Positions 1-64,000 of a stretch of DNA of 64,000 nucleotides are shown one piece after another. Position 1 is the stretch's first letter. Each line of letters starts with the position of its first letter. The DNA comes from Candidatus Bathyarchaeota archaeon. Its GTDB lineage: Archaea; Thermoproteota; Bathyarchaeia; Bathyarchaeales; SOJC01. A program made the translations under genes and the position numbers. The notes under the pieces were generated by a model. The model worked only from the letters and a program-made list of their open reading frames with translations, had not been told where the DNA came from and searched no databases. The stretch is from the NCBI GenBank assembly GCA_029882535.1, contig JAOUKM010000004.1, positions 1 through 64,000 on the forward strand. The letters run 5' to 3'.

Positions 1-663
1 AATGTCAACGTGACTTTCTATGATGATATACAGCCGTCTAAGGTGTATTGGTTTGAACTTGAGGAAAGGGGTTGGTTTGACAATCTCTCTGTTGTGGACT
101 ATAGTCATTGCAGAGCTTCTGAGGAGTGCGTGGAAGCTTCTGTATACATGGATGGGGTTAACCAGCCAAGAAGTATCTACTTCAAGGCTTCTTTAACCTG
201 GAAGTTAAAAACTGCTAATAATGAGTCACACCAGATAACTGTGTCTTCTGAAATCACGTATTATAATGGAACGGCTTACAGGAAGGTGGTGTTGCCAATC
301 GTGCTGCATGTGGTTGCTGATGCAGGCGACTGCTTTGAAACGGCGAGAACCATAAGTTTTGGGAACCACACGGCCTTCATCGAGTTTATCGATGACCCTG
401 AAGACTGGTATATGATATGGTTTGAGGAAGGGCAGTCAGTTAGTGCGATGCTTATTATGCAAGAGCCTAGAGGACTCTACTTAGATCTATACTTGTACAA
501 TCCTGACGGAACTCTAGTTGCAAACTCCTCTTCCAGAGAGCCTAACGGCATAGAGCAAATCACACACACAATTAGCCAATCCGGCAACTGGTACATTCGA
601 GTGTTAAATCCCTCGGCCGCGGAGACGCTATACACACTCTCAATAGAGGAAGAACAGCTATGA
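1..663 (+). CDS. Secreted protein with PPC-type C-terminal domain (5' partial)
   Basis: The frame is open to base 1, so the gene begins outside the window. The visible ~220 residues hold two beta-rich parts. The second, from about residue 105 (CFETARTI) to the end, has the PPC (pre-peptidase C-terminal) pattern: an acidic DDPEDWY stretch, a hydrophobic LYLDLYLYNPDGT strand and a closing GNWYIRVLNP strand. PPC domains sit at the C-termini of secreted peptidases and surface proteins, so an extracellular role is inferred; the catalytic part, if any, is off-window. The stop overlaps the next gene's start in an ATGA, suggesting translational coupling. Confidence 0.7.
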   Translation, partial: NVNVTFYDDIQPSKVYWFELEERGWFDNLSVVDYSHCRASEECVEASVYMDGVNQPRSIYFKASLTWKLKTANNESHQITVSSEITYYNGTAYRKVVLPIVLHVVADAGDCFETARTISFGNHTAFIEFIDDPEDWYMIWFEEGQSVSAMLIMQEPRGLYLDLYLYNPDGTLVANSSSREPNGIEQITHTISQSGNWYIRVLNPSAAETLYTLSIEEEQL

Positions 664-908
664 AGAGAACATTGACCATCATTATGATAATAGCTATGTT
701 GTTGTCACTGGCTCTTCCCTTAGCTTATGCGTGGCAAATCGAGAGACCTTATCGTACTCAGATCATAAACGGTCTGGTTGAAAACAACAATACGGAAGAT
801 GCAGTCTCTGTTGGCTTGGGCATTAACGTCAACCAATACAACGAAGGCCCGTTCAACTTCTATTCAGCGATGATTACAGAACTGGCACATACCTTATGGA
901 AACAATAA
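660..908 (+). CDS. Small secreted protein, probably frameshifted
   Basis: An 82-residue product starting at the ATG that overlaps the upstream stop. Residues 1-24 form a clear signal peptide (basic MKR, long hydrophobic core, ALPLAYA cleavage region). The mature part is short and matches nothing I recognise. Near its stop another frame opens with ATG at 896 and runs to a TGA at 992-994, encoding 32 residues with beta-strand-like composition (INLTFIVPYP). The two pieces read better as one longer secreted protein split by a single-base shift around 890-900. From 995 to 1207 I see nothing. Confidence 0.5.
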   Translation: MKRTLTIIMIIAMLLSLALPLAYAWQIERPYRTQIINGLVENNNTEDAVSVGLGINVNQYNEGPFNFYSAMITELAHTLWKQ

Positions 909-1207
909 ACCTAACCTTCATAGTACCATACCCAACAGAAATGATACAAAACTTCATTTTCGTCATAGAAGGACATAACCCCCTAAAAACATGATTTCAC
1001 CGAATGTACTTCGCAATATATTCTAGTCTTCAGTTTCCCCTTTTCGTCATCAAGAGGTCCCTGATAACAGCCCTGATATCAAAACAAACCTGAATCTCGA
1101 TTTTTTCTATCATAGGTTACGGACGAAATATCATTATCATCCAGATCTAAGTGTTTGGCAAGGATTATCTTAAGAAGAATATGCGGGCGCATCATGTAAG
1201 GGTTGAC

Positions 1208-1801
1208 TTATTTCTCTACAGCTTTCCTTAATCTGCGCAGTTCTGCGAGAATCTGCTGGTTCACATCTTTTGAAGGCTTGGCTTCTGCTTCTACTGCCTC
1301 CGGCTTCATTCCCTCAACAAACTTCATAACTATGTCTTTTATTTCTTCAAAGTTTTTTATTCCAAAAATCACTGCCTCTGCAACCTTTCCACTACTGCTA
1401 CCAACAGAGAAACCTGCTGTTTGTATTGAGAGCTTGCCAAATCCAAAATGCCTAGAAATTGGACCTTGGTAAATGTTAACGTTGGTTATGCGGTTGTAAT
1501 GCACGAAACTCCTTGTCTTCCACCATACTCCCTTTGTAACTGTAATCTTGTCATCTTCAAGAGCATAAGTTATTGAAGAATGAAACTCAGGAATCCAGTA
1601 TAAGACAAACCCTACAACAATAAAAAGCGGTACAAAGAATGACAAAGCAACTGCAACTCCAATCTGCATCTCAACAAAAAACATTACAATGGCAACTGGA
1701 ATCATCCACCAAAGAAAACCGCATACAAACACAATCGCAAGATAAACCTGATAAAGCTTCTTCAGATCCGGGTCTGCTCCAAATTCTCTTTCCACAGTCA
1801 T
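1208..1801 (-). CDS. PH domain (bPH2/YdbS-like) membrane protein
   Basis: A 197-residue protein. Residues ~18-70 carry two strongly hydrophobic helices. They are followed by a bPH2-type domain: ITYALEDDKITVTKGVW, then an RITNV motif, then GPISRHFGFGKLSIQTAG, the typical YdbS/YdbT-like core. A charged tail after ~165 (DVNQQILAELRRLRKAVEK) looks helical. The family is a membrane-anchored PH-fold group of poorly known function. It appears monocistronic and is transcribed away from the EF-Tu-like gene at 1942. Confidence 0.8.
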   Translation of the reverse strand: MTVEREFGADPDLKKLYQVYLAIVFVCGFLWWMIPVAIVMFFVEMQIGVAVALSFFVPLFIVVGFVLYWIPEFHSSITYALEDDKITVTKGVWWKTRSFVHYNRITNVNIYQGPISRHFGFGKLSIQTAGFSVGSSSGKVAEAVIFGIKNFEEIKDIVMKFVEGMKPEAVEAEAKPSKDVNQQILAELRRLRKAVEK

Positions 1802-1941
1802 ATAAACACAAATCTATTAACAAAACGCCTCCATTTAAGCTTTACACACATGCACTCGTAAACTGTAAATCATCCTAGATAAGTTATATTTAGCTGTGGT
1901 TATTCTGTTATTATTGTCTGATTTGTTGAGGAGGGAAAGAG

Positions 1942-2205
1942 TTGGGTGAACGTGAGCTAAAGGAAGTTGGCAATGTAACTCATTATTTCGTGAAAATAAG
2001 TGTAGCTGTTGTCGAGTTAAGCGATACACTTTCTGTGGGAGACCGCATCCTCATAAAGGGCATGACAACGAACGTTGAACAAACCATTAATTCAATGCAG
2101 ATAGAACACGCAAACATTGAGAAGGCTGAGGCGGGGCAAAGCATTGGATTAAGAGTAGACGACCGTGTAAGAGAAGGCGATACAGTCTACAAAATACTCC
2201 AGTAA
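1942..2205 (+). CDS. EF-Tu domain-2-like small protein
   Basis: An 87-residue protein started by TTG behind a GAGGAGGG ribosome site. It consists almost wholly of a translation-factor beta-barrel like EF-Tu domain 2: VGDRILIKGMTT, a central VEQTINSMQIEH, then the GQSIGLRVDDRVREGDTVYK closing strand. There is no GTPase domain, so it is a stand-alone barrel. Similar small archaeal proteins are usually annotated 'translation elongation factor-like'; their function is unknown, and peptidase U32 C-terminal barrels look similar. Confidence 0.8.
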   Translation: MGERELKEVGNVTHYFVKISVAVVELSDTLSVGDRILIKGMTTNVEQTINSMQIEHANIEKAEAGQSIGLRVDDRVREGDTVYKILQ

Positions 2206-2267
2206 ACCATCATCTACTTTTTTTACTGTCAATCACCGAAAAACGTGATAAAGAGAAAGTGTTAGGC

Positions 2268-3272
2268 TTATTTCAAGCCAGGCTTTTTGACATTCACAAC
2301 ATCTTTGTTCACGAGGTTTGGAGGGATTCTGCCTTCGAAAAAGGCGATTAGGTTTTCGGCTACCATCTCCGCCATCTTTGAGCGGGTTTCAAAACTGGCG
2401 CTTGATATGTGGGGTGCAACGACTACGTTATCGAGCGTTAACAACGGATTGCTTGTTGAAGTAGGTTCTTGCTCAAAAACGTCTAAACCAGCACTCGCAA
2501 TCCAGCCTTCCTTCAAAGCCTTGTAGAGAGCTTTTTCGTCTATGACTGGCCCCCTTGAATTGTTGACTAGGATGGCTGTCTTTTTCATTAATCTAAGCTT
2601 TTCCTCGTCTATTAAGTGGTATGTGGCTTTAAGTAAGGGCACATTGACGGTGACGAAGTCTGCTTTTTGAAGTAGGTTGTCAATTTCTACATATTCTATG
2701 CCTTGCTCTTTTTCCAAGTCTTGCCTGCGAATCACATCGTAATAAATAACTTTCATGTCAAATCCTGCTGCTCTTTTTGCAATAGATGAGCCGATTCTTC
2801 CCAAGCCTATAATTCCTAAAGTTGCACCATAGACATCTCTACCCTGCAACATCATGGGATGCCATCCCACCTTCCATCTTCCAGTGCGAATATACTTGTC
2901 AGCTTCGACAACTCTTCTCGCTGCCGCCATTAGAAGCGTCCAAGCGAAATCAGCGGTGGTTTCGGTTAACACGCCGGGAGTGTTGGTGACGTAGACTCCT
3001 CGTTTTGTGGCTTCTTTTACTTCGATGTTGTCAAATCCTACGGCGAGTTGAGAGACGATTTGCAGATTAGGTGCTGCGTTAAACACTTCTGCGTCTATCT
3101 TGTCGGACAAGAGTGTGGCTAAGGCTTCGACCTCAGCTGCTTTTTCAATAATTACTTTCTTGGGTGGTGGAGCATATTCAGTCCAGACCTCTGTGTCAAA
3201 TCGTTCTTTAATTATGCGCAGTCCTCTCTCTGGCAACTCTCGGGTTACATATACTTTGGGTTTCTGCAACAT
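2268..3272 (-). CDS. gyaR: Glyoxylate/hydroxypyruvate reductase (D-2-hydroxyacid dehydrogenase)
   Basis: A 334-residue NAD(P)H-dependent D-2-hydroxyacid dehydrogenase interconverting glycerate with hydroxypyruvate, or glycolate with glyoxylate. Nucleotide motif GLGRIG is at 156-161; the catalytic triad is Arg240 (NNSRGP), Glu269 (FEQEP) and His288 (APHIS). Length is normal for GyaR. I chose the ATG at 3272 (MLQKPKVYV), the family's normal N-terminus; the open frame continues upstream to 3509 but that part runs antisense through the glycerate kinase. It diverges from the kinase at 3352, leaving about 79 bases for both promoters. Acting together, the pair would link hydroxypyruvate/glyoxylate to 2-phosphoglycerate. 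Confidence 0.92.
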   Translation of the reverse strand: MLQKPKVYVTRELPERGLRIIKERFDTEVWTEYAPPPKKVIIEKAAEVEALATLLSDKIDAEVFNAAPNLQIVSQLAVGFDNIEVKEATKRGVYVTNTPGVLTETTADFAWTLLMAAARRVVEADKYIRTGRWKVGWHPMMLQGRDVYGATLGIIGLGRIGSSIAKRAAGFDMKVIYYDVIRRQDLEKEQGIEYVEIDNLLQKADFVTVNVPLLKATYHLIDEEKLRLMKKTAILVNNSRGPVIDEKALYKALKEGWIASAGLDVFEQEPTSTSNPLLTLDNVVVAPHISSASFETRSKMAEMVAENLIAFFEGRIPPNLVNKDVVNVKKPGLK

Positions 3273-3351
3273 TAAACACCTTAACTCTCGTTCAAATAGT
3301 ACTATCAAATTTATTAATTTACTGACTAAAGCATATAGCGCTGGTGAAGCT

Positions 3352-4734
3352 ATGCCAAAAATCAAAAATAAAAAAGCTCTCATAGAAAACGCGAAATCCA
3401 AGCTTGACAAAAAAGCCCGTAAATTGGCACTAAACGCCTTAGAAGCGGCATTGGAGGCTGCAGACCCAAAAGAAATAATCAGATCGAAAGTCACAGTGAA
3501 GGACAACACACTAAGAATTGGTCAGCACAAATTTGATCTGAAAAAATTTCGACGCATTTATGTTGTTGGCGGGGGAAAAGCAAGTGGAAAGATGGCTGAG
3601 GCTCTAGAATCAATTTTTGGAAATCGAATATCAAGCGGAATCGTTAACATTCCCTACAACAGCCGTTCCTGCAAAACTCCTAAAATCAAGCTTCAAGAGG
3701 CTAGCCACCCAATTCCTGACGATGCAGGGATGAAAGGAGCAAAGGAAATGTTGGATTTGGTTGGTCACGCTGAGAAAAACGATTTAATCCTCTGCTTAAT
3801 CTCAGGCGGCGGGTCGAGTTTGATGCCGCTACCACGTGGCAAAATAACTCTGAACGACAAACGGCGAGTTACCGATGCACTGTTGAAGTCTGGCGCTACG
3901 ATAAACGAGGTTAACACTGTACGGAAGCACATTTCAAATCTAAAGGGAGGATGGCTGGCGAAAAAAGCCTATCCAGCCACAATTGTTAACCTAATATTAT
4001 CCGACGTGATAGGCGACCCTTTAGATTTCATCGCCTCAGGCCCTACTGTTCCCGATTCGACCACTTTTAGCGACGCTGTGGAAATTTTAAGAAGCTACCA
4101 TCTGTGGGAAGACACGCCACAATCTGTCAAAACTATGCTTGTTGAGGGACAGGAGAGATTAATTGCGGAAACGCCGAAAAAAGGAGATAAAACGTTTAAA
4201 AAAGTCTATAACATTGTTGTTGGAAACAATCGATCGGCAACAGTGGCTGCTTGCAACAGGCTCCAAAAGGCTGGTCTGCGTTCGCTTTTCCTCACGTCTT
4301 TTCTTGAAGGTGAAGCGAGACATGTGGGAACAGTGTTAGCCTCCATAGCAGAAGAGGTTGAGGCTTCTGGAAATCCGTTGCCTAAGCCTTGTGGAATCGT
4401 TGCTGGCGGGGAAACCACAGTTACTGTAATTGGAGAAGGAAAAGGCGGGAGAAACCAAGAAATTGCATTAAGTGCGGCTTTAAAGATTTCTGGTGTGAAC
4501 GGTGTGGTAATTGCTTCACTCAGCACCGACGGTATAGAAGGACCAACTGAAGCAGCAGGTGCTTTGGCGGATGGAAAAACAATCACCCGTTCTCTGGAAC
4601 AGAAGCTGAATGCAAAAAGCTTTCTTGCCAACAATGACTCTTACAGTTTCTTTTCAAAGTTGGATGACCTTATTTTCACAGGTCTTACAGGAACTAACGT
4701 TAATGATGTTTCAATAATTATAGCACTAAAATGA
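3352..4734 (+). CDS. Glycerate 2-kinase, MOFRL family
   Basis: A 460-residue kinase phosphorylating glycerate, in archaea normally to 2-phosphoglycerate. Visible motifs: VVGGGKASGKMAEALE near the N-terminus, HPIPDDAGM, LISGGGSSLMPLP, the NTVRKHIS segment, and the C-terminal MOFRL region (GGETTVTV, GKGGRNQEIALS, STDGIEGPTEAAGA). The open frame extends 84 codons upstream, but the ATG at 3352 (MPKIKNKK) is preferred because the longer form overlaps gyaR. The divergent pairing with a hydroxypyruvate reductase supports a glycerate salvage, serine or non-phosphorylative Entner-Doudoroff role. Confidence 0.93.
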   Translation: MPKIKNKKALIENAKSKLDKKARKLALNALEAALEAADPKEIIRSKVTVKDNTLRIGQHKFDLKKFRRIYVVGGGKASGKMAEALESIFGNRISSGIVNIPYNSRSCKTPKIKLQEASHPIPDDAGMKGAKEMLDLVGHAEKNDLILCLISGGGSSLMPLPRGKITLNDKRRVTDALLKSGATINEVNTVRKHISNLKGGWLAKKAYPATIVNLILSDVIGDPLDFIASGPTVPDSTTFSDAVEILRSYHLWEDTPQSVKTMLVEGQERLIAETPKKGDKTFKKVYNIVVGNNRSATVAACNRLQKAGLRSLFLTSFLEGEARHVGTVLASIAEEVEASGNPLPKPCGIVAGGETTVTVIGEGKGGRNQEIALSAALKISGVNGVVIASLSTDGIEGPTEAAGALADGKTITRSLEQKLNAKSFLANNDSYSFFSKLDDLIFTGLTGTNVNDVSIIIALK

Positions 4735-4765
4735 ATATCTCTAACCAAAATTGTTGTGACCTAAT

Positions 4766-5905
4766 TTGGTTGAAACCTATTCTAAAGAAGTTATCAGGGG
4801 GTTTGCTCTTCGCAGACTACGATTAACGCCTAGTACTCTGGGAAAAAGCAAGAATGATGTGCTATCAGTGGTCCGTGCTATTGGGGGTCTCCAATATGGT
4901 GGTCATTTAATTGAGCTTTTTAATCGTTTTGAAAATTTCAAGCCGAAATGGTTTGACTACTGGTATGAAAATTACACTTTAATTGAGGGGCATGTGTTGC
5001 GAGGAGCCTTGAGAATCGTAAATACTGATGAATACCCCTATTATTTTAGGGCAACAAGAAGCGTGGCTCGCAGAAGAGCCTCTTACCAAAAATGCCCGCT
5101 TTCCTTGACTGACAATCACCTTATTGCGTTTAGCTTTATGGAGGAACATGGACCGTTTACGCCTTCAAAATTTAAGACACTCTTTGGCACCATGCATCCA
5201 CAGCTTAAAGATATAGCAAGGAGACTTCTCTACGAATTGTGCAACTATGGAAAAGTCGCTCGGATGGGAAGAAAAAATCAAAAACCGCTTTACTATACAA
5301 TAAGAAAGTTGCCCTACAAGTTGGACATGTCGCAGATAAGCGAAGAAGAAGCTAAGAAATGGCTATACTTAAAATGTCTCAGCATATACGGACCGTTTGC
5401 TGTAGAAGATGTTGCTCACTGGGTGGGATGGAACATAACTGAAGCTAAAGAAATTCTAAAGGCTCTGTTAAATGAGAAGAAGGTTATAAACGTGAAACTT
5501 GAAGACGACCAATATAGTCATTTTGTACGCGTAGAAGACTTGGACTTACTAAATTACCTTAGAGACAACCTCCCTGAACATTCCTTTATTCGAATCTTAT
5601 TCAACGATGATGCTCTGTTGCTGGGATACTATAGAAAACTAAAAGACTATTTTGGTTACCATTGGAAATACCCACAACTTAGTGAAGGAATCACATGGCG
5701 AGCTGCAATAATCTATGGAAGACAGTTGGCTGGTGAAGCCATAGTAGATATGTACGCAAAATCTAGTCTCTTCAAGATAAGGAGGCTTATACTGCGTAAA
5801 GAGTTTGCAACTTCTGAGATATCATCCAAAATGGAAGGCGAGTTTAGAAAGCATGCGGATTTCCAAAATAAAATCTTAGAAATGACTGCTCCAGAACTCA
5901 TCTAA
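4766..5905 (+). CDS. Winged-helix AlkZ/YcaQ-like protein (HTH_42)
   Basis: A 379-residue protein with TTG start, 31 bases after the glycerate kinase. The N-terminal pattern (a LRRLRL stretch, then VVRAIGGLQYGGH) and tandem winged-helix segments (EEHGPFTPSKFKTLF; AVEDVAHWVGW) match the HTH_42 family, which includes the DNA glycosylases AlkZ and AlkX/YcaQ. In AlkZ the catalytic motif is Gln-x-Gln and in YcaQ Gln-x-Asp; here the aligned stretch reads Gln-Tyr-Gly, so glycosylase activity is uncertain. A DNA-damage role is inferred from fold only. Confidence 0.7.
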   Translation: MVETYSKEVIRGFALRRLRLTPSTLGKSKNDVLSVVRAIGGLQYGGHLIELFNRFENFKPKWFDYWYENYTLIEGHVLRGALRIVNTDEYPYYFRATRSVARRRASYQKCPLSLTDNHLIAFSFMEEHGPFTPSKFKTLFGTMHPQLKDIARRLLYELCNYGKVARMGRKNQKPLYYTIRKLPYKLDMSQISEEEAKKWLYLKCLSIYGPFAVEDVAHWVGWNITEAKEILKALLNEKKVINVKLEDDQYSHFVRVEDLDLLNYLRDNLPEHSFIRILFNDDALLLGYYRKLKDYFGYHWKYPQLSEGITWRAAIIYGRQLAGEAIVDMYAKSSLFKIRRLILRKEFATSEISSKMEGEFRKHADFQNKILEMTAPELI

Positions 5906-5942
5906 CATTGAAGAAGGGACAAGAGAACTTTTCCACTATTAA

Positions 5943-6497
5943 CTATTTTATTACGATTAGGACATCTCCGTCGTTTACTGGTGTGCCTTCTGCAATGTTA
6001 ACTTCTTGAACCTTCCCAGACTTTATCGCTGTGATTTCATTTTCCATCTTCATTGCCTCAAGAATGCAAACCACGTCATCAGCCTTTACAACGTCGCCTT
6101 TCTTTACTTTGACTGAAACGATTTTTCCAGCCATGGGCGCCACTACAGCGCCTTCTTTAACAACTTCTCCTCGACGTCTTTCAGTTCTAGCTACAAATTG
6201 TACAGCAGGTGTTTGAGTAGCTATTCTCTTAACTGGGTCTCTTAGTTGTGCCTTGAAAAGCATGTCGTTAACTTTTAAAGTGAAAGGCGCATGTCTGTCG
6301 ATTTTCTCCAGTTCAACTTGATACATTTTCCCTGCAATCTTAATTGTTAAAGGCGAGATAGCATTCAATTCGTTTTTTTCTACTTCTAACTCGACTGGCT
6401 TGTCATTTACTTTTGCATCGAATAGCTGTTTACTTTCTTTTTTGACAAGCTCTACTCTGTATGTTCTGTTTTCGATTACTATGTTATATTCAGGCAC
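5943..6497 (-). CDS. Biotin carboxyl carrier protein (1.3S-type)
   Basis: A 184-residue carrier that swings carboxybiotin between active sites. The biotinyl domain is C-terminal, with EAMKM placing the biotinylated lysine at residue 150 and the usual second half-motif. About 90 N-terminal residues form two similar beta modules (IENRTYRVEL and IAGKMYQVEL, each followed by a KVND turn). I chose GTG at 6497 because AGGTGG lies 8 bases upstream; another GTG at 6509 overlaps the previous gene's stop. It follows the OadA-like gene directly and is its probable substrate. The longer frame to 6647 lies inside that gene. Confidence 0.88.
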   Translation of the reverse strand: MPEYNIVIENRTYRVELVKKESKQLFDAKVNDKPVELEVEKNELNAISPLTIKIAGKMYQVELEKIDRHAPFTLKVNDMLFKAQLRDPVKRIATQTPAVQFVARTERRRGEVVKEGAVVAPMAGKIVSVKVKKGDVVKADDVVCILEAMKMENEITAIKSGKVQEVNIAEGTPVNDGDVLIVIK

Positions 6498-6501
6498 GCT
6501 C

Positions 6502-8046
6502 TTAGCCACCTTGTTTGACCATTTCTTGTCTGGCTGCCAAAACCCATGGCGAAATTCTCCCTGTCCCAGGTTTTCTGACGGGGATAACTGCTTTGACTTC
6601 ATGAGTGCTTTTGAGAAACGCTGCAACTGCCACTGACAGCGCTGCAACTTCTTCCAGTTCCTGCTTTTCTGGAGTTAAAGCCGTGGCTTTTTCCTTTCTT
6701 TTTGCTTCTCTTTTCTTGAAAAACTCCACAGCAACTTTAGGAAACAAAGCGTAGGTTAGCTCGTCTTCCTCGTTCTCTATGTAGGGTTTAATAGCTTCGG
6801 GTATTTTGCCGAGTTCAGGTTCAAGCATGTCTGCTGGACGACATTCGATGGGTTCTTCGTCGCCGATTATTTTTTTCTTTATCTTTTCGTTTATCGATGC
6901 TGGGGGTCTGCCGTAGAATCCTTTTATGTAGTCTCTCACTTCTTTTGGCACGATTTTGTAGCGTTCACCCGACAAAACGTTAAAAACAGCTTGTGTTCCA
7001 ACCAACTGACTAGTAGGGGTGACGAGAGGTGGATACCCCAATTCTTTTCGAACATGTGGAACCTCCTTCAAGACCACGTCAAGCTTGTCTAGAGCGTTTT
7101 GCTCCTTCAGCTGCGAAATTAGGTTAGAAAACATTCCTCCCGGAATCTGGTGCATCAAGATAGACGTGTCTACTCTCTCAGCCAAGGGACTAATCAAGTG
7201 GAGGGGGTCGTAGTATTTTTCTCGCAGACCACGAAAATACTTAGCTATCTCAACTAATAATTCCATGTCGAGTCCCGTGTCGTACTCGGTGCCCTTTAAC
7301 CCAGCTACTACGCTTTCAACTGGCGGTTGAGAGGTGCCCAAAGCGAATGGAGAGAAAGCAGTATCTAGAATGTCTGCTCCAGCTTGGCAGGCGCGTAAGT
7401 AAGTCATCATAACTGTGCCGCTTGTGCTGTGACAGTGCATGTGAATGGGCAAGCCGACTTCTTTCTTCAAAGCTGAAACAAGTTTGTAGGCTTCGCGGGG
7501 CATGAGCATGCCAGCCATGTCTTTGATGCATATTGAGTCGCAGTCGAGCTCGGCTAGGCGTCTGACTACTTTTAGATAGTAGTCTGTTGTGTGGACGGGG
7601 CTTATGGTGTAGCATAGTGAGCCTTGGGCGTGGGCGTCGACTTTCTTCACGGTTTTTATGGCGGTTTCCAGATTGCGGGTGTCGTTTAAGGCGTCGAAAA
7701 TGCGGAATATGTCTATGCCATTTTTTGCAGCTTTTTTAACAAACTTGACTAGAATGTCGTCTGGATAGTTTCGATAGCCCACCAAGTTTTGTCCTCGTAG
7801 AAGCATCTGTAAAGGCGTTTTTCGAACGTGTTTCTTTAATGTACGGAGGCGTTCCCACGGGTCTTCGTTTAAGTAGCGTATGCTGACGTCGAAGGTGGCC
7901 CCGCCCCAAACTTCAAGAGAAAAAAACCCGACTTGGTCTATTTTTTCGGCTATGGGAACCATGGATTCGGTTCTCATGCAAGTCGCCATCAAAGATTGAT
8001 GGGCGTCTCTGAAGGTGGTGTCGGTTATTTTGACAGTTTTAGCCAA
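6502..8046 (-). CDS. oadA: Pyruvate/oxaloacetate carboxyltransferase (OadA/PycB, 5S-type)
   Basis: A 514-residue biotin-dependent carboxyltransferase acting on pyruvate/oxaloacetate. DTTFRDAHQS at 9-18 opens the TIM barrel; Lys175 in CIKDMAG is the expected carbamylated metal-site lysine and HCH at 204-206 supplies metal histidines. The barrel is followed by the conserved PTSQLVGTQAVFNVL region. There is no biotinyl domain; that is the separate carrier downstream. The last ~50 residues (EEVAALSVAVAAFLK ... ISPWVLAARQEMV) resemble the cytosolic end of OadG/MmdD gamma-type subunits. It could serve pyruvate carboxylase, oxaloacetate decarboxylase or transcarboxylase; the neighbours favour the last. 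Confidence 0.9.
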   Translation of the reverse strand: MAKTVKITDTTFRDAHQSLMATCMRTESMVPIAEKIDQVGFFSLEVWGGATFDVSIRYLNEDPWERLRTLKKHVRKTPLQMLLRGQNLVGYRNYPDDILVKFVKKAAKNGIDIFRIFDALNDTRNLETAIKTVKKVDAHAQGSLCYTISPVHTTDYYLKVVRRLAELDCDSICIKDMAGMLMPREAYKLVSALKKEVGLPIHMHCHSTSGTVMMTYLRACQAGADILDTAFSPFALGTSQPPVESVVAGLKGTEYDTGLDMELLVEIAKYFRGLREKYYDPLHLISPLAERVDTSILMHQIPGGMFSNLISQLKEQNALDKLDVVLKEVPHVRKELGYPPLVTPTSQLVGTQAVFNVLSGERYKIVPKEVRDYIKGFYGRPPASINEKIKKKIIGDEEPIECRPADMLEPELGKIPEAIKPYIENEEDELTYALFPKVAVEFFKKREAKRKEKATALTPEKQELEEVAALSVAVAAFLKSTHEVKAVIPVRKPGTGRISPWVLAARQEMVKQGG

Positions 8047-8166
8047 GAGAAACCACGTTTTGATGGTGTTGAGGATTAATAGACAACCCTAAGCTCCTAT
8101 TTTAACCTACCTTTCTAACCAATTACCGCAAAGAAATGCTTTTTTCAAGCAAACCTTTCGAAGCGT

Positions 8167-9732
8167 TTAAAGTGGAATGTTAGGATGTTTCTTAGGCGGT
8201 CGCGATTCACGCTTAGTGACCAACATTTCTAGGGCACTGATAAGCTTAGGCCTCGTTTGTGATGGTTCAATGACGTCGTCAATGTAGCCTTTCTCCGCAG
8301 CAATGTAAGGGTTTGCAAATTTTTCACGGTACTCAGTCGTCAACTCTTTTTTCCTCTTTTGCGGGTCTTTTGCTTTTGCAATGTCCTTTCGGAAAATGAT
8401 GTTGATTGCTCCGGCTGGACCCATGACGGCGATTTCTGCGGATGGCCAAGCATAGTTTATGTCTGCGCCAGAGTGCTTACTTCCCATGACGTCGTATGCT
8501 CCCCCGTAAGCTTTGCGGATTATGACAGTGATTTTTGGTACAGTGGCTTCGCAATAAGCAAAGAGAAGTTTCGAGCCGTGGCGTATTATTCCGCCGTGTT
8601 CTTGGTCTATGCCTGGTAGAAAGCCTGGGACATCTTCAAAGGTGATTATGGGGATGTTGAAGGCGTCGCAGAACCTTATGAAACGTGCTGCTTTTGTTGA
8701 AGAGTTTACGTCTAGGGTGCCTGCGTAATATTTTGGCTGGTTTGCCACGATTCCTATTGAACGCCCGTTTAATCTTGCGAATCCTACTACTATGTTTGGT
8801 GCCCAGAGGGGATGGACTTCTAAGAATTCCCCGTTGTCCACCACTGTAGTGATTATGTTCTTCGTGTCGTATGGCTTGTCTGGGTCGTCTGGCACAATTT
8901 CCTCTAGATGATCGTCGGTGCGGTTTGGGTCATCGCCAGTTTCTTCAGTAGGCGGGTCCTCCATGTTGTTAGAGGGCAGGTAGCTGAGAAGCTTTTTAAT
9001 GAGTTCAATGCATTCTTGCTCGTTGTCAGCCATAAAATGACAAACGCCGCTAGTCTGCATGTGGACTAGAGCGCCACCCAACTCTTCAAAATCAACTTCT
9101 TGTCCCAAGACGGTTTTGATAACTTCAGGTCCAGTGATAAACATGTGACTCGTATCCTTAACCATGATGATGAAATCGGTCATGGCTGGCGAGTAAACTG
9201 CTCCACCTGCACAAGGCCCCATAACAGCAGAAATCTGGGGAATAACACCCGAGGCTATTACATTTTTAAAGAAGATGTCACCGTAACCAGCGAGGCTTGC
9301 AACTCCCTCTTGGATTCTTGCGCCGCCGCTGTCATTCAAGCCTATCACCGGCGCACCTGTTTTCATGGCTAAATCCATTAACTTACAAACTTTTTCGGCA
9401 AACATTTCTCCAAGAGAGCCGCCGACCACTGTGAAGTCTTGGGAGAAAACGTAGACTAGGCGCCCGTTGATTGTCCCGTATCCCGTTATCACGCCGTCTC
9501 CCGGAATTTTTCTTTTAGCCATTCCAAAATCTGTGCATCGATGAACTGTGAAGGGGTCAAGTTCTACGAAGCTGTTAGCGTCCAGAAGCAGGTCTATTCT
9601 TTCTCTTGCAGTCAGCTTTCCTTGTTTGTGTTGTTTTTCTATCCGTTCTTTTCCGCCTCCAAGCTTCGCTCTTTCTCGCAGCTTACGCATTCGCTGAATC
9701 TTTTCTTTCACTGTTGGTTCTCGTATCGCCAA
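8167..9732 (-). CDS. mmdA: Acyl-CoA (propionyl/methylmalonyl-CoA) carboxyltransferase, beta subunit (12S-type)
   Basis: A 521-residue carboxyltransferase of the PccB/MmdA family, which moves CO2 between carboxybiotin and propionyl-CoA/methylmalonyl-CoA. Visible: [20 protein letters not shown] at the start, the first crotonase-fold half with [11 protein letters not shown] and [22 protein letters not shown], then the second half with [21 protein letters not shown] and [14 protein letters not shown]. Length matches the family. It is first of three same-strand genes (120 bases before oadA). No biotin carboxylase gene is in the window. Substrate preference cannot be fixed by eye, but the epimerase at 12060 points to methylmalonyl-CoA. 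Confidence 0.9.
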
Positions 9733-9844
9733 ATTAGCTCACCCGCGAATTGCTACACTGTTCTTTTCAGATATATATTTACTTCACTAGTCAAACATAG
9801 AAAAACATAACTTTCAGAATATCGTTGAAAATATGGTGATACTG

Positions 9845-11263
9845 ATGCTGCGATTCTACAATACAATGACCCGGAAGAAGGAGGTTTTCGAGCCTATTGA
9901 AGAAGGCAAAGTTCGCCTATATTCGTGTGGACTGACCGTATATGATTATGCACACATAGGCAATCTTAGGGCATATGTGTTTGTTGATCTCCTGAGGCGT
10001 TGGCTGGAATATCAAGGCTTCAACGTAAAGCATGTGATGAACATCACAGACGTGGATGACAAAACTATTCGAGGTATGCAGAAAGAAAGCATATCTCTTA
10101 AGCAATATACTCAACGATATATCGACGCGTTCTTTGAAGACTTGCAGGTGCTGAACATTAAGAAAGCTAAAATTGTTCCAAAAGCCACAGAGCACATAGA
10201 CGAAATGGTTAGACTAGTTGAAACTTTGATGGAGAAAGGTTACGGTTATAGAGGCGAAGACGGATCAATTTACTATGCTATCTCGAGATTCAAGAATTAC
10301 GGCAAATTATCTAAAATGAAACTAAAAAAACTCAAAGCTGGAGCAAGAGTCAAAGTTGACGAGTATGGAAAAGAGCAAGCAAGTGATTTCACTCTTTGGA
10401 AAGCATGGGACCCAGACGATGACAATGTATTCTGGGAAACAAAACTGGGCAAAGGCAGACCAGGATGGCATATTGAATGCTCTGCCATGTCGATGAAATA
10501 TTTGGGTGAAACTTTGGATATTCACACAGGCGGAGTTGACAATATCTTTCCACACCACGAAAATGAAATCGCTCAAAGCGAGGCTGCGACTGGTAAAAAA
10601 TTTGTTAATTATTGGCTGCATAATGAACACCTGCTTATTAAAGGCGAAAGAATGGGCAAATCACTTAGAAACTTCTATACATTGCGAGATTTACTCCGCA
10701 TGGGGCACAATCCCTTTGCTGTAAGATACTTTTTACTATCAACACATTACAGGAAACAATTCAGCTTCACTTTGGAAAGCTTGGAAGCAGCTAAAAATAC
10801 CTTGCAGCGACTCTACGACTTCATGGAAAGACTCGAGGAAGTCGAACGCAGAGAAGGCGGCAAAGAAATCAAAGAACTAACCGAAAAAGCAAGAAAAGAT
10901 TTTGAAAACGTGATGGACTACGACTTGGACATAAGCAAAGCTCTTGCAACTGTATTTAATCTCGTAAAAGAAGTAAACATACTAATCGATCAAGGGAGAA
11001 TAGATCGAGCGGGAGCAGAGCAAGCAAGAAATTTGATGATTGACTTTGATAAAGTCTTAGGTATTTTCGGTGATTTTTGGAAACGAAAAGAAGAAAAATT
11101 GCCCAAGGAAGTTGAAGAGTTAATTAGGAAGAGAGAGGAAGCGAGGAAAGCTAAGGACTGGAAAACCGCCGACACTATCCGGGATAAGCTACGAATGATG
11201 GGTATAATTCTAGTGGATACACCTGAAGGAGTAAAATGGAAAAAAGAACGTAGCAATGACTAA
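9845..11263 (+). CDS. cysS: Cysteinyl-tRNA synthetase
   Basis: A class I synthetase of 472 residues charging tRNA-Cys. The HIGH-type motif reads HIGN at 37-40, zinc-ligand Cys28 lies just before it (LYSCGLTVYD), GWHIECSAM carries more zinc ligands, and the KMSKS-type loop reads RMGKS. The C-terminal helical part and RDKLRMMGIILVDTPEG tail are typical. ATG 9845 is chosen because GGTGAT sits 4 bases upstream; ATG 9833 is an in-frame alternative adding four residues. It diverges from mmdA and overlaps birA convergently by 4 bases. Confidence 0.95.
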   Translation: MLRFYNTMTRKKEVFEPIEEGKVRLYSCGLTVYDYAHIGNLRAYVFVDLLRRWLEYQGFNVKHVMNITDVDDKTIRGMQKESISLKQYTQRYIDAFFEDLQVLNIKKAKIVPKATEHIDEMVRLVETLMEKGYGYRGEDGSIYYAISRFKNYGKLSKMKLKKLKAGARVKVDEYGKEQASDFTLWKAWDPDDDNVFWETKLGKGRPGWHIECSAMSMKYLGETLDIHTGGVDNIFPHHENEIAQSEAATGKKFVNYWLHNEHLLIKGERMGKSLRNFYTLRDLLRMGHNPFAVRYFLLSTHYRKQFSFTLESLEAAKNTLQRLYDFMERLEEVERREGGKEIKELTEKARKDFENVMDYDLDISKALATVFNLVKEVNILIDQGRIDRAGAEQARNLMIDFDKVLGIFGDFWKRKEEKLPKEVEELIRKREEARKAKDWKTADTIRDKLRMMGIILVDTPEGVKWKKERSND

Positions 11264-12051
11264 GGCTGTTTTCTTAACGTTAAATCGCCTACCACTACCT
11301 TTTCTAGTGTGCCATTCTCAAGCCTAATAACAAGGGCACCGTCTTCGTCGATGTCCCATGCTTCTCCCGCAAGAACATCATCAAAACTGGTAATTTGCAC
11401 TTGTTCGCCAAGAAATGTTGCCATGCTTTTCCATTCTTGTAACAGAGCATTCCACAATCCCCGTTGTAAACATTTGTAGCGATGTTCAAAGTTTCGTAAA
11501 AGGTTTCTAGTCAATGCCTTTCGCTTTATCTTGTGGCCTAATTCGTACTGCAAAGATGTTACAGCGTCTCGGAGACTAGGGGAAAAACATTCCAAGTCTA
11601 TGTTAGCATTTATTCCAACTCCCACAACCATAGATTCAACACTCTTTCGTTTGCTACTTGTCTCGGTTAAAATTCCACAGATTTTTCTGCCGTTAACAAG
11701 AACGTCGTTTGGCCATTTGACTTCTGTCATTAAACCAAACATTGTCTTGATTGTTTTTGCGACAGCTGATGACGTTATGAAAGTTAGCTTCAAAGCTTCT
11801 ATAGGAGTTATTCGTGGTCGCAATATTATTGAAAGCCAAACTCCTCCTTTTGGCGAAATCCACCGTCTTCCCAGTCTGCCTTTTCCACGTGTTTGTGCTT
11901 CGGCGAGAACAACTATTCTTTCTTCACTAGTTTTTTTTGCGATTTCTTTAGCTGTGTCGTTTGTGGAATATACATTGTTGTAGTGGTATATTTTGTAACC
12001 TAAGGCTGTGGTTTGAATTTTGTATGGCTTTTCGGAGTTTTGTTTAGACAT
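11260..12051 (-). CDS. birA: Biotin-[carboxyl-carrier] protein ligase
   Basis: A 263-residue ligase attaching biotin to the carrier lysine via biotinyl-AMP. The biotin loop RGKGRLGRRW spans residues 55-64 and KWPNDVLVNGRKICGIL follows near 113; a BirA C-terminal SH3-like domain closes the protein. There is no N-terminal helix-turn-helix, so it is the mono-functional class and not a repressor. It lies 8 bases downstream of the epimerase on the same strand. The carrier at 5943 is its obvious substrate in this window. Confidence 0.93.
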   Translation of the reverse strand: MSKQNSEKPYKIQTTALGYKIYHYNNVYSTNDTAKEIAKKTSEERIVVLAEAQTRGKGRLGRRWISPKGGVWLSIILRPRITPIEALKLTFITSSAVAKTIKTMFGLMTEVKWPNDVLVNGRKICGILTETSSKRKSVESMVVGVGINANIDLECFSPSLRDAVTSLQYELGHKIKRKALTRNLLRNFEHRYKCLQRGLWNALLQEWKSMATFLGEQVQITSFDDVLAGEAWDIDEDGALVIRLENGTLEKVVVGDLTLRKQP

Positions 12052-12059
12052 TTTTGAAG

Positions 12060-12467
12060 CTAGTGTTCACACAGCTCTATTAAGATGTTTCCAGTGTTTT
12101 TCGGATGCAAAAACGCTATCTTTCCGCCTTCAATGCCCGTTCTAGGCTTCTCGTCAATTAACACTACTCCTTTGTCTCTTAGTTGTTCAAGCATTTTTTC
12201 TATGTTGTCAACTTTAAACGCTACATGGTGTATTCCTTGACCTCGCTTTTCCAAGAATTTTGACACTGGGCTTTCTTTGTTCAAGGGTTCTATCAACTCA
12301 ATGCTTGTTTCTCCAACAGCCAAAAAAGCCGCCTTAATCTTGTGCTGCTTAGCCTCTTTCAGTTTCTCCAGTTTCAATCCTAAGAGCTGCTCGTAGATGG
12401 GTAGAACATCGTTTATTTTGTTTACGGCTATCCCAATATGGTCCAGTCCAACAATCACGTTCTTCAC
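12060..12467 (-). CDS. mce: Methylmalonyl-CoA epimerase
   Basis: A 135-residue vicinal-oxygen-chelate protein. LDHIGIAV near the N-terminus and GIHHVAFKV in the second half supply metal histidines; SIELIEP and ILIELCEH supply the glutamates. This is the pattern and full length of methylmalonyl-CoA epimerases, which interconvert the R and S forms between propionyl-CoA carboxylation and the B12 mutase. It leads the mce-birA pair, next to the acyl-CoA carboxyltransferase locus. No mutase is in the window. Glyoxalase-type VOC proteins are the main alternative, but the motif spacing favours the epimerase. Confidence 0.9.
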   Translation of the reverse strand: MKNVIVGLDHIGIAVNKINDVLPIYEQLLGLKLEKLKEAKQHKIKAAFLAVGETSIELIEPLNKESPVSKFLEKRGQGIHHVAFKVDNIEKMLEQLRDKGVVLIDEKPRTGIEGGKIAFLHPKNTGNILIELCEH

Positions 12468-12660
12468 CTTTGCAGAAATTTATGGAACCTAGAATATAAA
12501 CAAGCCGAGAAAGGGCAGAAACGTAACTGTTCTCATTCGAAGCCTATTGGGAGCCAAATAAAACCTAGAAGGATCTAGCGTCACGCACACATATCGTATC
12601 TCCCTTAAACAAACAACCAAAAAGCTTTCTTATTAGATACCTTTTACAAAATATTCCTAA

Positions 12661-12738
12661 GGGCCGGTCGTCTAGTTTGGTTAGGACATCTGCCTGACAC
12701 GCAGAAGGTCGCTGGTTCAAGTCCGGCTCGGCCCACCA
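12661..12738 (+). tRNA. tRNA-Val (anticodon GAC), CCA encoded
   Basis: The cloverleaf folds by hand: acceptor GGGCCGG pairs with TCGGCCC (one G-U), the anticodon stem TCTGC/GCAGA encloses loop CTGACAC with anticodon GAC, and the T arm is GCTGG-TTCAAGT-CCGGC. Discriminator A and the 3' CCA are in the DNA. No intron is seen. An AT-rich stretch upstream (about 12620-12660) is the likely promoter. Confidence 0.95.
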
Positions 12739-12801
12739 CTGTTCTGTTTTTGGCTGCTGCTTAAGTTATATTAAACGTGTTTTGGAATTAGGTTCTCTCA
12801 A

Positions 12802-13155
12802 TCATTTCTCGATGCATGTGATTTTCAATCCGTCTAAGCAATCGACTAATTTGCCTGTTTCTTTCCTTTGACCTTTGACTCTAAATTTTGTACGCAAATC
12901 TTTCACAAGTAGAGTCTCAATCACCTCAGCGCCTGTTTCCCCGAACATTTCTTTAATAGCCTCGGAGAAAGTTTGGGGTTTTTCAAGGATGTCTTCAAGT
13001 TTCAGCAGATGCCTTTTCTCCAGATGATAGTAAACTGCCTGTGCTGTATTTTTTCCAAAAATATTTTTTATGCTTTCATCCAAGGCGAATAGCAACGTTT
13101 TGTGAAACTTGTCTTTTTTGATTCCCAAACCTTCACCAACCAAGGAAAACTGCAT
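12802..13155 (-). CDS. Conserved archaeal protein, NitrOD5-like
   Basis: A 117-residue soluble protein, predicted mostly helical: LLFALDESIKNIFG, QAVYYHLEKRHLLKLEDI, SEAIKEMFGETGAEVIETLL. The pattern recalls a small archaeal family annotated as NitrOD5, thought to act as an output or partner domain of signalling proteins; I recognise this only by pattern. It stands alone between the tRNA and the small secreted peptide gene. A nucleic-acid-binding or signalling function would be a guess. Confidence 0.6.
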   Translation of the reverse strand: MQFSLVGEGLGIKKDKFHKTLLFALDESIKNIFGKNTAQAVYYHLEKRHLLKLEDILEKPQTFSEAIKEMFGETGAEVIETLLVKDLRTKFRVKGQRKETGKLVDCLDGLKITCIEK

Positions 13156-13252
13156 GCGTGAAATTCTAAGTTAGCATTGGAAGTAATATTTAACTTTTCG
13201 TCATCATTATCTATAGTTCTAAACGAAAGATGAAGAAAGGAGGTGAGCATTC

Positions 13253-13453
13253 TTGAAATGGAAGATTCTGTTTTGCGCCTTCCTCCTCATTGCAACCGCA
13301 GCCGTCATAACAGCAGCCGCATCACCCATCTTAACAGTCTGTTCAAACTTAGACACTGCAAATATATTTGATTTTGACAGTCTATTGCTAGACGGCGGTT
13401 TTACTCCAACAGGTGGAGGAGACCCAGTTCCTGGCGGTGGAATTCCAAAGTAA
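13253..13453 (+). CDS. Small secreted Gly/Pro-tailed peptide
   Basis: A 66-residue product starting at TTG behind a very strong AGGAGGTGAGC site, one of the best ribosome sites in the window. Residues 1-~23 form a signal peptide (KWK, hydrophobic core, AAVITAAAS). The mature part has a single cysteine, an acidic stretch (NIFDFDSLLLDGG) and a Gly/Pro-rich tail (TGGGDPVPGGGIPK). No family recognised. It lies 47 bases upstream of a regulator with two DNA-binding halves and may be co-transcribed with it. A signalling or surface peptide is conceivable but unproven. Confidence 0.6.
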   Translation: MKWKILFCAFLLIATAAVITAAASPILTVCSNLDTANIFDFDSLLLDGGFTPTGGGDPVPGGGIPK

Positions 13454-13500
13454 CCTTAAAAAGCATCTGTTGAGTGGTAATATAGACTGGTGCGTTAGAA

Positions 13501-14649
13501 ATGCGAAGAAGGCTGGATTTCTTTGATTTGAGGATACTTGAAGGATTAGGAACTTATGGACCGCGAAATATACTGTCAGTTGCAAGAAAACTTGGCTTGC
13601 CTGAGGCAACTTTGCGCAGAAGGCTAAAACAGATGCTTTCCCAAGTTTTTTTACAATCCAATGTCTATCACACTAATATAGGTCTTAAAAAAGTAATTGT
13701 CTTCGCAAAAGCCATTCAAGGTTATGAAAATCTGCTCTACAAGTGCTTGGATGCCCATGATTATGTAATCTACATCTCTCGAAGCTACGGTTCATTTGAA
13801 GGGTGTTTTGCAATTTTTGCCGTTCCGGTAGAGCGCTGCCCTGATTTTGAACGGTTTCTGGAGTACTTGGAAAACGAAGGAGTTGCGGAACGTATTCGGC
13901 ATCATTGGTCAACTTGCTTTCAAACTGTGAACCTAAAATGTGATTGGTATGATGAGGATTCAGAAAGTTGGGATTTCTTCTGGAAAGAATGGATTCAAGA
14001 AGCCCTTATTGAAGGAACAGAATTACCATTTACTCTGAAAGACCCGCCGGAGTACCCATTGAAGGGAGATAAATTGGACATCTTCATTTTGAAAGAACTC
14101 GAGTTGGACGCTACAATAAGTCTAAAAGCGATAGCCACGAAGTTGAAGACTAGTGTGCCTCTGATCAAATATCACTACGACAAACATATTATCAATCGAC
14201 GTTTGCTTGAAGGTTTTCAAATCATTTATTATCCTTTCGACAAATCAAGGTCTAATGGGTTCTTTTTCATGTTCATGTTTGACAACTTAGAAAATATGTC
14301 AAAATTCGCGCGTTCGCTGCTAGACAAGCCGTTTGCTCGTTCTTTGGGTAAAATCTTCGGAGAGCCATCGCTTTTTGCCCACATTTATCTGCCCTTAGCG
14401 GAATTTAGAAACTTTGTAGACAGCTTAGGTGAATTAATTAGGAGAAGTTTCTTGCAAGGATATGAGTATGTAATTCAGGACATGGAAATCACCCAACGTT
14501 ATACGATACCTTACAAATCTTTCAAAAATGAATCGTGGCTGTATGAGCAAGAAAAATACTTACAGAAGATTGACGCTTTGATATATGCGGAAAAACCATC
14601 GTTAGCTAAAATGAAAAAGCGCCAAATCCCTTATCTACGGAAAAACTAG
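13501..14649 (+). CDS. Two-part winged-helix (AsnC/Lrp-like) regulator
   Basis: A 382-residue protein with two helix-turn-helix segments: one near residues 5-45 (DLRILEGLGTYGPRNILSVARKLGLPEATLRRRLKQM), the other near 190-235 (LDIFILKELELDA, LKAIATKLKTSVPLIKYHYD). Each is followed by a mixed alpha/beta part of ~100 residues, as in a tandem AsnC/Lrp-like design. No membrane segment is seen. It probably regulates transcription; the ligand is unknown, and the secreted-peptide gene just upstream is its closest candidate partner. Confidence 0.65.
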   Translation: MRRRLDFFDLRILEGLGTYGPRNILSVARKLGLPEATLRRRLKQMLSQVFLQSNVYHTNIGLKKVIVFAKAIQGYENLLYKCLDAHDYVIYISRSYGSFEGCFAIFAVPVERCPDFERFLEYLENEGVAERIRHHWSTCFQTVNLKCDWYDEDSESWDFFWKEWIQEALIEGTELPFTLKDPPEYPLKGDKLDIFILKELELDATISLKAIATKLKTSVPLIKYHYDKHIINRRLLEGFQIIYYPFDKSRSNGFFFMFMFDNLENMSKFARSLLDKPFARSLGKIFGEPSLFAHIYLPLAEFRNFVDSLGELIRRSFLQGYEYVIQDMEITQRYTIPYKSFKNESWLYEQEKYLQKIDALIYAEKPSLAKMKKRQIPYLRKN

Positions 14650-14774
14650 TATTGCATTGATCAAGCTTAAGTTTTTTGTTGATAATGAAAATTAAATAAT
14701 TATCACTTGTGCACCAAGATGTATTTCACCCAAAGCTACACAAAAAACACAAATACTAGACTTCGCATTTCACA

Positions 14775-14987
14775 ATGAAAGAGCTGAAAACTATGCCTAC
14801 AGAAATCGCGAACACAGAAAAGTTTATCCAACTAAGCGAACATGCAACTTACTGCGCCGTAAAAAGCCTTCCCAAAACCGTAAAGCTAAAACTTCGCACC
14901 CCAAAACTACTCTACACATTAAAGACCGACCCCACAAAGGCGGAAGAAATTATTAAAAAATTACGCTGCGAAATCCGAGAAATCTAA
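14775..14987 (+). CDS. rpl38e: Ribosomal protein L38e
   Basis: A 70-residue protein, or 64 if translation starts at the second ATG at 14793 (MPTEIANTEKF). The C-terminal half has the L38e core: VKLKLRTPKLLYTLKTD, then TKAEEIIKKL, aligning with the eukaryotic pattern of basic strand, LYTL, then KAE-x-(L/I)-KxxL. L38e is a large-subunit protein of eukaryotes found in only some archaeal lineages, mainly TACK and Asgard relatives. It is monocistronic. Confidence 0.8.
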   Translation: MKELKTMPTEIANTEKFIQLSEHATYCAVKSLPKTVKLKLRTPKLLYTLKTDPTKAEEIIKKLRCEIREI

Positions 14988-15077
14988 TTCTGCGAAATAA
15001 GAAGTAAGTTACTGATTATCCGTTCATAACTCTTATCAGATTCAGAGTGTGAAGATGCAATAGTTTAGGTGAATCGC

Positions 15078-15299
15078 ATGGTGGAACTTGAAAATGCGCA
15101 AAGCATTGCAGTTGATTTTGTAAAAGAGAAGAAAAACGTAAAGGATGTCACTGTGATCATAACGGAACAGAAAGACGGGGTGTGGATAGTTAAAGGAACA
15201 TGCCCCGTAGACCTGTGTGGGCATCCATGGAGAGAAAGCTTCGAAGTAGAAATAGATCAAAAGGGCAAAATAAAGACTTCAAGTTTCAAGCTAATGTAA
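15078..15299 (+). CDS. Small PepSY-like/unknown protein
   Basis: A 73-residue soluble protein. ATG 15078 is chosen because GGTGA lies 5 bases upstream; a GTG at 15069 would add three residues. The pattern helix (AQSIAVDFVKEKK)-strand (DVTVIITEQKDGVWIVKGTC)-strand (SFEVEIDQKGKIKTSSFKL) resembles a single PepSY-like module without a signal peptide. Function unknown. It converges on the presenilin-like gene. Confidence 0.65.
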   Translation: MVELENAQSIAVDFVKEKKNVKDVTVIITEQKDGVWIVKGTCPVDLCGHPWRESFEVEIDQKGKIKTSSFKLM

Positions 15300-15321
15300 G
15301 CGAGTAATGGTACGAAAGATA

Positions 15322-16155
15322 TCAGATATTAAACCACAGTAAAGCTATAAAGCTAGCAAGTAAACCGAATAATACAGAGAAAGGCAAACCCGGAAACATT
15401 CCTTTCTTCTCAACCATTTTAAAGGATAGAAACGAACCAAATAACACTCCACATGTTGCTGCAGCACAAGCTTTCCAGCCAAAACTCAAAAACACATGAC
15501 TCACTAGCATTGAATAAAATGTTAAATCGCCAAGCCCCACATAAATTTTCTTAAAGGAAAAACTGGCGCCTGGTAAATGCTCTAAGCCTATTTCCGCAAT
15601 CTTTCCAACGGGACCGTGGAACACAGCAATCACATCATAAACAGCTAATAACAACAAGATCAAAACCGCACTAAACGTGGGGATCGAGGCTCCCAACAAT
15701 GTTCCAGTAGACCCTCCAATTACAAGAACGATAATCTCATAAAACCTGCCTTTTCCCAGAAAAACCTCCAGAACAACAAATGATGTTGCAAAAAAGGCTA
15801 AAAACAAAATCATCGCTGAAGGAACGTCTATGTTCATAATCACGAAAACAAGTTCAGAATAAAGTATTACGAGAAGAAATGTGAGAACAGAAAACGTAAC
15901 GCCCATTAAAAAATGGATAAAACGATGCACACCAAACTTTAAAAGAAAATATATTATAGTGGCACCAAATCCTGCCGCAAGAACAAAAATTGTTGCGTTG
16001 AATAATGGACCATACCCTGTCTCGGGGAGCATTGTTACAGAGGTCAATTCTACTTTAGATTCTAAGATTAGAAACGCACACAAAATGCTAACAAGCAGGC
16101 TTGAAAGTATGGGAACGATATAGATGGGAGTCGCTCTAAACTTTTCTTCAGCCAT
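15322..16155 (-). CDS. Presenilin/signal-peptide-peptidase homologue (family A22)
   Basis: A 277-residue intramembrane aspartyl protease homologue with about nine hydrophobic segments. The two catalytic aspartates are in AVYD (Asp174) and GLGD (Asp210), and the third motif lies at 255-258 as PGLP in place of the usual PAL. Family members cleave transmembrane helices such as spent signal peptides. The first third is more divergent and includes a short external loop (LPETGYGP). Archaeal PSH proteins are normally near this length. It is monocistronic. Confidence 0.88.
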   Translation of the reverse strand: MAEEKFRATPIYIVPILSSLLVSILCAFLILESKVELTSVTMLPETGYGPLFNATIFVLAAGFGATIIYFLLKFGVHRFIHFLMGVTFSVLTFLLVILYSELVFVIMNIDVPSAMILFLAFFATSFVVLEVFLGKGRFYEIIVLVIGGSTGTLLGASIPTFSAVLILLLLAVYDVIAVFHGPVGKIAEIGLEHLPGASFSFKKIYVGLGDLTFYSMLVSHVFLSFGWKACAAATCGVLFGSFLSFKMVEKKGMFPGLPFSVLFGLLASFIALLWFNI

Positions 16156-16258
16156 GGCGTCTAGCCTACTTATTCACACATTCTAAAACTAGCGAATAAC
16201 ACTTTCCCTACAAAAAAAGGAAAGAAAAGAGAATTCCGTAGTAGCGCTGGAAAAAGCA

Positions 16259-16888
16259 CTATTTTCTGATAATTAACGATTTCCCTCTCTTGATAATGAC
16301 CGATTTTCCATTGTCCGTGCAAACCACTTCACTAGGACTTTTCAGAACTACCTTGTTTTTATTTGACACAAAAACTATGTCCATTGCCTTATATACCAGC
16401 TTAGAATCTTTAGCCACAAGAATGTCTAACTTGTCTGCTTCATTTAAAAATGCAAAGACAAAGCCATGGTCTTCGCCGAAACACCTATGGTTATGAACCC
16501 TTCCCCTTCCTAAAAACTGATCACACAGCTCTTCTGCTTTGGTTACAAATTTTTGTTCACTTTCATATCCGGTTTCTGTCAAGTCTTCTTTGTCTGCTGT
16601 ACTGAGGTGTTGCTGTATTTCTTCTATATCTCCCAACATTAGAAAAGGTTCGATGATTTCTTTCTCGACGGGTCTGCCGATTGCACCTTCTTCAGTTTCG
16701 ACCACCGTGTCAAGAAGTAGTTTACCATGTCCGTGGAATACGTAGCCTTTTCGTTGTTCGTTTAGCTTTATCGGAAGGACCAATGTGTCTTTGCTAATTT
16801 CTAAAATGCCTTTTCCTGTTCGCCACAATGTTATGTCTTCAGTTGCTTTTGAAACTGTGCTGTCTAGTTGATAGTTTTTCCATATCAT
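16259..16888 (-). CDS. Conserved protein co-transcribed with ArsR-like regulator
   Basis: A 209-residue soluble protein with no family I can name. Its N-terminal ~75 residues look like an all-beta unit (KGILEISKDTLVLPIKL, KGYVFHGHGKLLLDTVV). The centre is acidic and helical and contains a short Cys/His patch (VHNHRCFGEDHG). The end is beta-rich with KSVIIKRGKSLIIRK. It overlaps the upstream regulator by 4 bases, so the two are translationally coupled and probably work together, for example as sensor and regulator. Confidence 0.6.
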   Translation of the reverse strand: MIWKNYQLDSTVSKATEDITLWRTGKGILEISKDTLVLPIKLNEQRKGYVFHGHGKLLLDTVVETEEGAIGRPVEKEIIEPFLMLGDIEEIQQHLSTADKEDLTETGYESEQKFVTKAEELCDQFLGRGRVHNHRCFGEDHGFVFAFLNEADKLDILVAKDSKLVYKAMDIVFVSNKNKVVLKSPSEVVCTDNGKSVIIKRGKSLIIRK

Positions 16889-17445
16889 TTGTGGTTCCTT
16901 CTTTCAAGAAATCTGGTGACACGTCGTGCCATTTTGTATGCAGTTCTACCTGGCATAGTGATGAGGTAGCGCCCCCTGACTTTTTCTTGAACCACCAGCC
17001 CTGCTTCTTCAAGCACGTTAAGGTGGCTTGAAAGTGTACTTGTGGTAATCTCTGAAAGCTGCTCTTGCAGCTCGTTAATGTATTTTCCGCCGCTCATAAG
17101 TTCATTTAATATTCCTAGTCTGTGTTCGTGACCCAGTGAACTCATGACTTTAGCCACTTTGTGAAAACTAACTTCAATTTCGTCCTCTTTTCTATACAGT
17201 TTTCTGTTTCTGAAGATTCGGACGCCTTGTGGACCGATGAATATGGATTTTTCAAGCTCGCCGTGTATACCTTCAGCGACGCCTTCCATGACATCTTCGA
17301 CGTAGTCGTGTACACGGTTGCCTACATCTATGTATATGCCGCGGCTTCTTTTTTGTTTCCTTTCCACAATATCTCTGAGTTCTTCTTTTAGATTTGCAAT
17401 TTCTTCTTTGAGTTCTTTCATTTCTTCTTTTAGGTCTTCAGACAT
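16885..17445 (-). CDS. Coiled-coil ArsR-like winged-helix regulator
   Basis: A 186-residue protein. Residues 1-35 are a charged coiled coil (repeated LKEE/LKEEI heptads). A middle segment (about 35-90) ends in a stretch resembling a small beta motif (FIGPQGVRIFRNRKLY). Residues ~95-180 are an ArsR-type winged helix: KVMSSLGHEHRLGILNELM, ITTSTLSSHLNVLEEAGLV, then the wing VRGRYLITMPG. No metal-binding cysteines are seen, so it is not a classical metal sensor. It is the first gene of a two-gene operon. Confidence 0.8.
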   Translation of the reverse strand: MSEDLKEEMKELKEEIANLKEELRDIVERKQKRSRGIYIDVGNRVHDYVEDVMEGVAEGIHGELEKSIFIGPQGVRIFRNRKLYRKEDEIEVSFHKVAKVMSSLGHEHRLGILNELMSGGKYINELQEQLSEITTSTLSSHLNVLEEAGLVVQEKVRGRYLITMPGRTAYKMARRVTRFLERRNHK

Positions 17446-17576
17446 TCGATTTTCACCATAATCTATTCGATATTCATCTATTTTAATTCTGAAAATATCT
17501 AATGCGAAACGGCAGATATAAGCTTTACTACAAGTATGCAGATTAGCGGCAAGCCTACCTTAGTCATTTGTTGCCT

Positions 17577-18854
17577 TCAAACAGTAAACCTGTCGCCTGC
17601 TTTTGGCGCTCTAGCCTTAAAACCTGCTTCTTTTTTCACCCGTTTAGCAAATCGTTCACAGTTTCCTTCAGCACCATGAACTGCAAATACCTTAGGGTTA
17701 CCTTCTAAATTCTTCACAACCTCTCGAAGTTGACTGGCACCGCAATGTGAAGAGAAATCGAAATGTTCTACCTGAGCCTTAACTTTACGTACTTTGCCAT
17801 CAATTACACACATTCCTTTTTCCAACAGTTCACGACCAGGTGTACCTGGTATTTGATAGCTTACAAGGAAAACGGCGTTGCTGGATTTCTTGCCTAACTT
17901 TGAAATATAAAAAGCGGCTGGCCCACCTTTTAACATGCCTGCTGGAGAAATAATTACGCTTGGCTTCTTGGCTGCAGTTCTGCGGTCTCGCCATCCATCT
18001 ACCCACATAGCTCCGTGAACAGCGTCCATAAAGAGACGTGGATCACGCAGAAATTCTGTATTGTCCATCATTATGCGATTAACTGCGCGAGCCATACCGT
18101 CTATAGTTATTTGATATTCAAAATGATGCGCTGCGAGAATGCAAGCTATTTCTTGTGAGCGCCCGACGCCGAAAGCAGGAACTAATACTGTACCGCCCTT
18201 TTCCACAACATCAGTAACGTGAGCAACAAAATTCTTCTCCAATTCTAGCCGTTCAGTATGATCGTTGTTTGCATAGGTGGTTTCAATTATTATAACGTCA
18301 AGTTCTCCGTAGTTATTATCTGCCGATGATAAAAGACGAGTTTTAGAAGTGTTAAAGTCACCTGTGAAAAGAATACGCTTGCCTTCTGCTTCTATAAGAA
18401 CTTGAGCGCTTCCAGGAATATGTCCAGCGTCGAGAAGCTGAAAACTTATGTCGCCCACAGTTTTCTTCTCTCCATAATCTGCATAGACAGAGTTATGCAT
18501 CATATACTTTAATTCAAGATACTCAAAAGGAAGATAATAGCCCGAAAGATGAATAAAATCCTTAATCAGCAGTTGCGCCAACTCCAAAGTCAATCGAGTA
18601 GCATAGAGAGGCTTCTTATCTTGTATGTAAAAAATTGGTAGCGCTCCAGAGTGATCAAGATGACAGTGGCTTAATATAAGCGCATCAATGTCCTTAGGAG
18701 CAATATGCATGGGAAAACCCGGTTCGTGACCCATCATGATTCCGTAGTCTAGCAAAACTTGCGTTTTGTTGGCTTTTACCGCTATTGCGACTCTTCCAAC
18801 TTCAAGGGTACCGCCAAGAAACCTAATTTCTAAAGTAAACTTCCTCACCTTCAA
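17577..18854 (-). CDS. Beta-CASP metallo-beta-lactamase nuclease
   Basis: A 425-residue MBL-fold RNA nuclease of the CPSF73/RNase J superfamily. The metal motif HCHLDH is at 63-68, GHIPGSA and TGDFN follow, IIIETTYAN is the beta-CASP entry motif, and HFDFSSHCG plus VHGAEGNCERFAKR form the C-terminal motifs. There are no N-terminal KH domains, so it is the short archaeal type (aCPSF2/aRNase J-like), acting in RNA processing or decay. It overlaps the PHP gene by 4 bases. Confidence 0.88.
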   Translation of the reverse strand: MKVRKFTLEIRFLGGTLEVGRVAIAVKANKTQVLLDYGIMMGHEPGFPMHIAPKDIDALILSHCHLDHSGALPIFYIQDKKPLYATRLTLELAQLLIKDFIHLSGYYLPFEYLELKYMMHNSVYADYGEKKTVGDISFQLLDAGHIPGSAQVLIEAEGKRILFTGDFNTSKTRLLSSADNNYGELDVIIIETTYANNDHTERLELEKNFVAHVTDVVEKGGTVLVPAFGVGRSQEIACILAAHHFEYQITIDGMARAVNRIMMDNTEFLRDPRLFMDAVHGAMWVDGWRDRRTAAKKPSVIISPAGMLKGGPAAFYISKLGKKSSNAVFLVSYQIPGTPGRELLEKGMCVIDGKVRKVKAQVEHFDFSSHCGASQLREVVKNLEGNPKVFAVHGAEGNCERFAKRVKKEAGFKARAPKAGDRFTV

Positions 18855-19465
18855 TCTCTATTTACCAAGTTTGCTGCACGAGAATCGACAGCCTTAACGA
18901 AACCCTTTTGAATAGCGTCTAGAACGCTTTCAACAGTCAGCTGCGCATCGACCTCTGTGGATACTGTCCACAATTCTCTTACATTGTGAGCATCTGTTCC
19001 AGCAACGCTGGACACGCCTTTTGTTTTCGCCAATTTTTGAGCCAGCATATTTTCTTTAGGTGTAGCGGTAGGATTTAAGACTTCAATAGCATGGGCGTCG
19101 ATATCCATGGCTAAGTCGCCGATGCCCCTGGAACGGTACGGATGGGGTATCACAATTACTCCGTTTTTTGTCTTTGCAAATTCAATAGCAGAGTTTAACG
19201 TCACTGGGTATTCTGGCTTTTCTTCAACTCCCAAAATAATTATGTCTCCCTTCTCGGTGCTTATTTCGATCCCGGGTAAAATCACTAAATCTTCATAAAC
19301 ACTGGCAAGTCTATGGACTTGGAAATAGCCTTCTAGAGTGTTATGGTCTGCGATTGCTACACCTTTAATCAAAGGGTGTGAATGCAATTGGTCTACGATG
19401 AGTTTAGGGCTAATTGTAGAGTCACCTGAAAAAACCGTGTGTAAATGCAAGTCCACTCGAAGCAT
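18851..19465 (-). CDS. PHP-domain metal-dependent hydrolase
   Basis: A 204-residue PHP-fold protein, likely a phosphoesterase. It starts with DLHLHTVFSGDS (metal motif I) and continues with IADHNTLEGY, LPGIEIST, VIVIPHPYR and SVAGTDAHN, all standard PHP metal ligands. I chose the ATG at 19465 (MLRVDLHLHT); the open frame reaches 19510 but that part lies inside tgtA and adds nothing family-like. Its 4-base overlap with the beta-CASP gene suggests a joint role in nucleic-acid turnover. Confidence 0.85.
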   Translation of the reverse strand: MLRVDLHLHTVFSGDSTISPKLIVDQLHSHPLIKGVAIADHNTLEGYFQVHRLASVYEDLVILPGIEISTEKGDIIILGVEEKPEYPVTLNSAIEFAKTKNGVIVIPHPYRSRGIGDLAMDIDAHAIEVLNPTATPKENMLAQKLAKTKGVSSVAGTDAHNVRELWTVSTEVDAQLTVESVLDAIQKGFVKAVDSRAANLVNRD

Positions 19466-19478
19466 GTTACTTTTTCTC

Positions 19479-21095
19479 TCAAACAACCAATTTTCTAAGG
19501 GTTTCAACAATATCGTTTAGAACGTCTTCGTTCAATGTCTCTTTTACACCTAAGACTGTTATTGATAAATCTTTTCTCTTGATGTGCTTGTAAGCCGCTG
19601 AAACTTTGCCTTTCCAAACCAAGTCTTCAACCAAGACTACCTTCTTGTAAGAAGATGCAGCAACATAGTTTTTAACCTGCCCAGCCACGTAATCTATGGT
19701 CTCAAGGTCCAACGGTGTTGCAATTTCGTGCTGAGATAAAGGATAAACTTCATCAAGCTCTAAAGGAATCACGCCAAAAGGTGCTGCATAAACACAAACG
19801 TGAAACAAAGCACGTTTTCCAAGTAGTCTCTGCTGAATATTTTTGAACAAAAATTTTACTTCTTTAGCCTTGTGAAAAGGCCTTTTCGAGAGTTTAGGCA
19901 GCAATAGAAGAATCTTAACCTCTTTTGGTGGCGAATATCTCTCTGCAAATAACTTCCTATAGCGTACAACTTCTGGTCGCATGAGTCCCAAATTGCTGAA
20001 AAAGAAGAGACCATGCCTCTTGGTTGTTGGACTGTGGCGCTCTATGTAATTCTCATATTTCTTAAGCCGTTTTACAGCTTGAAGCAAAGCAGGATGCGCA
20101 TGGGCTCTTACCTTTAGGTATTCCCAGAGTCTGCCTTCGATAATGGCTTGTTTTATACGTTTTAGCTCTGCGAAACTTGAGTAGAGGTTGTGTTTTGCTA
20201 AAGCTTCTTGCCTCTCTTTCTGTGGCATGTGCATAACGTCTTTCGGATTGTTCTTTGTACAGATTGGACAGGAGCATGGGAAATATTGAAGCTCGTCGAG
20301 TCTGCTCGTGCCGTATTCTGTCATGTAGCGGTTTTGCCTTGCATAGATTGCGTAGGCAGCTGAATCGAACATGTCACATCCTAAAGCTACGGCCAAGGCA
20401 AACATGAAGGGGTGGCCTGCACCGAAAAGATGCAAAGGTCTTTGCGAAGGCATGTTCATCTTTGCTGTCATAATCATGTCAACTAACGTGTCAAAAAGAT
20501 ACTGCTCCATAATTGTGGTAGGGCTTCCCAAAGCATGAATTTGAAAGGGCAACTTTCCTACCTGTTTAGCTGAATACGCGACGAGGTTCAAATACTGTCC
20601 GCCTTGTATTGGAGCAACCCATAGAACATCACTTCGAGTTTTAATTTTTGCCAATTGCTTGGTGCGGTTTATTGTCTCGTCAACGGTGTGTTTTGCATAG
20701 GCTTTCGTTGTGTGCCAGCTTGTTGGTACGTCCAATATAGTAGCGATGTCTGTGGAAATTTGTTCTTGATATTGCACAATTTCTGCAGGAGTAACATCTA
20801 CTTTTCCGTAGACGAGAATTTGATAGGCTCCAGAGTCAGTCATGACCACGCCGTCAAAATCAAGGAGCTTATGTACTTCCTTCTCTACGGCCTCTTCACC
20901 GCTTTGTTTCTTTAAAATATACGCGTTCGTTATCAACGCCTCGCAGTTAAATTCTTCATTCATAGTCTTTGGCGAGATTGGTTGAATAGCTGGGTTTATT
21001 ACAGGAAGCAAAATGGGTGTTTCTATCGTTCCGCTTTTAGTTTTTATTTTCCCTAGCCTTGCAAGCATGTCTCTGTCACGTATTTCAAAGCTCAT
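19479..21095 (-). CDS. tgtA: Archaeosine tRNA-guanine transglycosylase
   Basis: A 538-residue enzyme exchanging G15 of tRNA for preQ0 on the way to archaeosine. Catalytic Asp87 is in TDSGAYQ; the zinc site is CSCPIC plus a downstream His; IQGGQYLNLVAYSAK and HLFGAGHPFMFALAVALG are barrel motifs. The residues after ~350 are an archaea-type C-terminal extension with no obvious complete PUA domain. It overlaps the open frame of the PHP gene and diverges from the PAC2 gene. Confidence 0.92.
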   Translation of the reverse strand: MSFEIRDRDMLARLGKIKTKSGTIETPILLPVINPAIQPISPKTMNEEFNCEALITNAYILKKQSGEEAVEKEVHKLLDFDGVVMTDSGAYQILVYGKVDVTPAEIVQYQEQISTDIATILDVPTSWHTTKAYAKHTVDETINRTKQLAKIKTRSDVLWVAPIQGGQYLNLVAYSAKQVGKLPFQIHALGSPTTIMEQYLFDTLVDMIMTAKMNMPSQRPLHLFGAGHPFMFALAVALGCDMFDSAAYAIYARQNRYMTEYGTSRLDELQYFPCSCPICTKNNPKDVMHMPQKERQEALAKHNLYSSFAELKRIKQAIIEGRLWEYLKVRAHAHPALLQAVKRLKKYENYIERHSPTTKRHGLFFFSNLGLMRPEVVRYRKLFAERYSPPKEVKILLLLPKLSKRPFHKAKEVKFLFKNIQQRLLGKRALFHVCVYAAPFGVIPLELDEVYPLSQHEIATPLDLETIDYVAGQVKNYVAASSYKKVVLVEDLVWKGKVSAAYKHIKRKDLSITVLGVKETLNEDVLNDIVETLRKLVV

Positions 21096-21171
21096 TTTGT
21101 TTCATCTGCCGAAACATGCTTTAATATCTCCACTATTATTTCTTTGTACTCGTTTAGGAGAAGCAAGAAGT

Positions 21172-21924
21172 ATGGTCTGCGTCGTTTCTCTACGGGAAAA
21201 ACCAAAGTTAAGAGATCCTGTCTTGATAGAAGGCTTACCTGGTATCGGATTCGTTGCCAACATAGCAGCGTTACATCTTATTCGGGAATTGAAGGCGAAT
21301 CTTTTTGCTGAGATTCGCTGCTCTTCCTTCCAAGACTTCGCCGTAACTGCTGAAAAAGGACAAATGCACTATCCCATTAACGAGCTCTATTATTATAAGG
21401 GGAAAGAAGGGGAACGGGATCTTATCATTCTTTACGGAAACACTCAAGCATTGACTACAACAGGGCAATATGAGCTTTGTGGGCACATCCTTGACGTATC
21501 CAAAAAATTTGGCTGTCGCTTCGTGATAACTATGGGTGGTTTGAAAATAGTGCAAGAGGTTGATAAGCCGAAGCTTTACTTTGCTGCTACAGACAAGGAA
21601 ACGGTGAGCGAATTGTTGGAGGTAGGCGCTGAAATTATTAGAGGCCAGATTTTCGGAGTTGCAGGTCTTCTGGTAGGAATTGGGAAACTAAGGGGTTTCC
21701 GTGGCTTTTGTTTGTTGGCTGAAACTTTGGGGCTTTATCCCGACAGTATAGCTACTCGTGAGGTTTTAAATGTAGTTTGTAAAATGCTGAATTTAGAGGT
21801 TAGTTTTGACACTTTAAATGATACTGTGGAAATTATGCGAAGCACTTTGGAAAACTTTGGTTTGCTCGAACGATCAATAAAAGAAAGAAGAAAAGAGGAA
21901 TCGCAATTCCGCTGGTTTATCTAA
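21172..21924 (+). CDS. PAC2-family protein (proteasome-assembly-chaperone-like)
   Basis: A 250-residue PAC2 protein: LIEGLPGIGFVANIAALHLI near the start, LILYGNTQALTTTGQYELCGHIL, and the GQIFGVAGLLVGIG core. Archaeal PAC2 proteins resemble eukaryotic proteasome assembly chaperones, though their role is uncertain. ATG 21172 is chosen (GGAG upstream, homology begins there); the frame extends to 21013 but overlaps tgtA antisense. Its stop overlaps the convergent LSm gene by 4 bases. Confidence 0.88.
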   Translation: MVCVVSLREKPKLRDPVLIEGLPGIGFVANIAALHLIRELKANLFAEIRCSSFQDFAVTAEKGQMHYPINELYYYKGKEGERDLIILYGNTQALTTTGQYELCGHILDVSKKFGCRFVITMGGLKIVQEVDKPKLYFAATDKETVSELLEVGAEIIRGQIFGVAGLLVGIGKLRGFRGFCLLAETLGLYPDSIATREVLNVVCKMLNLEVSFDTLNDTVEIMRSTLENFGLLERSIKERRKEESQFRWFI

Positions 21925-22343
21925 GTCTTCATCTCGCTTAAAAACAGCCCATACACCTTCTGCACACGCTCAGCTGCAGGCCCAGTTCCCTCTACAACAC
22001 CTTTCTCTGTGACTTTGATTTTCTCCATTACCCAGATGAAACCCTTATCCTCGTAAAGCCTAACCATAGTCGGAAACACTTTCTCTAAACGTTCCGCCAG
22101 AGCCTTCAAATCAAAGGGCTTTTCAACTGCAAATATCTTAGCTACGACGTTACCGTTTAACACAACTCTGTGCAATGTTTGACCCTTTTCGTCTTTTGCA
22201 TCTGATAAGCAGAGGCTCATGTTGTCTGGATTTATTCCGACAAGTGTGCCACTATAGGATTTTCCGTTGAGGGTTGCTACTGTAACTCTTTTGTCAACCA
22301 AAGTCGCTATTTCACTGAAAAACCTTCTCTGTGCTGCTGACAA
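21921..22343 (-). CDS. LSm/Sm-like protein with C-terminal extension
   Basis: A 140-residue protein from a TTG start. Residues ~8-75 are an Sm fold: LVDKRVTVATLNGKSYSGTLVGINPDNMSLCLSDA is Sm1-like and VVLNGNVVAKIFAVE is Sm2-like. An extra ~65-residue alpha/beta domain follows (DLKALAERLEKVFPTMVRLYEDKGFIWVMEKIKV), as in the SmAP3-type archaeal proteins. It probably binds RNA as a ring. The upstream AAGGT may be the ribosome site. Confidence 0.85.
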   Translation of the reverse strand: MSAAQRRFFSEIATLVDKRVTVATLNGKSYSGTLVGINPDNMSLCLSDAKDEKGQTLHRVVLNGNVVAKIFAVEKPFDLKALAERLEKVFPTMVRLYEDKGFIWVMEKIKVTEKGVVEGTGPAAERVQKVYGLFLSEMKT

Positions 22344-22419
22344 CTTATTCTACCTTCTTAATTCTGTCGTGATATTATAACAGTACACCTTTTTAGGATT
22401 TTGATATTTCAGAACTCTT

Positions 22420-23694
22420 TTACAGTTTTTTGCGTTGTCCCTGTTCCTGTTTAAACATGATTATAGTGTTTGGAGGCACGTCTCGATATACGACGACATT
22501 AGGGCCTATCCAACAGTTGTTACCCACTTTCACTCCAGGCATAAACAAAGCGTTTATCCCAGTTTTGACGTCGTCACCAAGCACAACGCCGAGTTTTCTT
22601 CTTCCAGTGTCTAAAACTTTGTCTTTGACCTTCATTTTGACTGATCTGCCATCTAAGCGATAATTGGCAATCGTGGTTCCTGCGCCGAAGTTGCAGTTTT
22701 CGCCTATTATGCTGTCGCCTATATAGGATAGATGGCCGATGTGTGTTTTATCCATTATAATGCTGTTTTTTATTTCACATGCGTTTCCGATTCTTACTTT
22801 TTGGCCAATGCTAGTGTAAGGACGGATAAAGCAGTTGGGTCCTATGTCGCTGTCTTTGCCGATGAAGACAGGGCCTTCGATGTATGTCCCAGAACGGATT
22901 CTTGCGCCTTCCTCAATGGTTATGGGACTTATTAAGTGAGATGCATCCTCAATTTGCCCCTCCTTTTTTGGTTTTGTCTTTTCGAGAACCCATCGGTTAG
23001 CTTCAAACAAATCCCACAGCAGTCCCACATCAAACATTTCGCTGCTTGAAAGCTTAGCAGCAGCAATTTTGTGTCCTTCTTCTAAAAGTAATGAGAGCGA
23101 ATCGGTTATTTCTAATTCTCCTCTTGGAGATTGTTCTGTGTGTTTGATTGCTTCGAAAATTTCTGTTGAAAGGACATAGATGCCTGCGTTCGCCAAGTTG
23201 GTTGGAGCTTCATCTCGGTGAGGTTTTTCTACAATAGCTTTGACAAAAGAATTCTCAAGTTCAACTATGCCATAGTGTTCAGGATTTTCAACAGAAACAA
23301 CCGCCATTGTAGCCGCAGGTTTTTCTTTTCTATGTATTTTGAGAACTGCGTTTATTGCGTCTGAAGTTGTTAGCCAGTCGCCGTAGGTTAAGAGAAAGTC
23401 TTTTTTCATGAAGGGTTCTGCAAAACTTGTGGCATCAGCGGTGCCATTGAGCTGTTTCTGAACCGCATATTCGAACTTCATCCCGTATTTTGTTCCGTCT
23501 CCCAAATGATGTTGAAGGCGTTCCGCCATGTAATTAACGATGAAAACTACCTCGTTTATTCCTGCATTTTTGAGAGCAGTTAGTATGTGGTCTATTATTG
23601 GTTTTCCACCAACTGGGACAAGGTGTTTAGGACGTGTAAGTGTAAGTGGGTGAAGACGGGTTCCTTTCCCAGCGACTAAAATTACTGCTTTCAT
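22420..23694 (-). CDS. GlmU-like bifunctional sugar-1-phosphate nucleotidylyltransferase/acetyltransferase
   Basis: A 424-residue protein. The N-terminal nucleotidylyltransferase has the signature VAGKGTRLHPLTLTRPKHLVPV and later EKPHRDEAPTNLANAGIYV. The C-terminal ~170 residues are a left-handed beta-helix of hexapeptide repeats (GPVFIGKDSDIGPNCFI, GHLSYIGDSIIGENCNFGAGT). Archaeal homologues make UDP-GlcNAc/UDP-Glc-type sugars and acetylate amino-sugar phosphates. It directly abuts glmM, which should make its substrate. Confidence 0.9.
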   Translation of the reverse strand: MKAVILVAGKGTRLHPLTLTRPKHLVPVGGKPIIDHILTALKNAGINEVVFIVNYMAERLQHHLGDGTKYGMKFEYAVQKQLNGTADATSFAEPFMKKDFLLTYGDWLTTSDAINAVLKIHRKEKPAATMAVVSVENPEHYGIVELENSFVKAIVEKPHRDEAPTNLANAGIYVLSTEIFEAIKHTEQSPRGELEITDSLSLLLEEGHKIAAAKLSSSEMFDVGLLWDLFEANRWVLEKTKPKKEGQIEDASHLISPITIEEGARIRSGTYIEGPVFIGKDSDIGPNCFIRPYTSIGQKVRIGNACEIKNSIIMDKTHIGHLSYIGDSIIGENCNFGAGTTIANYRLDGRSVKMKVKDKVLDTGRRKLGVVLGDDVKTGINALFMPGVKVGNNCWIGPNVVVYRDVPPNTIIMFKQEQGQRKKL

Positions 23695-25056
23695 TTAACC
23701 TGTCTCCTTGACTAGTTTGTCAATTAGTTTTGCAGTTTTTTTCATAATTATTTCTGAAGTTTTTCTGGTTTCTGCTTCTACTGTTATTCGCATTAAAGGT
23801 TCTGTTCCAGAAGGTCTTACTAGAAGCCAACCTTGTTTCAAGGCTAAACGAAATCCGTCTATTTTCGATTGTTCTTTAACATCGGAAAAGATTGCAGGTA
23901 AGGCTTCATACACCTTTTCCAATACAATGGGTTTGACAGAATTTGAGCATGCAACATTCTGCCTCAACAGTGGATATTGAGGTACTTTGGAAACAAAAGA
24001 GGACAAGTTTTGGTTTGTTTCTTCTAGGGCTTTGAGGAGTAGGATTGATGAGAGGATGCCATCTGGGCAGTAATGGTAGTTTGGGTGTATCCATGCACCA
24101 CAGGGTTCGCCTCCGAAGGTTGCGCTGTGTTTTTTTATGGCTTCTGTGATGTTTACGTCGCCCACTTTTGTTCTAACAATTTTCCCACCCTCAGCCTCAA
24201 TCATTTTTTCGATGCACATTGAAGCTTCTACTTGTGTAACTATTGTCTTGTTTTTCCGCTGTTTTATCACATGAGCAGCGTAGGCGGCGAAAGTTTGGTC
24301 TAATGGTGTTATGCGTCCTTTTTCGTCTGTTGTTATCATTCTGTCTCCGTCTCCGTCATATGCTATTCCCAAGGCAGCCTCTAGTCTTCTTACCATGTTG
24401 CATAGTGGCTTGAGCGATTCTTCGTTGGGTTCGGAGTTTCTTCCTGGAAAGTGTCCGTTTGGCTGTGAATTAACGGCTATTAGGTTACAATTTAGCTCGC
24501 GAAATATTTGAGGTACAAGTTGGCTGGTGGCTCCGTTTCCGGAGTCTATGATTATTTTCCAAGGTTTTTTGAGTTTGACGTTTTTTGTTATCATTTCGAT
24601 GTATTGTTGGGTTTCGTTTATTGTGATGGTTTTGCCTATGTTTTGCCATGTTGCGAGTTTGAATTGTTTTTTGGTTATTGTTTTTTCTATTTGGTTTTGT
24701 TGTTTTTGGTTGTAGGCTGTTGTGTCGGGGTTGTAGAGTTTTATGCCGTTGTATTCTGGAGGGTTGTGGCTGGCGGTTACCATCACTCCTGCGTCGGCTT
24801 TTGTTTGTTTTGTTAAGTATGCTAGAACAGGTGTTGGAATCGTGCCTTGTTGTAAAGCGGTGGCGGCGCAGGCGGTTATGCCGGCTGTTAATGCGTGTTG
24901 TAGCATGGGGGAGGTTGTGCGTGTATCTTGGGCTGTGAGTATTGTTTTTGCTTTTGTGTGGGTGGCTAGGGCTTGGCCGATTTGGAGGGCGAGTTGTGGT
25001 GTTATGGTTTTGTTGGCTTTGCCTCTTATGCCGCTTGTTCCGAAGAGTTTTGTCAA
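23695..25056 (-). CDS. glmM: Phosphoglucosamine mutase
   Basis: A 453-residue alpha-D-phosphohexomutase. The catalytic serine is Ser96 in TASHNP, metal-binding DGDGDR lies in the middle, GGEPCGAWIHP is the sugar loop and RPSGTEPLMR the phosphate loop. It starts with TTG and is followed without a gap by the GlmU-like gene, so the pair converts GlcN-6-P towards UDP-GlcNAc. The 5' half is strikingly A/C-rich on the coding strand (many ACA, ACC, CAA, AAC codons), unlike the 3' half. Confidence 0.9.
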   Translation of the reverse strand: MTKLFGTSGIRGKANKTITPQLALQIGQALATHTKAKTILTAQDTRTTSPMLQHALTAGITACAATALQQGTIPTPVLAYLTKQTKADAGVMVTASHNPPEYNGIKLYNPDTTAYNQKQQNQIEKTITKKQFKLATWQNIGKTITINETQQYIEMITKNVKLKKPWKIIIDSGNGATSQLVPQIFRELNCNLIAVNSQPNGHFPGRNSEPNEESLKPLCNMVRRLEAALGIAYDGDGDRMITTDEKGRITPLDQTFAAYAAHVIKQRKNKTIVTQVEASMCIEKMIEAEGGKIVRTKVGDVNITEAIKKHSATFGGEPCGAWIHPNYHYCPDGILSSILLLKALEETNQNLSSFVSKVPQYPLLRQNVACSNSVKPIVLEKVYEALPAIFSDVKEQSKIDGFRLALKQGWLLVRPSGTEPLMRITVEAETRKTSEIIMKKTAKLIDKLVKETG

Positions 25057-25412
25057 AGGGGTTTCCCTGTTTCTTTTGGTGTTTGTTGTGGTTGTTTATA
25101 GTGTTTGTGTGTGTGGCGCTTAGATTAGGCTCTATACTGTATACTCCAAATTGGCGGCTAGTAGATCCTAATTGTGGCGAGGAGTTTGTTTTTTCTGTGA
25201 AAAACCTCTGCTTGTATGCCTTTGGAATATGGGTCTTTTTTCGCATATATTTCTGAGTATTAGGGAAGTTTTCTTTTGGCTATGTAAAGTTATGTAAGAA
25301 GTTGATGATTGGCAAATAAGCCAAGTCAATCTTGTGTTTTGGAAAGAAGGATAATTGAATTTAGAATTCTCGGGAGTAATTAGTCGTTTGATGTTTGCCA
25401 AAGCTTTATGAT
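25057..25412. other. Intergenic region upstream of glmM
   Basis: 356 bases without a convincing gene. On the minus strand ACTATAAAC (about 25094-25102) lies ~40 bases before the glmM TTG and is a plausible TATA box. The glmM-proximal part shares the unusual T/G-rich plus-strand composition of that gene's 5' half. An 82-codon minus-strand open frame (25168-25416) lacks recognisable features. No RNA fold stands out. Confidence 0.5.
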
Positions 25413-25886
25413 TCAAATCTTCTTTGGTTTTCTTTTTATTTGTAAAAGTTTCTTTATGTCATTGGTATCGCTTGTTGTTAATAGTCTAATCCATAGCCAG
25501 CGTCCATCATGCAATTGTTCCGTGTCCCCTAGAAGTTTACGGATTTTGGAACTTAATTCATCTCGTATTAAAAGAGCTTTTTCGGATTCTTTCTTGCCAA
25601 GAACTATTAAAACTGTAAATCCGCCTTTCTCTGGGAAAAGCGAGCATAGAGTCTTTCTGCTTTTGCGGTAACGGATTGTCCATCCGTATTTTGTTCCATA
25701 AAATATTGTTTCAGGTATAAGACCATAATTGTCTTCAATGAACCGTCTTACCTCTAGCCAAGCTTCTTTTGCCTGTTCTCCTATGAACTTTACCATTTCC
25801 TGTTCGGTAGGCTTGGGTGCCTTGTCTGTCATCCGATGGAAATTTTGCCCCATATTCATCAATAGTACTCTTCTGTCATTTGACAT
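25413..25886 (-). CDS. DUF3788 protein
   Basis: A 157-residue soluble protein. IFYGTKYGWTIRYRKSRKTLCSLFPEKGGFTVLIVLGKKESEKAL is the diagnostic middle of DUF3788, preceded by a helix ending in AWLEVRRFIEDNYGLIPE, so the fold assignment is firm although function is unknown. Internal methionines at residues 10, 12 and 19 are alternative starts. Monocistronic. Confidence 0.8.
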   Translation of the reverse strand: MSNDRRVLLMNMGQNFHRMTDKAPKPTEQEMVKFIGEQAKEAWLEVRRFIEDNYGLIPETIFYGTKYGWTIRYRKSRKTLCSLFPEKGGFTVLIVLGKKESEKALLIRDELSSKIRKLLGDTEQLHDGRWLWIRLLTTSDTNDIKKLLQIKRKPKKI

Positions 25887-26089
25887 CTAATTGTCTTTTG
25901 CCTCAGTACCTGTCTTTTTACTAAAAATCATTCGATTAAATTCCAAATGATCCCTAGTCCTTAAGATATTTTGCAACTTCAGGATTTTGTGCTCTTTATT
26001 CTTTTGGCTCTATCGTAGCTTTTCCGCATTTCTCACATTTAGAAAATATTTAGTTCAATGGATGCACATATTTGAAGACCTAATAGTAA

Positions 26090-27448
26090 TCAGGATTGGC
26101 TGAAATCGTTTAAGACGGTTGCCATGAATTTACTTCCCTTTATGAAACCTTCTATGGTCAAGTTTTCGTTCGGAGCATGACCTTTCGCATCCGCGTGACT
26201 GCAGCCCGCAGAAACAACAGGACAACCTAGCCAGTTTCGAAACAAATGCATAGGTCCTGAAGCCGCACTGGTAGGATACACAACAGCCCTTTTTCCATAA
26301 ATCTTCTCCGCCGCCTTAACGACAACATTCACAAACTTGTCTGTCACTGGAGTTTTTGTCGGTTCAGTCGAACCGTAGCGTATGGCTTCTATGTCTTTGA
26401 AGCCTCCTTTCTTCAAGTGCTCCCTAAGTTTTTCTAAAATTTTGTCAGGCATCTGGTTCGGCACAAGTCTAAAGTCAAGCTTCACCATAGCTTCCTTTGG
26501 CAAAACCGTTTTGGAACCTGGTCCAGTATACCCTGCGAGAAAACCGTTAATTGTACATGTGGGGCTGTAAAGCAGCGTTTTCTTGGCTTCTCTACCAGTT
26601 TTCTTGTGCAGAAACTCTTTCAAGCCCAAAGTTCTTTTCAGTTTTTCTTCTTCGAGGGGGATGTCGTCCAACAGTTGAAGCTCTTCTTTGGAGGGTGGTT
26701 CAACATTGTCGTAAAAGCCTTCGATTAATATCTCGTCTTCTTCATTCTTCAACGTGTTTAAAGCCCAAACGAGGCGCCACGCAGGATTTTGAACTAGTGG
26801 AGCGTTTGCAGAGTGAACATCCCTTGATGCGCCCTTGGTCCTCAGCTCCACCGACAAGACGCCTTTTAGACCCAGATAGATCTCAGGGCGCCCCTCATAG
26901 TTTGTTCCGCCAAACTCCCAAATCGTAGCATCATTAGAAAACAAGTCTTTATGCTGCTTAACAACAGGAGCAAAATGTGGACTGCCAATTTCCTCTTCAC
27001 CTTCCACAACAAACTTCACATTCACAGGAACGTCGCCAACAGCCTTAAGAAAAGCCTCAACCACCTTTATTCTCGAAACAATGTTTCCCTTATTATCCGA
27101 GACGCCTCGACCATAAATTCTTCCCTCGTAAACCTTGCCGCTGAAAGCATCGAACTTCCATTCTTCCAAGGGTTCAGGCGGTTGAACGTCATAATGGTCA
27201 TAGAACAGCAAGGTTTTCTTTGAGTTTTGCGACTTTAGCTCTCCGTAAACAACGGGGTTTCCATTCTTTTCAGGAATTACTTGAGTAGAAAACCCAACTT
27301 CACGCAGCATCTTCTCAACTATTTCTGCGCATTTCTGCATTCCTTCGCCTTTTGCAGAGATGCTGGGCTGTTTCACTAGCCTTGCCAATTCTTGAATGAA
27401 GTTTTGCGAGTGCTTGTCGATGTAGTCATAAACCCTTTTAATATTCAC
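26090..27448 (-). CDS. M20-family dipeptidase/deacylase
   Basis: A 452-residue di-zinc peptidase of the CNDP/carboxypeptidase-G2 group. Metal and catalytic motifs: FYDHYDVQPPEP (His, Asp), YGRGVSDNKGN (bridging Asp), EGEEEIGS (catalytic and metal Glu), and the closing CSHADAKGHAPNENL. A dimerisation insert lies in the middle (LGLKGVLSVELRTKG). It probably cleaves dipeptides or acylated amino acids in the cytoplasm; no signal peptide. It follows the nitroreductase by 6 bases, likely one operon. Confidence 0.9.
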   Translation of the reverse strand: MNIKRVYDYIDKHSQNFIQELARLVKQPSISAKGEGMQKCAEIVEKMLREVGFSTQVIPEKNGNPVVYGELKSQNSKKTLLFYDHYDVQPPEPLEEWKFDAFSGKVYEGRIYGRGVSDNKGNIVSRIKVVEAFLKAVGDVPVNVKFVVEGEEEIGSPHFAPVVKQHKDLFSNDATIWEFGGTNYEGRPEIYLGLKGVLSVELRTKGASRDVHSANAPLVQNPAWRLVWALNTLKNEEDEILIEGFYDNVEPPSKEELQLLDDIPLEEEKLKRTLGLKEFLHKKTGREAKKTLLYSPTCTINGFLAGYTGPGSKTVLPKEAMVKLDFRLVPNQMPDKILEKLREHLKKGGFKDIEAIRYGSTEPTKTPVTDKFVNVVVKAAEKIYGKRAVVYPTSAASGPMHLFRNWLGCPVVSAGCSHADAKGHAPNENLTIEGFIKGSKFMATVLNDFSQS

Positions 27449-27454
27449 AAAAAA

Positions 27455-27970
27455 TCACCGCGAATCTAAAGGTTTACCGTACTCTTCTTCAAAGAAAATT
27501 TCTGAAATTTCTCTTCTCGGCCTAGGTTGGGGTGTCTCGTCTGGTATGCCAATAGGTAACAGTGCAATTACACGCATTCCTTTAGGAATGTTGAGCAGAT
27601 GCTTCACTTCCTCTTCGTTAAAGGCGCCTATCCAGCATGTGCCATAGCCTAGAGATGTAGCTGTCAGAGCCATGTGTTCCACGGCAATCATAGGATCCTT
27701 CGCGTACCATCTTTTCGATATGTCAGGATCGCTTATAGCGGTTACAATAGCGGCAGCATCTGCAAGGAATGTTTGATTGTTCGATGCCTTTGCCAGAGCC
27801 TTCTTTCTTTCCGCATCACACACCACCACGAAACGCCACGGCTGACGGTTAGCAGCAGAAGGTGCCAAACGAGCAGCTTCCAAAATCATCTTTAGTTTTT
27901 CATCGGGAATAGAATCGGATTTATATTTTCTGATGCTTCTCCGAGTTTTTATAGCTTCAAAAACGTCCAA
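27455..27970 (-). CDS. Nitroreductase-family flavoprotein
   Basis: A 171-residue FMN-dependent NAD(P)H oxidoreductase. Motifs: TRRSIRKY near the start binds FMN phosphate, RLAPSAANRQPWRFVVV follows, and GTCWIGAF plus ALLPIGIPDETPQPRPR complete the fold. Substrate unknown; family members reduce quinones, nitro compounds or flavins. It leads a two-gene unit with the M20 peptidase. Confidence 0.88.
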   Translation of the reverse strand: MDVFEAIKTRRSIRKYKSDSIPDEKLKMILEAARLAPSAANRQPWRFVVVCDAERKKALAKASNNQTFLADAAAIVTAISDPDISKRWYAKDPMIAVEHMALTATSLGYGTCWIGAFNEEEVKHLLNIPKGMRVIALLPIGIPDETPQPRPRREISEIFFEEEYGKPLDSR

Positions 27971-28092
27971 AGTTTTTCCCTCTCTCTAAGAGTTCATACT
28001 TTTCTAAGGACTTATTATCTTTTGCCTATTTCACTGTTAAGCAAGAAGCTTTTAGTCAGAAAACCACATTAGACTTTTGGGGTAATAGAAGA

Positions 28093-29307
28093 ATGGTTGA
28101 GGAAAAGGACGTTTTAGATTTTCTCAAAGACCATGACAATCAAGCTTCTCTTGACGAAGTTTCCAAAGAACTTCACATATCGAAGTATGGGCCAGATTCC
28201 GCCTATGCTATACTCCAGTCTTTGAAAGCTGAGGGAATGGTTGAAAGAAAAGGGGAGATGTGGACTCTAACAGCCGTTGCTGAGCCAGCAGTGTCTGAGG
28301 CAAAGCGGGAAGAGGCTGTGGCGGCCACTGTGGAAGAACGGAAGCCACAAGATGTAGATAAAATCGTTAAAGCGATGGCTAAGACATTGGCTAACGCCAT
28401 GAAAGAGGCGAGAGAGCCAGCTGACGAGTGGAAGCTTGCTACAAAGCCCATGACAACCGAAATTGAACGCAAAGAAAAAAAGCTTAGCTCTCTAGTTTTG
28501 CGACCGAGCGCCGCCGAAGAGGCCAAAAAAACCCTAGTAGCCCTTCCCACAGGAACTTTCATTGATTACTTGTTTTTCACTCCCGAAGGAAAAACTTTGA
28601 ATGGTCTACCTATTGTAGGTCAGTTCGCGCTTACCGGGTTGCCAGGCGCGGGCAAATCTATTCTTGTGGAGGAAATCGCTGTAAATGTTTCTTCTGTAGG
28701 AAAGAAGGTTCTCTACGCGACTGCTGAAGACACTTGGCAGAGTCCTACGCCCCGTTTTGACCTGCAGTCTCGCATTAAAGAGAAAGCTGATTTTTTGGGA
28801 AAAAACTGGAATAAAATTCAGGAGAACCTGTTTGTGCTAGATACTGTTATGTTTCCAGAGTTACTTGACTGGGACACGTTTGCAGAGACCTACCGCTACG
28901 TTGTAGAAAAGGAAAACATTGACTTAGCCATAATCGATTCCGTGACCGTTCTCGAATCTTATAGGGGTGCGTTGAAATATCGAGTCATGGAGTTGGCTAG
29001 ACATAACCAGAAGAAAGGAGTTACATGTATTTACGTAAATCAGCGCGGCAAAGACTCTTGGGATTCTTATGAGATGGCGGGCGGTATTGGGCTTGCTCAC
29101 AACCTTGACGGCACCATAATAGTAGACTATGGACGTGTCTACTGGCAGGATCAGCAAACAGAGTTGGAAGTGAAGAGAGGCGAATTTGTCAGAATAGCGC
29201 GAGTCTTGGACTGTCGAATGTGCAATTTTAAACGCGACAGAATCCGCATCGAAATCACAAAGGAAGGTCTAGTAAGACTTGTAGAGGATATAGAATCACA
29301 ACCTTAA
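28093..29307 (+). CDS. KaiC/RAD55-type RecA-fold ATPase with N-terminal winged helix
   Basis: A 404-residue protein. Residues 1-60 resemble a winged helix (ASLDEVSKELHISKYG, SLKAEGMVERKGEMW). A charged linker follows to ~150, then a RecA/KaiC core with Walker A GLPGAGKS at 182-189 and Walker B LAIIDSVTVLES near 280. There is a single ATPase domain rather than KaiC's two. A small Cys pair occurs near the end (DCRMCNF). Archaeal members are thought to act in signalling; no partner is adjacent. Confidence 0.82.
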   Translation: MVEEKDVLDFLKDHDNQASLDEVSKELHISKYGPDSAYAILQSLKAEGMVERKGEMWTLTAVAEPAVSEAKREEAVAATVEERKPQDVDKIVKAMAKTLANAMKEAREPADEWKLATKPMTTEIERKEKKLSSLVLRPSAAEEAKKTLVALPTGTFIDYLFFTPEGKTLNGLPIVGQFALTGLPGAGKSILVEEIAVNVSSVGKKVLYATAEDTWQSPTPRFDLQSRIKEKADFLGKNWNKIQENLFVLDTVMFPELLDWDTFAETYRYVVEKENIDLAIIDSVTVLESYRGALKYRVMELARHNQKKGVTCIYVNQRGKDSWDSYEMAGGIGLAHNLDGTIIVDYGRVYWQDQQTELEVKRGEFVRIARVLDCRMCNFKRDRIRIEITKEGLVRLVEDIESQP

Positions 29308-29586
29308 CAATAAGATAGAGAAGATGAAGAGGAGACACTAAAAGACTCTGGCATTACGTATGGGTACTCTTCGCCGAACCTAATCAGAGTCTGATTTTGT
29401 TTTCTGTCATTATTTTCTTTGTCCGCAATATTAGAAATTTACTCAGTTGTTAATGGTGAATTGTTTAAAAATAGATGAAATTCGTGGAAAAATTTAAAAG
29501 AGAAGAAAAACCCACTATTTGTTGGGTTAGCTGAAGCGGCGTTGAAGATATGTTGCTGCCTGACCCCTAGATGCTGGAAAATTGAA

Positions 29587-30405
29587 ATGGAAATGTCTAA
29601 TTTCAAGCATGGAGTTTTGCTGTTGCTCTCTGTTGCTTTGCTTTTGAGTTTGTTTATGGTTTTTCCTAAGGCATTTGGACAAACTGTGGATGAATTTGGC
29701 GTGGTGGGAGTTAAACCTGGAGACTGGGTGAAATACAAAGTCACCCAACTTGGAGCGCCGACGATTTGGTATCCTGGCATGGAAGATGCTGTGTTGGTTA
29801 AGGTTGAAGTGTTGAACGTTTCTGGCACAAGGGTAACAATTCAACAGACTATACATGATGCCGATGGAAGCGAATTTGTCGGTTGTTATTATAGTGGTTC
29901 TTCGTGGGACTTACAGAATGACATCCTGTATGGTCATCTCTGTGCATATCGACGCTACATCATCGCTGCAAACTTTGAGCCTGGAGACAAAATAGGAGAA
30001 TATTCAGTGTGGTATGAAGACATAAGAGAATTTGTTTACGTTGACCTTACACTGAATGATACGGATTTGAGAAGCTACGGTGAAGTAGAAAGAGAGGTAA
30101 ACCGGCTTGAGTTCACGTGGCTTGCATATGAATACCCCTTTGTCAGAAATGATACCTTGGAAAAATGCTGGGATAAGGAAACAGGTTTCTTGCTAGAGGA
30201 AACTAGACAATCATATGTCATCGGCTATGAGAATCATCCATCGACGTTTAAACTGGAAATCGCAGATACAAACATGTGGGAGATGCAAAAGCCACAGCAA
30301 CTGCTATGGCTGCTAGCAGCCATTCCAGTGGGTTTCATTATCGTGGCTATTGTAGCTGCAAAACGAAAAAATAACAGAAAGGAGAACACGATTGGCGAAG
30401 CATAA
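29587..30405 (+). CDS. Secreted, C-terminally membrane-anchored protein
   Basis: A ~272-residue protein with an N-terminal signal sequence (FKHGVLLLLSVALLLSLFMVFPKAFG) and a C-terminal hydrophobic helix followed by a basic KRKNNRK tail, so the bulk is exposed outside. The body starts with GVKPGDWVKYKV, a unit common in archaeal surface proteins, and carries several N-x-S/T glycosylation sequons. ATG at 29587 or 29593 both precede the signal sequence; the open frame extends to 29542. The next gene's start overlaps its end by 14 bases. Confidence 0.7.
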   Translation: MEMSNFKHGVLLLLSVALLLSLFMVFPKAFGQTVDEFGVVGVKPGDWVKYKVTQLGAPTIWYPGMEDAVLVKVEVLNVSGTRVTIQQTIHDADGSEFVGCYYSGSSWDLQNDILYGHLCAYRRYIIAANFEPGDKIGEYSVWYEDIREFVYVDLTLNDTDLRSYGEVEREVNRLEFTWLAYEYPFVRNDTLEKCWDKETGFLLEETRQSYVIGYENHPSTFKLEIADTNMWEMQKPQQLLWLLAAIPVGFIIVAIVAAKRKNNRKENTIGEA

Positions 30406-30595
30406 GTTTACATGGATCTACGTTGTTCTTCTGTTTCTGCCATTACTATTTCGTCTGATCGACCCTGTGAAAGCGGATAGAAACAGTTGGTCGGTGAATT
30501 GGCTCAATCATATAAATTACTACGATTCTCCTTTTAACATATCAACTACAACTGAGGTTTCAAGCGCGGATGATCACTGCACCACCATCACATAA
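30392..30595 (+). CDS. Small secreted/membrane protein
   Basis: A 67-residue product from a TTG start behind AAAGGAG, overlapping the previous gene. Residues 1-~28 form a signal peptide (WIYVVLLFLPLLFRLIDPVKA). The short mature part is Asn/Ser/Thr-rich and ends at DDHCTTIT. It looks truncated compared with a typical surface protein; it could be the start of a longer gene cut by a stop. Co-expressed with its upstream neighbour. Confidence 0.5.
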   Translation: MAKHKFTWIYVVLLFLPLLFRLIDPVKADRNSWSVNWLNHINYYDSPFNISTTTEVSSADDHCTTIT

Positions 30596-30644
30596 CACAG
30601 CAACACCCCACTTTTTCTATAAAATTACGTACAAACTTAAACCA

Positions 30645-30654
30645 TTTTTATATA
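30645..30654 (+). promoter_or_regulatory. TATA box for the gene at 30692
   Basis: TTTTATATAG lies about 40 bases before the ATG at 30692, leaving a leader of roughly 12-15 bases if transcription begins ~25 bases downstream, as is usual in archaea. Confidence 0.5.
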
Positions 30655-30691
30655 GGCTTACACATCCTCCTGCAGAAGGAAGCAGTATTAG

Positions 30692-31231
30692 ATGACAATA
30701 ACCATAGACGATGCAGGCATTGGAGACCTCCTTTTCGGAGTGGTCATAGGAGCCTACCGCGATGAGACCCAAGAGTTTAGATACGAAATCTTGGATGTCA
30801 AGTATTTCAGAACTCAACGATTCTGCCGAAAAGAGTATCTGAAGCAAGCCTCAAAAGTTGTGTTCCAACTATTGGGCAAACTCAAACTCAAGGCAGAGGA
30901 ACCAATCCACATTTGCAAGGGCTACATCTTCGACGAGGCTGTCAAGGACTTAAGAAGAAGGTTTGGCGACGACCGAATTCGCAGAGTCAAAATAACGGGG
31001 AAACCACAACGCCTCACAGAAATGGCATACCTTGACGAAATAAGAAACTTGGGCTACGAGCCGCTGAAGGAGAGAGACGAGAAGAGGGCGAAGAGCTTCT
31101 TTCACATGATGAACTGGCTGAAGAAAAACCCAGACAAACTAAGATACGCCAAGACAGGTTGGCCACGCCTGTCTAGATACCGTCTATTTAAATCATACCA
31201 TCATGCTCAATCAGGGAAAAACAGAAAATAG
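30692..31231 (+). CDS. Putative RNase H-fold protein
   Basis: A 179-residue protein opening with MTITIDDAGIGDLLFGVVIGAYR, an RNase H-like first strand with conserved aspartates, then IHICKGYIFDEAVKDLRRRF as a second strand-helix unit and VKITGKPQRLTEMAYLDEIRNLG. The C-terminal ~60 residues are basic, suiting nucleic-acid binding. I place it in an archaeal RNase H-like family by pattern; enzymatic activity is inferred. Own promoter, monocistronic. Confidence 0.55.
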   Translation: MTITIDDAGIGDLLFGVVIGAYRDETQEFRYEILDVKYFRTQRFCRKEYLKQASKVVFQLLGKLKLKAEEPIHICKGYIFDEAVKDLRRRFGDDRIRRVKITGKPQRLTEMAYLDEIRNLGYEPLKERDEKRAKSFFHMMNWLKKNPDKLRYAKTGWPRLSRYRLFKSYHHAQSGKNRK

Positions 31232-31493
31232 AACGTTTGAATCTCCAGAAGTCACTAGTTTTATCCAAATAGTAAATCACGTGTGTTTTCAGAGGTAGAT
31301 TTGATTTTAATTTCCTATTATTAGAAACTTGGAAAAGCTATGTAGCATCAAAGGAACCATTGAATCCCAAAATTGTAAAAAATCTCGGAGGTTATAGGAA
31401 TACTGTGTATCTTCTCCTACAGAGAACACTGTTCAACCACAAACTTTTAATGCGTATTCTCCTTTTTTGATGTTCTTTTAAGTGGTGGATTAA

Positions 31494-32591
31494 ATGGTTA
31501 ACCAGAGAATTGAAAAACTTGCAGAACTTTGCGTTCATTATAGTGTTGAAGTGAAACCCGAGGAGAAGGTGCTTATAAGAGGTAGCGCATTAGCATTCCC
31601 TCTGATTAGCAAGATATACAGAGAATGTTTGTTAAACGATGCATATCCACTAATCATTCCAAACCTTGATGTCGCGTACACTTTTTACAGATATGCAAAA
31701 GAACACCAGCTAAAATTTGTTTCACCCCTCGAAAAATTCAGAGTAAAAAACATGGATGTTCAAATAACCGTATGGTGCCAACCAAACCCTAAAGGATTAA
31801 CAAACATAGACCCTTCAAAAATAAAGATTTACAGAGCCTCTAGAAGAGAACTTTCGGAAATCTTCAGTAAACGCGCTGCCGAGGGGAAACTCAAATGGAC
31901 TCTTTTGCCTTATCCCATAAACGCTCAAGCACAAGAAGCTGCTATGTCGCTTGCGGAATACGAAGACTTCGTTTACGGCAGCTGTCTAGTTGACAAGGAA
32001 GACCCAATTGCGGAATGGACAAAAATACATGAAAAGCAGGAAAAAATCTGCGATTTCTTGAACCAAGTGAGCAGAATCCGAATAGTAGGCGAAGATACAG
32101 ACTTAACCTTCAACTTAGAGGGTAGAAAATGGATAAATTCTGACGGAAAAAGAAACATGCCAAGTGGTGAAGTGTTCACTGCTCCTATTGAGAACTCAGC
32201 CAACGGTACAATTAGATTCACCTATCCAGGAATTTTTTCTAGCAGAGAAGTTGAAGACATAACACTTACATTTAAAGACGGAAATGTTGTGAAAGCTTCA
32301 GCCGCCAAAGGGGATGATCTGTTGCAGCAAATTTTGAAAATTGACGGAGCAGACCGCATTGGAGAAACCGCTATCGGAACAAATTACGGCATAACAAAAT
32401 TCACAAAAAACATGCTTTTCGACGAAAAAATGGGAGGAACAATACATATAGCCCTTGGCAACTCCTATCCAGAGTCAGGAGGCTTAAACAAGTCGGCAAT
32501 CCACTGGGACATCTTGAAAGACATGAAGAAGCGTGGAGAAATCTACGCAGATGGCAAACTATTCTACAAAGATGGAAAATTCCTAGTGTAA
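31494..32591 (+). CDS. M29-family metalloaminopeptidase
   Basis: A 365-residue thermophilic-type aminopeptidase (AmpS/PepS). Diagnostic motifs: RNMPSGEVFTAP (metal Glu), a TYPGIF segment, IGETAIGTNYGIT, MGGTIHIALGNSYPESGG and SAIHWD (His, Asp). The N-terminal domain lacks the full length of bacterial members. It removes N-terminal residues in the cytoplasm. A TAATG-type AT-rich element ~45 bases upstream may be its promoter. Confidence 0.9.
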   Translation: MVNQRIEKLAELCVHYSVEVKPEEKVLIRGSALAFPLISKIYRECLLNDAYPLIIPNLDVAYTFYRYAKEHQLKFVSPLEKFRVKNMDVQITVWCQPNPKGLTNIDPSKIKIYRASRRELSEIFSKRAAEGKLKWTLLPYPINAQAQEAAMSLAEYEDFVYGSCLVDKEDPIAEWTKIHEKQEKICDFLNQVSRIRIVGEDTDLTFNLEGRKWINSDGKRNMPSGEVFTAPIENSANGTIRFTYPGIFSSREVEDITLTFKDGNVVKASAAKGDDLLQQILKIDGADRIGETAIGTNYGITKFTKNMLFDEKMGGTIHIALGNSYPESGGLNKSAIHWDILKDMKKRGEIYADGKLFYKDGKFLV

Positions 32592-32891
32592 CTCTCCCTT
32601 ATCAACATTTTTGCCGAGCCGCTTTGCAGTTTTCATAGTTTCTATACATGCAAAACTCTCAGAATTTATAAAAAGAGAGAATTCCGATTTCGCCAGTAAC
32701 CACTTTTCATCATCACAGTTGTGCTGTTCTAATCCTGCTCTATCATCATCTGAGAATAAAGAATCTCCCTGAGCGTAGCTAACCAAAAATAAGTCTACGC
32801 TTCTCATAATTCTAGCAAAGCACAATTTAGATGTCAGGTTTTTCACGTAAAATGTTTTCACTTTAACGAAGCCTTTAAAAATTCCTGGCAA
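32583..32891 (-). CDS. Doubtful 102-codon open frame
   Basis: A TTG-started frame overlapping the aminopeptidase end by 9 bases. It has no ribosome site and no recognised motif; the middle is acidic and polar (SLFSDDDRAGLEQHNCDDEKW). It fills an otherwise empty 397-base gap before adk (32592-32988), so I list it with low confidence rather than leave the stretch undescribed. Confidence 0.2.
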   Translation of the reverse strand: MPGIFKGFVKVKTFYVKNLTSKLCFARIMRSVDLFLVSYAQGDSLFSDDDRAGLEQHNCDDEKWLLAKSEFSLFINSESFACIETMKTAKRLGKNVDKGELH

Positions 32892-32988
32892 GCATTCAAT
32901 ATGGCTTAAAGCTAAATTGTAGAATTACTATGAAAAACGAAGGCTAGATCAAGGCTTTCAGGCTAAAACAGGTCGTGTTGCACCTTTT

Positions 32989-33639
32989 CTACGAAAGATT
33001 AAGCTTTTTCAATCCCTTAAGAATCTCCGCAACTGCAACTTCAGGTGGCACGTCGATACTTTCACATTTAAACTCTACAAAGGGAATTTTGCCTTTGTAA
33101 TACTCTAGAAGTGGCTGAGTTTGTCTTTCATAAACCTTCAGCCTTTCCATGATAACCTTCGGCGTATCATCAATCCGCTGATAAAGCTGTCCACGACATT
33201 TATCACAGATTCCTTCTTTCTTCGGCTTCAGAAACCGAATATTATACACTTCCCCACAGTTTTTGCAAATTCTTCGACTTGAAAGCCGTTCAATTATAAT
33301 CCACTCGGGCACAACTAGGCGGACGATCGCGTCAATCTTCGTAAAATCGCTTAGAGCCTTTGCTTGTTCAATTGTTCGGGGATAGCCATCTAATATGAAG
33401 CCATTTTTGCAGTCGTCCTTGGCAAGTCTTTCGGTTAAAACTTCAATCACGATTTTGTCGGGGACAAGTTCCCCTTTGCTCATGTACTCTTTAACCTTTC
33501 TACTCAACGTTGTTTCTTCTTTCACTATGCTTCGGAAAATGTCACCTGTTGCTATGGCGGGTATGCCGAGTTTCGACTGCAACCGTGAGGCATATGTTCC
33601 TTTTCCTGAGCCGGGTGGTCCGAGAATTATGAGGTTCAT
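32989..33639 (-). CDS. adk: Adenylate kinase (zinc LID type)
   Basis: A 216-residue enzyme converting AMP and ATP to two ADP. The P-loop GPPGSGKG is at 7-14, LDGYPRT carries the AMP-binding Arg, and the LID has four cysteines in a C-x2-C ... C-x2-C zinc arrangement (ICKNCG, ICDKCR). This is the long bacterial-like form rather than the short trimeric archaeal form. Monocistronic. Confidence 0.95.
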   Translation of the reverse strand: MNLIILGPPGSGKGTYASRLQSKLGIPAIATGDIFRSIVKEETTLSRKVKEYMSKGELVPDKIVIEVLTERLAKDDCKNGFILDGYPRTIEQAKALSDFTKIDAIVRLVVPEWIIIERLSSRRICKNCGEVYNIRFLKPKKEGICDKCRGQLYQRIDDTPKVIMERLKVYERQTQPLLEYYKGKIPFVEFKCESIDVPPEVAVAEILKGLKKLNLS

Positions 33640-33760
33640 TTCTTATATTTCCTTCCTGAGCGATTTGTGGTTTTAAAGAAGTTTACTGTTTGCTAATTAA
33701 GTATTACTGCAAGAACTACGTAGGCAAAAAAGTGAAGAGCACCAAAACAAACTTCTTATC

Positions 33761-34058
33761 CTACTTTTCCAGAAGTTTGGTGAAGGTGTCGTGGTGTTCT
33801 TCTTCGTCCTCTAAGATCCCTTAGAATAGTCTTCGTGTTGTTGTATCGTTCTCCTATTCTGCGACTTTTATGGTTTGTTTAGAGTGCGATTGCTTCTGCA
33901 TGCTTCACTTCGGTAATAACTATGTTTTTAAAGATGGCTTCGACAGCAGCGCGTTTAATACTCACTGCCAGCACATGTTGCTACATGTATTGGATAAAAA
34001 CTTGGATTTCTCTAGCTACAGCTCGATTCAGCAATTCTTTTAACTTTTCAGAAGCCAT
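33761..34058 (-). pseudogene. Ruined ferritin-like (bacterioferritin/Dps-type) gene
   Basis: Reading the minus strand from ATG 34058 gives MASEKLKELLNRAVAREIQ, then VFIQYM, an amber TAG (33981-33983), QHVLAVSIKRAAVEAIFKN and IVITEVKHAEAIA, then a TAA. After a gap and a frame change, ILEDEEEHHDTFTKLLEK ends at TAG 33761. These are the four-helix diiron motifs of ferritin-like proteins (ExxQ, ExxHAE, EExEH). The normal third helix is mostly missing. At least two stops plus a deletion/frameshift mark it as decayed; the TAG replaces a likely TGG. Confidence 0.8.
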
Positions 34059-34168
34059 TTTCTACTTCAATTTAGAGTGAATAGATAGAGTGGGATAAAG
34101 ACAACCGCTTAGTATAGTTTACGAGGTTTGCAAATTACAAGATAAAAACAAGAAAAGTTGACGGCTTT

Positions 34169-34678
34169 TCATTTTTTGTATACGTAAATGGTGTGTGATG
34201 GGTAGCCAAGCTTTGGATTTTCACAGAAGTTTTCTGTTTTAATGGGTCTCCACCCTAAAACCTCATAGTCGTGAGAAACGATCCGTGTACCTGGCTTCAA
34301 CTCTTTCTCCAGTTTCGGCTTAACTTTATCGTTAGCGCTAGTTGTGAGATACAGAAACACAACGTTTGCCGGAGAAAGGTTAATTTTAAACATGTCGCTT
34401 TGAACAATGGTTACTCGGTCTTGGATGCCGAATTCATGAATGGTTGCTAAGGCTTTTTTAGCCAGATCTTCTCGCAGTTCAACGCCAACCGCTCTAGCTC
34501 CAAATTCTTGTGCCGCCATGATTACTGTTCGACCATCCCCAGAGCCTAAATCGTAGAAAGTTTCGCCAGGCCTCAAGGTTACAAGTTTTAACATGTGTCT
34601 GACAACTGGAAGAGGTGACGCAACGAAGGGAGCGATGAACACTTTATGAATCCCCCGTTTACGCTCTTTGTTATCCAC
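34169..34678 (-). CDS. Class I SAM methyltransferase (aKMT-like)
   Basis: A 169-residue methyltransferase. Motif I is FYDLGSGDGRTVI near residues 41-53, followed by AVGVELREDLAKKA, then VTIVQSDMFKI and NVVFLYLTT. Short length and PFVASPLPVVRHMLKL at the start recall the archaeal protein-lysine methyltransferase family (aKMT) related to Dot1. Substrate is inferred only. It lies just upstream of the Cys-rich 34708 gene's end, same strand, 29 bases apart. Confidence 0.8.
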   Translation of the reverse strand: MDNKERKRGIHKVFIAPFVASPLPVVRHMLKLVTLRPGETFYDLGSGDGRTVIMAAQEFGARAVGVELREDLAKKALATIHEFGIQDRVTIVQSDMFKINLSPANVVFLYLTTSANDKVKPKLEKELKPGTRIVSHDYEVLGWRPIKTENFCENPKLGYPSHTIYVYKK

Positions 34679-34707
34679 TTGTCTTTTTTAAGGTTTATTG
34701 AAGCTTA

Positions 34708-35034
34708 CTACGCTACATACGAGGTTTTCTTCTTCAGTCTAGGCCGTCTTGCCTCACCGCACTTCATACAGCTTTGCTGACAAAGCTCAAGATATTTCTC
34801 CTCGTCCTCTTTTACGACTTCAGCCGCTTGACGGCAAAGCTCACTTTGTTCAATGCATCCTGATTCTTTGCATAATTTTGAGACGAAACTGCAACATTGC
34901 TCCACATCTTCTGGACTAAGAGCAACACGATTTGTCCGTACAAGTAAGCAAAGTTCTCTTGCTAAGACGCAAGTTCGAACGTATTTGAATCTTTTTAAGG
35001 TTTTTTCTCTTAGTTTTTGTCTACTTAATTCCAA
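34708..35034 (-). CDS. Cysteine-rich small protein
   Basis: A 108-residue, basic, mostly helical protein with ten cysteines (RTCVLARELCLL, QCCSFVSKLCKESGC, LCQQSCMKCG). The final CQQSCMKCG looks like a metal-binding knot, resembling small ferredoxin-like or four-helix copper/cysteine proteins without matching either. Same strand as, and 29 bases before, the methyltransferase. Function unknown. Confidence 0.6.
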   Translation of the reverse strand: MELSRQKLREKTLKRFKYVRTCVLARELCLLVRTNRVALSPEDVEQCCSFVSKLCKESGCIEQSELCRQAAEVVKEDEEKYLELCQQSCMKCGEARRPRLKKKTSYVA

Positions 35035-35190
35035 ACGTCTCTACTCCGCAGAGATGTGTCTTAACTCTGAAATGGCGTAATTTATAGTTTTAGAAGATTC
35101 AATAGCTATAGCTAATCTATCTTCTAGTAGGTGGACAAAGTGTTTACAGTCACTTATAAACTTGGACAGTAAGGCTTGTAGTTCTCTCAG

Positions 35191-38184
35191 CTAGTCTGCC
35201 CAGAACCTTCTTTTTAACGCTTTACGCTCAGCTTCAATCACCAATTCAAAGAAATGATCGGTAGGCGTTTTTTCTTTTTTGAGGACGCTCTGAATGTCAT
35301 CTGTTTTCACTCTTCGAGCAGAAAGAGCTATTGCCGCGGTTTTTCCATAGCTCGAAATCAGCTGCGCGTTTTTAACTGCTTGCTGATGCATTTTTCGTTC
35401 AGCTTTAGTCAATCGTTCTCCTTTCTTTTCCACTAGAGACATCACATAGTTTTCCTCTCTTCTGAGCAGCCCTAAGGCATTAGAGCCACACTGTGGACAA
35501 GCTGGGTTGTCGGGCAGGTCTTTGATGCGTATCATTTCAAGATAGTCCCAGCAGTTTGTGCAGACAAAACTTCGAACTTCGTTTAGCAGTCTCGCTTTTG
35601 CCGATTCGACAAGAATGAGCCGCATTCTTTCTGGCGGAATTAGGTCTGTTTTCATGCTGACACGTTCTATGCCGACTCTTGCAATTGGAGTCGCCGCTCC
35701 CTGAGTCTCAACTTTAACAATTGTCACTTCGTTCTTTCGAAGTTCGTCTATCACTCGAAGAAGCCTTTCCAAGTCTAAATCTTTAGTAAATGTTTCCTTA
35801 AGTGCTTCATCGTAGATTGCAGTGCCTTCGAAACTTTTCAACAGGCGCTTGAGACTAATACTGCTAAAGTCTGCCCACTTCTTCAAAGCCCCGAATCTTC
35901 TTGCCACATGAATCATTCGACGCTTGAAAATTCCTGTTTTCACTGTAGCTCTTGTTAAGGCGTCACGTATCACCGTGTCTGATGTCTGCTTGAGTTCGTT
36001 GAACAAGGCTATTATGCTGCTTGCATTTGTTGTTCCCATTGTTCGAACGAAAATGCGGTAGGGGTCGTGTTGAACGACAACTGTGTAGCCAGTTCGCTCT
36101 GACAAATAGTGACCCAGCAGCTGAGCTAATGCACGGTTAGTCAAAGAGCCGAAGTTTGCATGAATGATTACCAAGTCTTGCCAGTCCTCAACAGTCATAC
36201 GCTTACCTGTAGGGACAGGATAATCCTTTTTCACCTGTTCAAACGTTCCCTGCAACGCTCGTGACACTGTGTCTTCGTCTGCAGGATATCTCTTAGCTAG
36301 TTTTGTGACAATTTGGTCAATTGTTTTCCCTTTCTTCATTTGCTGTTCGACAAATCCTCTAATCTGTCCTACTTCCTGAGATACTTCAAAAGGCACTGGA
36401 ATTTGTTCTCCTATCCAACTTGGGATAGCTCCTGTGGGGTCGTCAACGGATTTTACGTATATTTTATCACCGTAGATGTGAAGAATCTTCCATGGGCTTC
36501 CTCGGATGATGAATTTGACGCCTAGTTTTCCGTATTCGGCTGTGAAGGCTTCGTCTAAGACTCCTATCGCGGTGTTTGATGCTTCGTCGATGACTAGGTA
36601 ATGTTTCTCTGCAGGTATCATGGACAGGTTGTCAAAGTAGTATTCGTATAACGCCTTGCTTCTACGGGGTTTGAGGGCGGTAAGGTCTTCGAAGGAGACC
36701 CAAGCGATTCGTGGAAAACGTGTATGCATGTATGTTAGAATCTTCTGCACGTCTTCCATCGTAAGGTCAGCGTAAGGGTAGGCTTTCTTGAAGAGTCCCA
36801 CAATGTCACCGAAAAAAAGGCGTCTTCTTTTCATTAACAATCCAGCGATTTGGTGGGCAAGAGCATCATAAGGCTTCTGTGGAATAACCACGGGTTCAAG
36901 CTCCTTACGATAAGCCATACGACCGATAGCCATAGCCTCCAAAGTGTCGTCAGAATCCATAGTGATTATTACTCCCTTAGCTATGCGTCCCACTCTGTGG
37001 CCGCTTCTGCCTACGCGTTGAATCAGCCGCGTAACTTGTCTAGGACTCATGTATTGGACGACGAGGTCTATTCTACCTATGTCAATGCCTAGTTCCAGCG
37101 AGCTTGTGCAGACAAGCCCTTTTAACTCGCCGTTCTTCAATCCCCTTTCCGCGGCTATTCTTGAAGGTTTAGCTAGCGAGCCGTGGTGAATTGAAACTGG
37201 GAAGTCTATGTCCCATATTTTGAAGCGGCTAGCTAGCACCTCAGAGATTGTACGAGTGTTTGTGAAAAGCAACACTGATCTGTGCTTCTCAATGTAGTCA
37301 CGTATGATTCGAAGCCTAACTGCAACCTCTGGATGAGTGTAGAGGGATGAAGCAAGCTTATAGTCTTGAGGAGTTGGCTTTGGAAAAACTATTTTTAACT
37401 GCATTTCTCGTGCAACAGGCACCTTCACTATCACTACTGGCCTTCCGTTGCCTACCAAAAACTGGGCTACTTTTTCTGGACTACCTATCGTGGCGGAGAG
37501 ACCTATCATCTGAAACTCGTTGTTAGCAATGGTTCGCAGCCTTTCCAAGGCGAGTGAGAGTTGGCTGCCACGTTTGCTGTCCGCCATTTCATGAACTTCG
37601 TCGACGACCACCCATCTTACGTGTCGTAAATGTTGACGCAGCACCCACCCGGTTAATATGGCTTGCAGCGTTTCAGGTGTCGTTATTAAAACGTCAGGAG
37701 GGCTCCGCGACTGTCTGGTTCTCTCTTTGGTGTCAGTATCTCCATGCCGCACCGCCAGTTTGATGTCTAAATTGTTACACCACCACTGTAAACGCCCTAA
37801 CAAGTCACGGTTCAAAGCACGCAAAGGTGTAACATACAAAACCTTAATTCCAAGTCGACGGTCGGGCATTTGAATGAGCATGTTTAAGATGGGAAAGATT
37901 GCTGACTCTGTCTTACCCGTTGCTGTAGGGGAGATGAGTAGAACGTTCTTGCCTTCAAGAATCTTAGGTATAGTCTTTTCTTGAGGTTCTGTTGGGGTTT
38001 GGAATCCTCTCTGCTCAACAAGCCTTCGAATGGGCTTTACAAACTGGGTGAAAACGTTTTCGGATTCGTCTTTCAAGAATGCTCTGGGACTCCAAACGCA
38101 GAAAAATAGGGAGAACGCTTCTCTAAAAGTCTTTCTAGTATCAAGAATCTTTTGTGTGGTTTGTTGGAGACAAAGGAAAGTCAT
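35191..38184 (-). CDS. lhr: Lhr-type superfamily 2 DNA/RNA helicase
   Basis: A large ATP-dependent 3'-5' helicase used in DNA repair. Motif I is SPTATGKTES (85-94), motif II VVVDEVHE, motif III SATIG, motif VI QRVGRSGHR. The Lhr winged-helix and DUF1998-less C-terminal regions follow, plus a four-cysteine zinc ribbon near the end (CTNCWD ... CPQCGS), as in aLhr2-type proteins. Family homology begins near residue 37, so TTG 38076 (after a hydrophobic, unlike-family stretch) is a likely alternative start; I keep the longer frame for lack of a clear ribosome site at either. Confidence 0.88.
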   Translation of the reverse strand: MTFLCLQQTTQKILDTRKTFREAFSLFFCVWSPRAFLKDESENVFTQFVKPIRRLVEQRGFQTPTEPQEKTIPKILEGKNVLLISPTATGKTESAIFPILNMLIQMPDRRLGIKVLYVTPLRALNRDLLGRLQWWCNNLDIKLAVRHGDTDTKERTRQSRSPPDVLITTPETLQAILTGWVLRQHLRHVRWVVVDEVHEMADSKRGSQLSLALERLRTIANNEFQMIGLSATIGSPEKVAQFLVGNGRPVVIVKVPVAREMQLKIVFPKPTPQDYKLASSLYTHPEVAVRLRIIRDYIEKHRSVLLFTNTRTISEVLASRFKIWDIDFPVSIHHGSLAKPSRIAAERGLKNGELKGLVCTSSLELGIDIGRIDLVVQYMSPRQVTRLIQRVGRSGHRVGRIAKGVIITMDSDDTLEAMAIGRMAYRKELEPVVIPQKPYDALAHQIAGLLMKRRRLFFGDIVGLFKKAYPYADLTMEDVQKILTYMHTRFPRIAWVSFEDLTALKPRRSKALYEYYFDNLSMIPAEKHYLVIDEASNTAIGVLDEAFTAEYGKLGVKFIIRGSPWKILHIYGDKIYVKSVDDPTGAIPSWIGEQIPVPFEVSQEVGQIRGFVEQQMKKGKTIDQIVTKLAKRYPADEDTVSRALQGTFEQVKKDYPVPTGKRMTVEDWQDLVIIHANFGSLTNRALAQLLGHYLSERTGYTVVVQHDPYRIFVRTMGTTNASSIIALFNELKQTSDTVIRDALTRATVKTGIFKRRMIHVARRFGALKKWADFSSISLKRLLKSFEGTAIYDEALKETFTKDLDLERLLRVIDELRKNEVTIVKVETQGAATPIARVGIERVSMKTDLIPPERMRLILVESAKARLLNEVRSFVCTNCWDYLEMIRIKDLPDNPACPQCGSNALGLLRREENYVMSLVEKKGERLTKAERKMHQQAVKNAQLISSYGKTAAIALSARRVKTDDIQSVLKKEKTPTDHFFELVIEAERKALKRRFWAD

Positions 38185-38238
38185 GTAGTTTTAGTAACGG
38201 TTAATTCTTTTCATGGAGGCGTACATAATTGAAGTTGT

Positions 38239-40962
38239 CTATCTCCATTTGAACACTTTTCGATTATAGAAAACCTCGGGTAGTATTAGGAAGCCTGACA
38301 TAGCAGTCACTACAACAAGGGCCCATTCAAGTGGATCATCCATCACCACAGTCCCAAATAGTCCAATGAATGGCACAAGAATTGTCAAGACTGCTGAACC
38401 TATGACGGCAATTAGCAAGAACTTATTTGAAAGGAACCCTACTTTGAAAGCGTTGTGTTTCTCAGATCGACAATTCCATACGACAAATAATTCTTGCAAT
38501 GTCGCCCGTGTAAACGCCATAGTTCTAGCCTGTGCCAACTTTAGCTCTGTCAAAGGTCCAGGAAGCATATAGTATTGCCAGTAGAATAAACCTCCAGTTA
38601 AGAGGAATTGCAGTGTAAAAGTGGCAATTATCGAGGCCAGTCTTCCATGTAACACTCCTTGTTTTGGATCTCGTGGGGGTCTTTGCATCACGTCTTTCTC
38701 TGGAGGATCCATCGTTAGTGCAAGGGCTGGCCCTCCATCGGTAACTAGGTTTAGCCATAGAATCATACCTGCAGTTAGAGGAAGCTCCAAGCCTAGCAAT
38801 GCAAAGGTTCCAATAAGCGCCAGTTCGTCGAAGTTGCATCTTAGTAAGAAAAAGGAGAATTTTCTTATGTTATCATAAATTGCACGCCCTCCTTCTACAG
38901 CGCTAACAATTGTGGCGAAGTTATCATCTGCAAGCACCATGTCTGCCGCTTCTTTGGTTACATCTGTGCCTGTTATGCCCATAGCAACGCCGATGTCTGC
39001 CTGTTTTAGCGCTGGGGCATCGTTGACACCGTCTCCAGTCATGGCGACGATTTCCCCTTTCTTCTTCAAGGCTTTTACTATTCGAAGCTTATGTTCAGGA
39101 GCAACTCTTGCGTAGACTCTTACGTCTTTAACAACCTTTTCAAAGTCTTCATCACTCATAGCATCTAGCTTAGTGCCTGTTAAAACCATATCATGAGGGT
39201 TGCCCTTGGTTATGCCTATTTCTTTGGCCACTGCCACAGCGGTGAGCTTGTGGTCACCAGTTATCATAACGGTCCTTATGCCTGCTTGTTGACACAATTT
39301 GTTAGCTTCTTTAGCTTCTTCCCTCGGGGGGTCAATCATTCCCACCAAGCCGACAAAAACTAGGTCGCTTTCTATACGCTTATTGGTCTCTTCCGCTTTA
39401 CTAAGTTCGCGAAAGTCTTCAAGCTCGACGTCAGTTAATTCTTTAAAAGCCACTCCAAGCACACGGAGCGCATCGCCCGCCATTTGCTCGTTTGTTTTTA
39501 AAATCTTCTGTTTTTCTCTTTTGGTTAGTTTTTTTGGTTCTCCGTTTTTGAAGATTTTTGTGCAGTGGTCTAGAATAACTTCAGGGGCGCCTTTCATGAA
39601 AGCCAACAATTTCTCTTCAGACATTTTGTGAACGGTTGTCATCCGTTTCCTTTCTGAAGTAAAGGGAATTTCATGCACACGCGGATATTTTTTCTCTAGC
39701 TTGTCTTTTGTCATTCCCGCTTTTGTCGCTGCGACGATTAACGCCCCTTCCGTTGTGTCACCAAGTATTTTTTCTCCGTCCTCCGCAGCTTTGGTGCAGA
39801 CTGCACTGGCGCCCAATAACAAATTCAGGTTTGCGTTTTCCTTTGCATCCATAGGTTTGTTTTTCAGCATAAATTGTCCCTTTGCCTCGTAGCCAACGCC
39901 GGTAACTTCAATGATTTTGTCGTTGGTGAAAATTTTACGGACGGTCATTTCACCTCTGGTTAGTGTTCCAGTTTTGTCGGAGCAAATGACTGTGGTGGCG
40001 CCTAAAGTTTCTGCAGATGCAAGTCGTCTAATTATTGCGTTGCGTTTTGCTAGTTCGCGGGCTCCTAAGGCTAGTGAAATTGTTACTACTGCGGGGAGTC
40101 CTTCTGGAACGGCTGACACTGCCAACGCAATTGCTGTTATGAAGTTCTCTACTAGTGTTCCAGGTCTCGCGGGGTCTAACATTTCTAGAACGAAAATTGC
40201 GACACATGCAAATACAATGATTATTCCTAACTTCTTTGCGAAGTTTTCCAATTTGAGCTTTAAAGGCGTTTCCTCTGCTTCAACAGATTGCACCATTTCA
40301 GCAATTTTTCCAAACTCAGTTTCCATACCTGTAGATGTTACTACAGCCTTCCCTCGGCCGTATGTTACATAAGTCGCCGTAAATATCATGTTTTTTCTAT
40401 CGGCTACAGGCGCATTTTCCTCAATGGTGCTAATTCTTTTCTCTACCTGTGTAGACTCGCCAGTTAAAACAGCTTCGTCGGTTCTCAGCTCTACAACTTC
40501 AACTAGTCTGCTGTCTGCGGGAACGCGGTCCCCAGACTCTAAAAGCAAAATGTCCCCAGGCACAACTTCTTTTGCGGGAACCATTACTTCTTTTCCATTT
40601 CTCATTAATCGGGCTTTTGGGGCAGTGAGTTTTCTCATGGCGTCCATTGCTTTTTCAGAGCGGTATTCTTGGACGAAGCCGACAACTGCGTTGAGAACTA
40701 CTATGGCGGCTATCGTTATGGCATCGGTGGCCTCTCCAACAGCAAGGGAGATAGCTGTTGCGATTAACAGCATAATCACGAAAATGTCTTTGAATTGGTT
40801 TAGAAAGATCTGGAATGCAGTGGTTCTTTTTGTCTCTTTGAGTTCGTTGAGTCCATACTTCTCTAAACGTTGCTTTACCTCTTCTTCTTTTAAACCAAGA
40901 GGGTCTGTTTGCAACTCCTCAAGTACTATCTCAATTGACTTAGAATGCCACGCTTTACTCAT
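38239..40962 (-). CDS. P2A-type calcium/cation-transporting ATPase
   Basis: A 907-residue P-type pump. TGES is at 167-170, PEGLP (ion-site helix M4) at 286-290, the phosphorylated Asp329 lies in DKTGTLT, and MTGDGVNDAP is the hinge motif. Ten membrane helices are arranged as usual, with an N-terminal cation-ATPase domain (LGLKEEEVKQRLEKYGLNEL). Resembles SERCA/PMR1-like bacterial pumps exporting Ca2+ or Mn2+. The coding strand has its own promoter region at 40963-41100. Confidence 0.9.
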   Translation of the reverse strand: MSKAWHSKSIEIVLEELQTDPLGLKEEEVKQRLEKYGLNELKETKRTTAFQIFLNQFKDIFVIMLLIATAISLAVGEATDAITIAAIVVLNAVVGFVQEYRSEKAMDAMRKLTAPKARLMRNGKEVMVPAKEVVPGDILLLESGDRVPADSRLVEVVELRTDEAVLTGESTQVEKRISTIEENAPVADRKNMIFTATYVTYGRGKAVVTSTGMETEFGKIAEMVQSVEAEETPLKLKLENFAKKLGIIIVFACVAIFVLEMLDPARPGTLVENFITAIALAVSAVPEGLPAVVTISLALGARELAKRNAIIRRLASAETLGATTVICSDKTGTLTRGEMTVRKIFTNDKIIEVTGVGYEAKGQFMLKNKPMDAKENANLNLLLGASAVCTKAAEDGEKILGDTTEGALIVAATKAGMTKDKLEKKYPRVHEIPFTSERKRMTTVHKMSEEKLLAFMKGAPEVILDHCTKIFKNGEPKKLTKREKQKILKTNEQMAGDALRVLGVAFKELTDVELEDFRELSKAEETNKRIESDLVFVGLVGMIDPPREEAKEANKLCQQAGIRTVMITGDHKLTAVAVAKEIGITKGNPHDMVLTGTKLDAMSDEDFEKVVKDVRVYARVAPEHKLRIVKALKKKGEIVAMTGDGVNDAPALKQADIGVAMGITGTDVTKEAADMVLADDNFATIVSAVEGGRAIYDNIRKFSFFLLRCNFDELALIGTFALLGLELPLTAGMILWLNLVTDGGPALALTMDPPEKDVMQRPPRDPKQGVLHGRLASIIATFTLQFLLTGGLFYWQYYMLPGPLTELKLAQARTMAFTRATLQELFVVWNCRSEKHNAFKVGFLSNKFLLIAVIGSAVLTILVPFIGLFGTVVMDDPLEWALVVVTAMSGFLILPEVFYNRKVFKWR

Positions 40963-41109
40963 CGTTATACGCGCCTGTAACAGATTGTAGCTTTAACAGG
41001 ATTTCTCCTTAAAGGATTTTTCTGTCACAATCCTCCCATCAAGAACCCTTTTCTGCGAGCAACATTACGTCTTGTGTTCGGAATTGATGGAAAATCTTTT
41101 ATGTATTAT

Positions 41110-41136
41110 CATAACAAACCATAATACATTGTTATG
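41110..41136. promoter_or_regulatory. Inverted repeat before zinc-ribbon gene
   Basis: CATAACA at 41110-41116 and TGTTATG at 41130-41136 form a perfect 7-base inverted repeat. It sits just after a probable TATA element (CTTTTATGTATTAT, ~41096-41109) and its right arm abuts the GGAGG ribosome site, so it could be an operator or a leader hairpin. Confidence 0.4.
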
Positions 41137-41147
41137 GAGGAAAAGTC

Positions 41148-41315
41148 ATGTCTAAATGTCCAAATTGCGGCGCTGACGGAAAGTTCAGAAAGAAATGGAA
41201 AATGGCTGGTCGACCAGACAAACAGGGCAAGAGAATGCAACTTGAAATCGGCTTATACGACTGTCCAAAATGCGATAAAGCATTTCGTGTTGTTCTAGGT
41301 AAGAAGAAAATTTAA
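41148..41315 (+). CDS. Tiny zinc-ribbon protein (55 residues)
   Basis: Starts at ATG 41148 behind GGAGG. The two knuckles are CPNCGADG at the start and CPKCDKAF near the end, separated by a very basic middle (KFRKKWKMAGRPDKQGKR). It ends with VVLGKKKI. The basic charge suits nucleic-acid binding; similar tiny zinc ribbons are common in archaea and largely uncharacterised. It is monocistronic. Confidence 0.8.
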   Translation: MSKCPNCGADGKFRKKWKMAGRPDKQGKRMQLEIGLYDCPKCDKAFRVVLGKKKI

Positions 41316-41479
41316 ACCGGCAATTCAAGCTGAAAATCACTTCAAAAGCCGAAATCTCCGCGATCTAGACTCTAAGCTCCTTTAATTTCCCCTTTTTATG
41401 TTTTCTTCGAATGTTAAATTTAAATATGCGACAAGCAACAAACACAGCAAAACCATCGTTAAAGCAAGAGGTCAATAGA

Positions 41480-42070
41480 ATGTCAAAACTTAAAGATGCA
41501 CTGAAAAATGAATACGTAAAATCTCTGATTCTTCTAGCGATTATTCTATGCAGCATTGTTGCTTTCTGGTTTGGTTTGAAAACATACTTGAGAACTGACT
41601 ATCCTTTGCTTGCAGTGGCTTCAGGAAGCATGATTCCCACTTTGAATGTCGGTGATTTGATAATTGTTCAAGGTGGACTAAATGTAGATGATATTGTTGC
41701 GGAATATGAGACAGGCGACGTTATAGTTTTTCACAAACCACGTAATTCAGACGAGCTTATTGTTCACAGAGCCGTAGAAAAACATGGGAGTGGTGATATT
41801 GCATTTTTAAAGACCAAAGGAGACAACAACCCTTCGGGCACCGACCCTTGGGAAGTCGATAACACTGACCTTGTCGGCAAAGTTGTATGGAGCATTCCGT
41901 ACCTTGGTCAAATTCCCTTACTCGTCCGTACACCGACAGGAATGTCAATCATTGTCATTTTAATAGTAATTCTAATTCTTCTTGAATTTGTAATTCCATC
42001 CTCTAAGGAAAAGAAAAAACCAGAACAATCCACAGAAGAAACTGACGTTTTGAACATTGGATCTCTATAA
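41480..42070 (+). CDS. Signal peptidase I, archaeal SEC11 type
   Basis: A 196-residue membrane protease removing Sec signal peptides. One N-terminal helix precedes catalytic Ser50 in ASGSM; His96 (IVHR) replaces the bacterial lysine and Asp115 (KGDNN) completes the ER-type triad. A second hydrophobic helix lies near the C-terminus, followed by a charged tail. ATG 41480 is chosen for AGAGGT 7 bases upstream; the frame extends to 41411. Confidence 0.9.
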   Translation: MSKLKDALKNEYVKSLILLAIILCSIVAFWFGLKTYLRTDYPLLAVASGSMIPTLNVGDLIIVQGGLNVDDIVAEYETGDVIVFHKPRNSDELIVHRAVEKHGSGDIAFLKTKGDNNPSGTDPWEVDNTDLVGKVVWSIPYLGQIPLLVRTPTGMSIIVILIVILILLEFVIPSSKEKKKPEQSTEETDVLNIGSL

Positions 42071-42131
42071 GGCTTCTTTCTCAACGCATGTGTGAGAATT
42101 CTTCAACTCACTGAAACTTGTCAGATTCTTC

Positions 42132-42986
42132 TCATAATTGTTCTATAACTGAAGAAACTGAAGCCTTGTGTAGTCTTTTACCTCTTTCCAAGGCGCTCGA
42201 ACACAAGTTGAATCCTCCAGCAGCTTCAAATGTTACTGAGGGAATGTCATAGTTTAAGGAATAATGCGTATCGAGAACGTTTTCATTTGGCATAAGCAGA
42301 CGACCATGAATCGAAGGTCATAATCCGTTTATATCTGCTGGGTTTCCACCTTCTCTTCTTACAGCTTTTATAGCTATTTTACAAATTCTAAGAGTCTTTC
42401 GAAATATTCTAGGTTTTATTTTAGGGTGAGTTGAGATTGCCGCACAGAAATCGTGGATTGGTTTTCTTAGAATTAAATACTCGTAGTTCAGAAAGAAATT
42501 GTGGAGGTCTATAATGATGTTGGGTTTAGTTTCTTTGATTGCTTTAGCAACGATTTTTGTTTCTGGAAATTTTTTCTTCTTATAATCTCGGTTCATGTCT
42601 CCTCTATATGGTTTGACTGAGCAGGCGATGTATGAAATAAGTATCGAAGTTCGACCATCCTCGCATACTTTCCTATAAAGCTCCGCTCCATCTGGATTCG
42701 CCATGGGGATTATTGAAACTCTAACCTTCTCCATTAAATCCTCTTCATCAAGTAATTCTCCAGCATATTCCATCATCGCTTCTGTTGACGTAGGCTCATT
42801 ACCGTGCTGTCTACATACTATCAAAACCCGCTTGTCGTCCTTTCCTATTGTTAACAAGTAAATCTCTCTTCCAAGTCCCGATTTGCCAATTGAAAATAAC
42901 TCAGCGCCCCGATCTCTTAAATGACCCAATTCATCAACGATTTGATGATAAGAACTAAGTCTCAAAGTCCTCCTCCTTCCAAACAT
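42132..42986 (-). pseudogene. M14 carboxypeptidase interrupted by in-frame TGA
   Basis: From ATG 42986 the protein has the M14 zinc site His61/Glu64 (RQHGNE) and His162 (IIIDLHNF), plus the substrate-binding GDMNRDY. Translation stops at TGA 42318-42320 after 222 residues. The same frame then continues for 61 codons to TGA 42132, including SVTFEAAGG, where the Glu (42225-42227) is the expected catalytic residue. One base change therefore separates an intact enzyme from this truncated one. Family members cleave peptides or cell-wall fragments. Nonsense mutation, recoding or assembly error are all possible. Confidence 0.75.
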
Positions 42987-43101
42987 TCACAGTTTTTGAG
43001 TGAACAACTATTTTCGTAGTTTCCTTATAAATCAGCTTAGTCCAATTGGAACGAAATAATAAGATGCGTGCGGGAGTGCCTTCAGTTTTTGTTTATAAGC
43101 C

Positions 43102-43117
43102 TTATATATATATATAG
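43102..43117 (+). promoter_or_regulatory. Long TATA element of tbp
   Basis: An uninterrupted TTATATATATATATAG run lies ~40 bases before the tbp start, at the spacing of an archaeal TATA box with a short leader. Being symmetric and between divergent genes, it may also serve the minus-strand carboxypeptidase. Confidence 0.65.
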
Positions 43118-43155
43118 AGACACATGCAAATGTATAACGCTTAAAGGTGTTATGA

Positions 43156-43716
43156 ATGCAAAAGGTTGATGCCAGTATCCGCATTGAAAACGTGGTTGCT
43201 TCCGCAACTTTAAAGCAACGTGTCGACTTGAACGCAGTCGTGAAAGGATACCCAGGTGTAGAGTATCGACCAGAACAGTTTCCAGGCTTGGTTTTTCGTC
43301 TTAAAAGACCAAAGACTGCTACTTTGATCTTTAACTCTGGAAAAATGGTTTGCACTGGCGCAAAGTCAGAGAAGGAGGCACGGAGAGCTGTTATGCGCGT
43401 GATTAAGGAGTTAAAAAAGAGCGGTATAATCATCATCAGTAAGCCTGAACTGAAAATTCAAAACATTGTGGCCTCTGCAAGCCTTGGAGGAATGATTGAC
43501 TTAGAGAAGGCAACTTACGACTTGGAAAAAACTATGTATGAGCCAGAGCAGTTTCCAGGTTTGATTTACCGCATGGCTGAGCCTAAAGTTGTTATATTGC
43601 TTTTTGCAAGCGGAAAACTTGTTTGCACGGGAGCTAAACGGGAACAAGATGTGTACGAAGCTGTTGGCAAGCTACATAAAGAGCTTGAAGAAAAAGAACT
43701 GATATTCTACGATTGA
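43156..43716 (+). CDS. tbp: TATA-box-binding protein
   Basis: A 186-residue general transcription factor that bends promoter DNA and recruits TFB. It is the usual two-repeat saddle: each half contains QFPGL(V/I)(F/Y)R, a (I/L)F-x-SGK strand and (M/L)VCTGAK, at residues ~35-70 and ~130-165. Length equals typical archaeal TBP. The ATG follows AAAGGTG. No neighbour is obviously linked functionally. Confidence 0.97.
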   Translation: MQKVDASIRIENVVASATLKQRVDLNAVVKGYPGVEYRPEQFPGLVFRLKRPKTATLIFNSGKMVCTGAKSEKEARRAVMRVIKELKKSGIIIISKPELKIQNIVASASLGGMIDLEKATYDLEKTMYEPEQFPGLIYRMAEPKVVILLFASGKLVCTGAKREQDVYEAVGKLHKELEEKELIFYD

Positions 43717-43817
43717 TAAACTAAATAGTATAACACCTTGAAAAGCAGTTACCAGAAAAAACTCAACTTGAAAGAGCGTCATTATGTTATGCATACGCTA
43801 TCCTTTAGTTCAAACAA

Positions 43818-43843
43818 CCACTAGCATCAATTGATGCCAGTGG
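43818..43843. promoter_or_regulatory. 26-base near-perfect palindrome downstream of tbp
   Basis: CCACT-A-GCATCAATTGATGC-C-AGTGG is symmetric apart from the single A/C pair. It lies between tbp and the zinc-ribbon gene, followed by an A9 run on the plus strand. It lacks a U-tract after the stem in either useful direction, so it resembles an operator or a cruciform more than a terminator. Confidence 0.5.
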
Positions 43844-43922
43844 TAAAGCAAAAAAAAAGAGGGGATGGAAGGAAAAGCCTTAGTTTCTGGAATGTATCAT
43901 AGTAGCGAGGAATGCATGGTCT

Positions 43923-44117
43923 ATGAGCGGAAAAGAAGTTAAGAAGTGTCCTAAATGTGATGAGAAATTGGTTGAGGGTACGGCTGAAATCTTTGGCAAC
44001 ACTTTTGGGTGTACACGTGCACCTGAAAATCTTGAAGCTCTGCAAGGAGAAAAAATCCAAACCTACTACTGCAAGAAATGTGGCTACCTTGAATTCTACA
44101 AAGAAAAGAAGAAATAG
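43923..44117 (+). CDS. Zinc-ribbon protein
   Basis: A 64-residue protein with CPKCDEKL at the start and CKKCGYLEF near the end, giving a four-cysteine zinc site with a ~40-residue spacer containing FGNTFGCTRAP. The pattern is that of small archaeal zinc ribbons resembling transcription-factor ribbons. Function unknown. Confidence 0.75.
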   Translation: MSGKEVKKCPKCDEKLVEGTAEIFGNTFGCTRAPENLEALQGEKIQTYYCKKCGYLEFYKEKKK

Positions 44118-44239
44118 GCTTCCCTCAAAACACACTTTTTAGGTTAAGAAGGATAGAGTAAATCACAAAGAAATTGGTTGTGATTTGTGTACGCCACTAT
44201 TTTTTTCCGAAACTCAAGCGCGCGCAGTATTCGCGCGAC

Positions 44240-44446
44240 TTAACTCTGCAACTTTTTGATGTGCTCCTCAACTGCCATGAGTTCCTTCTTTAGCTCTTCT
44301 GCGTACCCTTTCAACTTCTCAACCTTTTCTGCTTTGGTAAAGAATCGTCTATGATGACCATACCCGTGTCCATGTCCATGCTTCCACCCATGATGAGTTT
44401 GACCGCAGCAACAACATTCTCTATGCATCTTCTTACTCACCTCCAT
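44240..44446 (-). CDS. His/Cys-rich metal-binding small protein (DUF5320-like)
   Basis: A 68-residue protein with a metal-rich head (RECCCCGQTHHGWKHGHGHGY) and a charged coiled-coil tail (KVEKLKGYAEELKKELMAVEEHIKKL), the layout of DUF5320-type proteins. A start behind GGAGGTGAGT is excellent. Copper, nickel or zinc binding is inferred from the His/Gly/Cys run. A CGCGCG stem-loop (44219-44237) lies just past its stop. Confidence 0.7.
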   Translation of the reverse strand: MEVSKKMHRECCCCGQTHHGWKHGHGHGYGHHRRFFTKAEKVEKLKGYAEELKKELMAVEEHIKKLQS

Positions 44447-44593
44447 TTCAGTGCATTAGAAGGTATTCAGAGCGAAGTATTTATGCATACACAAGAACGC
44501 ACGCGCAAACTTCTTTCTTAAATCCTTAATAGAACTTGAAATCATGCTCTGTAAACAAAGGAAAGGCGCGCGCAGCTTTTTCGTATATTTCCT

Positions 44594-44785
44594 TTAAGCC
44601 CTTTTAGAGAGAAGTATACTGCTAAATGCCACACTAACGACGTACAAACTCATTGATAGGAAGAGTGGAAAAGTCCCGGCAATGAAGGATACTGGCAGCC
44701 AATACGTCCCAAAGATTGTAGAGAAGGTGAATATGAAGACAATCCCCTTGATCAGCTGCGTATTCGCAGCAAATGACTTAGACAT
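44594..44785 (-). CDS. Small two-helix membrane protein
   Basis: A 63-residue product if started at ATG 44785 (MSKSFAANTQ). It has two hydrophobic helices separated by a GTYWLPVSF turn and ends in a basic LLSKRA. The open frame extends to 44848 but that part is antisense to another short gene. No family is recognised and no ribosome site is obvious. Confidence 0.4.
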   Translation of the reverse strand: MSKSFAANTQLIKGIVFIFTFSTIFGTYWLPVSFIAGTFPLFLSMSLYVVSVAFSSILLSKRA

Positions 44786-44810
44786 AGTAATAGCCCAAAA
44801 AAACTGAGCT

Positions 44811-44943
44811 ATGTCGAAAAACAAGAAGGCAAAACGAAAAAGCCACACTCCTCCACAGGTTTAGAAAAGAAGTTGACGAAGAGCTAAGAAAATATCTGGA
44901 ACAGTTTGACTCTGAAGCCGAGTTTCACCTAGATGCCGAGTAG
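44811..44943 (+). pseudogene. Frameshifted short basic protein
   Basis: From ATG 44811 one frame reads MSKNKKAKRKSHTPPQ and stops; the neighbouring frame continues RFRKEVDEELRKYLEQF to TAG 44941. Removing one C near 44847 joins them into a single basic-then-acidic protein of ~43 residues. This looks like a small gene with a one-base insertion, or a sequencing error. Function unknown. Confidence 0.45.
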
Positions 44944-45313
44944 CATTTTACTCGATAAAACTAAAATTCAACGTTACCAGCCAAATAGCCACGCAACTAC
45001 AACACAGCAACCCAAACACGATAATTGCCGTGATATCCCTGAAACTCAGAAAACGCTAAAGGTTTCTTTGCGAAGAGGAAGCAAAATAAAAACCAACCTA
45101 GCCACATTAGCCGAAGTAACCGCCACAGGCTTGGTTCAAGCGTCTGGAGGAGACAACCAAGACACCGCCGATTGCATTCTAAGAAACGAAGACGTTAGCC
45201 TTTGGAAGAAGAACACGTTGCAGCATCTTCGCAGAACATTGTCATAAGAAAAGCCGTTCTTTACTATCCTGTTAACATTATTTTGCGTGCGAATTTAATA
45301 TAGTAATGCTAGA
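44944..45313. other. Stretch without a convincing gene
   Basis: A 104-codon plus-strand open frame (44933-45247) covers most of this 370-base gap. Its start lies inside the preceding remnant and it shows no family motif (longest ordered part GSKIKTNLATLAEVTATGL). Short sensible-looking pieces occur in other frames too (NTIIAVISLKLRKR), so it may be decayed coding DNA. I assign no product. Confidence 0.35.
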
Positions 45314-46657
45314 TTAGAAGGACGCATCCTTCCTTAGGTCTTTCACTCTTCTTGCTTTTCCTTCGAATCTCGGCAGGCTGTTATATGGAACCAAAACCAC
45401 ATTTGCCTTAATTCCAGTTACTGTTTTTATTGATTCCAGAACCTTGAGACTTAGACTTTGAAGTTTCAACAGGTCTCCGTCTACGCTTTCGAAAGCTTCT
45501 TTTTCCGGCTCAATATGCACTGTCATAATGTCTAGACGGTCTGGACGCTCAAGGACTATCTGATAATTCTGAGAGGCTTCTTCTACGAGAAGCAATGCGT
45601 GTTCCACAGTGGTTGGCCACATTTTTACACCTCTAACTTTAAACATGTCATCTGCTCTGCCTAAAATTCTACTCATTCTTCCAATAGTTCTCTCACAAGA
45701 ACATTCTTCTGTTGTAAAGGATGTTATGTCGCCTGTTCTAAATCTAAGCACGGGCGTTGCCTCTCTAGTCAACGTTGTTAACACAAGTTCTCCAATTTTT
45801 CCCTCCTCAACTGTTTCTCCTGTCGCAGGATCAATAATCTCTGGTATAAAATAATCTTCAAAAATGTGTAGTCCGTTGTGCTCTGGGCATTCCACTGATA
45901 CTCCTGGACCAATTACTTCTGAAAGGCCATAAATGTCAAAAGCCTCGATTCCCAAAACTTCCTCAATTCTACGTCTAAGCTCTTCAGACCATGCTTCAGC
46001 TCCGAACAACCCGCTTTTCCATTTAAGTTCTTTTACGGGGTCTATCCCCAACTTTTCGTTTGCATATTCACCTAAATAGGCTGCATAGCTTGGTGTACAC
46101 ACAAGTATAGTTGTTCCGTATTCCTTTGCAAGTCTTATTTGCCGTTCGGTGTTGCCAGAAGCGATGGGTAAAATTGTTGCACCTATTTCTAATGCTCCAT
46201 AATGGAAGCCTAAACCGCCAGTGAACAAGCCGTATCCGTAAGCATTTTGCACTATGTCATTTTTCTTTGTTCCAGCAGAAGCATATATTCTCGCCATTGC
46301 CTTTGACCAGATTTCCAAATCTCCTTTGGTGTATGCACATGTGGTTGGATGCCCCGTCGTTCCAGAGCTTGCATGTAATTCTAGAACTTCGCTTATGTCC
46401 GCGGCTAACATTTCATATGGATAGGCTTTGCGAAGGTCTTCTTTGGTGGTGAAAGGAATTTTCTCAAGATCATCCAAGGTTTTTACGTCGTCAGGAGTTA
46501 TCCCAGCATCCTCAAATTTTCTTTTATAGGCCGGAATCCTTTCATAGGAATGCCGCACAGTTTTTCTTAGACGTTCCTCTTGGAGTTTCACGAGTTTTTC
46601 TCTAGGCTTTTTCTCATATTCAGGCTGGTAAATCCAACTCTCAACTGGACTCTTCAC
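45314..46657 (-). CDS. paaK: Phenylacetate-CoA ligase-type AMP-forming enzyme
   Basis: A 447-residue acyl-adenylate ligase activating aryl acids to CoA thioesters. Motifs: SSGTTGHPT (P-loop-like), IYGLSEVIGPG, FRTGDITSF, and GRADDMFKVRGVKMWP before the mobile C-terminal domain. GTG start with GGTGAT upstream. Bacterial and archaeal relatives act on phenylacetate or indole-3-acetate from amino-acid fermentation. It lies 64 bases after the symporter on the same strand, suggesting a shared transport-and-activation unit. Confidence 0.88.
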   Translation of the reverse strand: MKSPVESWIYQPEYEKKPREKLVKLQEERLRKTVRHSYERIPAYKRKFEDAGITPDDVKTLDDLEKIPFTTKEDLRKAYPYEMLAADISEVLELHASSGTTGHPTTCAYTKGDLEIWSKAMARIYASAGTKKNDIVQNAYGYGLFTGGLGFHYGALEIGATILPIASGNTERQIRLAKEYGTTILVCTPSYAAYLGEYANEKLGIDPVKELKWKSGLFGAEAWSEELRRRIEEVLGIEAFDIYGLSEVIGPGVSVECPEHNGLHIFEDYFIPEIIDPATGETVEEGKIGELVLTTLTREATPVLRFRTGDITSFTTEECSCERTIGRMSRILGRADDMFKVRGVKMWPTTVEHALLLVEEASQNYQIVLERPDRLDIMTVHIEPEKEAFESVDGDLLKLQSLSLKVLESIKTVTGIKANVVLVPYNSLPRFEGKARRVKDLRKDASF

Positions 46658-46721
46658 CGTATCACCGCGAGTTTATTAGCATAAGAGTTTGATACATAAA
46701 AATGATTTCGTTTTTCTTTAT

Positions 46722-48305
46722 TCACTTGATTTTTCTTCGTGTTTGGGAAAATAGTTTTTCGAGTTTTTCTTCTGAAACAGGTTTCGTGGCTAGGCTCACG
46801 CTGAAGTAGATCAGGGCTGCGCCGAACATCAACAGCAACGCCCAGCAACCCCAGTGGTGTAGACCAACAACTTTTCCATAGGCGTTAGGGTGAAGAATCG
46901 TCAGTATCAAACCATAAATTATAGTGGCGATGGCGCCCCACTTCGTTGCTCTTTTCCAGTACATAGAAACTCCGACAACGAAAAAGAATATTCCAGCCTG
47001 AGCAACTGCTGAGCCAGCCATGAACTCTGAAAGAATAGGTGGAGGCGAGGTAAAAGTCCACCATAACGGTATGGCGATAAACAGGGTGAGCATCAGCTTC
47101 GTAAGCCAAAAAAGTTTCTTTGGAGAAGTTTTCGGATAAGCATTATGAATAAGGTCTCGCGTGATGTTAGTGGCCATGATCATAACCATTCCAGCTATAG
47201 TTGCAACCGACGCTGCAAAAACACTTGCGGCAAACAAGGACGCCAACGGAATGCCACCGGCACTTATGCTTACGTAAACTGCTGCTGAATCACCGTACAT
47301 GGGATAGTATTCAGAAGCCATAAGGGCGCCTTCCCAGACCGATCTGGCTGCAAACCCTGCAATGCCAATCCAGAGGGGGGTCGAGCCGCCTACGATAATT
47401 ATCAGCAACATCATCCAATACTCGCGTTTAGTGATTTTTCGAGTGCCCAGAAAACGCGCTATGTTATGCGGGAAACCTGTCGCCATAAAGAGAAACATGA
47501 ACATTGCAGCTATAACGCCAATATAATCTACACCTGGAAAAGCTAAGCCTTTAGGCGGTGGCAGAGGCAGCGTGTAGTTTCCTAATGGGATTTCTGTTTG
47601 GTTACCTCCAAGATAAGTAAACGTCTGATTCCCAATGGATCCTGCTATTTGTGCTGGGCCACCTGCCCAGAAAAGGACTGCTATACCTAATGTCCAGCCG
47701 ATAATTGTTAATAGAATGCCTTGGAAACAGGAGACCCATTGAGTACCTGTGTATCCGCCTACAATCAAGTATATTAGCACTAAGATTGCTGTTGTTAGTA
47801 GGCTTCCATAGAAGGGAATGTTGGTTGTTATCGTCCAGACGGTTGCCATAGCTTTATACTGCCCCACCGAGTAAACTATAAGAAGAATGATCATGGCCAG
47901 TCCAGCCAACGCTTGTACCGTTCTGCTTTCAAACCTTACTCTTAGCATTTCTGGCACAGTTCGAGCTCCAAACGCTACGTACCTGCGCATTCTGTAACCA
48001 ATTACCAAGCATATTGCTGTCCCCATAACACAAATTGTGCCGATGAGCCAGCTACCTGACCAGCCATAAGCGTAGCCCAAACCCGCGTTTCCAAAGATTG
48101 CCCAACCGCTCAAATAGCTTGCAACTAAAGCAAAACCAGTTACAAGGGGGCCGATGTCTCCACGACCCACCAACCATTCCTCAAAATTCTTAGCTTTTTT
48201 TCTCATGAAAAAGCCTAAGAGAATGCTTATTGTCAGAAACGCTGCTATAGCAGCAATGACGCCGCCCGCCATTTCTGGTCCTACTTCAGGGATTGGGGGA
48301 GCCAT
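46722..48305 (-). CDS. Solute:sodium symporter (SSS family)
   Basis: A 527-residue transporter with ~13 hydrophobic helices. Motifs: FEEWLVGRGDIGP at the first loop, SYLSGWAIFGNAG, YLIVGGYTGTQWV, ATGFPHNIARFL and the later ASVATIAGMVMIMATNITRDL sodium-site region. It resembles acetate/proline-type members; one internal loop (about 220-250) carries several N-x-T sequons. It starts directly at the stop of the small membrane gene upstream and precedes the paaK-type ligase. Confidence 0.9.
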   Translation of the reverse strand: MAPPIPEVGPEMAGGVIAAIAAFLTISILLGFFMRKKAKNFEEWLVGRGDIGPLVTGFALVASYLSGWAIFGNAGLGYAYGWSGSWLIGTICVMGTAICLVIGYRMRRYVAFGARTVPEMLRVRFESRTVQALAGLAMIILLIVYSVGQYKAMATVWTITTNIPFYGSLLTTAILVLIYLIVGGYTGTQWVSCFQGILLTIIGWTLGIAVLFWAGGPAQIAGSIGNQTFTYLGGNQTEIPLGNYTLPLPPPKGLAFPGVDYIGVIAAMFMFLFMATGFPHNIARFLGTRKITKREYWMMLLIIIVGGSTPLWIGIAGFAARSVWEGALMASEYYPMYGDSAAVYVSISAGGIPLASLFAASVFAASVATIAGMVMIMATNITRDLIHNAYPKTSPKKLFWLTKLMLTLFIAIPLWWTFTSPPPILSEFMAGSAVAQAGIFFFVVGVSMYWKRATKWGAIATIIYGLILTILHPNAYGKVVGLHHWGCWALLLMFGAALIYFSVSLATKPVSEEKLEKLFSQTRRKIK

Positions 48306-48479
48306 TTAATCTTCCTCCCAATAGTAACGGGTCCTTATGAAAACTGCTAGGAGGGCAAAAACTATTGCAAGCAAGCCGTGACCCCAATACGCATACCAGC
48401 CACCTAGTAAATAGGCGATGATAGGAACTAGAATAAAGCATAACACCATTATTGCTAATAAACCGTAGATTTTTCTCAA
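48306..48479 (-). CDS. Small membrane partner of the symporter
   Basis: A 57-residue protein with two hydrophobic helices (LLAIMVLCFILVPIIAYLL; GLLAIVFALLAVFI) and an acidic end (YYWEED). I chose TTG 48479 because a strong GGTGGAGG lies 7 bases upstream; ATG 48512 would place that site inside the gene. Small helical-hairpin proteins often precede SSS symporters and are needed for their activity (family knowledge). A TATA-like ACTATAAAAA lies upstream at about 48562-48571. Confidence 0.7.
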   Translation of the reverse strand: MRKIYGLLAIMVLCFILVPIIAYLLGGWYAYWGHGLLAIVFALLAVFIRTRYYWEED

Positions 48480-48783
48480 GGTAGTTCCTCCACCTTTTAA
48501 AGAGTCATACATTAGCTAATTAGCTCTTTAAAAGAATAATCCTCATTTTCCAAAATTTTTTATAGTAAATCCAACTTCAAGAGTCAAAATTTCTGATTGC
48601 TTGATCTGAACGAAGCATCCAAACGTCATAGCAAACATAGAACGGCGAAATGAAGGAGATTAGTAAATTTATTCCGAATTCGGAAATCTTAAATTGAAGT
48701 TAGATGCTTAGCCATCGGTGGCTCTGTACTGTGAATTCCGAGTTGAAACGAGAATTTCGGTGAGGGAAAATTGAGTTTTCAGA

Positions 48784-48975
48784 TTAAGCGGCTTTGGGCA
48801 TTGGAAATTCATGCTTGCACTTCGGACACTTTACATCTTTACATTGGACAAGAGAGGGGCATCCTGAACATGCGAATGCTCTTCCATAACTGATGTCAAA
48901 GGTGAAACCGCATTTTGGACAAAGAATTAACTGTTTTTTCTTGGACAATCGCTTTTTCTCCGATACGAAACGCAC
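48784..48975 (-). CDS. Small double zinc-knuckle protein
   Basis: A 63-residue protein from a GTG start. CPKCGF, CSGCPS, CKDVKCPKCKHEF form six to eight metal-ligand cysteines. The first ~15 residues are basic. Similar small archaeal zinc ribbons are sometimes next to metal-ion transport or regulator genes; none is adjacent here. No function assigned. Confidence 0.65.
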   Translation of the reverse strand: MRFVSEKKRLSKKKQLILCPKCGFTFDISYGRAFACSGCPSLVQCKDVKCPKCKHEFPMPKAA

Positions 48976-49137
48976 ATGAAAAAGCCATATACTATTTTAA
49001 AAGTTTTTTTATTAATACATCCATTTTCCAAAAAATTGAAACAGAATGCTGGAAATATTTAAAGGTGGAATGGAGTAAATCTAACCAATTAATAATTAGT
49101 GTGGTAACGGAAAAGAACCAAGTGAGGTAGGGAGATA

Positions 49138-50127
49138 ATGTCTAAAGCTTCTAAAATAGAGAGAACGGAACTCTATAAAAATCATCTGGTTCAAGTGTTT
49201 CTAAGCAAGTTTTTAAGTGGAGAAATTCCAAGATTGGACCCTGCTTTTGATCCAGATCAAGGTTATAAGTATCCCCTTGTTGAAGCAATTCTAGGCAACC
49301 CTGCAAAAGTTGAAGATTTTTTGGCTAAATTGAGCAAAGCTGGAATTCTAAAAAAAGAACTGTATGATAAAATCCTATCTTGTCACAGTTGTGGCTCACC
49401 TAAAATTTCGATACACTACAACTGTCCTCATTGCAAATCGTTCAACGTCAGAAAGAGTGCCTTGATAGAACATCTCAAATGCGGATACATTGACACAGAG
49501 GACCACTTTAAAAAAGGAGATAAGCTCATTTGTCCAAGATGTGATAAAGAACTAGTCCAACCAGATGTTGATTACCGAAAAGCGGGAATATGGTGTACAT
49601 GTAATGACTGCAAGAAAAGTTTCGACATCCCTGTTCCATCACATTTCTGCCGAAACTGCCGGAAAAACTTCATCTTTGAAGACGCGGTTTACGAAGACGT
49701 CTACTCATATGAATTGAGCAGCGAAGCAAAAAAAGAGGCTTCGCTTGGGTGGATTCTAATTGCTCCAATAAGAGAATTCTTGGAAGGTCACGGATTCGAA
49801 GTGGAAACACCTGGTTTTCTGAAGGGAAAATCTGGTGCTAGCCACATGTTTGATATTACGGCTTTTAGAACGGGCGTTGTAAAAGACGTGACAGTCATAG
49901 ACCTTGCTACTTCTGCTGAGGATGTTATCTCTGAGCAACCAGTTATTGCTATGTTTGCCAAAATCTATGATGTTACCCCTGACAATGCGTGCTTGATTGC
50001 GATTCCTAAGATTGCTGAGAATGGGAAGAGAATGGCGAAACTTTACAACATTACTTTAGTTGAAGCGAAAAATCCGAAAGAAGCAATAAAAGCTTTGGAA
50101 AGCGTTTGCATTAAACAAGAAGAATAG
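49138..50127 (+). CDS. TackOD1-like zinc protein with nuclease-like C-terminus
   Basis: A 329-residue protein. Residues ~80-185 are a multi-cysteine TackOD1-type output domain: CHSCGSPKI, NCPHCKS, EHLKCGYIDTEDHF, LICPRCDKEL, VDYRKAGIWCTCNDC. A further knuckle (FCRNCRKNF) follows, then an alpha/beta domain (IREFLEGHGFEVETPGF ... MFDITAFR ... VTVIDLATS) laid out like a restriction-endonuclease or sensor fold. TackOD1 is a family of archaeal signal outputs. Ribosome site AGGGAG. Confidence 0.72.
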   Translation: MSKASKIERTELYKNHLVQVFLSKFLSGEIPRLDPAFDPDQGYKYPLVEAILGNPAKVEDFLAKLSKAGILKKELYDKILSCHSCGSPKISIHYNCPHCKSFNVRKSALIEHLKCGYIDTEDHFKKGDKLICPRCDKELVQPDVDYRKAGIWCTCNDCKKSFDIPVPSHFCRNCRKNFIFEDAVYEDVYSYELSSEAKKEASLGWILIAPIREFLEGHGFEVETPGFLKGKSGASHMFDITAFRTGVVKDVTVIDLATSAEDVISEQPVIAMFAKIYDVTPDNACLIAIPKIAENGKRMAKLYNITLVEAKNPKEAIKALESVCIKQEE

Positions 50128-50130
50128 TTC

Positions 50131-50885
50131 TTAGTTTGGTGAGTAAACAGCATTATTTCCACGTTCAGTTACAGCCTTTACAAAATATGGTTTGCTCGGT
50201 AGTTGAGCATCACCAAGGAGACATGTTCCGTTTTCACCAGAATTAATAAACACATTCACATCATAATGATCATAAATTATGGAATTTATGATCCACAAAG
50301 AAACTACATGAGTGGTTAAGGGACCATTATTTTTGAAAGTAAAAACCACTCCACTCGTTACAACTCTAACACCAAGGAAATCTACTTCAATATTTGTGCG
50401 AACGGTATCATTTTTTTCGTCATGCAACTTTATAATCATCGCACTGTCGTCTCGTACATAGTTTCGCCATTCATCTGTGAAATTTATGGCATAATAATCC
50501 CAGTTACCAGAAGGAGTATGTCCTATGGTGTTGTTAAAGCCACTATCGCTGTATGTATTGGATGCCCAGTTATAAGCCTTCAAATACCCTTTTTCAAAAG
50601 TATTGGTAGCCAGACACCTCATCTGCACTTCAATTGTATGAATTAAAGATAATGAATAAGTCGATAGGTCTATGATAAAGTGCCATTAAAATCTACCTAT
50701 ATGTTGGAGGACTACTTTCTTCTTGGAAAGTCTCCCAATTACCGTCAATCACTTTAGTATCTACGTAAGTTCCACTCACGTGACTACCTAAATTCACTTG
50801 ATACTCTGTTTGAAAAGTGAACCACGCAGAATATGCAATATTAATGTTAACGACATTGCTGATGCTACATCTATTTCGTCTAAGC
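50131..50885 (-). pseudogene. Frame-broken surface-protein gene
   Basis: Three reading frames in succession encode pieces of one secreted beta-sandwich protein. Around 50830-50700 one frame gives GTYVDTKVIDGNWETFQEE; after PPTYR a stop occurs and a second frame gives VDFNGTL; then a third frame gives DLSTYSLSLIHTIEVQM and runs 165 codons to the stop at 50131, with NWDYYAINFTDEWRNYV and VDFLGVRVV. These resemble jelly-roll modules of archaeal surface proteins. The gene lies right after the prepilin gene and may once have been a pilus-associated protein. Confidence 0.65.
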
Positions 50886-51287
50886 TTACGAATGTGCCTT
50901 ATAATAGTTTACAATTTTCGTTCCTTTACTAGTCACCACGTTTATGTGATACAAGCCACCCGCGTCCCAGCTAAAAGTGACATTTAGCCATCCATGTTCC
51001 CCAATTTCCAATGTGAGCGGCGTAAAGGATTGGCTTGTGAAGTTCACATACACCGACGACACTTCAACTGCTACTTTTCCTGTGTTGCGGAGGTAAATTG
51101 AAATTACGTCTGATGTAAACCATACATCTTCTGCGATAACGCGTTCTCCCATAATTTGATGCATGTTGTCGGTTATTACGTAGGTGGCTGAAGCTGCTAA
51201 AGACATGGCTGCTACTGCCACAACAGTGAGTAGAACATTGCTTAGAACAGGCGTGATCCCACGTTTATTTCCTAAAAACTTTCTCAC
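50886..51287 (-). CDS. Archaeal type IV prepilin-like protein
   Basis: A 133-residue protein with a class III signal: basic MRKFLGNKRG, cleavage after Gly10, then a hydrophobic ITPVLSNVLLTVV stretch. GTG 51287 is selected because GGTGAT lies 3 bases before it; the frame continues to 51305. The body is a beta-sandwich (VISIYLRNTGKVAVEV, FTPLTLEIGEHGWLNVTF) typical of archaeal pilins with surface Asn/Thr. It follows the membrane and ATPase components on the same strand. Confidence 0.85.
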   Translation of the reverse strand: MRKFLGNKRGITPVLSNVLLTVVAVAAMSLAASATYVITDNMHQIMGERVIAEDVWFTSDVISIYLRNTGKVAVEVSSVYVNFTSQSFTPLTLEIGEHGWLNVTFSWDAGGLYHINVVTSKGTKIVNYYKAHS

Positions 51288-51291
51288 ACAA

Positions 51292-52119
51292 TCACCATGC
51301 CACAAATTTCAAAGCGACATATCCACTTGCCATGAGAATTACACTGTGTTTCAATCCTGCGCTTACGGTGCCCTCACCCATTTTCCCTGCAACTAATCCG
51401 CCGAAAAACGCTTGTATAATACTCATGTGGAAGAAGATGCGCCATGCCTCCTCGGAAGTTAATGCAGAAAAGCCGATGATTGGTGAACTGCCCATTTCTA
51501 CAAAGAATGTTTTGAAAAGCAAGACTATGGTAAATACGAAGACATAAAATGCAACGTAAATTATTGCGATGTAAGGTCTTGTTTGAGCTTTTCGCTCTTT
51601 CTCCATAGTAAGAGTGGTTTGAATAAAGTCTCCCATTGGAGCAAAGACTTCCTCTACATGCCCTCCAGAACGGCTAGCCTCAATAATCAAAGGCACAGTT
51701 CTCTGCACTAAAGCGGTGTCAGCGCGTTTTCCAAACTCTTGAAACGCTTCTTCAAAAGACAAACCCCAAGACATCTGATTTACTATTTTCTTCAACTCTG
51801 CAGTTAAAGGTCCGTAATTTCGCTTTGAAGCCTCCTCTAATGCCTGAGGCAAAGTCATGCCCGTCTGCTGAGCCTGAACAACGCTTCTAAACAAGTCGGG
51901 TAAATGTTCATCTATCGACTTTTTCCAGCGATATTCCACGTAATCTAAAACTGCCGGAGGAAACACGGTGACTACTGCTGCAAAGAAGAGATAGTCGTTT
52001 AAAAGTGGCTTGTCTCTCAGCGTCAAAGTCGCTGTAATTATTATGATCACACCTAGACAAACAGACACCGCCCACGCAATTTTCTTTTCCCATCTTTCAA
52101 CTTTCGGCACTTCTACCAC
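51292..52119 (-). CDS. Type IV pilus membrane protein (FlaJ/TadC-like)
   Basis: A 275-residue T2SF-type protein. The N-terminal pair of hydrophobic helices is followed by a cytoplasmic helical domain (LPDLFRSVVQAQQTGMTLPQALEEASKRNYGPL ... MSWGLSFEEAFQEFGKR) and C-terminal membrane helices. It forms the membrane platform with the neighbouring 334-residue protein. It overlaps that gene by 7 bases. Confidence 0.85.
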   Translation of the reverse strand: MVEVPKVERWEKKIAWAVSVCLGVIIIITATLTLRDKPLLNDYLFFAAVVTVFPPAVLDYVEYRWKKSIDEHLPDLFRSVVQAQQTGMTLPQALEEASKRNYGPLTAELKKIVNQMSWGLSFEEAFQEFGKRADTALVQRTVPLIIEASRSGGHVEEVFAPMGDFIQTTLTMEKERKAQTRPYIAIIYVAFYVFVFTIVLLFKTFFVEMGSSPIIGFSALTSEEAWRIFFHMSIIQAFFGGLVAGKMGEGTVSAGLKHSVILMASGYVALKFVAW

Positions 52120-53117
52120 CGAGGCGAAAGAGCATCCAAGATTGTTATGAAGATGACTGAGCCGATGGGTATAACAATGTATGTTAGAAGCATCAACAGC
52201 AGAGTGGGATCCAGTATTCCAAGCCCGCTGCCTCCAAGCATAGCCATAACCGCTAGCATCACAACGAAAATAAGCGGCCCAGCTACGAGTAGTGTTACAT
52301 AGAATTCTGAGAGCACTTCAAGAGTATCTGAAAACTTTCGCAAAGCAATACGTTTATACTTCATGTTTTGCCGCGATCTGTTCATCAAATAAGACATTAA
52401 ATTGCCACCAGAGTGAATGGTTGCCACAAAGCCTTCAAGTAACTCTCTGAATTTCTCAGAGGGCGTGCGTTTTGACGCATTTTCCAAGGCGGTGATTACA
52501 TCTGCACCAAAGAGCTCCACATCTCGAACTATAATTCTTGACTCGTCAATAACAGCTAAATTTTGAGGAATCTTTGAAAGAGAGCGAAACATGTTATTAG
52601 GCGGCACACCTGCACCTGCGAGAATCGCCAAATAACCAGTTGCAAAAGACATGCTATCGTCTAAGTTTCGTCTTATGTTGTCTGCTCTGTAAATAGGGTA
52701 AATGTAAAAGCAAACAACGGTTAGGGCGCCAACCAGTAGACCACCGCCCACGCCAAAAAAAAGGGATGGAAAGAGCGCTATTTGTAAAATAAAATACATT
52801 ATTGGCGGAACAAGAACCATTGTTGAAACGGTAATAATTAAACTCGTTAGAAGAGTGAGGCTGACATAGGGCTTAAAACTTATTCTCATGCCAGATTTAT
52901 GCAAACCAGTATCCATGTCTCTGAAGAGAGGTAAAAACCGATTCGCTCTTTCTCCCAAAAGGCGATAGGCAAAAAGTTGAGGGTTCCACTTTGTTTGCTC
53001 GGTATTCTTTGCTGATTGGCTGAAATGGTTTAGAAAGGCAGAAACTTTCAGACGAACTTCTTTTACAACGCGTTGACGTATTTGGTTTATCGATTTCTTA
53101 AGATGAGTAACGTTCAT
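52113..53117 (-). CDS. Type IV pilus membrane protein (FlaJ/TadB-like)
   Basis: A 334-residue T2SF-family protein with four or more hydrophobic helices near residues 85-145 and 270-330. The cytoplasmic loop has GAGVPPNNMFRSLS and MSYLMNRSRQNMKYK. Two successive T2SF proteins are the normal split form of archaeal pilus platforms. It overlaps the ATPase stop by one base, so the operon is tightly coupled. Confidence 0.85.
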   Translation of the reverse strand: MNVTHLKKSINQIRQRVVKEVRLKVSAFLNHFSQSAKNTEQTKWNPQLFAYRLLGERANRFLPLFRDMDTGLHKSGMRISFKPYVSLTLLTSLIITVSTMVLVPPIMYFILQIALFPSLFFGVGGGLLVGALTVVCFYIYPIYRADNIRRNLDDSMSFATGYLAILAGAGVPPNNMFRSLSKIPQNLAVIDESRIIVRDVELFGADVITALENASKRTPSEKFRELLEGFVATIHSGGNLMSYLMNRSRQNMKYKRIALRKFSDTLEVLSEFYVTLLVAGPLIFVVMLAVMAMLGGSGLGILDPTLLLMLLTYIVIPIGSVIFITILDALSPRW

Positions 53118-54628
53118 TAGCCGCCCATCCTTGCTTTTCTGTATATTCGGTTAGGGTTTGTATAGTATTCTCGGATGACGTTGGCGACTTGTGAGTATTT
53201 TCGTATGTTTTTTCTAACCATCCACTCTAGTACAGTTTTTCTTTTTTTCAGTTCCTCGCGAACTTCTTCCTCACTTACTCCCATCTTTTCCATGTTTCTC
53301 TCCAAAATGTGGCTTTGCCCCGTGTATTGGAAGGAGTCGCTTCTAGGGCTCCAGTTGAACACATCATTCGTATGCAGGTCTTTTGTTTTAGGGTCAAGAG
53401 CAGTAATTTCGGTTATTGTTGCTGTTCGCCTTGCAGGTTTGCCATCAATTTCTGTTCTTACTTGGATTGTTACAGCGTCAATCATAGCAAGTAGAGGTTT
53501 TGGTATGTTCATGGGCTCAGATTCCAATCTATTAATAACCGAGTTTACTGACTCACCATGGATTGTGCTCATTCCTAAATGACCTGTTGCCATGGCTTGG
53601 AACAACGTATAGGCTTCTGCACCTCTCACTTCACCTACAATTATAAAGTCAGGACGCTGACGCACTGCTGCTTTCAGAAGGTCGAATAACGTTATAGCGC
53701 CTGAACCTTTTTCATTTCCAAAGCCGATTCGTATGACGGAGGGAATCCAGTTCTCATGAGGTAGGTTGAGCTCAGCAGTATCTTCTACGCTTACAATTTT
53801 CAGCTCAGGTTTGATAAACATTGACAAACAGTTAAGCAGGGTCGTTTTGCCAGATGCCACTCCTCCAGCAACTAGAACAGACGCTCTGTGCTCTATAGCA
53901 TACCAAAAATACGCCGCCATCTCAGACGACAACGTGTTGAAGTTTAGCAAATCTGAAATTGTAAGCGGGTCGACGCGGAAGCGACGTATAGTAAATGTAG
54001 AACCACGTCTAGTGACTTCACTTCCGTAAGTTAGTTGAATACGGCTTCCGTCTGGAAGCGATCCGTCTAACATGGGAGACGCTATGGAAATATTTTTGCC
54101 AGAAAGGTACGCTAATCGCACGATGAAAGAGTTTAACTCGCTTTCGTCTTCAAAAACGATGCTAGTGGGTAAGGACTCGTACTCGCGATGCCAAACATAA
54201 ACCGGAATGTTGACACCATCTGCAGAAATATCTTCAACCATGCGATCTTTCATCAAGGAATCAATTTTTCCATAATGAACAAAGTCTCGTATAATATAGT
54301 ACACTAATTTATCTACTGCTTCTTCGGCAATTTTTAGGCGATAGTTTTTGATGACTTCTCGAACTTTCTGTTTCAAATATTCAGCGGCTTTCTCACTTGT
54401 ATCGATATCATTCAAGTTAACATCAATTTCTTCCATCAACGTTTTCTTTATTTCTTTAAGTATTTCAGCCTCTTCTTCAAGCAGTGTTGGCTCGATGACT
54501 TTGTAACGAACTTTTTGGGTTTTAGGATCTTTAACTATGGCGGCATATACGTAAGGTTCTTGAATTGAGTAGACCTCTCGGAACACCGAAGGCTTTTTCT
54601 TTTTTATCTGTTGTTCTGTTTTCTCCAT
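53117..54628 (-). CDS. Type IV pilus assembly ATPase (FlaI/TadA/GspE family)
   Basis: A 503-residue secretion ATPase. Walker A is GGVASGKT at 255-262; IIVGEVRGAEAYTLFQAMATGH is the Walker B/His-box area, and TIHGESV follows. The N-terminal ~130 residues are a helical arginine-and-lysine-rich domain. It powers assembly of the prepilin at 50886. Ribosome site AAAGGTGA. It is first in an operon of ATPase, two platform proteins and prepilin. Confidence 0.92.
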   Translation of the reverse strand: MEKTEQQIKKKKPSVFREVYSIQEPYVYAAIVKDPKTQKVRYKVIEPTLLEEEAEILKEIKKTLMEEIDVNLNDIDTSEKAAEYLKQKVREVIKNYRLKIAEEAVDKLVYYIIRDFVHYGKIDSLMKDRMVEDISADGVNIPVYVWHREYESLPTSIVFEDESELNSFIVRLAYLSGKNISIASPMLDGSLPDGSRIQLTYGSEVTRRGSTFTIRRFRVDPLTISDLLNFNTLSSEMAAYFWYAIEHRASVLVAGGVASGKTTLLNCLSMFIKPELKIVSVEDTAELNLPHENWIPSVIRIGFGNEKGSGAITLFDLLKAAVRQRPDFIIVGEVRGAEAYTLFQAMATGHLGMSTIHGESVNSVINRLESEPMNIPKPLLAMIDAVTIQVRTEIDGKPARRTATITEITALDPKTKDLHTNDVFNWSPRSDSFQYTGQSHILERNMEKMGVSEEEVREELKKRKTVLEWMVRKNIRKYSQVANVIREYYTNPNRIYRKARMGG

Positions 54629-54900
54629 CTTATTTCACCTTTGTTTTTCAGCGTGGAATCTGCTTGAAGGGCTAGCCTAAAGTTTTATCCGAATCCACGC
54701 TATATAACGTAGCGAGTCTTAATAAACTCTATGAATCCCCAATAATCCGCCACCCACATTTAGCCTCCAATAGACCCCTATTTGGAACCAGAAAAAATCT
54801 ATAGGCTCAGCACGCCAGACACATGCACTAATCTCTTCAAAAATCTTTCGTTCACATTAGTATAGAGAAAAAGAAGTCTAATCTAAGTGGTGAGTGCACG

Positions 54901-55275
54901 CTATTTTGCACGATTGCTAATGTTCTTCTTTCTCCTTCTTTTTTTTGCAACTATACTCTCCTCAACAAAACTAGCATTACGCAACTCCCGCATATACCAC
55001 ACCCTATCACGTGCAAAGTAAGCCCCTGCTACTAAGCCAAAAACTATCAACGCCAATCCACTTAATGTTAACGCCAATCCCAAAGTACCTCCAGGTGTCT
55101 CCGAAAAACCCACTGGCACAAACAGAGCCCACTCTACTAATTCTGCCACAAATAATGTCTCCAAAATCCCACCCACAAACAAAACACTCCCAGCAATAAA
55201 CATCAGATAAGCCGACATCTCATCATGCCTAGACTCTGCAGCTCTCTCACGCAAATAATCCCTAACCGACACCAC
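54901..55275 (-). CDS. Two-helix membrane protein of unknown function
   Basis: About 124 residues if started at GTG 55275 or 55272; the frame extends to ATG 55347 through an unconvincing Cys-rich stretch. A charged head (YLRERAAESRHDEM) precedes two long hydrophobic helices (AYLMFIAGSVLFVGGILETLFV; LGLALTLSGLALIVFGLVAGAYF). The tail is basic (AKKRRRKK). Coding strand is G/T-rich. No family recognised. Confidence 0.55.
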   Translation of the reverse strand: MVSVRDYLRERAAESRHDEMSAYLMFIAGSVLFVGGILETLFVAELVEWALFVPVGFSETPGGTLGLALTLSGLALIVFGLVAGAYFARDRVWYMRELRNASFVEESIVAKKRRRKKNISNRAK

Positions 55276-55437
55276 TAACCCACACAAAAAACAACAACAG
55301 AAAAATATGTAAACCTTGTGACATATTACTATAGACCTGCAATTCACAAAACAAGGACAATTGCATATGTGTACAACAACAACACGGAAACGTTTATTAA
55401 ATCTTAAAATTTACTATACGTTTAATGGGTGACTCTT

Positions 55438-55818
55438 TTGTCGGAGCTTATCTCAATACGATGCTCGGGGAATGTTGAAAAAGAAAGTAATGGCTGCTTC
55501 TGTGAAGCTTGTGGAAGGGCGTTTGAAAATACTATTCGATTAACTAATCTTTCAGTGACTCCCCTGCAAATCTATGAAGCTTGTCCATTCTGTTTCTCTA
55601 AATTAGATGAAAATGTAGTTTTAGACGAACTTGATAACTTAAAAGTGTTAATTTCAAAAGATTCAAATACTGTCCTTGAAAAAAGCCAGAAAAACATAAA
55701 AAGCCTTGAACCGACAGGATGCTCACATTACTTCGGATATTTAAAGAAACGCCCCAAAAACACGCCGATTCCAGACTCTTGTCTGACCTGTGAAAAGATG
55801 ATACAATGCGTACTCTAG
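55438..55818 (+). CDS. Cysteine-rich zinc-ribbon protein
   Basis: A 126-residue protein from TTG 55438 with GGGTGA six bases upstream. Cysteine pairs: CFCEACGRAF, CPFCFSKL, and a conserved end GCSHYFGYLKKRPKNTPIPDSCLTCEKMIQC. That end recurs in several archaeal proteins as a Cys/His metal module. Function unknown. TTG and GTG (55429) are both possible starts. Confidence 0.7.
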   Translation: MSELISIRCSGNVEKESNGCFCEACGRAFENTIRLTNLSVTPLQIYEACPFCFSKLDENVVLDELDNLKVLISKDSNTVLEKSQKNIKSLEPTGCSHYFGYLKKRPKNTPIPDSCLTCEKMIQCVL

Positions 55819-55947
55819 TAAGCCAACGGATCACTTCCAATGGGTTCAATATTATCAAATCATATTCAAAATCTGTATTCAATTTTGTGAATCATTATTC
55901 ATAAATTATTTATTATTTATGCAGATTTATTATTGCTGGGATTAAGT

Positions 55948-56592
55948 ATGACCATTGCGCGAATCAGCGTTAAAGACGAGAATGAGTTGCGGAAAATAGT
56001 TGTAAGTAATGTAAGTGCTGTTGAGAAAGAATTAACAGCAATTTGCCATAGCATGCCAATAGATTCAAAAACAAATATTGATGTTCTATGCCACGACGAA
56101 AACGGACAGCTGGTGATTCTCAAGCTAAGTACAAAAGAAAATGACAATATGTTTTTTGAAGGATTGAAAATCTTAGCTTACATGAATAACGTGAAACCAA
56201 TGATAAAGTTTTCCTACAAAGATTTCAAAATAAACGATGCCAAAACACCGAGGCTTATCTTCCTAGCACCTTCGTTTTCAGTGCAGTTAGTTGATGTAGT
56301 TGGTCAGATGCAAGGAATCCAAATGGACCTCTACACTTGGGAGTACTTTGAATTTGATGACAAAAAAGCCCTGCACCTTGAACCAGTGTGGCTTAGTGAG
56401 GCAACGAAATCAATTCGACGAAGAACTAAGCCAGAAAAGCTAAAACCACTAGAGACTGCTGAAAAAAAACCGGAAAAACAGCCTGAAACGGTGACAGAAG
56501 AGTTTGTGATGCCTCCAGAAGAAGTTAAGCCGGAACAGCCTAAAAAAGAGCAAAAAGAACGAGCGAAAAAGAAATCAATTTTCTCAATCTAA
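55948..56592 (+). CDS. Nuclease-fold (PD-(D/E)xK-like) protein
   Basis: About 214 residues from ATG 55948. The first ~130 residues resemble a restriction-endonuclease-like fold: a helix (VEKELTAICHSMP), an IDVLCHDENGQLVILKLS hairpin and further strands. The fold's second acidic catalytic residue in the E-x-K step is replaced (LKL), so it may be a degenerate DNA-binding unit. The C-terminus is a long Pro/Glu/Lys-rich disordered tail ending in AKKKSIFSI. Confidence 0.6.
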   Translation: MTIARISVKDENELRKIVVSNVSAVEKELTAICHSMPIDSKTNIDVLCHDENGQLVILKLSTKENDNMFFEGLKILAYMNNVKPMIKFSYKDFKINDAKTPRLIFLAPSFSVQLVDVVGQMQGIQMDLYTWEYFEFDDKKALHLEPVWLSEATKSIRRRTKPEKLKPLETAEKKPEKQPETVTEEFVMPPEEVKPEQPKKEQKERAKKKSIFSI

Positions 56593-56729
56593 GCTGTCTT
56601 CGTATCCGCACAATTTTTTGAACTTTTACCTTTTTTGTTTTCTTCATCATCTAACTAGAGTGAAGAGTGAAAAGCCTATTTCTTAAATTTTTTAAGAGAG
56701 AATCTTATTGAAATATCAGGGTTATGTAA

Positions 56730-56879
56730 ATGGATGTGAGATTGTTTGTTGACGACAAAGAAATTTCACTTAGTGAATTCGTAAAGAAGATATTTAGCGG
56801 GATAGTTGTGGGTGCAGTGATGTCGCTAAGAGGTATAAAAGAAGATTGGAAAGAAATCCGAGTTGAAGTAGAAAATTAA
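56730..56879 (+). CDS. Conserved 49-residue small protein
   Basis: An ATG-started short gene. It reads MDVRLFVDDKEISLSEFVKK, then IFSGIVVGAVMSLRG and ends WKEIRVEVEN. A beta strand, a helix and a hydrophobic turn form a compact unit; I recall this layout as a recurring short archaeal protein with a conserved RGIKEDWK-like segment. Function unknown; the trailing beta pattern hints at oligomerisation. Confidence 0.6.
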   Translation: MDVRLFVDDKEISLSEFVKKIFSGIVVGAVMSLRGIKEDWKEIRVEVEN

Positions 56880-56939
56880 ACAAAAACGGTCTTTGTCTTG
56901 TTGAGCAAAGTCGCAGTGCCAAAAAATCTTGCGAGCATG

Positions 56940-57401
56940 TTATTTGTCTATTTTCGTTGACCATTTTGGAACTCTGGTGCTCATGACAACATCCCAACCG
57001 TTAAAGGGCTTAATGTCTAAAACAGGAGTACCATTAACAGCGTCAAGGCCTTTCACCCAAAGAACATTTCCTTCGCGTTTTACAAGCTCCACCAAAGTCA
57101 AACCAATAGGGTTCGGATGAACTGGAGCCCTTGTAGCAAAAATTCCTACAAGCGGCAACTCTGCTAAACCTCGAGGATGAACCTTCAAAACAGTCTTTCC
57201 AGTATTCAATATATTGTGCAACCAAAAAATAACGAAAACGTGAGAAAACTCTTCAATACTATCTAAAGCTTTGGTAAGATCTTTTTTGAGCACTATCCTT
57301 GAAACAAGACTTTTGTCTTTAACATCCTCGTCAGATGATGCTCGCTCTACAAAACCTATGGGTCTGATCTTAATTTTTTTAAAAGGCAACAACAGCATCA
57401 C
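56940..57401 (-). CDS. trmO: tRNA t6A37 methyltransferase (TrmO/TsaA)
   Basis: A 153-residue protein. IRPIGFVE at the start, VFVIFWLHN, VHPRGLAELPLVGIFATRAPVHPNPIGLT and VKGLDAVNGTPVLDIKPF make up the TrmO/TsaA core. It N6-methylates threonylcarbamoyl-adenosine 37 in some tRNAs. Stand-alone, with ATG at 57401. Confidence 0.9.
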   Translation of the reverse strand: MMLLLPFKKIKIRPIGFVERASSDEDVKDKSLVSRIVLKKDLTKALDSIEEFSHVFVIFWLHNILNTGKTVLKVHPRGLAELPLVGIFATRAPVHPNPIGLTLVELVKREGNVLWVKGLDAVNGTPVLDIKPFNGWDVVMSTRVPKWSTKIDK

Positions 57402-57543
57402 AATAATAGCTTGTAATTTCGCTAAGAAAAGATTAACTCAGGAGTCTTACTGCTTTTGTATTTGTGTCGAACGCATCAACAAAAAAGTTTATTAAGTATT
57501 CCGATGCCTGATATGTTGACTTGTAATATTTACTAGAAAAGAG

Positions 57544-57825
57544 ATGTTCGAAAAAAGAGTGAAAATGCAAATGCGGGGGTTGGCTGTTTTTATTGTGTTT
57601 TTCGCTATTTTCTTAGTATCGTCGCTTGCGATTTCTTCTCCTTTGTTTCCTGGAAACGTTGTTTGTTTTTTGTTTGGAATTTCAGATTTGAGCCATGTCT
57701 CTTTGGTAAATGCGCTTGTGAATGGAGTTTTTTATGGATTTATTGTGTGGGCTGTTTTCAGTTTAAGTTTTAGGTGGATAGAACGGTCTCTTTCTAAGGA
57801 TAAGCTGGTGAAGGAGAAGAAGTAG
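57544..57825 (+). CDS. Small membrane protein
   Basis: A 93-residue protein with two hydrophobic helices (GLAVFIVFFAIFLVSSLAI; ALVNGVFYGFIVWAVFSLSF) linked by an FPGNVV loop, ending in a basic, lysine-rich tail. G/T-rich coding strand. No family recognised. Converges on the next zinc-ribbon gene 3 bases away. Confidence 0.55.
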   Translation: MFEKRVKMQMRGLAVFIVFFAIFLVSSLAISSPLFPGNVVCFLFGISDLSHVSLVNALVNGVFYGFIVWAVFSLSFRWIERSLSKDKLVKEKK

Positions 57826-57828
57826 TTT

Positions 57829-58056
57829 TTATGAAAAAGTGAATCCGGTTATGTGGATGATGCTTTCACAGTTGTTACACTTTATTGTTAGTTCTTCTAG
57901 TTGATCATTCTTTTTCATTTTGACTTCTTGAATAACGTAGGTGGTTTCTGTTTCATCTTCAGGCGAAATTACTGCTCCACAGCGGGGGCAGAGGAAGTCT
58001 CCGTTGCCTTCAATCTTTGTTAGATCAACCACATATACGGTGGAAGTTTTCTTCAT
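57829..58056 (-). CDS. Zinc-ribbon protein
   Basis: A 75-residue protein with CPRCGAVISPEDET near the start and CNNCESIIHITGF near the end, a two-knuckle zinc ribbon with a ~35-residue spacer. An acidic middle and no DNA-binding basic cluster. Function unknown. Confidence 0.7.
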   Translation of the reverse strand: MKKTSTVYVVDLTKIEGNGDFLCPRCGAVISPEDETETTYVIQEVKMKKNDQLEELTIKCNNCESIIHITGFTFS

Positions 58057-58189
58057 TTTTCACTATTCCTTATTAAGTGATGCTTTGGTTTTACCAAGAT
58101 TTTGATAAATAACGTTTGTGAATTGTGAATCCAGAGTTTGGAGTGTGTGGTTACTGTTTATATCTTTTGATTTTTTGTTTGGATTTTCA

Positions 58190-58627
58190 TTATTGTGTGT
58201 GCATCTGTGTTTGAGAGTTGTAAAGTCTTTTTATTTTTTCGTAGGCTTCTTCGGAGTTAGTAATGTTTTCTACAAGTTTTTCGAAAGGGCATTTGTCGGT
58301 TTTCTTCAAGTTGAGAATTGTCGGAACGAGTGTTTCAAATTCGCAGTGGATGTTGTATGTGTTTAATATTTCTAAAGCGCTTTGGCTTAGTATGATTGCA
58401 AAGGTTGCTTTGACGTTTGAATAAGCGCAGAGAAGTGATGCGGCTCTGCCGATAATTTTGTCTGCAACTGATGCGTCTGAGAGATTGCCGTTTAGTTCTT
58501 CTATTGCCTGTAAGAAACCGCTGAGTCCTTCTTTGTTCGTTTCAAAGATAGGCTTGGAGTTTTTCACGAATACTAAGCTTAGTTTTTTATCTCTTAATCT
58601 CTGCTTAGCAACTTCTAAGTCGTACAT
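58190..58627 (-). CDS. DUF1893 protein
   Basis: A 145-residue protein from ATG 58627 (AAAGGGT three bases upstream; the frame continues to 58645). LVFVKNSKPIFETNKEGLSGFLQAI and IIGRAASLLCAYSNVKATFAIILS with a late CPFEKLVENI are the DUF1893 pattern. The family is related to the cytidine-deaminase-like fold, but function is unproven. Monocistronic. Confidence 0.85.
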   Translation of the reverse strand: MYDLEVAKQRLRDKKLSLVFVKNSKPIFETNKEGLSGFLQAIEELNGNLSDASVADKIIGRAASLLCAYSNVKATFAIILSQSALEILNTYNIHCEFETLVPTILNLKKTDKCPFEKLVENITNSEEAYEKIKRLYNSQTQMHTQ

Positions 58628-58670
58628 CTTACCCTTTAACGACAAGTAATCTTATTTTCTTAAATGTTTG

Positions 58671-59123
58671 CTAAGTGATGACGAATAGTTTGTCTTCTGG
58701 TATGGCAGCAACTTTCCACGCCAGTTCGCGAACTTCTTCGTTTGGTAAGGTTTCTTGTGAGAGAAGCTGAGACTTTAGCTTTTCAAACATTGACTGATTC
58801 AAGGCGACAAGCATTTTTTGTCCAGTGTCTTTTCTTTCGAATTCTGCTTGAATCTTTTCAGAGTCTATTAGAGAAAGTTTTTGGTTACCGGTAGTACACT
58901 TTGTCGTGATCTGAAGCCCATCTATAATGCAAGAGAAAGGAATGCAATGTGGCAATGAAGCTGTGATTTTTGATAATTCGCCTCTTTTTATGCCTAGCCG
59001 GCTTAGTCCTGTTAGTCCCATTCTAACGCCGATAACCAGAAATGGTCCAAGATGCCCATGAAATTCCGCGGCTTTCTCCAAAATAGATGTGAGTTCTGAG
59101 GATATGTTACGCTCAAGAGTCAT
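58671..59123 (-). CDS. FmdE-like protein
   Basis: A 150-residue protein of the formylmethanofuran dehydrogenase subunit E family. AAEFHGHLGPFLVIGVRMGLTGL is the signature FmdE core and DGLQITTKCTTG supplies the second Cys-containing site. ATG 59123 is chosen for AGGAGG 6 bases upstream. FmdE proteins are metal-binding; in methanogens a subunit of a molybdenum/tungsten enzyme, elsewhere unknown. The open frame overlaps the next gene by 4 bases, so they are coupled. Confidence 0.82.
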   Translation of the reverse strand: MTLERNISSELTSILEKAAEFHGHLGPFLVIGVRMGLTGLSRLGIKRGELSKITASLPHCIPFSCIIDGLQITTKCTTGNQKLSLIDSEKIQAEFERKDTGQKMLVALNQSMFEKLKSQLLSQETLPNEEVRELAWKVAAIPEDKLFVIT

Positions 59124-59143
59124 ACTGTTCCTCCTTTCAAGCC

Positions 59144-59704
59144 TCAAATTCTCTTCGATGCTCCAATTTTTGAAGCTATACCTCTAACAGTTAAAGCATT
59201 CATTAAGGATACCCCTACTGCACCTCCTATAACACCGCCTACAGCATGCAATCCTGCCCAACTTAATACTCCCCCCCATTTTGCTAGGGCAACTGGCGGC
59301 ATAAAAAATGATCCTATAATCAAGCCTGCAACAGCCGCCGAGAAAACAGAGATTGCAAATAGACTAGTTGAGCCTAGGAGCCTCTTCTCAAACAATCGAT
59401 TGTATCCAATAAGGAACGTGAGAACATCAAATACAATAGAAACTGTGAAGAAGCCAAAGAAGTGCAATGCTGTAGGTCTGACCAACATGTTAATTATCAG
59501 CGCGATGAAGCCTACAAATGTGGCTGTCCCGAGTTTTCTTACCCACCATACTGCCAGTATTAACGCAGAGAACCCTATTACATCACAAAGGAAAGGTAAG
59601 CTAAATATTTGGAAGAAGATAGGTGATACTGTCACGTTTAGAACTCCCCAGAGGGCTGCAAAGATCGTTATTCCAGCCAGATCGCGAGTTCTGAAGTAAG
59701 CCAT
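59144..59704 (-). CDS. ECF-transporter S-component-like membrane protein
   Basis: A 186-residue protein with about five or six hydrophobic helices, start MAYFRTRDLAGITIFAALWGVLNV, resembling ECF S-components that bind a vitamin or metal substrate. No energising subunits are in the window. Coupled to the FmdE-like gene. Similar S-component/FmdE pairs point to a metal or cofactor; the substrate is not visible. Confidence 0.7.
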   Translation of the reverse strand: MAYFRTRDLAGITIFAALWGVLNVTVSPIFFQIFSLPFLCDVIGFSALILAVWWVRKLGTATFVGFIALIINMLVRPTALHFFGFFTVSIVFDVLTFLIGYNRLFEKRLLGSTSLFAISVFSAAVAGLIIGSFFMPPVALAKWGGVLSWAGLHAVGGVIGGAVGVSLMNALTVRGIASKIGASKRI

Positions 59705-59866
59705 AAAACCACTCTCAGAGTAATACTTTTTTAGAAAAATGTAATACTAATATTTAAACCTTCATAATCTTAAATCCGTCTCTTCTTCATTAGCTTAACT
59801 TTAAAACCCAGAGTAAATAACAATTAATACAGCATCTCCTAAATTATATATTTCAAGTTTCTCAAG

Positions 59867-60778
59867 TTATTCCGTTAATGCAAACATTTTATTCAAAGCC
59901 TTCTTTGCTTTCTTTGCAATGCTTTTCGGAACGCTGACAGGGTTTTGTTCTTCTTTTAAAGAGTGGTAAAGTCTTTCTAAAGTGGTGAGTTTCATAGCGT
60001 TGCATGTTGCACCTCCGTATGCAGGAAGGAATTGTTTGTCGGGATTTTCTTTTCTAAGTTTATGAAGAATCCCAACTTCGGTGCCGATGATAAATTTCTT
60101 TACAGACAAGATGTTTGAATATCTGCAGATTTGTGAGGTGCTTCCAATGAAATCTGCAATTTCCCTTACCTCTTTGGAGCATTCTGGATGCACTGCTACC
60201 ACAGCGTCTGGGTGTGCTTGCCTTTGCGCCATTATGTCTTCTTTCATGAACAGTATGTGTGTGGGACAGAAGCCTTGGGGAGGAATGGGAATGACTTTTT
60301 TTCCGGTTTTTTCTTGGACGTATTCTGCTAGGTTGCGGTCGGGACCAAAAAGGATAGTTTCTCCATCAAGGGTTTCCACAATTTTTATGGCATTTGCGGA
60401 AGTGCAGCAGACGTCGCATTCTGCTTTTGCTTCGGCCAGAGTATTGACGTAAAGCACGACTGGTGTGTTTGGGTATCTTTGTTTCCATATTTTCAGTTGT
60501 TCGGCGGGAAGCATTTGAACCATGGAGCATCTTGAACCCATACATGGCAGTAGTACTTTTTTTTCTGGGTTGAGAATGGCGGCTGATTCAGCCATGAAAT
60601 TTACGGCTGCGAACACTATTATTTTTGCATCTTTTTCTTCTTTTGCTCGACGGCTGAGTTCTATGCTGTCACCCACATAGTCTGCAATGTCTTGAATTTC
60701 TGGGCGTTGATAATTGTGTGCCAGTATTACCGCTTTTTTTTCTCGTTTAAGCTTGAGGATATCATCGACGAGTGTCAT
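59867..60778 (-). CDS. nadA: Quinolinate synthase
   Basis: A 303-residue iron-sulfur enzyme making quinolinate for NAD. AHNYQRPEIQDIADYVGDS at the start, the first cluster cysteine Cys79 (LPCMGSRC), CDVCCTSANA, HPECSKE, and GTEVGILHKLRKE with a final CNAMK. ATG 60778 (GGGAGA upstream) is favoured over 60847, which adds 23 unlike-family residues. No nadB or nadC in the window. Confidence 0.93.
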   Translation of the reverse strand: MTLVDDILKLKREKKAVILAHNYQRPEIQDIADYVGDSIELSRRAKEEKDAKIIVFAAVNFMAESAAILNPEKKVLLPCMGSRCSMVQMLPAEQLKIWKQRYPNTPVVLYVNTLAEAKAECDVCCTSANAIKIVETLDGETILFGPDRNLAEYVQEKTGKKVIPIPPQGFCPTHILFMKEDIMAQRQAHPDAVVAVHPECSKEVREIADFIGSTSQICRYSNILSVKKFIIGTEVGILHKLRKENPDKQFLPAYGGATCNAMKLTTLERLYHSLKEEQNPVSVPKSIAKKAKKALNKMFALTE

Positions 60779-60932
60779 GTTTATTCTCCCAGAGATTATG
60801 GGCAAGGTAGTAAATGTGTTGGATAATATATCTTTAACGTATTTCATATAAACTCAACAAGGTTTGGCAGCTTTTTGCAGTAAATGCACTAGGCTTCAAG
60901 GATACGTGTACTTGGAGATGTCTGAAGCGAAG

Positions 60933-62135
60933 TTAAGCTTTGGCTGTTTTAGACGCAAAGAAGATTCCTGTAGTAACAAGGATTATTGTGCTGAGGGACC
61001 CAAAGAGGCCAATGTATCCCATGGTTGATGCAAGTATTATTCCTGACATGATTGGTCCGATTGTTTGGCCGATGTCCATTATGGTGGCTAGGAATCCCAT
61101 AGTTGCGCCGTAGTTTTCTTTTTGAGTTAATTCAGACACAAGTGCGGGTGTTGACGAGGTTACTAGTGAGAATCCTAGTCCGTATAATATAGAAAGCACT
61201 AGGAGGATGGGGAAATCAACTGTTAGAGGAATGGCAATCAGCAGAAAACTAGTGATTAGTGATCCTATAATAATGGGTGTTCTTCTTCCGATTTTGTCAG
61301 ATAGTTTACCCATGAAAGGCTTAGTAAGTGAAATTATGATGGGCTGCGCTCCTAAGATTATGCCTACTAGTAAAAGGTTCATCGTTGCGATGTCTTGAAG
61401 GTACCCCACCAAAAAGAATTCAACAGCTCCAAAAGTATAGTATTGAGAGGCTTCCAAAATGCCTACTATGAGAATTCCCTTGTTACCTGCGATTTTGCTC
61501 CAATCTTGAAGAACACTAGTGTTTTTCCTAGATTTCATCTTTTCTAGAGTTTTATTGAAATTTGTTGAGGTAATTTCTTTGAGATATATTAAAGCTGTGA
61601 ATAGAGAAATAATGCCCGCGACTCCAACAATGACATATAGCTCACGATAGTTGTTGACTGTAATGAATAGAATTGAACCTCCGAGGAGAGGAGCAACACT
61701 TCTTCCTATAATGGTAGCTGAAGAAAACGTAGAAATTCTCTCGCCCCTTTTTGTCGGGAACAACTCTGCGATTGTTGCGTTTGAAACTGGAACAAATATG
61801 GCAGTTGCGAAACCGTGATAGAAACGCACTAGCACAAGTTGCCACCAAGAAGACACGAATAAATATAGGAAAGGTGCGGAAGCAAAGACAACACAAGATG
61901 TTAACAGAAGTTTTCTTCGCCCAAAAACGTCGGAAAGCCAACCAGCAGGAAAGCTTACAAGTATTCCAGGAATCGTAGAGGCTGCAGCAACAATTCCCAG
62001 TAATGCTTCTGGCGTGCCTAAACTTGTGGAAAACGGTTTCAAAACTGGGTTTTTCGACATTGTAGAACTTAGAATTGCAAATAGTCCTATGAAGCATAGC
62101 GTCCAGAAGAATCTGCTTGGTGCATTGTGAAACAT
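60933..62135 (-). CDS. MFS transporter
   Basis: A 400-residue major-facilitator protein with twelve hydrophobic helices. GWLSDVFGRRKLL is the loop 2-3 motif and GKLSDKIGRRTPII its second-half copy. Looks like a drug/metabolite efflux type; substrate unknown. Same strand as and 23 bases downstream of the ChrB-domain gene, possibly one unit. Confidence 0.88.
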   Translation of the reverse strand: MFHNAPSRFFWTLCFIGLFAILSSTMSKNPVLKPFSTSLGTPEALLGIVAAASTIPGILVSFPAGWLSDVFGRRKLLLTSCVVFASAPFLYLFVSSWWQLVLVRFYHGFATAIFVPVSNATIAELFPTKRGERISTFSSATIIGRSVAPLLGGSILFITVNNYRELYVIVGVAGIISLFTALIYLKEITSTNFNKTLEKMKSRKNTSVLQDWSKIAGNKGILIVGILEASQYYTFGAVEFFLVGYLQDIATMNLLLVGIILGAQPIIISLTKPFMGKLSDKIGRRTPIIIGSLITSFLLIAIPLTVDFPILLVLSILYGLGFSLVTSSTPALVSELTQKENYGATMGFLATIMDIGQTIGPIMSGIILASTMGYIGLFGSLSTIILVTTGIFFASKTAKA

Positions 62136-62157
62136 GGCTTTTGCAAACTCGAAATGC

Positions 62158-62664
62158 TTATTTTTTCGTCTTCTTTCTGAGAAAGTTAAACCGCTGTTTT
62201 CTATCCATCTTATCTAGGTCGTCTTTGTATCTCTCTTTAACTAGGCGAAGCTTGCAGTAGGCATAAAGAGAGTCATATAGAAACTTCTGCTTTTCTATTG
62301 CCTCGAAGTCATCTTTGACAATCATCATTGAACCAGCGGCTATGGCTTTGAGTCCGATGCTTTCTGGTGCCAACGCTTTGTCAGTTGTGTCTGCTGCTCT
62401 AACAATCTTTGCGATCTCTAACAAAGCTGGATTTTTGAATTTGTATTTTTCTATTATCGCATCGAAAGTACATTTGTCGCTTTTGTGTCCCAACTCAACG
62501 TTAGGCACGTCAAACGGTATTGCCTTCTCTGTTTCCACAACCTCTCCAATTTTCTCCGCTGGAACGAAAATGAACTCTGCCGTTGGGTCCACGAATTTCT
62601 TAATTAACCAAGGAGAAGCAACCCTGTCGACATGCACGTGTTCACGAGTAACCCATCTCATCAT
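62158..62664 (-). CDS. ChrB C-terminal-domain protein
   Basis: A 168-residue protein opening MMRWVTREHVHVDRVASPWLIKKFVDP, the recognition segment of the chromate-resistance ChrB domain, followed by ELGHKSDKCTFDAIIEKY and a long helical C-terminus. ATG ATG are adjacent; GGAGGT suits the second. In bacteria the domain is linked to chromate efflux; here the MFS gene 23 bases downstream may be its partner. Confidence 0.78.
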   Translation of the reverse strand: MMRWVTREHVHVDRVASPWLIKKFVDPTAEFIFVPAEKIGEVVETEKAIPFDVPNVELGHKSDKCTFDAIIEKYKFKNPALLEIAKIVRAADTTDKALAPESIGLKAIAAGSMMIVKDDFEAIEKQKFLYDSLYAYCKLRLVKERYKDDLDKMDRKQRFNFLRKKTKK

Positions 62665-62763
62665 GTTACCTCCATGCGGATAATTTACTTAGCGATTCTC
62701 CATATAACTTATGTCTAAAAGAAAAGCTCTGATTTCCGAATTGTATACTTCTAAGACACGACA

Positions 62764-63468
62764 TTAAGAGCTCAAGTTGACAAATTGTTTCTTTATCCTT
62801 TCGATATTACATGTTGATGGTTTTTTCTCTTTTTCGGGACAATAACCATATTCCACACAGAAAGGGCCAGCGTTCTCAAAAAGTACTGGAGCAACTTTTT
62901 TGGCTTGTTTCAACATTTCGATTGCCGTCTCGTGGATTTCCCATTGGGCACGTTCGCAGCATCGCAAATTAAAGAAGCGGCGTAGCTCTCGAGCGTTCAT
63001 AGTTACCACAATGTTAGTCATGGCAGCGTTTGGCAGAATAAACCTTGCGTCTTCCTTTGGGATACTGTATTTTAGCAGTTTTTGGTAAGCTTCTGAGATT
63101 TTTGCTAACGCGTCTTCAAATGTTTCCTTGGCGTCTTTGTGGTTTTTAATGCTTTTTGGAGTGACATAATGTTCAAGGGTGTTGTATGCTACATATCTTT
63201 GGCTTTGTTGCGTATAGGACGCTAGTCTATGTCTTACGAGTTGGTGAGTCAACGCTCTTGAAACGTTTTCTAGACTGAAGGTGAAAGAGGCATGCTCTAT
63301 GACGGAAGTGTGACCGAAATCCATAACCCTCTGAAGTATTTTTCTAGCCTTTGCCAAATCGAGTTTTTTGAAGTTTTCTGATGTCACTACTGGATGCGTA
63401 GAGGTTAGAGCTGCCGAGGCGCAAAGCAGCTCTGGGTTAGGTGTGTAGCTGAGGAGCTTGACCTTCAT
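62764..63468 (-). CDS. thyX: Flavin-dependent thymidylate synthase
   Basis: A 234-residue enzyme making dTMP with FAD and methylene-tetrahydrofolate. The ThyX motif RHRLASYTQQSQRY begins at residue 79, with the catalytic Ser at 84 or so; IEHASFTFS and NAAMTNIVVTMNARELRRFFNLR complete the fold. Normal length. Monocistronic. Confidence 0.95.
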   Translation of the reverse strand: MKVKLLSYTPNPELLCASAALTSTHPVVTSENFKKLDLAKARKILQRVMDFGHTSVIEHASFTFSLENVSRALTHQLVRHRLASYTQQSQRYVAYNTLEHYVTPKSIKNHKDAKETFEDALAKISEAYQKLLKYSIPKEDARFILPNAAMTNIVVTMNARELRRFFNLRCCERAQWEIHETAIEMLKQAKKVAPVLFENAGPFCVEYGYCPEKEKKPSTCNIERIKKQFVNLSS

Positions 63469-63530
63469 CTTAACTCACATTCTTGAAATATTAGAATACT
63501 AGGGTGAAAAAGATTGTGAGCGTCTTAAGT

Positions 63531-64000
63531 TTAAATGTTGGCGTAGATATGGTTGCTTGAATATCGTCCAGTATCCATTTCGTTTTCGATTTCTCGCAGC
63601 AAAAGAATTCGCTTAAAAGTTGCAGGATGCGTTGAAAACCACATGTTGATAGCTGTCCACGTTGATTTAGCTTCTCTTTCCATGGCTATCTGCAGTTCTC
63701 TCTCATCTAAGACACCGTCCCGATCAAGGTCGTAAACATCTTTTCGCTTAATTATGCCTTGGCACTCCTGCTTTGCCATCGCGGGATCACCTATGTAGAA
63801 AGTTCTTGCGCCCGTTGTTGGTTTCGGCGAGAGTGAGAGCCCATAGGTGATTTTGGATAATGCACTCTGTAGATTTCTTGGCTGACTGGTTATGTAGGCG
63901 GAGTAGGCGTCAGCGTAATGTTCACGGTTTCTGCTTAAGCCCATTACACACAGAAGCGTAACTATGTAGACCACGTATGATATTAAGGCGACAATAAAAA
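63531..64000 (-). CDS. M48 metallopeptidase with EF-hand loop (5' partial)
   Basis: The frame is open to base 64000; the start and zinc-binding HEXXH are off-window. Visible: the end of a hydrophobic helix (ALISYVVYIVTLL), the M48 segment REHYADAYSAYIT with the third zinc ligand, and the conserved QSALSKITYGL. A perfect 12-residue EF-hand loop DLDRDGVLDERE (63696-63731) follows, then the usual WFSTHPATFKRILLL. HtpX-like membrane proteases turn over damaged membrane proteins. The calcium-type loop is an addition not usual in the family. Confidence 0.8.
   Translation of the reverse strand, partial: FIVALISYVVYIVTLLCVMGLSRNREHYADAYSAYITSQPRNLQSALSKITYGLSLSPKPTTGARTFYIGDPAMAKQECQGIIKRKDVYDLDRDGVLDERELQIAMEREAKSTWTAINMWFSTHPATFKRILLLREIENEMDTGRYSSNHIYANI

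Follow-up and report, generated by a model that had tools for sequence, protein, structure and literature searches.

The M48 proteases (HtpX, Ste24/ZMPSTE24 and OMA1) police membrane proteins in organisms from bacteria to humans. Within this family, the available text on the Escherichia coli member BepA (PMC7950410) describes an HPX4R motif, conserved across PF01435, that acts as a plug: its histidine is the fourth zinc ligand, the plug occupies the substrate site and has to move, and tethering it blocks function. The word "calcium" does not occur in the main text of that paper. Calcium sites built on the Dx[DN]xDG motif are the subject of Rigden et al. 2011; according to the accessible part of that study (PMC3123361), the motifs known in 2011 were strongly biased towards the periplasm, the surface or secretion and were rather rare in archaea, with EF-hands among the few exceptions to the extracytoplasmic bias. 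Our literature search, mostly of open-access papers and read by title and start of abstract, returned no EF-hand in HtpX, M48, Ste24 or a Bathyarchaeota protease, and in the accessible text of PMC9258230 the sole mention of an EF-hand sits in the reference list.

Here we describe an M48 protease from an uncultured Candidatus Bathyarchaeota archaeon with a canonical EF-hand loop. The conservation of this EF-hand-type loop suggests that calcium controls or stabilises the protease.

Results

An HtpX-like protease at the window edge

The stretch of DNA analysed (64,000 nucleotides, hereafter the window) ends on its right side inside a minus-strand gene for an M48 membrane protease of the HtpX/Ste24 type. 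Recovery of the full gene beyond the edge, a step proposed in the initial annotation, shows that it extends to contig position 64574; the whole gene (contig C4:63531-64574; L002:1444-2487, minus strand) encodes 347 aa from a TTG start. For structural comparison we used an AlphaFold2 model (mean pLDDT 79.8) of an ortholog, L035, which is approximately 80% identical to the window protease and has residue numbers lower by 2. The part of the frame within the window, whose translation includes ...KDVYDLDRDGVLDERELQIAMEREAKSTWTAINMWFSTHPATFKRI..., contains the following features:

63531..64000, minus strand: M48 protease, C-terminal 155 codons with stop (ORF reading; PF01435, E = 7.3e-35)
63921..63923, minus strand: codon of E218, the third zinc ligand, in REHYAD right after the last hydrophobic segment (invariant in 29/29 orthologs; role by homology with BepA E201, available text of PMC7950410)
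63732..63785, minus strand: entering (E-like) helix, residues 264-281, with the invariant Y281 last (helices of the L035 model; sequence kept in the loop-less family f19)
63696..63731, minus strand: EF-hand-type loop D282-E293, DLDRDGVLDERE (EF-hand consensus, ortholog conservation, profile matches)
63669..63704, minus strand: exiting (F-like) helix, residues about 291-302, ERELQIAMEREA, starting within the loop (helix 289-300 of the L035 model)
63609..63629, minus strand: HPX4R active-site plug H316-R322, HPATFKR (T315, H316, P317 and R322 invariant in 29 orthologs; plug as described in the available text of PMC7950410)

The protease scores 120.9 bits against the PF01435 profile (curated cut-off 20.3) and has the motifs HELGH (residues 137-141), E218 in REHYAD and HPATFKR (316-322), with H137, E138, H141, E218, H316, P317 and R322 invariant in all 29 orthologs. 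Zinc protease activity is predicted from the HEXXH motif, the glutamate ligand and the HPX4R plug. Eight NCBIfam HtpX models match the protein and none of them at its equivalog cut-off, the best scores being 200.6 of 341 bits (NF002669) and 158.4 of 275 (NF002322); since it falls below all eight, "HtpX-like", the label used in the initial annotation, suits the protein better than "HtpX". The solved folds closest to the L035 model are tied between 3cqb (HtpX; Z 13.9, 92 residues, 1.9 A) and 4aw6 (ZMPSTE24; Z 13.5, 221 residues, 4.2 A). The other M48 gene of this genome (P0002, L001) lacks the loop.

The loop sits between E218 and the plug, with E293 located 23 residues before H316. The L035 model predicts a helix-loop-helix at the site (helices 262-274, 276-279 and 289-300, pLDDT about 69-77), in which the exiting helix, with L294, A297, M298 and E299 invariant in the 29 orthologs, is directed along the chain to the plug; the plug region, including the stretch from helix to plug, has a pLDDT of 44-66 in the full model.

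A conserved EF-hand-type loop

The loop was first noticed as a perfect EF-hand loop, and this is borne out at exactly 63696-63731, with the consensus present in 29/29 orthologs. The PROSITE EF-hand pattern PS00018 was found in 12 of 20,000 shuffles of the protease sequence, and a stricter pattern of the D.[DN].[DN]G.[LIVM]...E type in 1 of 20,000. Among 62 non-overlapping ORFs of at least 100 aa in the window (18,358 aa), the strict pattern is matched by this loop only, and PS00018 by the loop and by one DGDGDR stretch elsewhere. The latter, DGDGDRMITTDE, lies in an ORF resembling a sugar phosphomutase (23698-25095, minus strand); DGDGDR is a metal site of that family, and the pattern has probably given a false positive here.

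To measure conservation, orthologs were chosen by full-length similarity with the loop ignored, in 61 genomes including the window's own. They are present in 29/61 genomes (E <= 2e-126; 58-86% identical, the window's own genome aside) and absent from 32/61, some of which are incomplete, and the gene is thus patchy; further full-length matches start near 1e-45. A second, partial copy in one genome (G011:C1:507943-508524; residues 1-196, 69% identity, in a 316-aa frame, with the EF-type arm outside the match) ranks between the two groups. PS00018 is found at the loop in each of the 29 orthologs (set A1) and in 67/67 sequences of set A3, which was drawn from a scan with two patterns, one of them the loop. 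Across the 29 orthologs, loop positions 1, 2, 5, 6, 7, 8, 9 and 12 are invariant, position 3 is D or N, and positions 4 and 11 vary. Invariance is thus found at 8/12 loop positions compared to 87/347 in the whole protein (hypergeometric P = 0.0024).

A broader view is given by 101 distinct sequences picked by an EF-type pattern, in which counts at the patterned positions are conditional on that choice. Here, position 3 is D in 97 and N in 4, position 5 D in 99 and N in 2, position 9 D in 93, S in 5 and N in 3, and position 12 is E in all 101, such that the substitutions at ligand positions in this pattern-selected set are ligand-compatible only. By contrast, position 4 can be K, R, H, N, Q, E or G, and position 11 is occupied by at least eight different residues. 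At invariant residues the codons differ, with six codons used for Leu 8 and four for Gly 6. In the entering helix, four residues before the loop, lysine is found in 95/101 sequences; canonical EF-hands have a hydrophobic residue at this place. The putative ligand positions are shown by these comparisons to be under strong purifying selection across orthologs. At the level of sequence, the EF-hand-type loop is more than a chance match, and its conservation is a stronger argument for this than the shuffling.

Profile searches point in the same direction. When a 22-row profile built from the final 99 residues was run against PDB sequences, 34 distinct ones matched at E <= 5; of these, 33 are EF-hand proteins by name and the remaining one is an ion channel. 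Calcineurin B (0.0016), Cdc31 (0.0035) and lanmodulin (0.007, fourth of 34) are among the better matches, and ALG-2, EFHD2, calbindin and centrin are also found. These E-values are weak and are sums over repeated EF-hands, with the majority of matches in few families; the best single stretches among the PDB matches listed have values of 0.16 (Cdc31) and 6.7 (calcineurin B). A control profile made from 10 loop-less f19 relatives gave 3 PDB matches, 0/3 of them EF-hand proteins. Pfam EF-hand_1 matches 65/67 orthologs at E <= 0.1 (best 2.7e-4), and in the window protease all Pfam EF-hand models stay below their curated cut-offs, EF-hand_1 scoring best with 15.4 of 25.4 bits. Genome-wide, the protease loop is the sole match of EF-hand_7 at E <= 1 (0.0755) and the best of three for EF-hand_5 (E 0.0146), where a second match on contig C5 is nearly tied (0.0207); the one frame examined for this contig C5 match held stops. 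EF-hands usually occur in pairs, and a search of the whole protease found one stretch per EF-hand model and no second EF-hand in the chain. A model of the isolated C-terminal part, of low confidence (mean pLDDT 70, pTM 0.51), gave 8 weak Foldseek matches, one of them calmodulin (E = 8, Z 2.8, 7.2 A).

Loop-less relatives and the history of the loop

The loop had been described as inserted into the protease. Alignment with M48 relatives, proposed at the same time as a way to define the insert, places the gap in the loop and keeps the flanking segments. The loop is indeed longer than in relatives, but there is no inserted domain, as relatives from ammonia oxidisers (family f19) keep both flanking helices. 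The spacing between DP motif and plug histidine is 53 residues here and 47 in f19 (two f19 rows measured); the paralog from the same genome, counted by hand, has 10 residues fewer. Since f19 keeps the flanks with 6 residues fewer, the arm is best viewed as a helix-loop-helix whose loop has grown or shrunk. The second half of the f19 loop (L145-L155), HISEDEVKKAM, is still EF-like, and six loop residues have been lost or were never there. An EF-hand loop is not a general feature of M48 proteases: among the paralog-type M48 rows of the phylum, the paralog from the same genome included, all 21 of the 21 listed are without it.

Whole-genome searches for the loop were made within the phylum. The C-terminal profile matches 57 of 398 genomes at E <= 1e-6, and 43 of these 57 belong to the window's class (E <= 3.7e-47). 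The loop is present in 30/30 loci of the profile search checked in this class; for further genomes of the class, L156 and L157 were read, six are rows of set A1, and G265, G271, G282, G314 and G362 stand outside the loop count. Three genomes of other classes have the loop (G118, G142 and G064), and it is absent from all 11 f19 matches, one of which is a fragment spanning the place. AmoA was found in 5/5 f19 genomes tested and in 0/3 of G118, G142 and G064; family f19 are ammonia oxidisers. A separate scan of named genomes, in which 80 of 167 loci were kept, returned mostly Candidatus Bathyarchaeota, and also Bathycorpusculum, Nitrososphaerota/Nitrososphaeria, Crenarchaeota and one Euryarchaeota, but gives no unbiased measure of conservation because the loop itself is one of its two patterns.

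Two trees were calculated with the C-terminal columns excluded, a quick one (53 rows) and a careful one (50 rows), including 17 of the 80 named loci. L109, L174, and L150 and L156 (fragments) were left out of both, and L157, L175 and L179 also out of the careful tree. On both trees, the loop label has to change 2 times, and a single gain at the base followed by loss in f19 fits this; the AU test does not reject a topology with all loop-bearers in one clade (p = 0.114). L142, L143 and L144 sit on long branches. The last of these (L144:862-1878, minus strand, in G064) is an early-branching M48 protein with the EF loop DLDRDGVLSEYE, which is entered by WD instead of YD, suggesting an early origin of the loop within the phylum.

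Gene neighbourhood

A calcium-type pump elsewhere in the window had been taken as a clue to calcium control of the protease:

38239-40962: calcium-type P-ATPase gene, 22.6 kb from the protease (PMR1-type pump model best)

This link was rejected. Besides the distance, the P-ATPase scores 721 of 798.3 bits against the PMR1-type calcium pump model, below the curated cut-off, and P-ATPase matches at E <= 1e-120 occur in 22/29 genomes with the loop-bearing protease versus 24/32 without it (the same 61 genomes), which shows no tendency of the two genes to co-occur. Neighbouring ORFs of at least 80 aa were clustered in 80 loci, many of which extend for under 5 kb to one side, making the counts lower bounds. 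The commonest cluster, upstream and on the same strand (PP-loop/asparagine-synthase-type by eye), is found in at least 28/80 loci, and the next ones in at least 24/80 (ThyX-like by eye) and at least 23/80. On these counts, no neighbour is constant and there is no fixed operon around the protease. Elsewhere in the window, a 277-aa multi-pass membrane protein (15322-16155, minus strand) has a GLGDL...FYSML stretch and no NCBIfam match at 1e-20; to judge by this motif, it is perhaps an archaeal relative of presenilin/signal-peptide peptidase.

Discussion

The loop very probably binds a metal, most likely Ca2+, and control of protease activity by Ca2+ is plausible. The ligands would be the side chains of D282, D284 and D286, the V288 carbonyl, a water on the side of D290, and E293 in bidentate fashion. 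The site is most likely cytosolic, since three K/R residues precede the first hydrophobic stretch and in the topology of HtpX the zinc site faces the cytosol. Bound Ca2+ would fix the angle between the two helices and with it the direction of the exiting helix towards the plug, and this angle would decide whether H316 is on the zinc (closed) or off it (open); Ca2+ would then be expected to be required for proteolysis or to raise it. We see the balance as even on the proposition that the plug arm is positioned by one Ca2+ site of the EF-hand type, which would thereby put H316 on the zinc or take it off. The least certain step is that the site works as a reversible switch rather than as a permanent lock. 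Taken as a whole, the reading of an old archaeal M48 subfamily switched by cytosolic Ca2+, in which a home-grown single EF-hand drives the HPX4R plug onto the zinc and away from it and the ammonia oxidisers dropped or never gained the switch, is put forward tentatively, as a possibility that we would not call probable.

The strongest alternative is a purely structural role, in which constitutively bound Ca2+ (or Mg2+) merely stabilises the helix-loop-helix arm and regulates nothing. A structural metal site would account for the same conservation, and a loop that hardly varies across a deep clade is in keeping with a structural need that does not change. There are precedents in the accessible part of PMC3123361, where homologues often differ by a short loop without the motif versus a longer Dx[DN]xDG loop, and where calcium serves folding in one archaeal subtilisin. 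On the other hand, the site lies close to the plug, which in BepA has to move for activity (available text of PMC7950410), and the ammonia-oxidiser branch keeps the flanks of the arm without the loop, which argues that the metal site is dispensable for building the arm. The Mg2+ version is further disfavoured by the invariant E at position 12, which in EF-loops favours Ca2+ over Mg2+. We regard the structural role as a serious possibility that nevertheless falls short of being probable.

Alternatively, the loop could have lost metal binding and be conserved because it touches the catalytic domain, the membrane or a partner. The conservation of positions 2, 7 and 10 as well and the sub-threshold Pfam score would be in line with this, but the substitutions follow the chemistry of Ca2+ ligands at each position and the C-terminal profile retrieves EF-hand proteins, making the contact role improbable. 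That the true ligand is another metal, e.g., Mn2+ or a lanthanide, is less probable still: lanmodulin scores relatively well among the PDB matches (E = 0.007) and the sequence is compatible with a lanthanide-type EF loop, but position 2 is Leu in 101/101 of the pattern-selected sequences, unlike lanmodulin, which has Pro there.

If Ca2+ does act on the protease, archaea would have a calcium-responsive enzyme that is conserved and probably cytosolic; if it acts as a switch, this would be, as far as known, the first calcium-gated M48 protease and a concrete output of calcium signals in archaea. More generally, a natural M48 protease with a loop of the metal-sensing type near the plug offers a handle on how the HPX4R plug opens.

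Compared with known systems, the protease shares with HtpX and Ste24 (ZMPSTE24) the HELGH motif, the glutamate ligand after the last hydrophobic segment, the HPX4R plug and the closest folds, but differs from them by the EF-hand-type loop in the arm from the glutamate to the plug. The conserved HPX4R plug is also common to BepA, which however is periplasmic and has a TPR domain. As in the Dx[DN]xDG calcium sites of Rigden et al. 2011 (PMC3123361, accessible part), the motif occupies a loop that has been lengthened between secondary-structure elements already there; the protease differs in that its EF loop is complete, with 12 residues and E12, and in its likely cytosolic location and wide distribution within one archaeal class. 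With canonical EF-hand proteins such as Cdc31/centrin and calcineurin B, the 12-residue loop and the start of the exiting helix align, but the protease has a single loop, set within an enzyme and with no partner EF-hand in the chain. The f19 members of the subfamily, from ammonia oxidisers, have the same flanking-helix sequence and the THP plug, with a loop that is 6 residues shorter and has no ligand set; as loop-less relatives with the flanks kept, they provide a natural control.
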